DNA of 36,327 nt. Source: Nitrospirota bacterium. GTDB lineage: Bacteria > Nitrospirota > Thermodesulfovibrionia > UBA6902 > JACROP01. The stretch is taken from positions 1-36,327 of the forward strand of contig JACROP010000076.1 in the NCBI GenBank assembly GCA_016214385.1, written 5' to 3'. This document shows positions 1 through 36,327 of the stretch, in pieces. The stretch's first letter is position 1; every line of letters starts with the position of its first letter. The position numbers and the translations under genes are program-made. Under the pieces are notes generated by a model, which did not search any database, was not told the origin of the DNA, and worked only from the letters and a program-made list of their open reading frames with translations.

Positions 1-783
1 CCTGACTCCCCAATGCAGGTGTGGGCCTGTAGCCCTGCCCGTAGCTCCTGCAAGGCCAATTATATCACCTTTCTTTACTGTCTGGCCAGGGGACAGTGTA
101 ATCTTAGAGAGGTGGAAAAACATGCTGTAAATACCATAGCCGTGGTCGAGGACAAGGGTTTTCCCTCCAAAAAACTGGTCATCTATTATTGCGACCCTTC
201 CACTGTTGGGTGCAATCACAGGATCGCCTTCTTTAGCTTTAATATCAATACCGCTGTGGGGACTCTTTTCCTGCCCGTTTATTATCCTCCTCGCACCAAA
301 GGGGCTAATAATCGCACCCTGCAGGGGCATTATGAATCTGCCGTCCCACAGCCTCTCATTCACCGCAGGCCAGAGCTGAATGAGTCTTGAAAGCTCGGCT
401 TCAGCTCTTTTTAAGGTCTCAGGGTCTAAGTCTACCATCTTTTTTGGAAGGCTGAGCTTTTGTGTTTCAAAAGAGCCTGAGACGATTTTTATGTTCCTCT
501 CAAATATCTTTTTGCTCTGGCTGAGAGTTAAACAATATTCTCCTGGAGTGGTTCTCATGTCTACCCCTGCCAGTGCAATAAAGTCACCTGCCCCTGTCTT
601 GAAAAAGTGAAGTTCTTTATCCAGGAAGCTGCCTTCTGGCGTTCTTCCATCAGAAGATGCGGCGCGTATGAGTATAACATCGCCCTGCCTTATGACTTCA
701 GGCGTTATACTGATATCGAATGCCAGTGAAGGAGAGACGAGTAAAAGTACAAATAAGGCGCTAACTGTTAACTTTGTTGCCAC
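1..783 (-). CDS. M23 family metallopeptidase (LytM-type), 3' end cut by window edge
   Basis: Likely an exported zinc peptidase acting on peptidoglycan peptides, or a LytM-type amidase activator. The visible 261 codons start with an N-terminal hydrophobic signal segment (about residues 4-21, ending SPSLAF), followed by an all-beta region of about 90 residues, then the M23 domain from about residue 150. Zinc-site motifs are intact: H176xxxD180 in PHSGIDIKA and the second histidine motif HLHWGV at 255-260. The start is GTG, because an in-frame TAA lies four codons upstream and no ATG precedes the signal peptide. It sits 25 nt downstream of the selenoprotein gene on the same strand and is probably co-transcribed with it. 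No strong Shine-Dalgarno sequence is visible. The last few residues lie outside the window. The M23 assignment is firm; the substrate is not known. Confidence 0.9.
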   Translation of the reverse strand, partial: MATKLTVSALFVLLLVSPSLAFDISITPEVIRQGDVILIRAASSDGRTPEGSFLDKELHFFKTGAGDFIALAGVDMRTTPGEYCLTLSQSKKIFERNIKIVSGSFETQKLSLPKKMVDLDPETLKRAEAELSRLIQLWPAVNERLWDGRFIMPLQGAIISPFGARRIINGQEKSPHSGIDIKAKEGDPVIAPNSGRVAIIDDQFFGGKTLVLDHGYGIYSMFFHLSKITLSPGQTVKKGDIIGLAGATGRATGPHLHWGVR

Positions 784-808
784 AGTGTAAGTTTAACATA
801 AATGATGC

Positions 809-1204
809 TTAACGCTTAAATTCCTTTTCTACTATTTCCTTGATTTTCTTTACAGGGTAACCTTTTTTGTAAAGCTCGGAAGCCCGCAGGGCCTCCCTGA
901 GGCAGATGTCTCACTGAACTGCATGGCCATCCACATAGCAGCTCAGGAGGCTTTTGTGTTTAAATGCCGGTGATTCCTCACAGTAGCAGAAGCAGTATAT
1001 ACTGTCCAGCACCCATGGTATCTCCTTTGCGACCTTATGCGCCTCTTTTACTACAGGGTCCCTGAAGAGCTCCGGGTCAAGAGTAGGTCTCGTCTCGCCC
1101 TTTCTCAAAGACTCATCAATTGCCGGCCTTTTCTGCGCAAAGGCAAAGTCAGACACGCTTATCGCTATAGACACAGCCATGAGGATAAGTAAAAGTCGTT
1201 TCAT
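809..1204 (-). CDS. CYCXC-family exported selenoprotein with in-frame TGA (Sec) at codon 98
   Basis: A small exported thiol/selenol protein of unknown function. Residues 1-23 are a signal peptide ending FAFA. The cysteine cluster CFCYC (71-75) is followed by KHKSLLSC (C89) and HGHAVQ-like DGHAVQ at 92-97. An ordinary gene call stops at the TGA at 911-913, but the same frame continues as DICLREALRASELYKKGY and on to a TAA, giving 131 residues. In the related PCYCGC-motif proteins I recall, the position before DICL is cysteine, so TGA falls where a catalytic Cys would be, forming a U98-x-x-C101 redox motif. A GC-rich hairpin follows the TGA at SECIS spacing. A strong ribosome site, GGAGGTGAT, precedes the ATG. 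Insertion of Sec needs selA, selB, selC and selD, none of which is in the window. The alternative, a truncated 97-residue protein, would leave the conserved tail unexplained. Confidence 0.85.
882..903 (-). promoter_or_regulatory. Putative bacterial SECIS hairpin
   Basis: The mRNA strand just after the TGA folds as CAGGG-AGG-CCCTG, extended by a lower stem of four pairs (GCCT with GGGC, one G-U) across a single bulged C. That gives nine pairs and a three-base AGG loop. There are 16 nt between the TGA and the loop, and a G is among the first two loop bases. Both match what is described for bacterial SECIS elements. The hairpin is inside the coding sequence, so the same bases also encode the DICLREALR region. 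Confidence 0.75.
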
Positions 1205-1300
1205 TTAATCACCTCCAGTCGGAATCGACTCGTATCGAGATTTTTCTCTATTATCTGTAAAGGATGTGAAGAAATTATGAACCTAAATCATCCATGAAAA

Positions 1301-1430
1301 AACCACAGAGAAAACTGAGATAAATTCAAAAATCAAATATCAAAAATCAAAATTATGGAATTCATTTATTTTGTCCCGAATTAAATTCAGGATTAAATTC
1401 TGCATTTTAATTTCTCTGTGAACTCTGTGG
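1301..1430. repeat. Intergenic imperfect palindrome, ACCACAGAG family
   Basis: The left end AACCACAGAG and right end AACTCTGTGG are inverted copies (shared core CCACAGAG/CTCTGTGG). The interior is A/T rich, with repeated CAAAAATCAAA-like units on the left and ATTAAATTC-like units on the right. It fills most of the gap between the NUDIX gene and the selenoprotein gene. The same termini recur in the elements around ribH and upstream of purB. No open frame of interest is present. Confidence 0.75.
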
Positions 1431-1442
1431 CGAAAAGGTATT

Positions 1443-1952
1443 TCATCCCCCAACAACCTGAAGATAGATATTAAACTCATCTTCAAAATTATCGCTGAAA
1501 ATGCCTTTTCCCATGTTCTTCTTTATTTCCTCTGGGGGCCAGAACTTAACTTCTGTTATTTCATCCCTGTTAAATAGAATCTTGCCGCTATATATACAGC
1601 TATATGTTGTGACCAGCTCGCTTTCATAGGGGTTGCTGTGGATGTAGGTATAGAGAAATTTGGTCTCGGCCATTGTTATGCCGAGTTCTTCAGCCACCTC
1701 CCTTTTAACCGCCTCCTCAGTACTCTCCCCCTGGTTCACATGGCCTCCAACTGATGTATCCCACCTGCCAGGAGCAACATCTTTGTTCATCGAACGCTTC
1801 TGTAAGAGTAATTCCCCCTTATGATTAACGACAAGAACATGGACAACCCTGTGCAGGAGATCAGGATTTCCATGGATTTCCTCGCGGGAGGCAAGGCCAA
1901 TAACCTCTCCATCTTTATCGACAATCTCAAGGTATTCTGCATTATCCATCAT
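1443..1952 (-). CDS. NUDIX hydrolase, IPP-isomerase-like subgroup
   Basis: A 169-residue NUDIX protein that probably hydrolyses a nucleoside-diphosphate-linked substrate in the cytoplasm. The NUDIX box is complete: GGHVNQGESTEEAVKREV followed by AEELGI, with the metal-binding REVAEE glutamates. The N-terminal part (EIVDKDGEVIGLASREE, then LLHRVVHVLVVN) resembles the subgroup often annotated as isopentenyl-diphosphate isomerase-like or YfcD-like. True Idi activity would need catalytic Cys and Glu residues that I do not recognise here, so hydrolase is the safer call. The start ATG overlaps the yajQ stop, so translation is likely coupled. Substrate unknown. Confidence 0.9.
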   Translation of the reverse strand: MMDNAEYLEIVDKDGEVIGLASREEIHGNPDLLHRVVHVLVVNHKGELLLQKRSMNKDVAPGRWDTSVGGHVNQGESTEEAVKREVAEELGITMAETKFLYTYIHSNPYESELVTTYSCIYSGKILFNRDEITEVKFWPPEEIKKNMGKGIFSDNFEDEFNIYLQVVGG

Positions 1953-2446
1953 CTGTAATTCATAAACTCCATGTGTATCCCTAAATCTTTTTCCTTTAAC
2001 ATTTTTATAATAGCCTGAAGGTCATCGATCTTTTTTGCCCTCACCCTGACCTGATCCTTTTGAATCTCAGATTGGACCTTGAGTTTTGTATCTTTTATGA
2101 TTTTGACAATATCTTTGGCTTTTTCAGTGGGGATGCCCTGCTGAAGTGTTATTGCCTGCTTTACAGTGCCTGAAAGCGCAGGCTCAATTTTGCCATAATT
2201 CAGGGCATTGAGTGATACTCCTCTTTTAACGAGCTTTTCTTTAAGGATATCAACAACGCTCTTTAATTTATACTCGTCGTCAGAAAGGATGTAGAGTTCG
2301 TTCTTCCCTTTATCGAGCTCTATATTGCTCTTGCTCCCCCTGAAGTCAAACCTCTGGCCTATCTCCTTCATTGCCTGCTGCAGAGCATTGGAGACTTCCT
2401 GAAGGTCAACCTTGCATACAATATCAAATGAATGTTCATCCGGCAT
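1949..2446 (-). CDS. yajQ: YajQ-family nucleotide-binding protein
   Basis: 165 residues matching the YajQ (UPF0234) family from end to end. The start MPDEHSFDIVCKVDLQEVSN, the RFDFRGSKSNIEL segment, and the C-terminal KDLGIHMEFMNYR are characteristic. The family folds as two ferredoxin-like domains; a homologue in Xanthomonas binds cyclic-di-GMP, while the role elsewhere is not settled. A strong GGAGGAGGT ribosome site lies just before the ATG. The stop overlaps the start of the NUDIX gene, so the two form a small operon. An HD-GYP protein elsewhere in the window could be functionally related through cyclic-di-GMP, but this is only an inference. Confidence 0.93.
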   Translation of the reverse strand: MPDEHSFDIVCKVDLQEVSNALQQAMKEIGQRFDFRGSKSNIELDKGKNELYILSDDEYKLKSVVDILKEKLVKRGVSLNALNYGKIEPALSGTVKQAITLQQGIPTEKAKDIVKIIKDTKLKVQSEIQKDQVRVRAKKIDDLQAIIKMLKEKDLGIHMEFMNYR

Positions 2447-2486
2447 ATTTACCTCCTCCTTTTACATTAACCCAAAAAATGTGTTA

Positions 2487-2721
2487 ACCACAGGCGATTG
2501 AACATATTTAGTTCAACAGAGTTAGACTATATTTTTACCACGAAGAGCACGAAGGTCACGAAGATTTTACAAGACAAATCTCTTTATGCCTTTCTTTTTC
2601 ACTTCGTGTTCTTCGTGTCCTTCGTGGTTTAATTTTTCTTAGTCTAACAAAATGGTTTTAAAGTTGTTCAAAGTTGTTTAAAATTGTCTGCTTTGAACTT
2701 TTGAACTATTACTCTGTGGTT
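2487..2721. repeat. Nested palindromic repeat cluster with 9-nt unit arms
   Basis: This accounts for most of the 435-base gap between yajQ and the P-II gene. The outer ends AACCACAG and CTGTGGTT are inverted copies. Inside them GTTAGACT (2521-2528) pairs with AGTCTAAC (2641-2648). Innermost are arms made of a 9-nt unit: CACGAAGAG, CACGAAGGT, CACGAAG on the left, and CTTCGTGTT, CTTCGTGTC, CTTCGTGG on the right. The rest of the gap is A/T rich and shows nothing else I can name. Confidence 0.75.
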
Positions 2722-2887
2722 TTCATTCATGCATAATCGGTATTCAAAATCGGTATATTGTATAAAAATAGGGATTTTTAATACAATCAATTTTTACCCT
2801 TGAGTTCTTAAGCTGGAAAGCAGATTTCACACATTCTTCATATTTTCTGGTTATCTTAAATAAAATATTTGAAGGAGGGACATGATA

Positions 2888-3196
2888 ATGAAGCATGTGG
2901 TTGCTATTATAAGGTCTGTAGCCTTGGATAGAGTTGTAGAGGGACTTCAAAGTAAAAATATAAAGGGAATGAGTATAAATGAGGTGAAAGGCACAGGGGA
3001 GCAATTCGCACTCTATAAACCATTTACATCACATGTAAGGATTGACCTCTTTGTATCGGATGAAAAGATTAAAGATGTAAAGGATATCTTTCTTGCCCTT
3101 GCAAAGACAGGGGAGCCTGGAGATGGGCTGATAGCAATCTGTCCTGTTGATGAGGTGTTAAAAATAAGAACTGGTGGGGTCTTAGGGCATAACTGA
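2888..3196 (+). CDS. P-II-like signalling protein with shortened T-loop
   Basis: 102 residues from the ATG at 2888, which has better spacing to the GAAGGAGGG ribosome site than the in-frame ATG at 2882. The fold is recognisable as P-II: MKHVVAIIR at the N terminus, EVKGTG before the T-loop, then ALAKTGEPGDGLIAICPV and KIRTGG, which are the B- and C-loop motifs that bind the nucleotide. The T-loop is about ten residues shorter than in GlnB/GlnK and has lost the region of the uridylylated tyrosine, so classical nitrogen signalling through GlnD is unlikely. A divergent P-II group (PII-NG) has been described next to heavy-metal efflux genes; the neighbouring Met-rich protein and copper ATPase fit that. 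The fold is well supported; the metal role is inferred. Confidence 0.85.
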   Translation: MKHVVAIIRSVALDRVVEGLQSKNIKGMSINEVKGTGEQFALYKPFTSHVRIDLFVSDEKIKDVKDIFLALAKTGEPGDGLIAICPVDEVLKIRTGGVLGHN

Positions 3197-3290
3197 GAGA
3201 AGTGGTTAGACAGGCATTAAATAATATAGTATTGCAGAAAGATTTATCATGTAATTTAATGTAAATATCAATAAACTTAAGGAGGAAGAT

Positions 3291-3866
3291 ATGAAGAAGA
3301 TAGTTATTGTGTTAGTAATTCTATTTGCTCTCGGCACATCATCCTGGGCCATGATGGGTGGCCAGAAAGGAGAAATGGGCCACGGCATGATGATGAGTGA
3401 GGGACAACAGATGCCGATGATGCATATGTGCCAGCATATGATGAAACATAACATGATGATGCAGAATATGATGCAGATGATGAAGGATATGCTGAAGATG
3501 CAGGAAAAGATGATAAAAGGTATGAAGCCTGCTGAGAAAAAACAGATGATGATGGAAATGAATAAGATGATGGGGAAAATGGACAGGATGATGTCTGGCA
3601 TGAAGGGCATGATGAGCGAAATGATGGAAATGCAGACAGATGTTCAGCAGAGGCTTAAATGTGCCGAAGAACAGCTTAAAAAGGCTATCGATCTGCATGA
3701 ATTACACATGAAAGACCCGAAAACAACAACTGAAGCCTCCCAGATGGAACTGATGGATCAGATTAAAAAGGCCTATGAGTGTGTAAAAGGAACAGATGAA
3801 ACAACGCCTGAAAAAGAAGGGGAAAAGGTAGAGGAGCCAAAAAAGATTGAACCGCATAAACATTAA
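3291..3866 (+). CDS. Exported methionine-rich putative copper-binding protein
   Basis: 191 residues with a signal peptide (residues 1-20, LFALGTSSWA). The mature part is dominated by Met: I count 42 methionines in the whole protein, in runs such as MMMQNMMQMMKDM, mixed with His and two Cys in the middle and tail. Residues about 40-125 look like a long Met/Lys-rich helix. The end is Glu/Lys rich and finishes HKH. Thioether clusters of this kind bind Cu(I) in periplasmic copper proteins. The protein stands between a P-II-like protein and a Cu+ ATPase, so a role in buffering or delivering periplasmic copper is a reasonable inference. I do not recognise a named family. A good AAGGAGGAAG site precedes the ATG. 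Confidence 0.85.
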   Translation: MKKIVIVLVILFALGTSSWAMMGGQKGEMGHGMMMSEGQQMPMMHMCQHMMKHNMMMQNMMQMMKDMLKMQEKMIKGMKPAEKKQMMMEMNKMMGKMDRMMSGMKGMMSEMMEMQTDVQQRLKCAEEQLKKAIDLHELHMKDPKTTTEASQMELMDQIKKAYECVKGTDETTPEKEGEKVEEPKKIEPHKH

Positions 3867-3970
3867 TTATGAATCCTGCATGAAAATGGCCGATCTACCT
3901 CGGAACAGGTCAGGCAGGATTCAAAATTATAGTGAACGAACTAAATCTAAATACGTAGTAAAAAACAACT

Positions 3971-4040
3971 GTCATTCCGAGCGAAGCGAGGAATCTCCTT
4001 ATAACGGTGAGATAAGATTTCTCCCTTCGGTCGAAATGAC
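3971..4040. repeat. Palindromic repeat with GTCATT...AATGAC ends
   Basis: A 70-base imperfect inverted repeat starting GTCATTCCGAGCGAAGCGAG and ending TTCGGTCGAAATGAC, lying in the 260-base gap before the copper ATPase. It belongs to a repeat type widespread in bacterial genomes whose translation yields SERSEES-like peptides. It shares the GTCATT/AATGAC termini with the element before tyrS. The surrounding gap is A/T rich and carries no other feature I can support. Confidence 0.75.
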
Positions 4041-4126
4041 AACTTTATTTGGTATTTACTATAATTTTAAGAATAAGATTTATAATGTATAAGTAATATC
4101 GCCATATTTGGTGTTGGGCGGAAGAA

Positions 4127-6514
4127 ATGAAAGTCACTGACCCTGTATGCAAGATGACCATAGATGATAAGGATGCCGTTGCTACTTCGGCTCACAAAAA
4201 TACTACCTATTATTTCTGTTCAAAATATTGTAAGAATAAATTTGACAGTAACCCGGATGCCTTTCTCGTGGGGAAAGCTGCCGAGCCTCCAAAAACAGGG
4301 GTAATTTACACCTGCCCCATGCATCCTGAAATACGACAGGAGGGGCCGGGGTCATGTCCAAAATGCGGCATGGCGATTGAACCACTGACCCCTTCTGCCG
4401 GTAAGACTGAATGGACATGTCCGATGCATCCTGAGATTGTGCGTGATGCTCCCGGAAGCTGTCCTATTTGCGGTATGGCACTTGAGCCAAAATCTGCCCT
4501 TGAGGAAGAAGAAAATCCTGAACTCATTGACATGACGAGGCGGTTCAGGGTTGGGGTCGTTCTTACCTTCCCCCTGATTTTAATAGCAATGAGGAGACTT
4601 ATCCCGTTTATCTCCATTGAAAATCTTATATCGCCGGAAATCCTGAAATGGTTAGAAATTATACTCGCTACACCTGTTGTTCTCTGGGCTGGATGGCCGT
4701 TCTTTGTGCGGGGATGGCAATCCATTATAAACCGCAGCCCTAACATGTTCACATTAATCGGGCTTGGGGTGAGTGTTGCATACATCTACAGCATTGTGGC
4801 AACGATCTTTCCTGATATATTCCCTGTGTCTTTTCGCAAAGAAGGCGGTGAAGTGGGCGTTTATTTTGAAGCTGCCGCTGTTATTGTAACCCTTGTGCTC
4901 CTCGGTCAGGTGCTTGAGCTGAAGGCACGGAGCAAGACAGGGGCAGCGATTAAGGCATTGCTTGGCCTTGCGCCCAAAACAGCCCGTCGTATTAAAAACG
5001 GGACGGAAGAAGACATTCCACTTGAGCATGTGAATAAAGGAGATACCCTCCGCGTGAGGCCCGGCGAGAAGATACCTGTAGACGGCATAGTAATTGAGGG
5101 GACAAGCTCTGTTGACGAATCAATGGTTACAGGCGAACCGATTCCTGTGCAAAAGGACAAAGGGGACAGTGTTGTTGGTGCAACTGTTAATGGAACCGGC
5201 ATGTTGATAATGAAAGCAGAAAAGGTGGGAGCAGAGACACTTCTATCACAGATTGTTCATATGGTTGCAGAGGCACAGCGAAGCCGTGCACCTATTCAGA
5301 AACTCGCTGATATAGTCGCAGCCTACTTTGTTCAGATAGTCGTTGCTATAGCGGTCTTAACCTTCATTGTGTGGGCGTGGATAGGCCCTGAGCCAAAAAT
5401 GGCACTTGCACTCATCAATGCAGTTGCTGTTCTGATAATAGCCTGCCCTTGCGCCCTCGGTCTTGCAACACCGATGTCTATAATGGTTGCAATGGGCAAG
5501 GGTGCAACAGCAGGCGTGCTTTTCAAGAATGCAGAGGCAATTGAGGTAATGAGAAAGATAGATACGCTTGTAGTAGATAAGACAGGAACACTTACTATAG
5601 GCAAGCCAAGGCTTGTAGATGTTGTCCCGAGCAGTGGGTTTGATGAGAAGTCAATAATCTATTTTGCTGCAAGCATTGAACGGGGCAGCGAACACCCTCT
5701 CGCAGCAGCGATTGTGTCAGGGGCATATGAAAAGGGCATAAAACTGACTGATGTAGAGAATTTCAAATCCATTACGGGCAAAGGGGTCATGGGTAAAATT
5801 AATGGGCATGAAGTATCTCTCGGCAATCGCAAACTGCTTGACGACCTCAGTATTAATCCGGGCGAACTGTCTCAGAAGGCTGAAACCATGCGGAAAGAAG
5901 GACAGACTGTAATGTTCATTGCAGTAGACGGAAAGGTGGTCGGACTGTTAGGTGTGGCGGACCCGATAAAGGAAACCACACCCGAGGCAATTGAACAGCT
6001 TCATAAAGAGGGCATCAGGATTGTTATGCTTACAGGGGACAATCGCACAACTGCAGAGGCTGTATCAAGAAAGCTCGGCATTGACGATGTAATTGCCGAG
6101 GTGCTACCTGACCAGAAGGCTGATATTGTCAAGAAGCTGCAAAATGAAGGGCGAGTTGTGTCAATGGCAGGAGACGGCATTAATGACGCACCAGCTCTGG
6201 CACAGGCTCATGTGGGTATTGCCATGGGAACCGGCACTGATGTAGCAATGGAAAGCGCTGGCGTGACACTGGTAAAAGGTGACCTTACGGGCATAGTTCG
6301 GGCAAGGCGCCTCAGCAGGGCGACGATGCGTAATATCAAGCAGAACCTCTTCTGGGCATTTGCCTATAATTCCCTTGGGGTTCCTGTGGCAGCAGGCATT
6401 CTTTACCCGTTCTTCGGTATTTTGCTCAGCCCTATCTTTGCTGCTGCTGCAATGAGCTTCAGTTCAGTATCAGTAGTAGGTAATGCCCTCAGGTTAAGGA
6501 GGGTGACGCTCTGA
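4127..6514 (+). CDS. copA: Cu+-exporting P1B-type ATPase with YHS and two heavy-metal-binding domains
   Basis: 795 residues. It pumps Cu(I), perhaps Ag(I), out of the cytoplasm at the expense of ATP. Domains in order: a YHS domain (about 1-47, DPVCKM and FCSKYC); two HMBD zinc-ribbon-like modules, YTCPMHPEI (61-69) with CPKCGM and WTCPMHPEI (96-104) with CPICGM; transmembrane segments from about 143; actuator domain with VTGEP (334-338); the transmembrane CPC (440-442); phosphorylation site DKTGT (484-488); SEHP (521-524); and GDGIND (682-687). AYNSLGVP and [11 protein letters not shown] near the end match the Cu+ subgroup (YN, MxxS). It has no classical CXXC HMA domain; the YHS and HMBD modules replace it. 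It follows the P-II-like and Met-rich genes, consistent with a copper module. Confidence 0.95.
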
Positions 6515-6529
6515 GAAGGTTTTTCTAAA

Positions 6530-7096
6530 TTGATTATCTCTATCGCAGGCTCACACAGCAAAGTTGGTAAAACTACCCTCGCCTCAATTCTCCTCGGTGA
6601 GATAAAGGGTTTCGGCGCTATAAAGTTTACAAAGACCGCATTTTACACATCCATCGTGAGTGATGAGAGGATATTGAGGCAGAAGGGAAAAGACACAGCA
6701 GTAATGCTTGAGGCAGGTGCTGTGCGAGTCCTGTGGGTTCAGTGTCCTGAGAAAGAACTTGCCGAGGCCCTGCCTGTGGCCCTTTCAGAGATGTCAGGAT
6801 TAAATGGCATCATTGTGGAAGGCAACAGCCCTGTGGATTTTTTAACTCCGCATCTGGTAATATTTATTACTGATCCACACGGCAGACTAAAATCATCGGC
6901 CCAGAGCGCTGTCAGGAAGGCCGATGTAATTGTTATAAATTCTGAGAAAAATGGTAAATGCCCTGCATTGTTAAATTGCCCTGGGGCAAGGGTTTTCTGG
7001 ATTGACTTGCTTAAAAGAAAAGGCGAACTCAATGAGTTCTTATCCTTTGTCAAAGAAAGAATTGATAAATCAAAGCTTAAGAAAGGCTGCTCCTGA
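6530..7096 (+). CDS. MobB-like P-loop NTPase
   Basis: 188 residues with a TTG start. The Walker A loop is GSHSKVGKT at residues 7-15, followed by a short nucleotide-binding domain. IIVEGNSPV (about 96-104) and VIVINSEK (about 133-140) stand where MobB/SIMIBI-type NTPases have the acidic Walker B region and the base-binding strand. MobB assists in making the molybdenum guanine dinucleotide cofactor. I see MobB-like overall layout rather than a decisive signature, so this is best read as a SIMIBI-class NTPase. It begins 15 nt after the copper ATPase and overlaps the next small gene. Confidence 0.72.
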   Translation: MIISIAGSHSKVGKTTLASILLGEIKGFGAIKFTKTAFYTSIVSDERILRQKGKDTAVMLEAGAVRVLWVQCPEKELAEALPVALSEMSGLNGIIVEGNSPVDFLTPHLVIFITDPHGRLKSSAQSAVRKADVIVINSEKNGKCPALLNCPGARVFWIDLLKRKGELNEFLSFVKERIDKSKLKKGCS

Positions 7097-7223
7097 TGGC
7101 CGCATATCATGCGCAATAGCAAGAAAGATTGCTGAGAAGCATAGGGTTCCGTACTCCAGAATAGGAAAAAGCGCCAATGAACTCAGGATAAAGATAACGA
7201 GCTGCGAGCTCGGCTGTTTTTAG
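7032..7223 (+). CDS. Small conserved helix-turn-helix-like protein
   Basis: A 63-residue frame overlapping the end of the MobB-like gene. The conserved-looking part is the C-terminal 48 residues: LRKAAPDGRISCAIARKIAE, then VPYSRIGKSANELRIKI and a final CELGCF. I recall short bacterial proteins with this pattern (ISC..AR..AE, NELxIKI, C.LGCF) next to or fused with MobB-like NTPases; their function is unknown. The helical layout resembles a winged-helix DNA-binding unit, and ISC, CELGC could bind a metal. The true start is unclear: ATG at 7032 or TTG at 7062, neither with a convincing ribosome site. Its stop directly abuts the ATG of the CcsA gene. Confidence 0.7.
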   Translation: MSSYPLSKKELINQSLRKAAPDGRISCAIARKIAEKHRVPYSRIGKSANELRIKITSCELGCF

Positions 7224-8048
7224 ATGAATGTCTTACTCTTTGAATTAGCCCTCACCTCTTATTTCACAGCCACCATAATCTGCGTTGCAGAGCTTTTAGG
7301 ACTTTTCAAAGGCTCAAAGATAATATCAAAGGCAATCCTCATCTTCGCTGCTATCGGGTTTCTCCTTCATACAGTAAATATCATAGGGCGATATGTAGAA
7401 GGCGGGCATATCCCTATTACAAACCTTCATGAGGCATCTTCTTTTTTCTCGTGGTGCATTGTGCTTTTATTCTTCATCCTCGAGTACAGATACAAGCTGG
7501 GCCTCCTCGGTTCGTTCATCATGCCGATTGTATTTATACTCATGCTCTCATCTTCAATGCTGCCGAGAAAGATAGAGCCCCTGAGCCCTCTGCTTAAAAG
7601 CTACTGGCTCGGCATTCATACAGTCCTTGCCTTTCTGGGGAATGCTGCCTTTGCCATGGCCTTTGGCATAGGAGTCATGTACCTTGTGCAGGAGCGATAT
7701 GTAAAGTCCAAACACCCCGGGAGTCTTTTTCAGAGGTTGCCGAGCCTGCAAATACTTGATGAGATAAACTACAAACTCATAACCCTCGGCTTCCCTTTGC
7801 TCACCCTTGCAATAATCACAGGTGCATTATGGGCAGAGAGCGCATGGGGCTCATACTGGCGCTGGGACCCAAAAGAGACGTGGTCTCTCATAACCTGGCT
7901 CATCTATGCCCTTGTCCTTCATGCGAGGCTTACTGCAGGATGGAGGGGTAAAAAAGCAGCAATACTTTCGATTGTAGGATTTATAACGGTCCTGTTTACC
8001 TTTTTCGGGGTGAACCTGCTACTTAAAGGACTTCATGCCTTTGTATGA
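7224..8048 (+). CDS. CcsA/HemX-type cytochrome c assembly membrane protein
   Basis: 274 residues, an integral membrane protein with about eight hydrophobic segments. The tryptophan-rich heme-handling motif is near the C terminus (WGSYWRWDPKETWSLITW, about residues 209-226). Conserved histidines occur in NLHEASSF and WLGIHTVLAF. In the CcsA/ResC family this motif presents heme at the outer membrane face for attachment to apocytochrome c. Because it lies directly before hemA and overlaps its start by the ATGA arrangement, it corresponds to hemX in hemAXCD-type operons. CcsA and HemX are homologous, so which role applies cannot be decided here; no ResB/Ccs1 partner is in the window. Confidence 0.9.
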   Translation: MNVLLFELALTSYFTATIICVAELLGLFKGSKIISKAILIFAAIGFLLHTVNIIGRYVEGGHIPITNLHEASSFFSWCIVLLFFILEYRYKLGLLGSFIMPIVFILMLSSSMLPRKIEPLSPLLKSYWLGIHTVLAFLGNAAFAMAFGIGVMYLVQERYVKSKHPGSLFQRLPSLQILDEINYKLITLGFPLLTLAIITGALWAESAWGSYWRWDPKETWSLITWLIYALVLHARLTAGWRGKKAAILSIVGFITVLFTFFGVNLLLKGLHAFV

Positions 8049-9313
8049 ATATTTTAGTAATCGGTCTCAACCATAAAACTGCTGATGTAGAGGTGCGAGA
8101 GAAGCTGGCCTTTGAAGGTCCGAAGCTCGCTGAGGCCACATCTGCCCTGAAGAGTTTTCCTGAAGTCCAGGAGAGTTTAATTATCTCAACGTGTAACAGG
8201 GTGGAAATATGTGCAAATGTAAGGGAATTAGAATCAGGGGTGGAAAGGGTAAAGACATTCCTGTCAAATTTTCATGACATACCCAGGGATGCCCTGGATA
8301 AAGGCCTTTACGTCTATTCGGGCCGTGAGGCCCTGTGCCATATCTTTAAGGTGGCATCCAGTCTGGACTCCATGGTTGTGGGAGAGCCCCAGATACTCGG
8401 CCAGTTTAAAGAGGCATTTGACTTTGCCCTGAAAAACAGGTCAACAGGAGTGCTCCTCAACCGCCTGATGAAAAAGGCCATCTCTGTTGCAAAGAGGGTG
8501 AGAACCGAGACAAGGATTGCAGAGAACGCTGTCAGCATAAGCTTTGCTGCAGTTGAGCTGGCGAAGAAGATCTTTGAAGACCTTTCTGAAAAGACATTTA
8601 TGCTCCTCGGCGCAGGCGAGATGGCAGAGCTTGCGGCAAGACACCTGATTAACAGTGGAGTGAAAAATGTCCTTGTAGCCAACAGGACATATGAGCGGGC
8701 AGTTGGGCTTGCAAAGGAATTTGGCGGCAGCCCTGTGCATTTTGATGAGTTTCCTGCCATGATGGCACACACCGATATTCTTATTTGCTCAACAGGTGCC
8801 CGGCACTATGTGCTGGCAAAGGAACAGATGCATAAAGTCATGAAAGACAGAAAAAACAGGCCAATATTTATTATCGACATATCTGTCCCGAGGAATATCG
8901 ACCCCGGTATCAATGATCTGGACAACGTATATTTATATGATATTGATGACCTTCAAGGTGTGGTAACCGCAAATATCCTTGAGAGGAATAAAGAGGCTGA
9001 GAAGGCTGAAAGCATAGTAGAGTCTGAGGTCGAGACATTTCTGAAATGGCAGGCTTCGCTCGATGCACTTCCTGCTGTTGTTGCCCTGAGGGAAATGGCA
9101 GAGGCAATAAAAAACGAAGAGCTGGAACGGCTCATTAACAAGCTTCCTGAGTTGGGGGAAAAAGAGCGGAAGGCTATAGAATACATGGCATCTTCGATCG
9201 TCAATAAACTCATACATCCTCCCACCGCCGCTCTTAAAGAGGACAGCGAGGACAGGGAGACCCTTATAGCGATCATCAGGAAGCTTTACGGGATAAACGG
9301 AGAGGAAGAATAA
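8045..9313 (+). CDS. hemA: Glutamyl-tRNA reductase
   Basis: 422 residues, normal for the family. It reduces glutamyl-tRNA to glutamate-1-semialdehyde with NADPH, the committed step of C5-pathway tetrapyrrole synthesis. The catalytic cysteine is C50 in IISTCNRVE. GLNHKTADVEVREK at the start and SSLDSMVVGEPQILGQFK at about 114-131 are family signatures. The NADPH-binding loop is LLGAGEMAELAARHL (about 187-201), and the C-terminal dimerisation helices follow from about 320. Its ATG overlaps the end of the CcsA/HemX gene. hemC would be expected next, but a toxin-antitoxin pair lies between. hemB and hemL are not in the window. Confidence 0.97.
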   Translation: MNILVIGLNHKTADVEVREKLAFEGPKLAEATSALKSFPEVQESLIISTCNRVEICANVRELESGVERVKTFLSNFHDIPRDALDKGLYVYSGREALCHIFKVASSLDSMVVGEPQILGQFKEAFDFALKNRSTGVLLNRLMKKAISVAKRVRTETRIAENAVSISFAAVELAKKIFEDLSEKTFMLLGAGEMAELAARHLINSGVKNVLVANRTYERAVGLAKEFGGSPVHFDEFPAMMAHTDILICSTGARHYVLAKEQMHKVMKDRKNRPIFIIDISVPRNIDPGINDLDNVYLYDIDDLQGVVTANILERNKEAEKAESIVESEVETFLKWQASLDALPAVVALREMAEAIKNEELERLINKLPELGEKERKAIEYMASSIVNKLIHPPTAALKEDSEDRETLIAIIRKLYGINGEEE

Positions 9314-9325
9314 GACTATCTAAAA

Positions 9326-9354
9326 TTGACAATTCCACCTGATAGTGTTAGTAT
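9326..9354 (+). promoter_or_regulatory. Sigma-70-type promoter for the AbrB-PIN pair
   Basis: TTGACA (9326-9331) and TAGTAT (9349-9354) are separated by exactly 17 bases, close to the vegetative consensus. It begins 13 bases after the hemA stop and lies about 32 bases before the antitoxin start, so the toxin-antitoxin pair, and possibly hemC beyond it, has its own promoter. Confidence 0.7.
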
Positions 9355-9355
9355 A

Positions 9356-9368
9356 ACTTTCAGAAAGT
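9356..9368. promoter_or_regulatory. Palindrome just after the promoter, candidate operator
   Basis: ACTTTC-A-GAAAGT is a perfect 6+6 inverted repeat immediately downstream of the -10 box, over the expected transcription start. AbrB/VapB-type antitoxins usually repress their own promoter by binding such palindromes, so this is a likely autoregulatory site. The position supports this; the binding is inferred. Confidence 0.5.
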
Positions 9369-9385
9369 CGGAAAGGAGGAATTTC

Positions 9386-9631
9386 ATGTTAGTTCAGGTC
9401 AAAAAAAAGGCACAGATAACTATACCCGTAAAGATAAGAGAGACTATTGGCATAGAAGAAGGAGATATATTAGATGTAGAGGTTAAGAATAAGGAGATAG
9501 TGCTCAAGCCTGTCAAGAAGAGAAAAATAGTCTTAAAACCTGTAAATGTTAAGGTTCTTGACGAATTGACAGGGATTGTGTCCATCGGAGGGGATGCAAC
9601 AAAGGACTCTGAGGCTATCTGGGATGAGTAA
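9386..9631 (+). CDS. AbrB/MazE-type antitoxin
   Basis: 81 residues. A swapped-hairpin AbrB domain occupies residues 1-45 (KKKAQITIPVKIRETIGIEE, then GDILDVEV). The C-terminal part (about 50-81, LTGIVSIGGDATKDSEAIWD) is the sort of tail that wraps and blocks a PIN toxin. The ATG at 9386 is chosen over an in-frame TTG inside the promoter because AAAGGAGGA stands just upstream. The KKRKIVLKPV and EIVLKPV segments are a short internal duplication. It overlaps the toxin gene by 8 bases. Confidence 0.88.
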   Translation: MLVQVKKKAQITIPVKIRETIGIEEGDILDVEVKNKEIVLKPVKKRKIVLKPVNVKVLDELTGIVSIGGDATKDSEAIWDE

Positions 9632-10070
9632 AAAAATAATACTCGACACCAATTTCATTGTCGGACTTCTTGATGAAAAAGATAAACGACACAATAAATG
9701 CCTTCTCATAAAAAGGGCGCTGCATAACGGTGATAACGAAATTTACATCTTTGATTTCATAATCAATGAGGTTATCAATGTCTTTGTTAAAAGGCTAAAG
9801 GAACGAAAAGACACCCACAATATTATACCTCTGATTGAAAAGCTTCAGAGGTTTGTCCCTCTGGATAGAATCACATGGATTTATCCTGACATTGAAGAGT
9901 ATTTTGATAAGGTAATAGAAAGAGTAAAACAAAGCAAAGGAGCTTTTAATTTTCATGACGCTCTTATTATTCATATCGCAAACGAATTTGAGATGCCATA
10001 TATCGTGAGTTTTGATGAGGACTTTGATAAAGCCAGATTGAGAAGGATAAATGATGCGCGGGATATATAA
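9624..10070 (+). CDS. PIN-domain toxin (VapC-like ribonuclease)
   Basis: 148 residues. Single PIN domain with the acidic residues in expected order: ILDTN (D8), NEV in the second helix, FHDALI and VSFDEDFD near the C terminus. PIN toxins are Mg2+-dependent RNases that usually cut tRNA or rRNA when freed from the antitoxin. The chosen ATG overlaps the antitoxin stop, typical of coupled TA genes. All catalytic positions appear intact, so the toxin is probably active. The pair sits in the middle of the heme gene block, between hemA and hemC. Confidence 0.88.
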   Translation: MSKKIILDTNFIVGLLDEKDKRHNKCLLIKRALHNGDNEIYIFDFIINEVINVFVKRLKERKDTHNIIPLIEKLQRFVPLDRITWIYPDIEEYFDKVIERVKQSKGAFNFHDALIIHIANEFEMPYIVSFDEDFDKARLRRINDARDI

Positions 10071-10181
10071 AACTATCTTTATAAAAACAATAGTCAATTG
10101 ATTCATCTGCTTTCTTTGTCAGCAATGCAATGTTCCATTATTAAATTAAATACAGGATTCTGAAGGCAACAAAACCATATT

Positions 10182-11228
10182 ATGAAGAATAAAGTCATAA
10201 TCGGAACACGTGGAAGCAAGTTAGCATTATGGCAGGCAGAGTGGGTTAAATCTGAATTGCAGAAGTTGCACCCTGGTTTAGAGATCGAACTCAATAAGAT
10301 AAAGACAACAGGCGACAAGATTTTAGATGTCCCCCTCGCAAAGGTCGGCGGCAAGGGGCTTTTTGTAAAAGAGATAGAAGAGGCCATCTTAAGGGGGGAT
10401 ATTGATCTGGCTGTTCACAGCATGAAGGACGTGCCCACCGAGCTCCCTGAAGGCTTGCATCTTACAGCAATCTGCAAAAGGGAAGAGCCGAGGGATGCGT
10501 TTGTAACAAAGGGGCAAGGGGCAAGGGGCAAGGGGCAAGGGTTTAAAGACCTGCCTCATGGTGCAACTATAGGCACAAGTAGCCTGAGAAGGGCATGCCA
10601 GCTTTTAAGCATCCGCCCTGATTTGAAGATAACACAACTCAGAGGCAACCTTGATACAAGGTTGAGAAAGCTCGATGAAGGGCAGTTTGATGCGATAATC
10701 TTAGCTGTTGCAGGGATGGCGAGACTTGGCCTTGGGAGCAGGATTACAGAGATTTTAGAACCTGCGTTAATCCTTCCAGCAATCGGTCAGGGAGCAATCG
10801 GAATCGAATGCAGGATTAACGATGAATTCATAAATAATTTGATTAACCCGATGAATCATGCTGAAACCTTCCTATGTGTGCATGCAGAAAGGGCATTTTT
10901 AAAGAGGCTTGAAGGTGGATGCCAGGTGCCGATTGCTGCGTATGCGAGAATAGTGACGAGAGACAAGAGACAAGAGACCAATTCAGAGACAAGTAAATAT
11001 AATAACTCGTCACTAGTCACTCGTCACTCGTCTCTTGAAAAGTCACTCGTCACTCGTTACTCGTCTCTTGTTATTGATGGCCTTGTCGGAAGCGTTTCAG
11101 GTGACAGGATTGTGAGGGGACACATCGAGGGAAGGCCAGCGGATGCAAAATCCCTGGGGATTAAACTTGCAGAAGACCTGCTTTCAAGAGGGGCAAGAGA
11201 GATATTGGCTGAGTTATATGGAAAGTAA
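10182..11228 (+). CDS. hemC: Hydroxymethylbilane synthase with two repeat-derived inserts
   Basis: 348 residues against about 305-310 usual. It joins four porphobilinogen molecules into hydroxymethylbilane. Family motifs are complete: GTRGSKLALWQAEWV at the start, KVGGKGLFVKEIEEAL-like segment, VHSMKDVP, GTSSLRR, the LRGNLDTRL segment, and LEGGCQVPIAAYA, where C247 carries the dipyrromethane cofactor. Two extra segments interrupt the conserved sequence: residues about 110-121 (GQGARGKGQG), made by four GGGGCAA units, and about 258-296 (with SSLVTRHSSL and SLVTRYSSL), made by heptad repeats. Both keep the frame and lie in surface-loop regions, the second in the C-terminal domain after the cofactor loop. 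No clear ribosome site precedes the ATG. It overlaps cobA-hemD by 11 bases. Confidence 0.95.
   Translation: MKNKVIIGTRGSKLALWQAEWVKSELQKLHPGLEIELNKIKTTGDKILDVPLAKVGGKGLFVKEIEEAILRGDIDLAVHSMKDVPTELPEGLHLTAICKREEPRDAFVTKGQGARGKGQGFKDLPHGATIGTSSLRRACQLLSIRPDLKITQLRGNLDTRLRKLDEGQFDAIILAVAGMARLGLGSRITEILEPALILPAIGQGAIGIECRINDEFINNLINPMNHAETFLCVHAERAFLKRLEGGCQVPIAAYARIVTRDKRQETNSETSKYNNSSLVTRHSSLEKSLVTRYSSLVIDGLVGSVSGDRIVRGHIEGRPADAKSLGIKLAEDLLSRGAREILAELYGK
10511..10538 (+). repeat. Four tandem heptads GGGGCAA inside hemC
   Basis: Four exact head-to-tail copies of the 7-base unit GGGGCAA, followed by a partial GGG. Translated in the hemC frame it gives a Gly/Gln/Lys-rich stretch not expected in the family. 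The same unit starts the left arm of one purL insert (27588). Confidence 0.85.
10953..11070. repeat. Inverted heptad-repeat element inside hemC
   Basis: The left arm has GTGACGA followed by GAGACAA-type heptads (10953-10979). The right arm has two runs of ACTCGTC-type heptads, each ending CGTCTCTTG (11005-11036 and 11042-11070). Left and right arms are inverted copies (CTCGTCTCTTG against CAAGAGACGAG-like sequence). The element encodes about 38 extra residues of HemC in frame. Confidence 0.8.
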
Positions 11229-12774
11229 GAAGGGTAAAGTTTATCTTATTGGCGCAGGGCCTGGCGATATAGGGCTCCTCACAGTCAAAGGCATGAAGTG
11301 TCTTCAGAAAGCAGAGGCTGTCATCTATGATTTTCATCTCAATGCCCAGGTCCTCAACTATATCAACCATGATGCAGAATTCATTTATGCAGGCAAACGC
11401 GGCGGACACCATACTATGACACAGGATGAAATAAATCAAGTTCTTGTTGAAAAAGCTAATGAAGGGAAGATTGTATGCAGGTTAAAAGGCGGCGACCCGT
11501 TCGTCTTTGGCAGAGGAGGCGAGGAGGCAGAGTTTCTTGCAAAAAATGGCATTGAATTTGAGATTGTGTCAGGCGTAAGCTCTGCGATTGCCGCACCTGC
11601 CTATGCAGGCATACCTCTTACTCACAGGCTTTATTCATCATCATTCGCTGTGATACCAGGTTATGAAGATGCAACAAAGGAAGAATCAGCCATAGATTGG
11701 TCGAGGCTTGCAACAGGTGTTGGCACATTGGTGATTCTCATGGCTATAAAGAACCTTGATATGCTCGTGCAGAAACTCATGGAAAATGGCAGAAGCCCTG
11801 ATACCCCTGTTGCAGTTGTGAGATGGGGGACAAGGCCTGACCAGAAGACTATTGTCGGTAACCTCGGCAATATCGTAGGTCTCGTTAAAGATAAGGAAAT
11901 TAAACCTCCTGCTGTAATGGTAATTGGCGATGTTGTGAAATTAAGAGACCAGCTTAAATGGTATGAAAATAAACCCATGTTTGGGCACAGAATCCTTGTG
12001 ACAAGGGAACATTCAGAGGGCTTCGAACCACTGGAGGAACTCGGTGCAGAGATAATTGAATTTCCGACAATAGAGATTGTGCCTCCAGAAGATTGGAATG
12101 AACTTGATAAGGCAATCGACAGAATAGAGGCTTATGATTGGCTGATATTTACAAGTGCAAATGGTGTCACGTATTTTCTCAAAAGGTTTTTTGAGAAGGA
12201 TAGAGATATCAGGGATTTAAAAGGTATAAAGATCTGCGCGATTGGTACGAAGACCGAAGCAGAGGTAAAGAGATACGGCATGAAGGTCGACCTCATTCCA
12301 GAGTCTTTCAGTGCGGAGGGGCTGATAGAGGCGTTTTTGAAAGAAGTTGAGAAGGTAAGAGGTCTAAAAATCTTACTTCCCAGGGCAGAGGTTGCCAGGG
12401 AAGTCTTCCCCCAAAAGATTAGAGAGCTTGGCGGAGAGATAGATGTTGTTACAGCATACAGAACCATCAGGCCTGAAAAGAGAGGTAAAAGATTAAAGAG
12501 ATTTCTCAGGGAGGGAAAGATTACAGTTGCCACTTTTACAAGCGCAGCAACCTTTGATAATTTTATGGATATCTTTGGAGAAAAGGCAAAAGAACTCCTC
12601 CACGGAGCTACAATTGCGGTTATAGGCCCTGTTACAAAAAAGGCTGTCGAAAAAGCAGGATTGAGTGTTGATATAATGCCTGAAGAGGCTACTGTGGAGG
12701 CAATGGTTGAGGAGATAATAAAATGGGCGACGGTGAGGAAAGCTGGCCTGCAAACTAACAAGCTGGCAAACTAA
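11218..12774 (+). CDS. cobA-hemD: Fused uroporphyrinogen-III C-methyltransferase / uroporphyrinogen-III synthase
   Basis: 518 residues from ATG at 11218. The N-terminal part (about 1-245) is a SAM-dependent methyltransferase: VYLIGAGPGDIGLLTVKG binds SAM, then GGHHTMTQ, CRLKGGDPFVFGRGGEE and VSGVSSAIAAPAYAGIPLTHR. It makes precorrin-2 from uroporphyrinogen III for siroheme, cobalamin or heme d1. The C-terminal part (about 255-510) is HemD, which closes hydroxymethylbilane to uroporphyrinogen III; signs are ILVTREHSEGFEPLEELGAE, WLIFTSANGV, and TFTSAATFDNF. Such fusions are common in Firmicutes, Nitrospirota and deltaproteobacterial lineages. The upstream in-frame extension is only the hemC tail in another frame. 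It overlaps hemC by 11 bases, so translation is coupled. Confidence 0.95.
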   Translation: MESKKGKVYLIGAGPGDIGLLTVKGMKCLQKAEAVIYDFHLNAQVLNYINHDAEFIYAGKRGGHHTMTQDEINQVLVEKANEGKIVCRLKGGDPFVFGRGGEEAEFLAKNGIEFEIVSGVSSAIAAPAYAGIPLTHRLYSSSFAVIPGYEDATKEESAIDWSRLATGVGTLVILMAIKNLDMLVQKLMENGRSPDTPVAVVRWGTRPDQKTIVGNLGNIVGLVKDKEIKPPAVMVIGDVVKLRDQLKWYENKPMFGHRILVTREHSEGFEPLEELGAEIIEFPTIEIVPPEDWNELDKAIDRIEAYDWLIFTSANGVTYFLKRFFEKDRDIRDLKGIKICAIGTKTEAEVKRYGMKVDLIPESFSAEGLIEAFLKEVEKVRGLKILLPRAEVAREVFPQKIRELGGEIDVVTAYRTIRPEKRGKRLKRFLREGKITVATFTSAATFDNFMDIFGEKAKELLHGATIAVIGPVTKKAVEKAGLSVDIMPEEATVEAMVEEIIKWATVRKAGLQTNKLAN

Positions 12775-12794
12775 GAGAACGAAAGGAGCCGCAA

Positions 12795-12968
12795 ATGGGT
12801 ATAAGCAAAGAATTGCTTGAAATACTGGCATGTCCGGAGTGTAAAGGTGATATACGAATAAATGATGCTAAAGACGGCATTATCTGTGACCAGTGTAAAT
12901 TACTTTACCCCATCAGGGAAGACATTCCCATAATGCTGATAAACGAAGCGAAAAAGTTAGATGATTAA
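12795..12968 (+). CDS. Trm112-family small zinc-ribbon-like protein
   Basis: 57 residues, too short for many gene callers. Starts MGISKELLEILACPECKGDI, with a second Cys pair in CDQCKLLYPI and the ending REDIPIMLINEA, the usual UPF0434/Trm112 pattern. C13/C16 and C32/C35 probably bind zinc. In eukaryotes Trm112 activates methyltransferases; the bacterial proteins are poorly understood. A GAAAGGAG ribosome site precedes the ATG and the gene follows cobA-hemD by 20 bases, so it is likely the last gene of the heme transcript. Confidence 0.9.
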   Translation: MGISKELLEILACPECKGDIRINDAKDGIICDQCKLLYPIREDIPIMLINEAKKLDD

Positions 12969-12972
12969 CTTT

Positions 12973-13170
12973 TAATACAAACGCAAAATGTTTTTTACAT
13001 TTATAAAATCTCCCCTAACCCCTACATTTCCAAAGAGGGGGACAAAAGGGAATTGCTTTTCCAAAGAGGGGTTTGCAAAGTCCCCCCTTGTCGCCACAGG
13101 CGACTCGCCGAGGCGAGAAAAAGGGAGATGTAGTGGGATTTTGTAAATTTTATTTTTTGCGTTTGTATTA
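12973..13170. mobile_element. 198-bp MITE-like element with 16-bp perfect terminal inverted repeats
   Basis: TAATACAAACGCAAAA at the left end is matched exactly, inverted, at the right end. Inside are further imperfect inverted stretches (AAAATCTCCCC near the left, GGGAGATGTAGTGGGATTTT near the right) and the pair GCGACTCGCC / GGCGAG. There is no coding sequence. If TA is read as the target duplication, the element proper starts ATACAAACG and ends CGTTTGTAT, as expected for IS630/Tc1-type MITEs. It fills nearly all the gap between the Trm112-like gene and the HD-GYP gene. Confidence 0.75.
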
Positions 13171-13183
13171 GTGGATTTTTTAG

Positions 13184-13212
13184 TTGACGTAAACCTGAAA
13201 GGCTTATAGAAT
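13184..13212 (+). promoter_or_regulatory. Sigma-70-type promoter for the HD-GYP gene
   Basis: TTGACG (13184-13189) and TAGAAT (13207-13212) with a 17-base spacer. The -10 box ends only nine bases before the ATG of the next gene, so a transcript from here would have almost no leader. It lies just after the MITE-like element, which does not contribute any of its bases. Confidence 0.6.
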
Positions 13213-13221
13213 TATTCCAGG

Positions 13222-14535
13222 ATGAACGAGAGACCGGAGGAATTTTTTTTTGCACGCATCCGCAATAGAATAAAACTATCATATTTTATTGCCTCGATAA
13301 TCCCCCTTTCCATCCTTGTCTATTTCAGCATCAAATACATCTACCCATTTGTCACAGCAGGCGGGAAAACAGATGCCCTCCCCTCAAATATCGGGATAAT
13401 CCTGTTTTTAGCAGTGGTGTTATCAATTCTTGGCCTATATACCACAACTAAAGCGACCAATGAATCCATAACATCCCTGCAGGACATTTACGCAAAACTC
13501 AACACTATTTTAGAGGTAACAAGGCATTTCAGAGACACGCTGTATGTTGACATCCTCCTGGAGAGAATTGTCAAATCTGCTGTGGATCTGAGCGGGGCCG
13601 AGACTGGCTCGCTGCTGCTCTATGACGATGATGGAAACCTCAGTTTTAAGGTCCTTATAGGAAAAGAGGGGCAAAAGATAAAGGGCAGGCTTGTGAAAAG
13701 AGGGGAAGGTATTACAGGATGGGTTGCAGAAAAAGGGGAGCCTCTGGTGGTCAATAATGTCAAAAATGACCCGCGTTTTAACTCCACGTTTGATAAAGAA
13801 AGCGGGTTTAAGACAAAATCAATCCTGTGTGTGCCTCTTATATATGAGAAAGAAATCATCGGCGTCATTGAGATGTTGAACAAAATAGAGGGCGGCTTTA
13901 CTGAATATGATAAACAGGTGCTTTTCAGCCTTGCTGACCAGGCAGCTATCTCAATAATCCAGAACAGGATGCATGAAAGCCGGCACAGCGATTTCATACA
14001 TATGACAGAAATCCTTGTCGGGGTTCAGGACTCTCCCCTTCCTGAAAAAAGGGGACATTCCCGCAGGGTAGCGCAATACGCTCACCTTATAGGGAAATAC
14101 ATGGGTCTATCAGAGGCCGAGTTAAAACAGCTTTACTATGCCTCGCTTCTGCACGACATAGGTCTGCTCAGGCTGGAATACGGAGAACACTGGGACAGAA
14201 ACAAATATACCCTTCATTCCCAGTATGGTTACGATATGATAAAAGACATCTCTTTATGGAAGGATGTAGCTGCTTTGATTCTTAACCATCATGAGAGATA
14301 CGACGGCACAGGCTATCCCTCAGGCGTAAAGGGAGCAGACATTCCCCTCGGCTCAAGAATAATTGCTATAGTAGAAACCTTCGATGCCCTGACAAGCAGA
14401 CATTCCTATAAACCCCCTCGAGATTATAAGTCGGCCCTTCAGGAAATAGAGGCAAACTCAGGAACCCAGTTTGACCCGAAAGTAGTGGATGCTTTTAAGG
14501 CAGCAGTTAAAGAAACAGAATTAATTACAGATTGA
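13222..14535 (+). CDS. Membrane-anchored GAF and HD-GYP domain protein
   Basis: 437 residues. Two transmembrane helices (about 21-41 and 56-73) bracket a short periplasmic loop, then a GAF sensor domain (about 105-250) and an HD-GYP domain (about 255-430). HD-GYP proteins hydrolyse cyclic-di-GMP. Visible are GHSRRVAQYAH (H279), SLLHDIG (H311, D312), NHHERYDGTGYP (H356, H357, GYP 364-366) and IVETFDALTS. Two deviations: the usual lysine after HDIG is leucine, and the aspartate normally before xFDAL is glutamate (E385), which is one of the metal ligands in characterised members. The site may therefore be altered but not obviously dead. No ribosome site precedes the ATG. Its 3' end overlaps the convergent M48 gene by 15 bases. 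Confidence 0.92.
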   Translation: MNERPEEFFFARIRNRIKLSYFIASIIPLSILVYFSIKYIYPFVTAGGKTDALPSNIGIILFLAVVLSILGLYTTTKATNESITSLQDIYAKLNTILEVTRHFRDTLYVDILLERIVKSAVDLSGAETGSLLLYDDDGNLSFKVLIGKEGQKIKGRLVKRGEGITGWVAEKGEPLVVNNVKNDPRFNSTFDKESGFKTKSILCVPLIYEKEIIGVIEMLNKIEGGFTEYDKQVLFSLADQAAISIIQNRMHESRHSDFIHMTEILVGVQDSPLPEKRGHSRRVAQYAHLIGKYMGLSEAELKQLYYASLLHDIGLLRLEYGEHWDRNKYTLHSQYGYDMIKDISLWKDVAALILNHHERYDGTGYPSGVKGADIPLGSRIIAIVETFDALTSRHSYKPPRDYKSALQEIEANSGTQFDPKVVDAFKAAVKETELITD

Positions 14536-16122
14536 AACTGAAGCCATCTTGTTTTCTATCATGCATTGAATCATCTCAAGCTCATCCTGATCAAACCATG
14601 TAAGGCCACAGAAACCGCACCTGTCAATCTCAACCAGATAGGCAAGGCTGTAAAATGTCCTCAGCATCTTGTTTTTACATTTTGGACAACTTATTAGTGG
14701 CACCATTTTCCTGTCGATACCTCTTAAAATACGGCCTATCTGGTTTTCTTTGATTGTCACCCTCGACAGTGCCTTTACTCTGTCTGTGCAGGGTCTTTCT
14801 GCCCTGGCGATTATCCGCGGTATCTTAGAGTTTTCAACCAGTATCCCTCCGCAGAATTTACACTGATAAACCTGTGTCTTTTCGTAGGAGGCCTTAATCA
14901 GTGGCTGCTGGCATGAAGGACACTTAAAATCTGTTATTGTTTTTTCCTCCTCAGCAAGACGTTTCATAAATATAGTATCTATAAGTGGGTCATTCCATGC
15001 CCTCTCTATAGCAGTCTGCCCATTGACACTAATCCAGGTAAGCGGAGAAAGCCACGGTAAACCGGAAAGTTCTGCAAATGTATAAGGCCCCTGCCACTGG
15101 TGTTTTGGGTCTAAGGCATAGAACACAGGTTCAGAGGTCTTCGGAGTAGCTGCTATCATTGCCTTTGCGTCCAGCTCTGATATATCTACATGAGCCATCT
15201 TTAATAAAATCTCTATTCTTTTTCTTATAGGGGGATATGTGGACATAAGATCTGCAATCCAGCCTTCAGATTCATCCATAGCATTTGCTGTGGGATTCAC
15301 AATACAGAGCATCTCAAGGCCACTCCCTATATACCCAACGCCTCTCCAGTTCCTCGAAAGCAGATGTAAAACCTCTGCAAGTGCCAATGGGTTGCGGGTC
15401 ATACGCACAGCGCCTGCATCAGCCCTGTATTCACGCTCTCTTGAAATAAACATATTTAATAGATTGCTGAGCTTAAGCAAAATCCAGGCAAACAGGAATG
15501 GCGGGGATAAAAAGGTCCTCCCACGAGAGGCACTCTGAATCTTTTCCATGGCTGATGCAGGAACCCCAAATAGGCTTGAAGCTACAGTAGTCTCAAGGCA
15601 GTCACCGGAGAGAACATGATAGGCTTCGTGTGCCATCACAGTTTCAAGCTGTGGCCTTGTGAGCCTCGACAGCAGGCCTTCTGTGATTGCCACTATGGCA
15701 TTTCCCCGCAGGTCCACTGCTGATAGGGCATTCATTGAAAGGGTGGGAATAACCACACAGTCTATATTTCTTTTATTCCCTGTTACAACATGTATCTCTT
15801 CCATGATGTTTATCAGGCGTTTATGTATCACATCTTCAGGGTCAGGCTCCATGGCACCGAGGTTGTCTATCACGAAACTAACCGCACCGAAGGCAGAAAA
15901 GTAGAAGTGGATTGATGCAATAATAAGGGAAAAGGTTATAACTATTAAAATATGGCGCGGGTTAAATAAAAAACCATGGGTTAAAAACTGTATGGAGAAT
16001 ATCTCTGACAGGGATGCCACCAGCGCTATTGTTATAGCAAAATACATAAAGAGGAGGACAAGAAAAAATATCCCTATTCTCCAGTTTTTCTGTTTCTCTA
16101 TCTCAATAAATGTCAGTGGCAT
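14521..16122 (-). CDS. M48 membrane zinc metalloprotease with GYF-like and zinc-ribbon tail
   Basis: 533 residues, longer than HtpX (about 290). Two N-terminal transmembrane helices (about 15-35 and 58-82), then the M48 peptidase domain with HEAYH (165-169) and the third zinc ligand in E231YRAD. A hydrophobic segment of the HtpX kind lies near 205-225. The C-terminal 200 residues add a GYF_2-like segment (QWQGPYTFAELSGLPWL) and two zinc ribbons: CPSCQQPL with CKFCGGI, and CPKCKNKM with CGFCGLTWFDQDELE, the latter typical of zf-TFIIB modules. The family performs membrane-protein quality control. It follows lemA by 4 bases, a common pairing. The stop overlaps the HD-GYP gene. Confidence 0.92.
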   Translation of the reverse strand: MPLTFIEIEKQKNWRIGIFFLVLLFMYFAITIALVASLSEIFSIQFLTHGFLFNPRHILIVITFSLIIASIHFYFSAFGAVSFVIDNLGAMEPDPEDVIHKRLINIMEEIHVVTGNKRNIDCVVIPTLSMNALSAVDLRGNAIVAITEGLLSRLTRPQLETVMAHEAYHVLSGDCLETTVASSLFGVPASAMEKIQSASRGRTFLSPPFLFAWILLKLSNLLNMFISREREYRADAGAVRMTRNPLALAEVLHLLSRNWRGVGYIGSGLEMLCIVNPTANAMDESEGWIADLMSTYPPIRKRIEILLKMAHVDISELDAKAMIAATPKTSEPVFYALDPKHQWQGPYTFAELSGLPWLSPLTWISVNGQTAIERAWNDPLIDTIFMKRLAEEEKTITDFKCPSCQQPLIKASYEKTQVYQCKFCGGILVENSKIPRIIARAERPCTDRVKALSRVTIKENQIGRILRGIDRKMVPLISCPKCKNKMLRTFYSLAYLVEIDRCGFCGLTWFDQDELEMIQCMIENKMASVSICN

Positions 16123-16126
16123 GGGC

Positions 16127-16693
16127 TTATTTAGCCCGTATGCTTATATCAGTCTTAGGTACAGCGCGGGCAGCCTCCTCTGCCTCGAAGTATTCCTCTT
16201 TGCGGAATCCCCTTAACAAAGATACGATAATATTGTTGGGGAAGACCTCCTGTTTGATCCTGTAATTAGCTACAAGGTCATTATAGAGTTGCCTTGCAAA
16301 GCCTATGCGATTCTCTGTTGATGTAAGCTCCTCCTGCAGTTGCATGATATTTTCATTGGATCTGAGTTGTGGGTAATTTTCCATAACTGCGAAAAGCTTT
16401 CCAAGTGCCTGAGTGAGCATATTTTCAGCCACAGCTTTATCATGCGGGCTAACTGCTGCTACTGCCTTTGCCCTCGCATTGATTACCTTTTCGAGCGTAT
16501 CCTGCTCAAATTCCATCGCACCTCTGACAATGGATACCAGATTAGGAATAAGGTCATGCCTTCGTTTTAATTGGACATCAATCTGTTTCCAGGCATTCTG
16601 GACCTGGTTTCGAAGCGACACAAGTCCGTTGTATATAAGTATTGCCCAGAGTAGAATTAAAACGACTATAGCGAGTATAATCCAACCAGCCAT
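16127..16693 (-). CDS. lemA: LemA family protein
   Basis: 188 residues. One N-terminal transmembrane helix (about 3-23), then long alpha-helical segments with the LemA signatures VQNAWKQIDVQLKRRHDLIPNL-like region, YPQLRSNENIMQLQEEL and ENRIGFARQLYNDLV. The chosen ATG has AAGGAGGA just before it; an in-frame upstream ATG at 16726 would place the ribosome site inside the gene. LemA function is not known well; it is often encoded with M48/HtpX-type proteases or TPM-domain proteins, as here. The two genes are separated by 4 bases and must be co-transcribed. Confidence 0.95.
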   Translation of the reverse strand: MAGWIILAIVVLILLWAILIYNGLVSLRNQVQNAWKQIDVQLKRRHDLIPNLVSIVRGAMEFEQDTLEKVINARAKAVAAVSPHDKAVAENMLTQALGKLFAVMENYPQLRSNENIMQLQEELTSTENRIGFARQLYNDLVANYRIKQEVFPNNIIVSLLRGFRKEEYFEAEEAARAVPKTDISIRAK

Positions 16694-16720
16694 ATTTTCC
16701 TCCTTATTAAGGTTGAGCCT

Positions 16721-16887
16721 GTTCAAAAACCTGCAATCCCTTGAAAATCAAGGCACTGCAAATATCCAAAAATTTAACCTACCGCAATCTGTCATTCCGT
16801 GCTTGACACGGAATCCAGTGTTTTTTTAAATATCTCTGGATTCCTGCTTTCGCAGGAATGACATAAAAACCCTATTTGTTTTTGAAC
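16721..16887. repeat. Nested palindromic element before tyrS
   Basis: Outer ends GTTCAAAAAC and GTTTTTGAAC are perfect inverted copies. Inside, GTCATT and AATGAC bracket two hairpins: TTCCGTG-CTTGA-CACGGAA (16795-16813) and TTCCTGC-TTTC-GCAGGAA (16841-16858). The second gives a GAAA tetraloop on the minus strand. The inner part belongs to the widespread GTCATTCC-type repeats, the same termini as the element at 3971. It may also act as a stop for tyrS transcripts, though there is no clear U-tract. Confidence 0.8.
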
Positions 16888-16891
16888 GCCC

Positions 16892-18109
16892 TCAAGGTTT
16901 TTTACTCACAACCCTTAAAAACCTTCTCTTGCCGACTTTGAGGATATAGTTTCCTTCTAAAAGAAGGCTATCCGGGTCGTCCCAGCGCTCCTCATTTACC
17001 CTGACTGCGCCCTGTTTTATCAGGCGTATGGCCTCTCCTGTGCTTGCTGTAAGGCCAGAAATCTTCATTATCTTTGGCAGCCACATGCCTTCTGCTTCCC
17101 ATTTAAACTCAAGGGCAGGGATTTCCTCAGGCAGCCCTTTATCTTTAAAAATGTGTTCAAATTCTTCTCTGGCATCTTCTGCAGCCCTATCGCCCCAGAA
17201 CCTGCTGACTATTTCTATTGCAAGCTTTTGTTTTGCCTCCATGGGATGAACAGTCCCATCCTTAATACCCATTTTAATGAAATTCAGGTCTTCTATGGAG
17301 ATGCGGCTTAAAAGCTCATAATACCTGAGCATAAGGTCATCGCTTATTGACATGAGTTTTCCGAATATTTCGCCAGGGGGCTCAGTAATACCGATATAAT
17401 TTCCAAGACTCTTACTCATTTTTTTTGAGCCATCCAGCCCCTCCAGCAAAGGCATGAGCACAAGGCATTGAGGTTGCTGGCCGTATTCTTTTTGCAGCTC
17501 TCTTCCAACAAGGAGGTTAAATCTCTGATCTGTGCCGCCGAGCTCAACATCTGCCTTTATGACAATAGAGTCGTATCCCTGGATTGCGGGATAGATAAAC
17601 TCATGAATACTTATAGGTTCATGGGAGGTAAAACGCTCCTTGAAATCTTCTCTTTCAAGCATCCTGGCAACAGTATAATGACTTGAAAGTCTGATAAGTT
17701 CCTCAGCGCTCATAAGGTTCAGCCATTCGCTGTTGAACCTTATCTTTGTTTTCTCAGGGTCTAATATCTTGTAAATCTGCTGTTGATAGGTCTTTGCGTT
17801 TTCAAACACTTCCTCTTTTGTTAAAGGCTTCCTTGTCTCGCTCCTGCCGCTCGGGTCTCCAATCATGCCTGTGAAGTCACCAATTAAAAATACCACCTCG
17901 TGGCCAAGCTCCTGAAACTGCCTCATCTTCTCAAGAAGAACTGTGTGGCCGAGGTGGATGTCAGGGGCTGTGGGATCAAAGCCGGCTTTTATCCTTAAAG
18001 GGGTCTTTGCCCTGTAAGAGCGCTCAAGTTTATCGCGGAGCTCCCCTTCGAGCAAAATCTCCACAGCGCCTCTTCTTATCATTTCAAACTGTTCCTGTGG
18101 CTTTAACAT
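16892..18109 (-). CDS. tyrS: Tyrosyl-tRNA synthetase
   Basis: 405 residues, the TyrZ-like bacterial type of class I synthetases. It charges tRNA(Tyr) with tyrosine in the cytoplasm. Motifs: HLGH at 52-55 (the HIGH signature), [26 protein letters not shown] at about 189-200, and KMSKS at 230-234. A C-terminal S4 RNA-binding domain (about 340-405) includes [19 protein letters not shown]. It is transcribed away from the ROK gene; the 119-base shared upstream region is A/T rich and must hold both promoters, but I see no convincing pair of boxes. No T-box leader is evident. Confidence 0.97.
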
Positions 18110-18228
18110 AACAATTGAAATCCAATTTACTTCATACAGAAAGCCATGTCAACCTTTACTTGTAACTTTTCTTTATGATATTATTGATACACGCCTTATA
18201 TTAAAAACATTTTCGAGGTAAAAATCCC

Positions 18229-19173
18229 ATGAAAAATGCCATTGGTATTGATGTAGGTGGAACAAATATAAAGATTGCCCGTGTGTCCATGAATGGAGAG
18301 GTAATACAAAAAGATATGGTTAATACTCCTTCGTCCGGCCTGAAAGATGCATTATCTTCTATGCTCAAAGGATTTATTGACAAAGACGTCATCGGCGTGG
18401 GGATCGGGATAGCTGGAGTTATAGACAGGAAAGCAGGGCAGGCAGTTAAATCACCCAATATACCTGAGCTTACTGATTTTCCCATAAGAGAGACTTTATC
18501 AAAAGAATTTTCCATGCCTGTTATAGTAGAAAATGATGCGAGTGTTTATGCCTGGGGCGAGAAGTGGCTCGGCGCTGGCAGGGACTTTGAAAACTTTATC
18601 CTTCTCACCCTCGGCACAGGTATAGGTGGTGGAATTATTTATAACGGAGGGCTTTTCACCGGTGCTGCCGAAGTGGGGCATATGGTTATTGAGCCACAGG
18701 GACTGCCGTGTAGTTGCGGAAGCTATGGCTGCCTTGAGTCATACGCCTCAGGCAGGGCAATTGTAAACAGGGCTGTTGGTGAACTGGAGAAGAATAACAA
18801 AAGCATCCTCAAGGAATGCTGCGAGGGTAATTTTTACAAACTAACATCCGAAGATATTTATAAAGCAGCCCTTGATGGGGACAGTTTAAGCAGGGAAGTT
18901 TTCAGGGAAACTGGAAGGTATCTCGGTCTCGGTATTGTCAACCTGATAAATATTTTCAGTCCCGAGGCAATAATTCTCGGCGGTGGCCTTATAGGCGCAT
19001 GGGACCTGTTTATAGAGGAGCTGAAAAAAGAGGTTACAAAGAGGGCGTTTCTCCCCTTTTCCCAGAACATAAAAATCCTGCCGGCAGCTTTAAAGGAAGA
19101 TGCAGGCCCTATCGGCGCTGCTGGCCTTGTGTTTAAAACCTTTGGCAGCGAAGCATCTCATGGCAGTCAGTAA
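18229..19173 (+). CDS. ROK family sugar kinase (glucokinase-like)
   Basis: 314 residues. ATP-dependent sugar phosphorylation in the cytoplasm, most likely of glucose. Features: phosphate-binding [12 protein letters not shown] at residues 6-17, [12 protein letters not shown] with the catalytic aspartate at about 104, [13 protein letters not shown], and the ROK zinc-site signature [20 protein letters not shown] followed by ESYASG. The adenosine segment ILGGGL is near 246. Sugar specificity cannot be told from sequence alone. Its 3' end overlaps lepA by 14 bases, so it probably heads the ROK-lepA-lepB transcript. Confidence 0.92.
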
Positions 19174-20950
19174 CATCAGAAACTTTTCTATAATCGCTCA
19201 TATAGATCACGGAAAATCCACGCTGGCTGACAGGATACTGGAGCTTACAGGCGCCCTTTCTCCGAGGGAGATGTCAGAGCAGGTTCTGGACTCCATGGAC
19301 CTTGAGAGGGAAAGGGGAATCACCATAAAGGCCCATGCAGTGAGATTAAATTATACTGCGATGGATGGAAAAGATTATATCCTGAATCTCATAGATACTC
19401 CAGGCCATGTGGATTTCTCATACGAAGTCTCCCGCAGCCTCGCCTCCTGCGAAGGCGCCCTCCTCGTGGTGGATGCTACCCAGGGTGTGGAGGCCCAGAC
19501 TATGGCAAACACATATCAGGCCTTTGAACACAATCTCACTGTAATTCCTGTAATAAATAAAATTGATTTGCCAGGGGCTGAGCCTGAGAAGGTAAAAGAA
19601 CAGATTGAGGAGACAACGGGTATTGACTGCACAGACGCAATCTTAGCCTCTGCAAAAGAGGGTATAAGAATCAGGGAGATTCTGGAGGAAATTGTTAAAA
19701 AAGTGCCACCGCCAAAAGGCAACAGCGAACAACCTTTAAAAGCCCTTATTTTTGATTTGTGGTTTGACAATTATCAGGGAGTAATTGTCCTTGCAAGACT
19801 TTTTGACGGCGAAATTCATAAGGAGAAAAAGATAAAATTGATGGCTACAGATAAGGTCTATGAGGTTAGCGAGGTAGGTTTTTTTACACCGAAGATGCAG
19901 CCTGCCGAGAGCCTCAGGGCTGGCGAAGTTGGCTATATAATAGCCGGCATTAGAAATGTAGCTGATATAAAAATTGGCGATACCATTACTGATGCCCTGA
20001 ACCCTGCCCTATTGCCATGCACGGGATACAGGGAAGTAAAGCCAATGGTATTTTGCGGTCTTTATCCCACTGAGACAAATCAATACGAAGACCTTAAAGA
20101 TGCCCTGAACAAACTCAGGCTCAATGACTCGTCTTTTAATTTTGAACCGGAAACATCGGCTGCCCTCGGATTTGGTTTCAGGTGTGGCTTTCTGGGGCTG
20201 CTGCACATGGAGATAGTAAAAGAAAGGCTTGAAAGAGAGTTTGGCCTTTCCCTTATAAGCACAGCGCCAACAGTTGTTTACAGGGTTACGAAGCCTGATA
20301 ACAATACAATATTTGTAGACACACCAACAAGACTGCCTGAAAAATATATAAAAATCGAGGAACCATTTATAAAGGCAACCATTTTTGTCCCCCAGAATTT
20401 TCTCGGACAGATACTCGAGCTCTGTCAGGACAGGAGAGGCATACAAAAAGATTTCACTTTTATGGGGAAAGACCGTGCCATGCTGACGTATGAGCTGCCG
20501 CTTAACGAAATTTTATGGGATTTCTATGATAGGCTTAAATCCCTTTCAAAGGGATATGCCTCCATGGACTATGAGTTCCTGGGTTACAGGGAAGCCGATC
20601 TGGTTAAACTCGACATTCTACTAAACGGAGAGCCAGTGGATGCCCTTTCACTTATCGTTCATAATAATAGCGCATATCACAGGGGTAGACAGATTGCTGA
20701 AAAGCTTAAAGATGTTATACCGAAACAGCTTTTTGAGGTGGTTATTCAGGCAGCCATTGGAAGCAAGGTAATAGCCAGAGAGAGCGTGAGCCCTTTGAGA
20801 AAAAATGTCCTGGCCAAGTGTTATGGAGGTGATATAACAAGGAAGAGAAAGCTTCTCGAGAAACAGAAAGAAGGCAAGCAGAGGATGAAACAGGTTGGCA
20901 GGGTAGAAGTTCCTCAGGAGGCATTCCTTGCCGTGCTTAAGGTAAGATAG
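19160..20950 (+). CDS. lepA: Elongation factor 4 (LepA)
   Basis: 596 residues, normal for LepA. Ribosome-bound GTPase thought to back-translocate or rescue stalled ribosomes and to help subunit assembly. The G1 loop is AHIDHGKST (13-21), the switch II region is [12 protein letters not shown], and NKID and the SAKEG segment complete the GTP site. The LepA-specific C-terminal domain ends with [20 protein letters not shown] and [14 protein letters not shown]. The start chosen ([16 protein letters not shown]) fits the family; upstream in-frame sequence belongs to the ROK gene. lepA followed by lepB is a conserved order. Confidence 0.97.
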
Positions 20951-20969
20951 GGAAATAAATTCCGCTTTT

Positions 20970-21593
20970 ATGAAAGGAGACAATAAAAAATTGACCAATA
21001 AGAAATCAAAATTCAGAGAATACGCAGAAGCTATAATTATAGCCCTGTTACTTGCCCTTTTGATAAGGACATTCGTAATCCAGGCATTTAAAATACCTTC
21101 AGGCTCTATGATACCGACTTTGACCATAGGTGACCATCTCCTTGTCAATAAATTTATTTATGGCATTAGAATCCCCTTTGTAAGCGGGAGATTTCTGGTC
21201 TTTAAGGAGCCACAGAGAGGTGATATTATAGTATTTGAGTATCAAGAAGACCCTAAAAGAGATTTTATTAAAAGGGTTATTGCTGTAGGCGGCGACAAGA
21301 TTGAAATCAAAGATAAAGTGGTTTATGTGAATGATAAGGCCATTAACGAACCCTATGTGGTCCATAAAGACAAAAGCATTGATATGGGGCCGAGGGACAA
21401 CCTCAGCCGCAGGATTGTCCCAAAAGGCAAGTTTTTTGTCATGGGTGACAACAGGGATCAAAGCCACGACAGCCGTTTCTGGGGATATGTGGATTTTGAT
21501 AAAATAAAAGGCAAGGCATTTATACTCTACTGGTCGTGGGACAGCAAAGAAAACTGGATCAGGTGGAGGAGGATAGGACATCTTATTTATTAG
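20970..21593 (+). CDS. lepB: Signal peptidase I
   Basis: 207 residues. Cleaves signal peptides at the outer face of the inner membrane. One N-terminal transmembrane helix (about 20-38), then the catalytic serine in PSGSMIPT (S46), the general-base lysine in RDFIKRVIAVGGD (K101), and the conserved box GDNRDQSHDSR (159-169). A short Lys-rich N terminus precedes the membrane helix. It follows lepA by 19 bases; no strong ribosome site is visible. The DUF4845-like gene comes next, as in many proteobacteria. Confidence 0.96.
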   Translation: MKGDNKKLTNKKSKFREYAEAIIIALLLALLIRTFVIQAFKIPSGSMIPTLTIGDHLLVNKFIYGIRIPFVSGRFLVFKEPQRGDIIVFEYQEDPKRDFIKRVIAVGGDKIEIKDKVVYVNDKAINEPYVVHKDKSIDMGPRDNLSRRIVPKGKFFVMGDNRDQSHDSRFWGYVDFDKIKGKAFILYWSWDSKENWIRWRRIGHLIY

Positions 21594-21603
21594 GAGGTAA
21601 CTT

Positions 21604-21933
21604 ATGATAAAAAAACTTTTATGCCTCTTCGTTTTTATTGCCATTGTTTATTCAGGTTTTCAGATCGGAAAACCCTATTATCATTACCGCGCTTTTAAAA
21701 GCGACCTTGAGGATCTGGCAAAGGTAGAAATAGGGACAAGCCCGGAGGCTTTACAACAGAAGATAATTGATGTTGCAGAGGAATACAGTGTTCCCCTGAA
21801 AGAGAAAGACATTGCCCTGAGCAAAAGAGGCAAGGGTTATGTTATAAATGTCTCGTGGGAGGAAGAAATCAATATACTTGATATTTACAGGAAGACGGTG
21901 GATTTTTCTGTTAATACAAGTCAGAGCGACTAA
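21604..21933 (+). CDS. DUF4845-like small membrane-anchored protein
   Basis: 109 residues. One N-terminal hydrophobic segment (about 4-22) and a short soluble domain: YYHYRAFKSDLEDLAKV, then SVPLKEKDIALSKRG and VSWEEEINILDIYRKTVDF. The small alpha/beta layout and the place right after lepB fit DUF4845, a family of unknown function found between lepB and rnc in gammaproteobacteria. Assignment rests on context and layout more than motifs. AGGAGG lies six bases before the ATG. Its stop shares a base with the ribE start. Confidence 0.7.
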   Translation: MIKKLLCLFVFIAIVYSGFQIGKPYYHYRAFKSDLEDLAKVEIGTSPEALQQKIIDVAEEYSVPLKEKDIALSKRGKGYVINVSWEEEINILDIYRKTVDFSVNTSQSD

Positions 21934-22586
21934 TGTTTACAGGGCTTGTTGAGTGTTCAGGCGAGGTTTCTTCAATAAAAAAAACACCTACATGTGCTCG
22001 CCTTGTGGTAAAAGCAGATTTAGGTAGAGATGTAAAGATCGGCGATAGCATAGCAGTAAATGGGGTTTGCCTTACTGTTGTTAATTCTGACAGTGGCATT
22101 GCATTTGACATTTCTCCTGAGACAATGAAGAGCACAAACCTCGGCAACTTAAAAGTCAGGGATAAGGTAAATCTTGAGAGGGCACTTACTCCGACAGACA
22201 GACTCGGCGGTCATATAGTAACAGGCCACGTTGATGCTGCTGGGACAATAATGGAGAGGCGACAGACAGGGGAATACACTTATTACAGAATTGAGGTGCC
22301 AGAAGGGGTGATGAGGTATCTCGTTAAAAAAGGCTCTGTGGCAGTGGATGGCATAAGCCTTACAGTGGTAAGCCTCGATGAGACATCATTTACTGTGGCC
22401 ATAATTCCCCATACCATGGAAGTTACCAATATCGGCGATAAAACAGCAGGAGACACTGTGAATATAGAGGCAGATATCTTAGGAAAGTATGTTGAAAGAT
22501 TTTTGAGCAGGGAGAAAATCGAAGATCCGCACCGGAAAGACCCAGGTCTAATGAAAACCCTGATGGAAGAGGGATATATCAAGTGA
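21933..22586 (+). CDS. ribE: Riboflavin synthase, alpha chain
   Basis: 217 residues. Dismutates two 6,7-dimethyl-8-ribityllumazine molecules into riboflavin. The two homologous lumazine-binding halves are clear: MFTGLVECSGEV, IAVNGVCLTVV and FDISPETM in the first, and GHIVTGHVDAAGTI, VAVDGISLTVV and VAIIPHTMEVTN in the second. The start overlaps the preceding stop (TAATG). No FMN riboswitch is visible upstream. It heads a rib gene run with ribBA and ribH. Confidence 0.97.
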   Translation: MFTGLVECSGEVSSIKKTPTCARLVVKADLGRDVKIGDSIAVNGVCLTVVNSDSGIAFDISPETMKSTNLGNLKVRDKVNLERALTPTDRLGGHIVTGHVDAAGTIMERRQTGEYTYYRIEVPEGVMRYLVKKGSVAVDGISLTVVSLDETSFTVAIIPHTMEVTNIGDKTAGDTVNIEADILGKYVERFLSREKIEDPHRKDPGLMKTLMEEGYIK

Positions 22587-22683
22587 AACCCCGGACAAGC
22601 CGCAATGACAGATAAAGGGCAAAAGGATTCTGGAGATGTATTTTCGGGACAATCTAAAATTTGATTTTTAGAAGGATTTAGCG

Positions 22684-23898
22684 ATGGAGCAATATAAATT
22701 CAATACAATTGATGAAGCTATAGATGATATAGCGCAGGGGAAAATAGTTATCCTCGTTGACGATGAGGACAGGGAAAATGAGGGCGACCTTACAATGGCA
22801 GCAGAAAAAGTAACCCCTGAGGCAATTAATTTCATGGCAAAATATGGCAGGGGACTTATATGTCTTTCCCTCACCCCTGAGAGGGTTGATGAACTAAGGC
22901 TTCAAATGATGGCCGATGAAAATACCTCAGCCTTTGGCACCCCCTTTACTGTTTCCATAGAAGCTAAAAAGGGAGTAACAACAGGCATATCGGCTGCAGA
23001 CAGGGCGAGGACAATTCTTACTGCCATTGACCCTAAGACAAGGCCAGAAGACCTCGCAAGGCCGGGTCATGTGTTTCCCCTCAGGGCAAGGCGTGGCGGA
23101 GTGCTCCAGAGGGCAGGCCAGACAGAGGGCTCTGTTGATTTAGCAAGACTTGCCGGGCTATATCCAGCAGGGGTTATATGTGAAATAATGAATGACGACG
23201 GCACTATGGCCCGTGTGCCCCAGCTCATGGAATTCAGCCACAGGCACAACATGAAAATTGTCACCATTAAAGACCTGATTAAATACAGGATGCGCAATGA
23301 ATGCCTGGTAAGAAGGCTGGCTACCACAAAACTACCGACTAAATCTGGCGGTGAGTTTACGGCCATTGCATTCGGGAATTTTGTGGACAGCGGTGTGCAT
23401 ATAGCACTTGTAAAAGGAGAAATAAAACCCACTGATGAGATTCTTGTCAGGGTTCATTCAGAGTGCCTCACAGGGGATGTATTTGGCTCAAGGAGATGCG
23501 ACTGCGGAGAACAGCTACACAAGGCTATGGAAATGATAAAGGATGAAGGAAAAGGCGTTATACTCTACATGAGGCAGGAGGGCAGAGGCATCGGCCTTGC
23601 AAATAAACTGAAGGCATATGAACTTCAGGACAAAGGACTCGATACTGTCGAGGCAAACATCAAGCTCGGCTTTAAGCCTGATTTAAGGGATTACGGCATT
23701 GGCGCCCAGATATTAGTTAACCTGGGAGTGAGGAAAATGAAGTTGATGACCAACAACCCACGCAAGATAGTCGGGCTTGAGGGCTATGGCCTGAAGGTTG
23801 TAAAGAGAGTGCCAATTGAAGGAATGCCCCATGAGAGAAACATAAGATACCTTATAACCAAAAAGAAGAAGCTCGGACACATACTGGAGAATGTGTAA
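22684..23898 (+). CDS. ribBA: Bifunctional DHBP synthase / GTP cyclohydrolase II
   Basis: 404 residues. The N-terminal half (about 1-205) makes 3,4-dihydroxy-2-butanone 4-phosphate from ribulose 5-phosphate: [29 protein letters not shown]-like region and GHTEG-equivalent [13 protein letters not shown]. The C-terminal half (about 206-404) opens [23 protein letters not shown] has the zinc cysteines, then [20 protein letters not shown], and the usual NNPRK. Both halves look complete. A weak AAGGATTTAG site precedes the ATG. RibD is not in the window. Confidence 0.97.
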
Positions 23899-23903
23899 AC
23901 TGT

Positions 23904-24090
23904 AGTAAAACCACAGAGAAAGAACTGTGTGGGAGAATAAATAATGCAAATTAAAACACAGAGACACAGAGGCACAGAGAAGTGAGAAGTGCAATCATAA
24001 CTTCCCATTTCCTATTTCTCATTTCCCAATTTATAACTCTGTGTCTCTGTGCCTCAGTGGTTATATTATCTGTGAACTCTGTGTTCTACT
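23904..24090. repeat. Repeat nested in a repeat, upstream of ribH
   Basis: Outer halves AGTAAAACCACAGAG and CTCTGTGTTCTACT are the same family as the element at 1301. Between them lies a second palindrome (23955-24064) with arms of an 8-nt unit: CACAGAGA, CACAGAGG, CACAGAGA on the left and CTCTGTGT, CTCTGTGC, CTCAGTGG on the right. That inner element is almost identical to the copy before purB, differing in about five bases and sharing the same centre (CATTTCCTATTTCTCATTTC). Confidence 0.85.
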
Positions 24091-24106
24091 TAATAAGGGA
24101 GGCGTT

Positions 24107-24568
24107 ATGAAAAAATATGAGGGAGAGCTTCAGGCAAAAGGGCTGAAGTTTGGGATTGTTGTAAGCCGCTTTAATGATTTTATTACAAACAGACTTCTTG
24201 AAGGAGCTATTGATACTCTTCTGAGACATGGGGCAGAGCAGCATGATATTGAGGTAGTCAGAGTTCCCGGGTCTTTTGAAATACCTCTGGTTGCAAAAAA
24301 ACTTGCACAGAAAAAGAGCTATGATGCTGTAATCTGCCTTGGAACAGTTATAAGAGGTGCAACTCCCCACTTTGAATACATCGCCTCAGAGGTTGCAAAA
24401 GGCATTGCATCTGCATCTCTGGAGACAGGTATTCCAATAGCCTTCGGTGTTATAACTGCTGATACAATCGAGCAGGCAGTCGAGCGAGCAGGTGCCAAGA
24501 GCGGAAATAAGGGGTGGGATGCTGCACTTACAGCTATTGAAATGGCCCAGCTCCTTAAGAAACTGTGA
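24107..24568 (+). CDS. ribH: 6,7-dimethyl-8-ribityllumazine synthase
   Basis: 153 residues. Condenses the DHBP and the ribityl-aminopyrimidine into lumazine, the substrate of RibE. Markers: [45 protein letters not shown] with the catalytic histidine, and [17 protein letters not shown]. The in-frame extension upstream to 24041 is translated repeat sequence and is rejected; AAGGGAGG precedes the ATG at 24107. The lumazine synthase usually forms 60-mer capsids or pentamers. nusB follows, as in many genomes. Confidence 0.97.
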
Positions 24569-24570
24569 AC

Positions 24571-24652
24571 GGTTAAGAGTGAACAGTGATCAGTAAAGAC
24601 TGCAGGAAAAACCTTCTTTCACTTGTCACTCTTAACTCGTCACTCATCACTG
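24571..24652. repeat. Heptad-arm inverted repeat between ribH and nusB
   Basis: Left arm GGTTAAGAGTGAACAGTGAT uses AGTGAAC/AGTGATC-type heptads. Right arm CACTTGTCACTCTTAACTCG and CACTCATCACTG is its inverse. The same TCACTCGTCAC-type unit is inside hemC and purL. It fills the whole ribH-nusB gap and carries no ribosome site for nusB. Confidence 0.8.
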
Positions 24653-24656
24653 CCTT

Positions 24657-25082
24657 ATGAAACGGCGCAGGGCAAGGGAATATGCACTACAAATGCTTTT
24701 TCAGCTTGACTTAGCACAAGGCCATTTAACCAGTGAGTTTATTAAAGACTTCTGGGCGGACAAGAAGGAAGACAATGATGTAAAGGATTTTGCCAGCAGC
24801 CTTGTTGAAGGCACATGGAAAAACTTAGATAAAATAGATGAGTTAATTAAGAAATCAGCAGAACACTGGTCTTTAAAGAGAATGGCTGCTGTTGATAGAA
24901 GCATCCTCAGGTTTGCCACTTACGAAATCCTTTACAGAAGTGACATCCCCTCCTCTGTTGCCATAAACGAGGCAATAGAAATAGCAAAAAAATATTCAAC
25001 TCTAGATTCAGCTCCTTTTATAAATGGAATATTAGACAGGATTTCAAAATATCAAGAAGCCGCTAAAGTAAAAAAGATGTGA
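24657..25082 (+). CDS. nusB: Transcription antitermination factor NusB
   Basis: 141 residues, all helical. Pairs with NusE (S10) on boxA RNA to prevent early termination in rRNA operons. MKRRRAREYALQMLFQLDLA at the start, the central VDRSILRFATYEILYRSDIP and VAINEAIEIAKKYS are the usual NusB signatures. The gene starts five bases after the heptad element and has no visible ribosome site of its own, so it may depend on the ribH transcript. Confidence 0.96.
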   Translation: MKRRRAREYALQMLFQLDLAQGHLTSEFIKDFWADKKEDNDVKDFASSLVEGTWKNLDKIDELIKKSAEHWSLKRMAAVDRSILRFATYEILYRSDIPSSVAINEAIEIAKKYSTLDSAPFINGILDRISKYQEAAKVKKM

Positions 25083-25088
25083 TAAGTC

Positions 25089-25715
25089 ATGCGCTACGCT
25101 ATAATCTCCGATGTCCATGGAAATCTGGAGGCCCTTAAATCAGTATTAAAAGCTATTGGCAGAGAGGGGGTTAACAGCATCTGGTTTTTAGGCGATGCTG
25201 TGGGCTATGGCCCTAATCCCAATGACGCAAAGGCTGCTGTAAAGTGGACGAAAAATATTATGACAAAAAAGAATGCCTCCATCCTTAAAGACTTACCGAT
25301 CACAAAAAGAATAAAAGACAAGGGAATCCTTCTCGTTCATGCAACCCCGAAAGAGCCTCAAAGATGGCACTATATGTTTACTCTGCAGGATGCCCGCTTG
25401 AATTTTCGATTTTTTCCAGAGAAATTGTGCTTTATAGGGCATACCCATCAACCTTCGATAGTGGAACATAGCCCGAGAGGCAAGCTAACTGCGTACATGG
25501 ACGGCGTGGAAATAAAAGATTACCACAGGTATATAGTAAATGCAGGGAGCGTAGGGCAGCCGAGAGATGGCAACCCGGATGCATGTTATGTAATTTACAG
25601 TAAAAATATCATAGAGATAAAAAGGGTTCCTTATGATATATTATTAACCCAGAAAAAGATGCATGAAGCAGGACTGCCGCTGCCATTAATCGAGAGACTT
25701 GCATGGGGGACATGA
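25089..25715 (+). CDS. Calcineurin-like metallophosphoesterase lacking the GNH motif
   Basis: 208 residues against about 240-250 in close relatives. Present are the first metal motif DVHGN (D8, H10), GDAVGYGPNPN (G35, D36), the VHATP histidine (H84) and GHTH (117-120). Absent is the GNHD/E motif, which should follow GYGPNPN by roughly 20-30 residues; instead the sequence runs straight from NPN into DAKAAVKWTKNIM, which in relatives follows the motif after an FNPYA-like segment. This looks like a clean in-frame deletion of about 40 codons that removes the asparagine and histidine ligands. The protein is probably inactive or changed in activity. The rest is well preserved. No second copy is in the window. 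Confidence 0.85.
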   Translation: MRYAIISDVHGNLEALKSVLKAIGREGVNSIWFLGDAVGYGPNPNDAKAAVKWTKNIMTKKNASILKDLPITKRIKDKGILLVHATPKEPQRWHYMFTLQDARLNFRFFPEKLCFIGHTHQPSIVEHSPRGKLTAYMDGVEIKDYHRYIVNAGSVGQPRDGNPDACYVIYSKNIIEIKRVPYDILLTQKKMHEAGLPLPLIERLAWGT

Positions 25716-25743
25716 TAAAAAAGGAGATCGGAGATTTTGTATA

Positions 25744-25854
25744 AACCACAGAGACACCGAGGCACAGAGAAGTAAGAAGTGCAGTCATAACTTCCCATTT
25801 CCTATTTCTCATTTCCCAATTTAAAACTCTGTGTCTCTGTGCCTCAGTGGTTAT
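25744..25854. repeat. Second copy of the 8-nt-unit palindrome, upstream of purB
   Basis: AACCACAGAGACACCGAGGC at the left and CTCTGTGCCTCAGTGGTT at the right are inverted copies, with the centre CATTTCCTATTTCTCATTTC. It is nearly identical to the inner element upstream of ribH. A GGAGAG ribosome site and the purB ATG follow about 30 bases later. Confidence 0.85.
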
Positions 25855-25888
25855 TACTTCTGGGGTAAAGGATTTATAAGGAGAGATT

Positions 25889-27184
25889 ATGATAGCACGT
25901 TACACGCGGCCTGAGATGGGCAGGATATGGGAGTCCGAGAATAAATTTAAAAAGTGGCTCGATGTCGAGATGGCTGTTTGCGAGGCATGGGCAGAGATAG
26001 GAAAGATACCAAAGGATGCAGTAAGAAAGATAAAGAAAAAGGCGAGGTTCGATGTTGAAAGGATCGATGAGATAGAGAAGACCGTAAAGCACGATGTCAT
26101 TGCCTTCCTCACCTCGGTGGCTGAGAATGCAGGCCCTGAGTCGAGGTTCATCCATAAGGGCCTCACATCATCGGATATTGTTGATACAGCCCAATCACTC
26201 CTTATGAGAGAGGCCTCGGACATAATAATCCAGGATATAAAGGAACTGATGGCTGTCCTGAAAAGGCAGGCATTCAGATATAAAGACACACCCTGCATGG
26301 GCAGAAGCCACGGTGTCCATGCAGAGCCAATGACCTTTGGATTGAAGTTCACCCTCTGGTATGAGGAGATGAGGAGGAATTTCGCGAGGATAGAGAGGGC
26401 AAGAGAGGCTGTAAGCATCGGGAAGTTCTCAGGCGCTGTAGGGACATTTTCGAATATCCCGCCTCTAATCGAAGAGAAGGTCTGTAAAAAACTTGGTCTC
26501 AGGCCTGAACCTGTTGCAACGCAGGTTGTGCAGAGGGACAGACACGCAGAGTATCTACTAACCCTCGCACTGATTGCAGCATCCATAGAAAAAATAGCTG
26601 TCGAGATAAGGCATCTCCAGAGAACCGAAGTCCTTGAGGCTGAAGAGCCATTCGAGGCAGGCCAGAAAGGCTCATCAGCAATGCCCCACAAGAGAAACCC
26701 GGTTGGCTGCGAGAACCTCTCAGGCCTTGCGAGGGTAGTGAGGGCAAATGCAATGGCAGCTCTTGAGAACATCGCCCTCTGGCATGAGAGGGACATATCA
26801 CACTCATCAGTAGAACGGATCATCATCCCTGACAGTTCCATACTCGTTGACTACATGCTTAACAGGCTCACGGGCATATTGGATGGCCTTCAGGTCTACC
26901 CAGAAAGGATGAAGGGAAACATGGCAGGGAGCTATGGCCTCTATAACTCACAGCGAGTCATGCTCGCCCTCACTGAGAAGGGGCTTTCGAGGGAAAAGGC
27001 ATATGCCATTGTCCAGAGAAATGCAATGAAGAGCTGGAAGGGGAAGAGGGATTTCAAAGGACTGTTACTAAAAGATAAGGAAGTAAAAAAATATCTGACA
27101 ACTAAGGAGATAGAGAATATATTCAACCTGAAGCATTATTTCAGGAATGTGGATTATATATTCAAGAGGGTATTTGGGAAGTGA
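25889..27184 (+). CDS. purB: Adenylosuccinate lyase
   Basis: 431 residues. Removes fumarate from SAICAR and from adenylosuccinate in purine synthesis. Signatures: HDVIAFLTSVAENAG, HKGLTSSDIVDTAQSLLM, GRSHGVHAEPMTFG with a catalytic His, and the fumarase/aspartase superfamily loop GSSAMPHKRNPVGCENLSGL carrying the catalytic serine, followed by HERDISHSSVERII. Length and order are normal. Its stop overlaps the GTG start of purL (GTGA), so the two are translationally coupled. Confidence 0.97.
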   Translation: MIARYTRPEMGRIWESENKFKKWLDVEMAVCEAWAEIGKIPKDAVRKIKKKARFDVERIDEIEKTVKHDVIAFLTSVAENAGPESRFIHKGLTSSDIVDTAQSLLMREASDIIIQDIKELMAVLKRQAFRYKDTPCMGRSHGVHAEPMTFGLKFTLWYEEMRRNFARIERAREAVSIGKFSGAVGTFSNIPPLIEEKVCKKLGLRPEPVATQVVQRDRHAEYLLTLALIAASIEKIAVEIRHLQRTEVLEAEEPFEAGQKGSSAMPHKRNPVGCENLSGLARVVRANAMAALENIALWHERDISHSSVERIIIPDSSILVDYMLNRLTGILDGLQVYPERMKGNMAGSYGLYNSQRVMLALTEKGLSREKAYAIVQRNAMKSWKGKRDFKGLLLKDKEVKKYLTTKEIENIFNLKHYFRNVDYIFKRVFGK

Positions 27185-30100
27185 TTTACAGATACAGAAG
27201 ACCTGCCCTTTCCGAGACAAAAAGGAGAAATCTCCTATCAATTGTGAGGGAAAGGGTCTCCCCTGAGATAGAGGATATCCAGACAGAATATTGTTTTTAT
27301 ATCGAGTCGGCAGAGGCCCTCACCCCTGAGGAGATAGATGCCCTGCGCTGGCTCCTGAGTGAGACATTCGAGCCAGAGAATTTTTCGGATAAGAGTTTTT
27401 TGACTCGTCACTCGTCACTCGTCACTGAGCCTGCCCTGAGCCTGTCGAAGGGTCACTGTCTTTTCGAAGTCGGCCCCAGGATGAATTTCACCACTGCCTG
27501 GTCAACCAATGCGGTCTCTGTATGCCATGCCTGCGGACTGAAGAAGATAACACGGATAGAGAGGTCGAGGAGATACAAATTAATTAAGGGGCAAGGGACA
27601 AGGGACGAGGGACAAGACTCCGAGCTTATCTCGTCACTCGTCACCCGTCACTCGTCACTTTTTTATGATCGCATGACAGAGTGCCCCTATCCTGAGAGGC
27701 TGAAGACCTTTGAGACAGGCATAAGGCCCGAACCTGTCTATACTGTACGGTTGATTGAGGATGGCAAGGCAGCGATCGAAAGGATAAACAAAGACCTCGG
27801 CCTCGGGCTTGATGGCTGGGACATAGATTACTACTACAACCTCTTTGCCAATGACCTTAAGAGAAACCCAACAAATGTAGAATGCTTTGACCTCGGCCAG
27901 TCAAACAGCGAGCACTCAAGGCACTGGTTCTTTAAGGGAAGACTCGTCATAGATGGTAAAGAGGTTCCTGCAACCCTCATGGAACTGATAAAAGAACCAT
28001 ATAAGAGAAATCCAAATAACAGCATAATCGCCTTTAAAGACAACTCAAGCGCAATAAGGGGATACATGATAAAGACCATCATTCCTGAGAGAGTTGATAA
28101 ACCATCTTTCTTTGTCGGGAAAGAACTCACGTACAACATCATATTCACTGCAGAGACCCATAACTTCCCGAGTGGTGTTGCACCTTTTCCCGGTGCAGAG
28201 ACAGGCACAGGAGGAAGGATAAGGGATATTCAGGCAGTTGGTAGGGGAGGTCTTGTTGTTGCAGGCACTGCTGCCTACTGTGTCGGAAACCTCCATATCC
28301 CTAACTACAGGCTTCCCTGGGAGGACAAATCCTTTGAATATCCGGGGAACTTAGCATCCCCCCTCCAGATAGAGATAGAGGCGAGCAATGGCGCATCAGA
28401 TTATGGGAATAAATTCGGAGAGCCTGTTATTCAGGGATTCACGAGGTCTTTTGGCATGAGGCTTCCAGATGGTGAGAGGAGGGAGTGGATAAAGCCGATA
28501 ATGTTCACAGGCGGTGTCGGCCAGATGAACGAAGGGCATGTAGAAAAAGGACAGCCTGAGAAGGGCATGCTCGTTGTCAAGGTCGGCGGCCCTGCCTACA
28601 GGATTGGCATAGGCGGCGGGGCTGCATCGAGCATGATAGCAGGAGAAAGCAGGGAAGAACTCGACTTCAATGCAGTTCAGCGCGGGGATGCAGAGATGGA
28701 GCAGAAGATGAACAGGGTAATCCGCGCCTGTATAGAGCTCGGAAAAGAAAACCCCATAATCAGCATCCATGATCAGGGTGCCGGAGGAAACTGCAATGTC
28801 CTGAAGGAGCTAATATATCCTGCAGGCGCAAAAATAGAAGTAAGAAAAATCCCCCTCGGGGACAACACCCTTTCTATCTTAGAGATATGGGGTGCTGAGT
28901 ATCAGGAAGCAAATGCCCTTCTGATCCAGCCTGAAAAGCTAAAAATCTTTGGGGATTTATGCAAAAGAGAAAATGTCCCATTTGCTATTGTTGGGCAGAT
29001 TACGGATGATGGCTATGTAGTCCTTTATGATGAAAATGACGGAAGCACTCCGGTCAACCTCGACCTCAAAAAGGTTCTTGGAGAGATGCCGCAGAAGACG
29101 TTTAACTTCAATAGAATCCCTCCGAAGCTTGAGCCTCTCAAACTGCCAGAGGATATAACTGTGAAGGATGCACTCGAGAGGGTTTTAAGGCTTGTCTCTG
29201 TCGGTTCAAAGAGGTTCCTCACAAACAAGGTAGACCGCTCTGTTACAGGCCTGATAGCGAGGCAGCAGTGTTCCGGCCCACTTCAACTTACTGTCTCTGA
29301 TGTTGCTGTCATTGCTCAGAGCCACTTCGGTGTGACCGGCGCTGCAATATCCATAGGAGAACAACCCATAAAAGGCCTCATAAATCCAGGGGCAATGGCG
29401 AGGATGGCTGTTACAGAGGCTATCACCAATATTGTCTGGGCAAAGGTAAGCAAACTCGAGGACATAAGATGCTCAGGCAACTGGATGTGGGCTGCAAAGT
29501 TTCCTGGCGAGGGCGCTGCAATATACGATGCTGCTCTTGCTATGAGGGATATTATGATGGAACTGGGCATAGCAGTAGATGGCGGGAAGGATAGCCTCTC
29601 TATGGCAGCAGTTGTTCAAAAAATGAGAGGGGAGAAAGAAATAGTAAAGGCACCAGGGTCATTGGTTATCTCTGCCTATGTCACATGCCCTGATATTACG
29701 AAGGTGATAACTCCTGATATAAAAAGCCCGGGACAGAGCAGATTGCTTTATATAGATTTAGGCAATGGCAGATATAGACTCGGAGGCTCTGCCCTTGCCC
29801 ATGTCTACAACCAGATCGGTGATGAATCTCCTGATATGGAAGACCCGGACTTGCTGAAACGCGCCTTTGCGGCAACACAGAGACTTATCGATGAAGGCAT
29901 CATCCTCTCAGGCCACGATATAAGCGATGGCGGTTTAATAGTGACCCTTCTTGAGATGGCTTTTTCAGGAAATTGTGGAATTGAAATAAGTCTGGAGTCG
30001 GGAGTGAGGAGTCGGGAGCCAAAGAACGGATTAATATCGCTATTATTCGCTGAAGAATCGGGTCTGGTTATCGAATATCTGCCGGAGAAGGAAAATGAAA

Positions 30101-31230
30101 TTATCTCAATATTTAAAAGTTTCGCTGTTCCCCATCAAATCATAGGCAAAAGCCTATCAGAAAAAAGAATAAAAATAAATCTCCTGACTCCTGACTCTCG
30201 ACTCCTGACTGTATTAGATGAAGATCTGAGACATCTACGGGCATTGTGGGAAGAGACGAGCTATCAGCTTGAAAGGCTGCAGACAGACCCTGAGTGTGCG
30301 GATGAGGAAAAAAAGAATATCTACGATAGAAAAGGCCCTCACTTCAACATAACCTTTACACCCGAACAGACACCTTTTGAGATTCTCAGCAGAGATTCAA
30401 AGCCAAAGGTTGCAATCATCCGTGAAGAGGGCAGTAATGGCGACAGGGAGATGACATCTGCCTTTTATATGGCAGGATTCGAGACATGGGATATAACCAT
30501 GACCGACATAATCAGGGGAGATATATCCCTCGATGATTTCAAGGGCATAGCCTTTGTGGGAGGTTTCAGTTATGCTGATGTCCTCGATTCATCAAAAGGC
30601 TGGGCAGGAGTAATAAGATTTAACAAGAGGATTTACGAACAGTTCGAGAGATTCTATCACAGGGATGACACATTCAGCCTCGGCGTATGCAATGGCTGCC
30701 AGCTCATGGCACTCCTCGGCTGGGTGCCCTGGAGGGGGATTGAGGACAGGTTTCAGCCGAGGTTTATTCAAAACAGGTCAGGCCGTTTCGAGTCGAGGTT
30801 CGTTACTGCAAAGATATTCGAAAGCCCATCTGTAATGCTTAATGGAATAGATGGTTCGACTCTCGGCATATGGGTAGCCCATGGAGAGGGAAGAGCACAT
30901 TTCCCTGACAATGAGGTTAAAGAGAAGGTTATCAAAATGGGGCTTGCTCCTGTGAGATATGTGGATGATGATGGAGAGATTACAGAATCCTATCCCTTCA
31001 ATCCAAATGGCTCTCCAGAGAGCATTGCAGCCCTCTGCTCACCAGACGGGAGGCATCTCGCCATCATGCCCCATCCGGAAAGAACATTCTTAAAATGGCA
31101 GTGGGCCTGGATGCCTGAGCAATGGAGCGATAAACTTGAAGCATCACCATGGCTCAGGATGTTCCAGAATGCGAGAAAGTGGTGCGATTCCTCTATTTCC
31201 TCCAGAAATGCGGGACAAAAAGCACTATAA
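27181..31230 (+). CDS. purL: Phosphoribosylformylglycinamidine synthase, large single-chain type, with repeat-derived inserts
   Basis: 1349 residues, GTG start. Converts FGAR, glutamine and ATP into FGAM. The synthetase core has AETHNFPSGVAPFPGAETGT, two AIRS-like halves with GGGAASSM and VDGGKDSLSMAAV, and SGHDISDGGLIVTLLEMAFS. The C-terminal glutaminase domain has GGFSYADVL, the nucleophile in GVCNGCQLMALLGWVP and HPERTF. Three regions carry in-frame repeat-derived inserts: residues about 70-91 (SFLTRHSSLVTEPALSLSKG), about 135-161 (IKGQGTRDEGQ and SSLVTRHSSL), and a pair near 939-945 and 1001-1010 (ESGVRSREP; LLTPDSRLLTV). The enzyme core around them is intact, so it is probably functional. 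The 3' end overlaps the convergent trkH by 38 bases. Confidence 0.95.
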   Translation: MIYRYRRPALSETKRRNLLSIVRERVSPEIEDIQTEYCFYIESAEALTPEEIDALRWLLSETFEPENFSDKSFLTRHSSLVTEPALSLSKGHCLFEVGPRMNFTTAWSTNAVSVCHACGLKKITRIERSRRYKLIKGQGTRDEGQDSELISSLVTRHSSLFYDRMTECPYPERLKTFETGIRPEPVYTVRLIEDGKAAIERINKDLGLGLDGWDIDYYYNLFANDLKRNPTNVECFDLGQSNSEHSRHWFFKGRLVIDGKEVPATLMELIKEPYKRNPNNSIIAFKDNSSAIRGYMIKTIIPERVDKPSFFVGKELTYNIIFTAETHNFPSGVAPFPGAETGTGGRIRDIQAVGRGGLVVAGTAAYCVGNLHIPNYRLPWEDKSFEYPGNLASPLQIEIEASNGASDYGNKFGEPVIQGFTRSFGMRLPDGERREWIKPIMFTGGVGQMNEGHVEKGQPEKGMLVVKVGGPAYRIGIGGGAASSMIAGESREELDFNAVQRGDAEMEQKMNRVIRACIELGKENPIISIHDQGAGGNCNVLKELIYPAGAKIEVRKIPLGDNTLSILEIWGAEYQEANALLIQPEKLKIFGDLCKRENVPFAIVGQITDDGYVVLYDENDGSTPVNLDLKKVLGEMPQKTFNFNRIPPKLEPLKLPEDITVKDALERVLRLVSVGSKRFLTNKVDRSVTGLIARQQCSGPLQLTVSDVAVIAQSHFGVTGAAISIGEQPIKGLINPGAMARMAVTEAITNIVWAKVSKLEDIRCSGNWMWAAKFPGEGAAIYDAALAMRDIMMELGIAVDGGKDSLSMAAVVQKMRGEKEIVKAPGSLVISAYVTCPDITKVITPDIKSPGQSRLLYIDLGNGRYRLGGSALAHVYNQIGDESPDMEDPDLLKRAFAATQRLIDEGIILSGHDISDGGLIVTLLEMAFSGNCGIEISLESGVRSREPKNGLISLLFAEESGLVIEYLPEKENEIISIFKSFAVPHQIIGKSLSEKRIKINLLTPDSRLLTVLDEDLRHLRALWEETSYQLERLQTDPECADEEKKNIYDRKGPHFNITFTPEQTPFEILSRDSKPKVAIIREEGSNGDREMTSAFYMAGFETWDITMTDIIRGDISLDDFKGIAFVGGFSYADVLDSSKGWAGVIRFNKRIYEQFERFYHRDDTFSLGVCNGCQLMALLGWVPWRGIEDRFQPRFIQNRSGRFESRFVTAKIFESPSVMLNGIDGSTLGIWVAHGEGRAHFPDNEVKEKVIKMGLAPVRYVDDDGEITESYPFNPNGSPESIAALCSPDGRHLAIMPHPERTFLKWQWAWMPEQWSDKLEASPWLRMFQNARKWCDSSISSRNAGQKAL
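27402..27452 (+). repeat. Heptad run plus GCCTGTCGAAGG-type repeat inside purL
   Basis: GACTCGTCACTCGTCACTCG plus TCACTG is three tandem ACTCGTC-type heptads. It is followed directly by CCTGCCCTGAGCCTGTCGAA and GGG, a short repeat widely scattered in bacterial genomes that translates as EPALSLSKG. Two different repeat families are therefore joined within one coding insert. Confidence 0.8.
27588..27658. repeat. Inverted heptad element inside purL
   Basis: Left arm: GGGGCAA, GGGACAA, GGGACGA, GGGACAA (27588-27615). Right arm (27629-27658): four TCGTCAC-type units, which read inverted as GTGACGA, GTGACGG, GTGACGA, GTGACGA. The insert lies between RRYKLI and YDRMTEC of the enzyme and keeps the frame. 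Confidence 0.85.
29994..30211. repeat. Pair of inverted heptad arms flanking about 160 bases of purL
   Basis: Left arm GGAGTCG, GGAGTGA, GGAGTCG, GGAG (29994-30018). Right arm 30181-30211 is built of CTCCTGA-type units (inverse GGAGTCA). Between the arms the purL reading frame continues with ordinary-looking sequence (LLFAEESGLVIEYLPEKENE). This is a third heptad sequence in the same gene, different from the ACTCGTC type. Confidence 0.8.
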
Positions 31231-32641
31231 CGGTATATATCTCAAGCCTGCCAATAAGCATACATAGGATAAGAATCCACTTGCCTAAGGTAGGGATGGT
31301 GGAATAATTCTCAGCAGGCCCGGCAGTGCCGAGAGCAGGGCCTACATTCGACATTGCAGAGATGGTCGTAGTAGCTGCGGTTATTATATCAATGCCTAAA
31401 GCAGTCATACTTACAGTTGCAATGACCCAGATAAACAAAAAAAGAAATAGAAAACCCCAGATCCCACCCAATATCTCTTTTGTTAGAGGTTTCCCATCAA
31501 GCTTTATGTATGTCACAGCATGGGGATGGATTAGTTGATAGAGTTCCCTGTATGCCTGTTTCAGCATCAGAAGGATACGGACCTGTTTCATTCCACCTGC
31601 AGTTGAGCCCACCATGCCGCCAAAGAACATCAAGGAGACGAGGAGCATCTGGGATAATACAGGCCACTTCTCAAAATCGGCGGTTACATATCCTGTTGCA
31701 GTCACTATAGAGGCAACCTGAAAAGAGGCATATCTCAAGGCATCAAAAAGGGATCTATAATTAGAGCCAATTATATTTAATGTAATTAAAACTATAGATG
31801 AGAAAACAATCAGACAGAAAAACCTGAATTCGCTGCTCCTCCAGTATCGCGAGAAATCACCCCTGAAGGCATAGAAATGGAGAGAGAAATTTACCCCTCC
31901 AATTAGCATAAGAATGGTTATAACAATATCTATATAGGCGCTCTGGTAATAGGCTATGCTCGCATTCTTTATAGAAAACCCTCCTGTTGCCACTGCCCCG
32001 AAGGAATGGCATAAGGCATCGTAAAGATCCATGCCACCTAAGAGTAAGAGTATTACTCCAAAGATTGTGATGGCTGTATATACATACCAGAGGGACTTGG
32101 CGGTATCTGCTATCCTGGGCCTTAACCTTTCAACCACTATCTCAGATACCTCTGCCTTAAAGAGTTGCATACCACCTGCGCCAAGCATGGGAAGGATTGC
32201 GAGAGATAAGACTATTATCCCCATCCCTGCCATCCAGTGGGTAAGACTTCTCCAGAGAAGTATTCCCTTTGGAAGGGCCTCTACATCAGTAAGTATAGAT
32301 GCCCCTGTGGTTGTAAAGCCTGACATAGCTTCAAAATAGGCATCTGTGAAAGAAGGGATACTGCCTGAGAGGATAAAAGGTAGAGAACCAAAAAAAGATA
32401 TAGCGAGCCAGCTTAAAGTCACGACAGCAAAACCATCCCTGTGCTTTATTTCCGTCCCCCTTTGCGCCCTTGTAAGAAAAGAAAGTATGATACCTGCAAA
32501 CAAGGCTATAAGAAAGGATTCGCCTAAGGCTGTAAAGTCTTCCCCTCCGTATATTATAGAGACTGCAACAGGCAGGAGCATAAAGGTTGAGGCGATTATA
32601 ATAACAATACCTACGAGGTTTAATACGAGGGGGATATTCAT
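31193..32641 (-). CDS. trkH: Trk/Ktr potassium transporter membrane subunit
   Basis: 482 residues, the K+-conducting membrane protein of the Trk system, with about ten transmembrane segments arranged as repeated M1-P-M2 units. The four filter loops are recognisable around FTTTGASIL, GAVATGGFSI, ATGYVTAD and MSNVGPALGT, each with a conserved glycine. SLTHWMAGMGIIVLSLAILP and STAGGMKQVRI are also typical. The start overlaps the end of trkA (ATGA), so the two are made together. The C terminus overlaps purL on the other strand by 38 bases, leaving no room for a terminator between them. Confidence 0.95.
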   Translation of the reverse strand: MNIPLVLNLVGIVIIIASTFMLLPVAVSIIYGGEDFTALGESFLIALFAGIILSFLTRAQRGTEIKHRDGFAVVTLSWLAISFFGSLPFILSGSIPSFTDAYFEAMSGFTTTGASILTDVEALPKGILLWRSLTHWMAGMGIIVLSLAILPMLGAGGMQLFKAEVSEIVVERLRPRIADTAKSLWYVYTAITIFGVILLLLGGMDLYDALCHSFGAVATGGFSIKNASIAYYQSAYIDIVITILMLIGGVNFSLHFYAFRGDFSRYWRSSEFRFFCLIVFSSIVLITLNIIGSNYRSLFDALRYASFQVASIVTATGYVTADFEKWPVLSQMLLVSLMFFGGMVGSTAGGMKQVRILLMLKQAYRELYQLIHPHAVTYIKLDGKPLTKEILGGIWGFLFLFLFIWVIATVSMTALGIDIITAATTTISAMSNVGPALGTAGPAENYSTIPTLGKWILILCMLIGRLEIYTVIVLFVPHFWRK

Positions 32642-33972
32642 TGAAGGAGTTCTTCTACCTGCCTGACAGACTCCCTGAGGGTAAAAATAATCAGTTTATC
32701 TTCCTTGAATATTTTATCGCTCCCTGAGGGAATGACAATATCAGTATCCCTTATAATTGCCCCTATCAGGGATTTATCCGGGAGTTCTGCCTCAAGAAGG
32801 GTTTTCCCGTCAAGTACTGAGCCTGCCCTGACCCTTGCTTCGATTATCTCAGCCTTGTCCTCTGCTATAGCCGTAAGAGACAGTATGTCGCCCCTTCGGA
32901 TATACCTTAAAATTGTGCCGGCAGTAATCAGGCGAGGGCTTAAAACTGCCTCAATTCCAAGGCTATTGGCAAGGGGAAGGTAGTCGGTTTTGTTTACTAT
33001 GGTTATAACCTTTTTTGCTCCGAGGCTTTTTGCAAGAAGGGAAGACATTATATTAAGTTCTTCGTTGTTCGATATCGCTGCGAATGCATCCATGTCTGCA
33101 ATATTCTCCTCTTCCAACAATTTCTGGTCTGAACCATCCCCATGGAGTATGACGCTCTTTTTCAGGGATTGACTTAGAAATTTGCACCTCTCGCTGTCCA
33201 TCTCTATTATCTTAAGACTCACATCTCTTTCTTCCATTGCCTTTGCCACATAAAAGCCTATCCTTCCACCGCCGAGTATCATAATCCTTTTAGCAGGTTG
33301 TGTAGCACCACCAATGCTATTCGCGACTGTCTGGACATCCCCTTCCTTAACAGGCAGGAAGATTATATCGCCTTTTTTGATTATGCTATCCCCGGAAGGA
33401 ATAATTACCTTTTCTCCCCGGTGTATTGCACCTATCAGGATTTTTGGTTTAGTTAGATCAAGGTTTTTAAGGGACTTTCCGATAAATTTTGATTCCGACG
33501 GAATCTTAAAACCAATAACCTTTATTTTCCCTGCCTCGAAGTCCTCCACGTCTGATGCAAATGGCACTTCAAATATCCTCAAAATCGCCTTTGCAGCTTC
33601 AAATTCCGGGCTTATCGCAGGGTTTATATCAAGGCTCTGAAGAAGGGTCTCATTGGCAAAGTACTCGGGATTTCTGATCCTCGCAACCTTTCTCGGTATC
33701 TTAAACATTGCCTTTGCAACAAGGCAGGCAATCATATTTGTCTCATCCATATCTGTTACTGCAAGGAGTATGTCTGCCTTCTCTGCACCGGCCTCTTTCA
33801 GCACAGACGGAGAACCGCCTTCCCCCTCAACCACTGCCACATCAAGGCCTTCGGATATCCTTTTCAGCTTATCCCTGGCCTTATCTACAACCACAACATC
33901 GATGTCTTCCTGGGTCAGAAATTTAGCTACCTGAAAGCCTACCTCTCCTGCACCCACTATAATTACACGCAT
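32638..33972 (-). CDS. trkA: Trk system regulatory subunit TrkA
   Basis: 444 residues, a cytoplasmic protein that gates TrkH on binding NAD(H) or ATP. Two complete RCK units: Rossmann loops IIVGAGEVGFQVAKFL (residues 3-18) and ILGGGRIGFYVAKAM (about 232-246), each followed by a TrkA_C domain (about 140-225 and 360-444). DKARDKLKRISEG and EMDSERCKFLSQSL contain the acidic residues that bind the nucleotide ribose. It is divergent from purF with 64 bases between the starts; both promoters must lie in or upstream of that gap. Confidence 0.96.
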   Translation of the reverse strand: MRVIIVGAGEVGFQVAKFLTQEDIDVVVVDKARDKLKRISEGLDVAVVEGEGGSPSVLKEAGAEKADILLAVTDMDETNMIACLVAKAMFKIPRKVARIRNPEYFANETLLQSLDINPAISPEFEAAKAILRIFEVPFASDVEDFEAGKIKVIGFKIPSESKFIGKSLKNLDLTKPKILIGAIHRGEKVIIPSGDSIIKKGDIIFLPVKEGDVQTVANSIGGATQPAKRIMILGGGRIGFYVAKAMEERDVSLKIIEMDSERCKFLSQSLKKSVILHGDGSDQKLLEEENIADMDAFAAISNNEELNIMSSLLAKSLGAKKVITIVNKTDYLPLANSLGIEAVLSPRLITAGTILRYIRRGDILSLTAIAEDKAEIIEARVRAGSVLDGKTLLEAELPDKSLIGAIIRDTDIVIPSGSDKIFKEDKLIIFTLRESVRQVEELLQ

Positions 33973-34036
33973 GGGGAAATATTAGCATAAAACATCAAAG
34001 AAAAAGAGCTTAGAAAAATGTTATATTAAACTGTAG

Positions 34037-35455
34037 ATGAAAGAGCCTACCGACCATCGATCTTTAGACAAATTCCGTGAAGAATGCGGGGTCTTCGGAG
34101 TCTATGGCCACCCTGAGGCCTCGAACCTTACGTATCTTGGACTATATGCCCTTCAACACAGGGGCCAGGAGGGTGCCGGGATTTGTTCTTCTGATGGAAG
34201 GCAACTGCACATTGAAAAATCCATGGGCCTTGTGGCTGATATCTTTACAGAAAAAAGACTGAGGCGCCTTCAAGGCCATGCTGCCATAGGCCATAACCGC
34301 TATTCAACCGCTGGCTCAAGCGTCCTGAAGAATGTCCAGCCCATAGTGGTAAATTTTGCCCTCGGCTCCCTTGCCATCGCCCACAATGGAAACCTCGTCA
34401 ATGCCTTTGAACTAAAGAGAGACCTTGAGAGAGAAGGCGCCATATTTCAATCAACCTCAGACAGCGAGGTCATCGTTCACCTTATTGCCAATTCTAAGGA
34501 GAAGGGGCTCTACGAGCGCATTATAGACGCCTTCAGAAAACTTTATGGCTCTTTCAGCATCCTCATTATGACAGAAAACGAACTCATTGCCGTAAGGGAC
34601 CCTTATGGATTCAGACCCCTCTGCCTCGGTGAATATGATGGGGCACATGTCATTGCCTCAGAAACCTGTGCCTTTGACCTTATAGGTGCAACGTACATTA
34701 GAGATATAGAGCCAGGGGAAATGGTAATTATAAATGAGAAAGGCATTAAATCACTTAAACCCCTATCAGATGTAAGACATGCCTTCTGCATATTCGAGTT
34801 TATTTATTTCTCAAGGCCTGACAGTTATATTTTTGGAGGGCTCAATGTTAATGATGTAAGAAAAGAGCTCGGCCGTCAGCTTGCGAGGGAGAGCCCGGTT
34901 GACGCTGACCTTGTAATCCCTGTGCCTGACTCTGGCGTTCCTGCTGCCATTGGCTATGCTGAGGAGAGCAGGATAACCTTTGATTTTGGCCTGATAAGGA
35001 ACCACTATATTGGCAGGACTTTTATAGAGCCACAGCAGGCAATAAGGCACTTTGGCGTAAAAATAAAATTAAACCCTGTAAGAAAACTCCTCGAAGGTAA
35101 GAGGGTCATTGTTGTTGACGATTCAATCGTGAGGGGCACAACAAGCAAAAAAATTGTAAAGATGCTCAGAGAAGGTGGCAAGGCCAGGGAAGTTCATCTG
35201 AGGATAAGTTCTCCTCCAACCATAGGGCCATGTTTTTACGGCATTGACACGCCAACGAGGAAAGAGCTAATAGCATCAACCCACCGCCTCGAAGAGATAC
35301 GAAAGTATATCACCTCAGACACCCTCGCCTACCTTAGCCTTGAGGGCCTTTTAAAGACATTCCCGAACCCTAAAGAATACTGCACAGCCTGCTTTGATAA
35401 CAACTACCCTGTATTTTCACCTGCAGACAAAGCAGAGCAGATGGTGCTCTTTTGA
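34037..35455 (+). CDS. purF: Amidophosphoribosyltransferase
   Basis: 472 residues. First committed step of purine synthesis: PRPP and glutamine to phosphoribosylamine. A 16-residue propeptide precedes the N-terminal nucleophile C17 ([11 protein letters not shown]). The glutaminase domain has [21 protein letters not shown] and AHNGNLVN. The PRPP site is [14 protein letters not shown] at about 357-370. Cysteines in HAFCIFEF and CTACFDNNY match those that hold the 4Fe-4S cluster in the B. subtilis enzyme, so this is the oxygen-labile, processed type. It is not next to purB-purL; the trk pair lies between. Confidence 0.97.
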
Positions 35456-35520
35456 ACACGCTGCTACGGCAACGGCAACAAAGCTAAAAAAAATACCTAT
35501 ATCCCCTTTAACCCTTCAAT

Positions 35521-35913
35521 CTATCGAAGCTCCTTAATTATTCCGTCTACAACCTCCGCTGTTTTTTTTATAAATGCTGAGGCATTATTATATGCCTCTT
35601 CTGCGTCATTTTTATCCACTATTGTAAAATCTGCATAATCGGCATCTTCCCTTTCAGAAAGTAAACTCCTGAACCACTTTCCATATTCAGCAGACATATA
35701 CCCATCCATTATCAATTTTTTCCCTACCATTGTCTTCACTCCCTCATGGGTCTTAGGGTCTGTGCCAAAGAGAATAAGGGCTCCCTTTGCCGCTGTCAAT
35801 GCCGCATAATAACTCCTGTTAATTGAAGATCCAAACCTCTCTTTTTCTAAAAGAAGTTTTGCATCTTCCAACAGGCTTTTTGCCTTTTGAAGCTCCCCGC
35901 GAAGTCGAAGCAA
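35521..35913 (-). CDS. HEPN-domain protein, putative toxin of an MNT-HEPN pair
   Basis: 130 residues from a TTG start. All-helical HEPN domain: KAKSLLEDAKLLLEKERF, SINRSYYAALTAAKGALI, THEGVKTMV and the R-x-x-ADY-like SEREDADYADF, which holds the arginine of the HEPN active region. These proteins are often RNases silenced by an adjacent minimal nucleotidyltransferase. The frame stays open upstream of the TTG to 36003, but that part (for example SPQLEASPEAG) is translated repeat, so the true start is uncertain and may have been moved by the repeat. The nucleotidyltransferase remnant lies upstream on the same strand, the usual order. Confidence 0.8.
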   Translation of the reverse strand: MLRLRGELQKAKSLLEDAKLLLEKERFGSSINRSYYAALTAAKGALILFGTDPKTHEGVKTMVGKKLIMDGYMSAEYGKWFRSLLSEREDADYADFTIVDKNDAEEAYNNASAFIKKTAEVVDGIIKELR

Positions 35914-35958
35914 CCCTTCGCGGAGACCCGCTTCGGGACTCGCTTCGAGCTGCGGGGA
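35893..35958. repeat. Palindromic GC-rich repeat over the HEPN start
   Basis: CTCCCCGCGAAGTCGAAGC at one end and GCTTCGAGCTGCGGGGA at the other are imperfect inverted copies, with TTCGCGG and CCCGCTTCGGG hairpin-forming segments between. It covers the first codons of the HEPN frame and the sequence in which its ribosome site would be expected. Confidence 0.65.
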
Positions 35959-36030
35959 ATCTTCGAAATGTAAGGAATTATTATCTTTTATATTCGCTCG
36001 CTAACTGGGAAATGCGCTCGCTATGCATTT

Positions 36031-36315
36031 TCAAGTCTGTATCTTGAGAGTTCCCTCTTGTCTTCTCTGCTGAGCGTCATAGATTATGACTCCTTCTTCG
36101 TTTATTGATTCGATAAAGGGGCTGCTAATGGAAGCATTAAAATCAAACTCCTTTTTGGAAAGGATAATAACAGAAAATGGTATATCAAATTTCATTTCGT
36201 ACTCATAAAAGATATCAATTATTTTGTTTTTGATGTAACTATTTTTTTTATCAACAAGGATAAAGTTGGGGAGATGATAATTAACAAGCTCAGAAGTTTT
36301 TATTGTTATTGCAGT
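36031..36315 (-). pseudogene. MNT-type nucleotidyltransferase, C-terminal remnant
   Basis: A 94-codon open stretch with no good start. It aligns in pattern with the C-terminal half of minimal nucleotidyltransferases: NFILVDKKN, IKNKIIDIFYEYEMKFDIP, SVIILSKKEFDF, ISSPFIESINEEGVIIYD. The N-terminal half, which should hold the GSxxRG and DxD catalytic motifs, is not in this frame: a TAG at 36316-36318 closes it, and the last bases of the window in the other two frames do not resemble the family. Either a frameshift or nonsense change has broken the gene, or it starts oddly. If the antitoxin is broken, the HEPN partner would be expected to be inactive as well. Confidence 0.6.
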
Positions 36316-36327
36316 CTATGGCAAAGA

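Follow-up and report, generated by a model that had tools for sequence, protein, structure and literature searches.

Described systems compared with the locus

Among the bacterial selenoproteins listed in reviews, OS_HP4 is given as a family with a UxxC motif (PMC13188914, PMC9312934), in which one selenocysteine (Sec) is present (PMC13188914). The corresponding profile is NF041379, "CYCXC family (seleno)protein", with a curated cut-off of 90 bits. OS_HP4 has been catalogued, and no function is assigned to it in the literature examined. The second group to be considered comprises the PCYCGC (lipo)proteins of PF13798, whose cysteine forms carry Cys at the Sec position. Two further systems are relevant to the possible function: the N-terminal domain of CcmH (PF03918 / PDB 2kw0), in which a three-helix bundle bears a CxxC where one of its helices begins, and CusF together with the other periplasmic Cus copper chaperones. 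CusF is a small beta barrel.

Organization of the gene and family assignment

In silico analysis of the window (the whole stretch of DNA analysed, 36,327 nucleotides, one contig of a 2.0 Mb genome that is 99% complete) revealed a small gene on the minus strand, starting with an ATG at 1204 that is preceded by a ribosome-binding site, GGAGGTGAT (Table 1). In the standard code the frame ends at the TGA after 97 residues; when this codon is read through, 33 further codons follow and a 131-residue product results, which reads MKRLLLILMAVSIAISVSDFAFA-QKR...CFCYC...HAVQUDICLREALRASELYKKGYPVKKIKEIVEKEFKR. The in-frame TGA and its 33-codon continuation, first pointed out in an earlier note on this DNA, are thus seen in the translation, with the frame closed by TAA. 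The gene is almost certainly a selenoprotein gene in which TGA is read as Sec. Standard annotation stops the protein at residue 97, whereby the presumably reactive residue is lost.

Table 1. Features of the selenoprotein locus and of the nearby metal-related genes (positions in the window)
Feature	Position	Strand	Basis
Predicted CYCXC-family selenoprotein gene, complete, 131 residues with Sec98	809..1204	-	NF041379, PF13798, translation
Stop codon TAA	809-811	-	translation
SECIS hairpin GGAGGCCC-UGC-GGGCUUCC (5' arm 896-889, loop UGC 888-886, 3' arm 885-878)	878..896	-	fold, shuffles, pairing, pS
Predicted UxxC redox motif, U98-D-I-C101	902..913	-	alignment A1, Sec entered as C
In-frame TGA, predicted selenocysteine 98, first residue of the UxxC motif	911..913	-	codon survey of 76 homologous loci
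CFCYC cluster (C71, C73, C75), the CYCXC motif	980..994	-	conservation in 67 sequences
Putative signal peptide MKRLLLILMAVSIAISVSDFAFA, followed by QKR...	1136..1204	-	by eye from translation
Ribosome-binding site GGAGGTGAT just 5' of ATG	1205..1220	-	sequence
P-II family gene	2882-3196	+	
Met/His-rich exported protein without Pfam match	3291-3866	+	
YHS/heavy-metal-binding P-type ATPase, in a row with the two preceding genes	4127-6514	+	

Membership in the CYCXC/PCYCGC proteins, proposed earlier from the letters, was borne out by both profiles. The full product matches NF041379 with 121.7 bits over profile positions 1-89 of 90, and PF13798 with 36.7 bits against a gathering score of 25. The window gene is a further member of the already known CYCXC/PCYCGC (OS_HP4) selenoprotein family. 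This makes the case less surprising than it first seemed, since the family had been described before as a UxxC selenoprotein. The protein shares with OS_HP4 (i) a match over the whole domain; (ii) a UxxC motif with one Sec, here U98-D-I-C101; (iii) the CYCXC cluster; (iv) the character of a small exported protein, and no difference from OS_HP4 was found in it. It differs from the PCYCGC (lipo)proteins in having Sec in place of Cys and a signal peptide without a lipobox cysteine. Export via this signal peptide is predicted from the translation.

In an alignment of 67 proteins (A1), the residues C71, C73, H83, C89, H94 and C101 never vary, position 98 is always Sec or Cys, and C75 is conserved in at least 90% of the sequences. 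The U98-x-x-C101 motif recognized in the earlier note is therefore constant at both ends.

A variant of the motif is encoded by one homologue (L073:4262-4714; G272 contig C1:1192369-1192713), where a second in-frame TGA replaces the cysteine of UxxC and yields U-x-x-U. Such a form with two Sec is absent from the OS_HP4 listing of the reviews. No second UxxU relative was found in 231 genomes of the class, so the double Sec of L073 may be real or may be an error. The genome of L073 carries four paralogues, in both Sec and Cys forms.

Codon 98 and the sequence behind it

A match was present in 82 of the 396 genomes of the phylum, and the publicly named relatives likewise belong to Nitrospirae/Nitrospirota. 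Codon 98 was surveyed at 76 homologous loci, all from Nitrospirota and a few of them representing the same locus under two names: it is TGA in 57, TGC in 13, TGT in five and N-masked in one. All 75 readable loci thus carry either TGA or a Cys codon (18 loci) and no other residue, in agreement with the expectation that homologues would have Cys or Sec at this site; Cys homologues at the Sec position are a criterion for bacterial selenoproteins. The masked locus, L033 (G111:C3), reads NGA at the Sec site, and the rest of its gene and its hairpin are of the Sec type.

The tail is kept in the 57 TGA-bearing homologous loci, and its conservation, anticipated in the earlier note, takes the form of in-frame purifying selection. 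Against close Sec homologues, tail codons +13 to +28 show a pS of 0.78 and a pN of 0.10, resembling the 26 codons upstream of the TGA (pS 0.86, pN 0.17), whereas the other two frames of the tail lack this pattern (pS about 0.19, pN about 0.28). The restriction of the pattern to the reading frame indicates that the tail is translated protein. Conserved coding sequence on both sides of the UGA, a criterion for selenoproteins, is accordingly present.

These data bear directly on the possibility that the TGA is a true stop, the product being a 97-residue protein and the tail a relic or a separate gene. TGA is a frequent genuine stop in this genome, and standard gene calling ends the frame at this codon; however, the in-frame selection on the tail, the finding of nothing but TGA or a Cys codon at this site in the phylum, and a SECIS hairpin kept beyond the constraint of the protein (below) make a true stop highly improbable.

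The SECIS element

Published rules for bacterial SECIS elements demand a stem of 4-16 bp, a loop of 3-9 nt with G in the first two loop positions, a distance of 16-37 nt from the UGA and a minimum free energy of at most -7.5 (PMC13188914). The hairpin at 878-896 consists of eight pairs, with 22 nt between TGA and loop and an energy of about -15 kcal/mol, and lies within these constraints. The dinucleotide-shuffle fold test, run first, gave a weak signal (z -1.36). Preference was given to a test against synonymous recodings that keep the amino acids; here the window hairpin reached z -3.3 (p 0.007), and z averaged -2.6 for Sec genes, compared with -0.4 for Cys genes.

Comparison among homologues points in the same direction. 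In the window's clade, 36 distinct Sec sequences form 99.3% of the pairs, as against 43% in Cys genes; the exchanges within the clade are of the G-C/G-U/A-U kind, together with one double change from C-G to A-U. Synonymous divergence across the hairpin is suppressed five-fold (pS 0.156). The hairpin of a second Sec clade is weaker, with 85% of its pairs formed, and in the window's clade one loop in six has no early G; hairpins with weaker pairing or without the early G may be atypical SECIS elements.

A different hairpin, with an AGG loop (GCCTC-AGG-GAGGC), had been put forward in the earlier note as the SECIS element, with nine pairs and 16 nt from the TGA. Its stem actually has five pairs, with the loop 12 nt after the TGA, and only 14 of the 53 Sec sequences preserve the full stem; this candidate was rejected. 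An Rfam search of positions 1-3000 returned chance matches only, below the gathering score.

Selenocysteine machinery and genetic code

The genes selA, selB, selC (tRNA-Sec) and selD, for which the earlier note had suggested a search, were all found in the same genome. Contig C162 carries selA (632 bits) and selB (368 bits) together with the tRNA-Sec gene at 6119, and selD is located on contig C182. In this mechanism, SelB bound to the 878-896 hairpin would bring Sec-tRNA-Sec to the UGA, and translation would go on to the TAA at 809. Within the phylum, selA occurs in 55 of the 57 Sec genomes, in 7 of the 18 Cys-only genomes and in 177 of the 396 genomes overall, an association that is confounded and partly due to descent because the tree requires just two Sec/Cys changes.

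The selD gene of this genome (L019:1-1500) is itself a selenoprotein gene, with the canonical TGA in KAAG-U-AGKLGPGDL.

That the TGA is read as Trp or by non-specific readthrough under a changed code, or is a sequencing error of TGC/TGT, can be set aside as very remote: one mistake could make TGC into TGA in a single genome, but TGA stands in 57 loci, no homologue has Trp at the site, the Sec machinery is complete, and 14 of the 25 other genes in the window end at TGA as an ordinary stop, which shows that there is no code change. Three findings had been named in advance as speaking against Sec, namely missing machinery, homologues with neither Cys nor Sec at the site, and a tail without conservation, and none of them was made. 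The gene, its tail, the SECIS element, the machinery and the family have been established by computation; for the cell, we strongly infer that Sec is inserted.

Predicted structure and comparison with CcmH

AlphaFold predicts a confident helical core, the pLDDT being about 96-98 for most of the residues from 31 to 130. No PDB relative was found by sequence, and a Foldseek search of the PDB with the model gave no match with E below 0.001. The N-terminal domain of E. coli CcmH was placed at rank 3 in a weak match (TM 0.52 by target, prob 0.38, E 2.0). Alignment of A1 with the CcmH alignment in hhalign was likewise weak (prob 66%, score 32.7), with U98 and C101 falling on the CxxC of CcmH; column-shuffled and reversed controls scored 16.3 or less. 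CcmH was picked for this comparison after the Foldseek list had been seen, and the alignment requires a 13-residue gap. None of the 67 family members reached the gathering score of PF03918, the best, a single one, having E 0.023. The common features are the CxxC at the helix start, a GKS-type turn and a final helix, whereas no CYCXC cluster is seen in the CcmH sequences examined. Together, model and profile give a hint of a relationship with CcmH.

Gene neighbourhood and possible function

Among 27 sampled clade relatives, 15, from at least six families, have the gene followed on the same strand by outer-membrane efflux, CusB-like and CusA-like genes, often with a YtkA-like gene between it and the efflux gene. 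The Cys relatives on Burkholderia/Paraburkholderia plasmids adjoin cueR, multicopper oxidase, DsbD, copper-binding and RND genes. As far as the literature examined shows, the link to Cus-type operons in Nitrospirota and to copper islands on Burkholderia-group plasmids is apparently new. A small exported protein adjoining cusCBA-like genes recalls CusF and the other periplasmic Cus chaperones, from which the present protein differs by its all-helical, Cys/Sec-rich model; no sequence relation was found.

The Cus operon is absent from the window, where the contig ends at base 1, and a metal role hence rests on the relatives. The neighbours in the window are M23 peptidase, NUDIX and DUF520 genes. 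A P-II gene, a gene for a Met/His-rich exported protein and a copper-type P-ATPase gene are found 1.7-5.3 kb from the gene; the ATPase, with heavy-metal-binding domains, is 3 kb away and on the other strand.

The likeliest role, proposed tentatively from the gene context and the conserved residues, would be to handle Cu(I) or similar metals in the periplasm, or to repair thiols in connection with this. The product would be a small helical thiol/selenol protein of the periplasm, in which U98-x-x-C101 may act as a reactive redox or soft-metal-binding pair beside C71/C73/C75 and the invariant H83, C89 and H94. It could pass a thiophilic metal, Cu(I) or one like it, to the Cus-type efflux pump; alternatively, it could keep partner thiols reduced under metal stress.

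The same selenoprotein might instead exchange thiols and disulfides in the manner of CcmH, serving the maturation of cytochrome c or the reduction of disulfides, with the metal-operon link reflecting thiol protection. The rank of CcmH in the Foldseek list and the hhalign score, above those of the controls, with U98 and C101 on the CxxC, are consistent with such a role. So are a TlpA/thioredoxin-like gene directly downstream in another 5 of the 27 relatives and ResB/CcsA genes near Cys members. The role nevertheless appears less likely, as the matches are weak and chosen post hoc with a long gap, the aligned CcmH sequences have no CYCXC cluster, and Cus neighbours (15) outnumber TlpA neighbours (5).

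Returning to the metal-handling role, a broader and still doubtful proposal is that CYCXC/OS_HP4 proteins may form a CcmH-like helix bundle bearing UxxC and act in the periplasm as selenium-dependent accessories to Cus-type copper/heavy-metal efflux; in at least the relative L073, a UxxU site may be used. If this is true, Sec would serve in metal detoxification. For a family catalogued so far without a function, the operon link makes a concrete function testable.

Two minor observations concern the surrounding genes. A P-II gene is likewise found, next to the PCYCGC gene, in the copper islands of Burkholderia plasmids. Further along the window, on the plus strand, the translations reveal small AbrB-like and PIN-domain-like genes (9326-9631 and 9576-10070), a toxin-antitoxin-like pair that sits between hemA-like and hemC-like genes.
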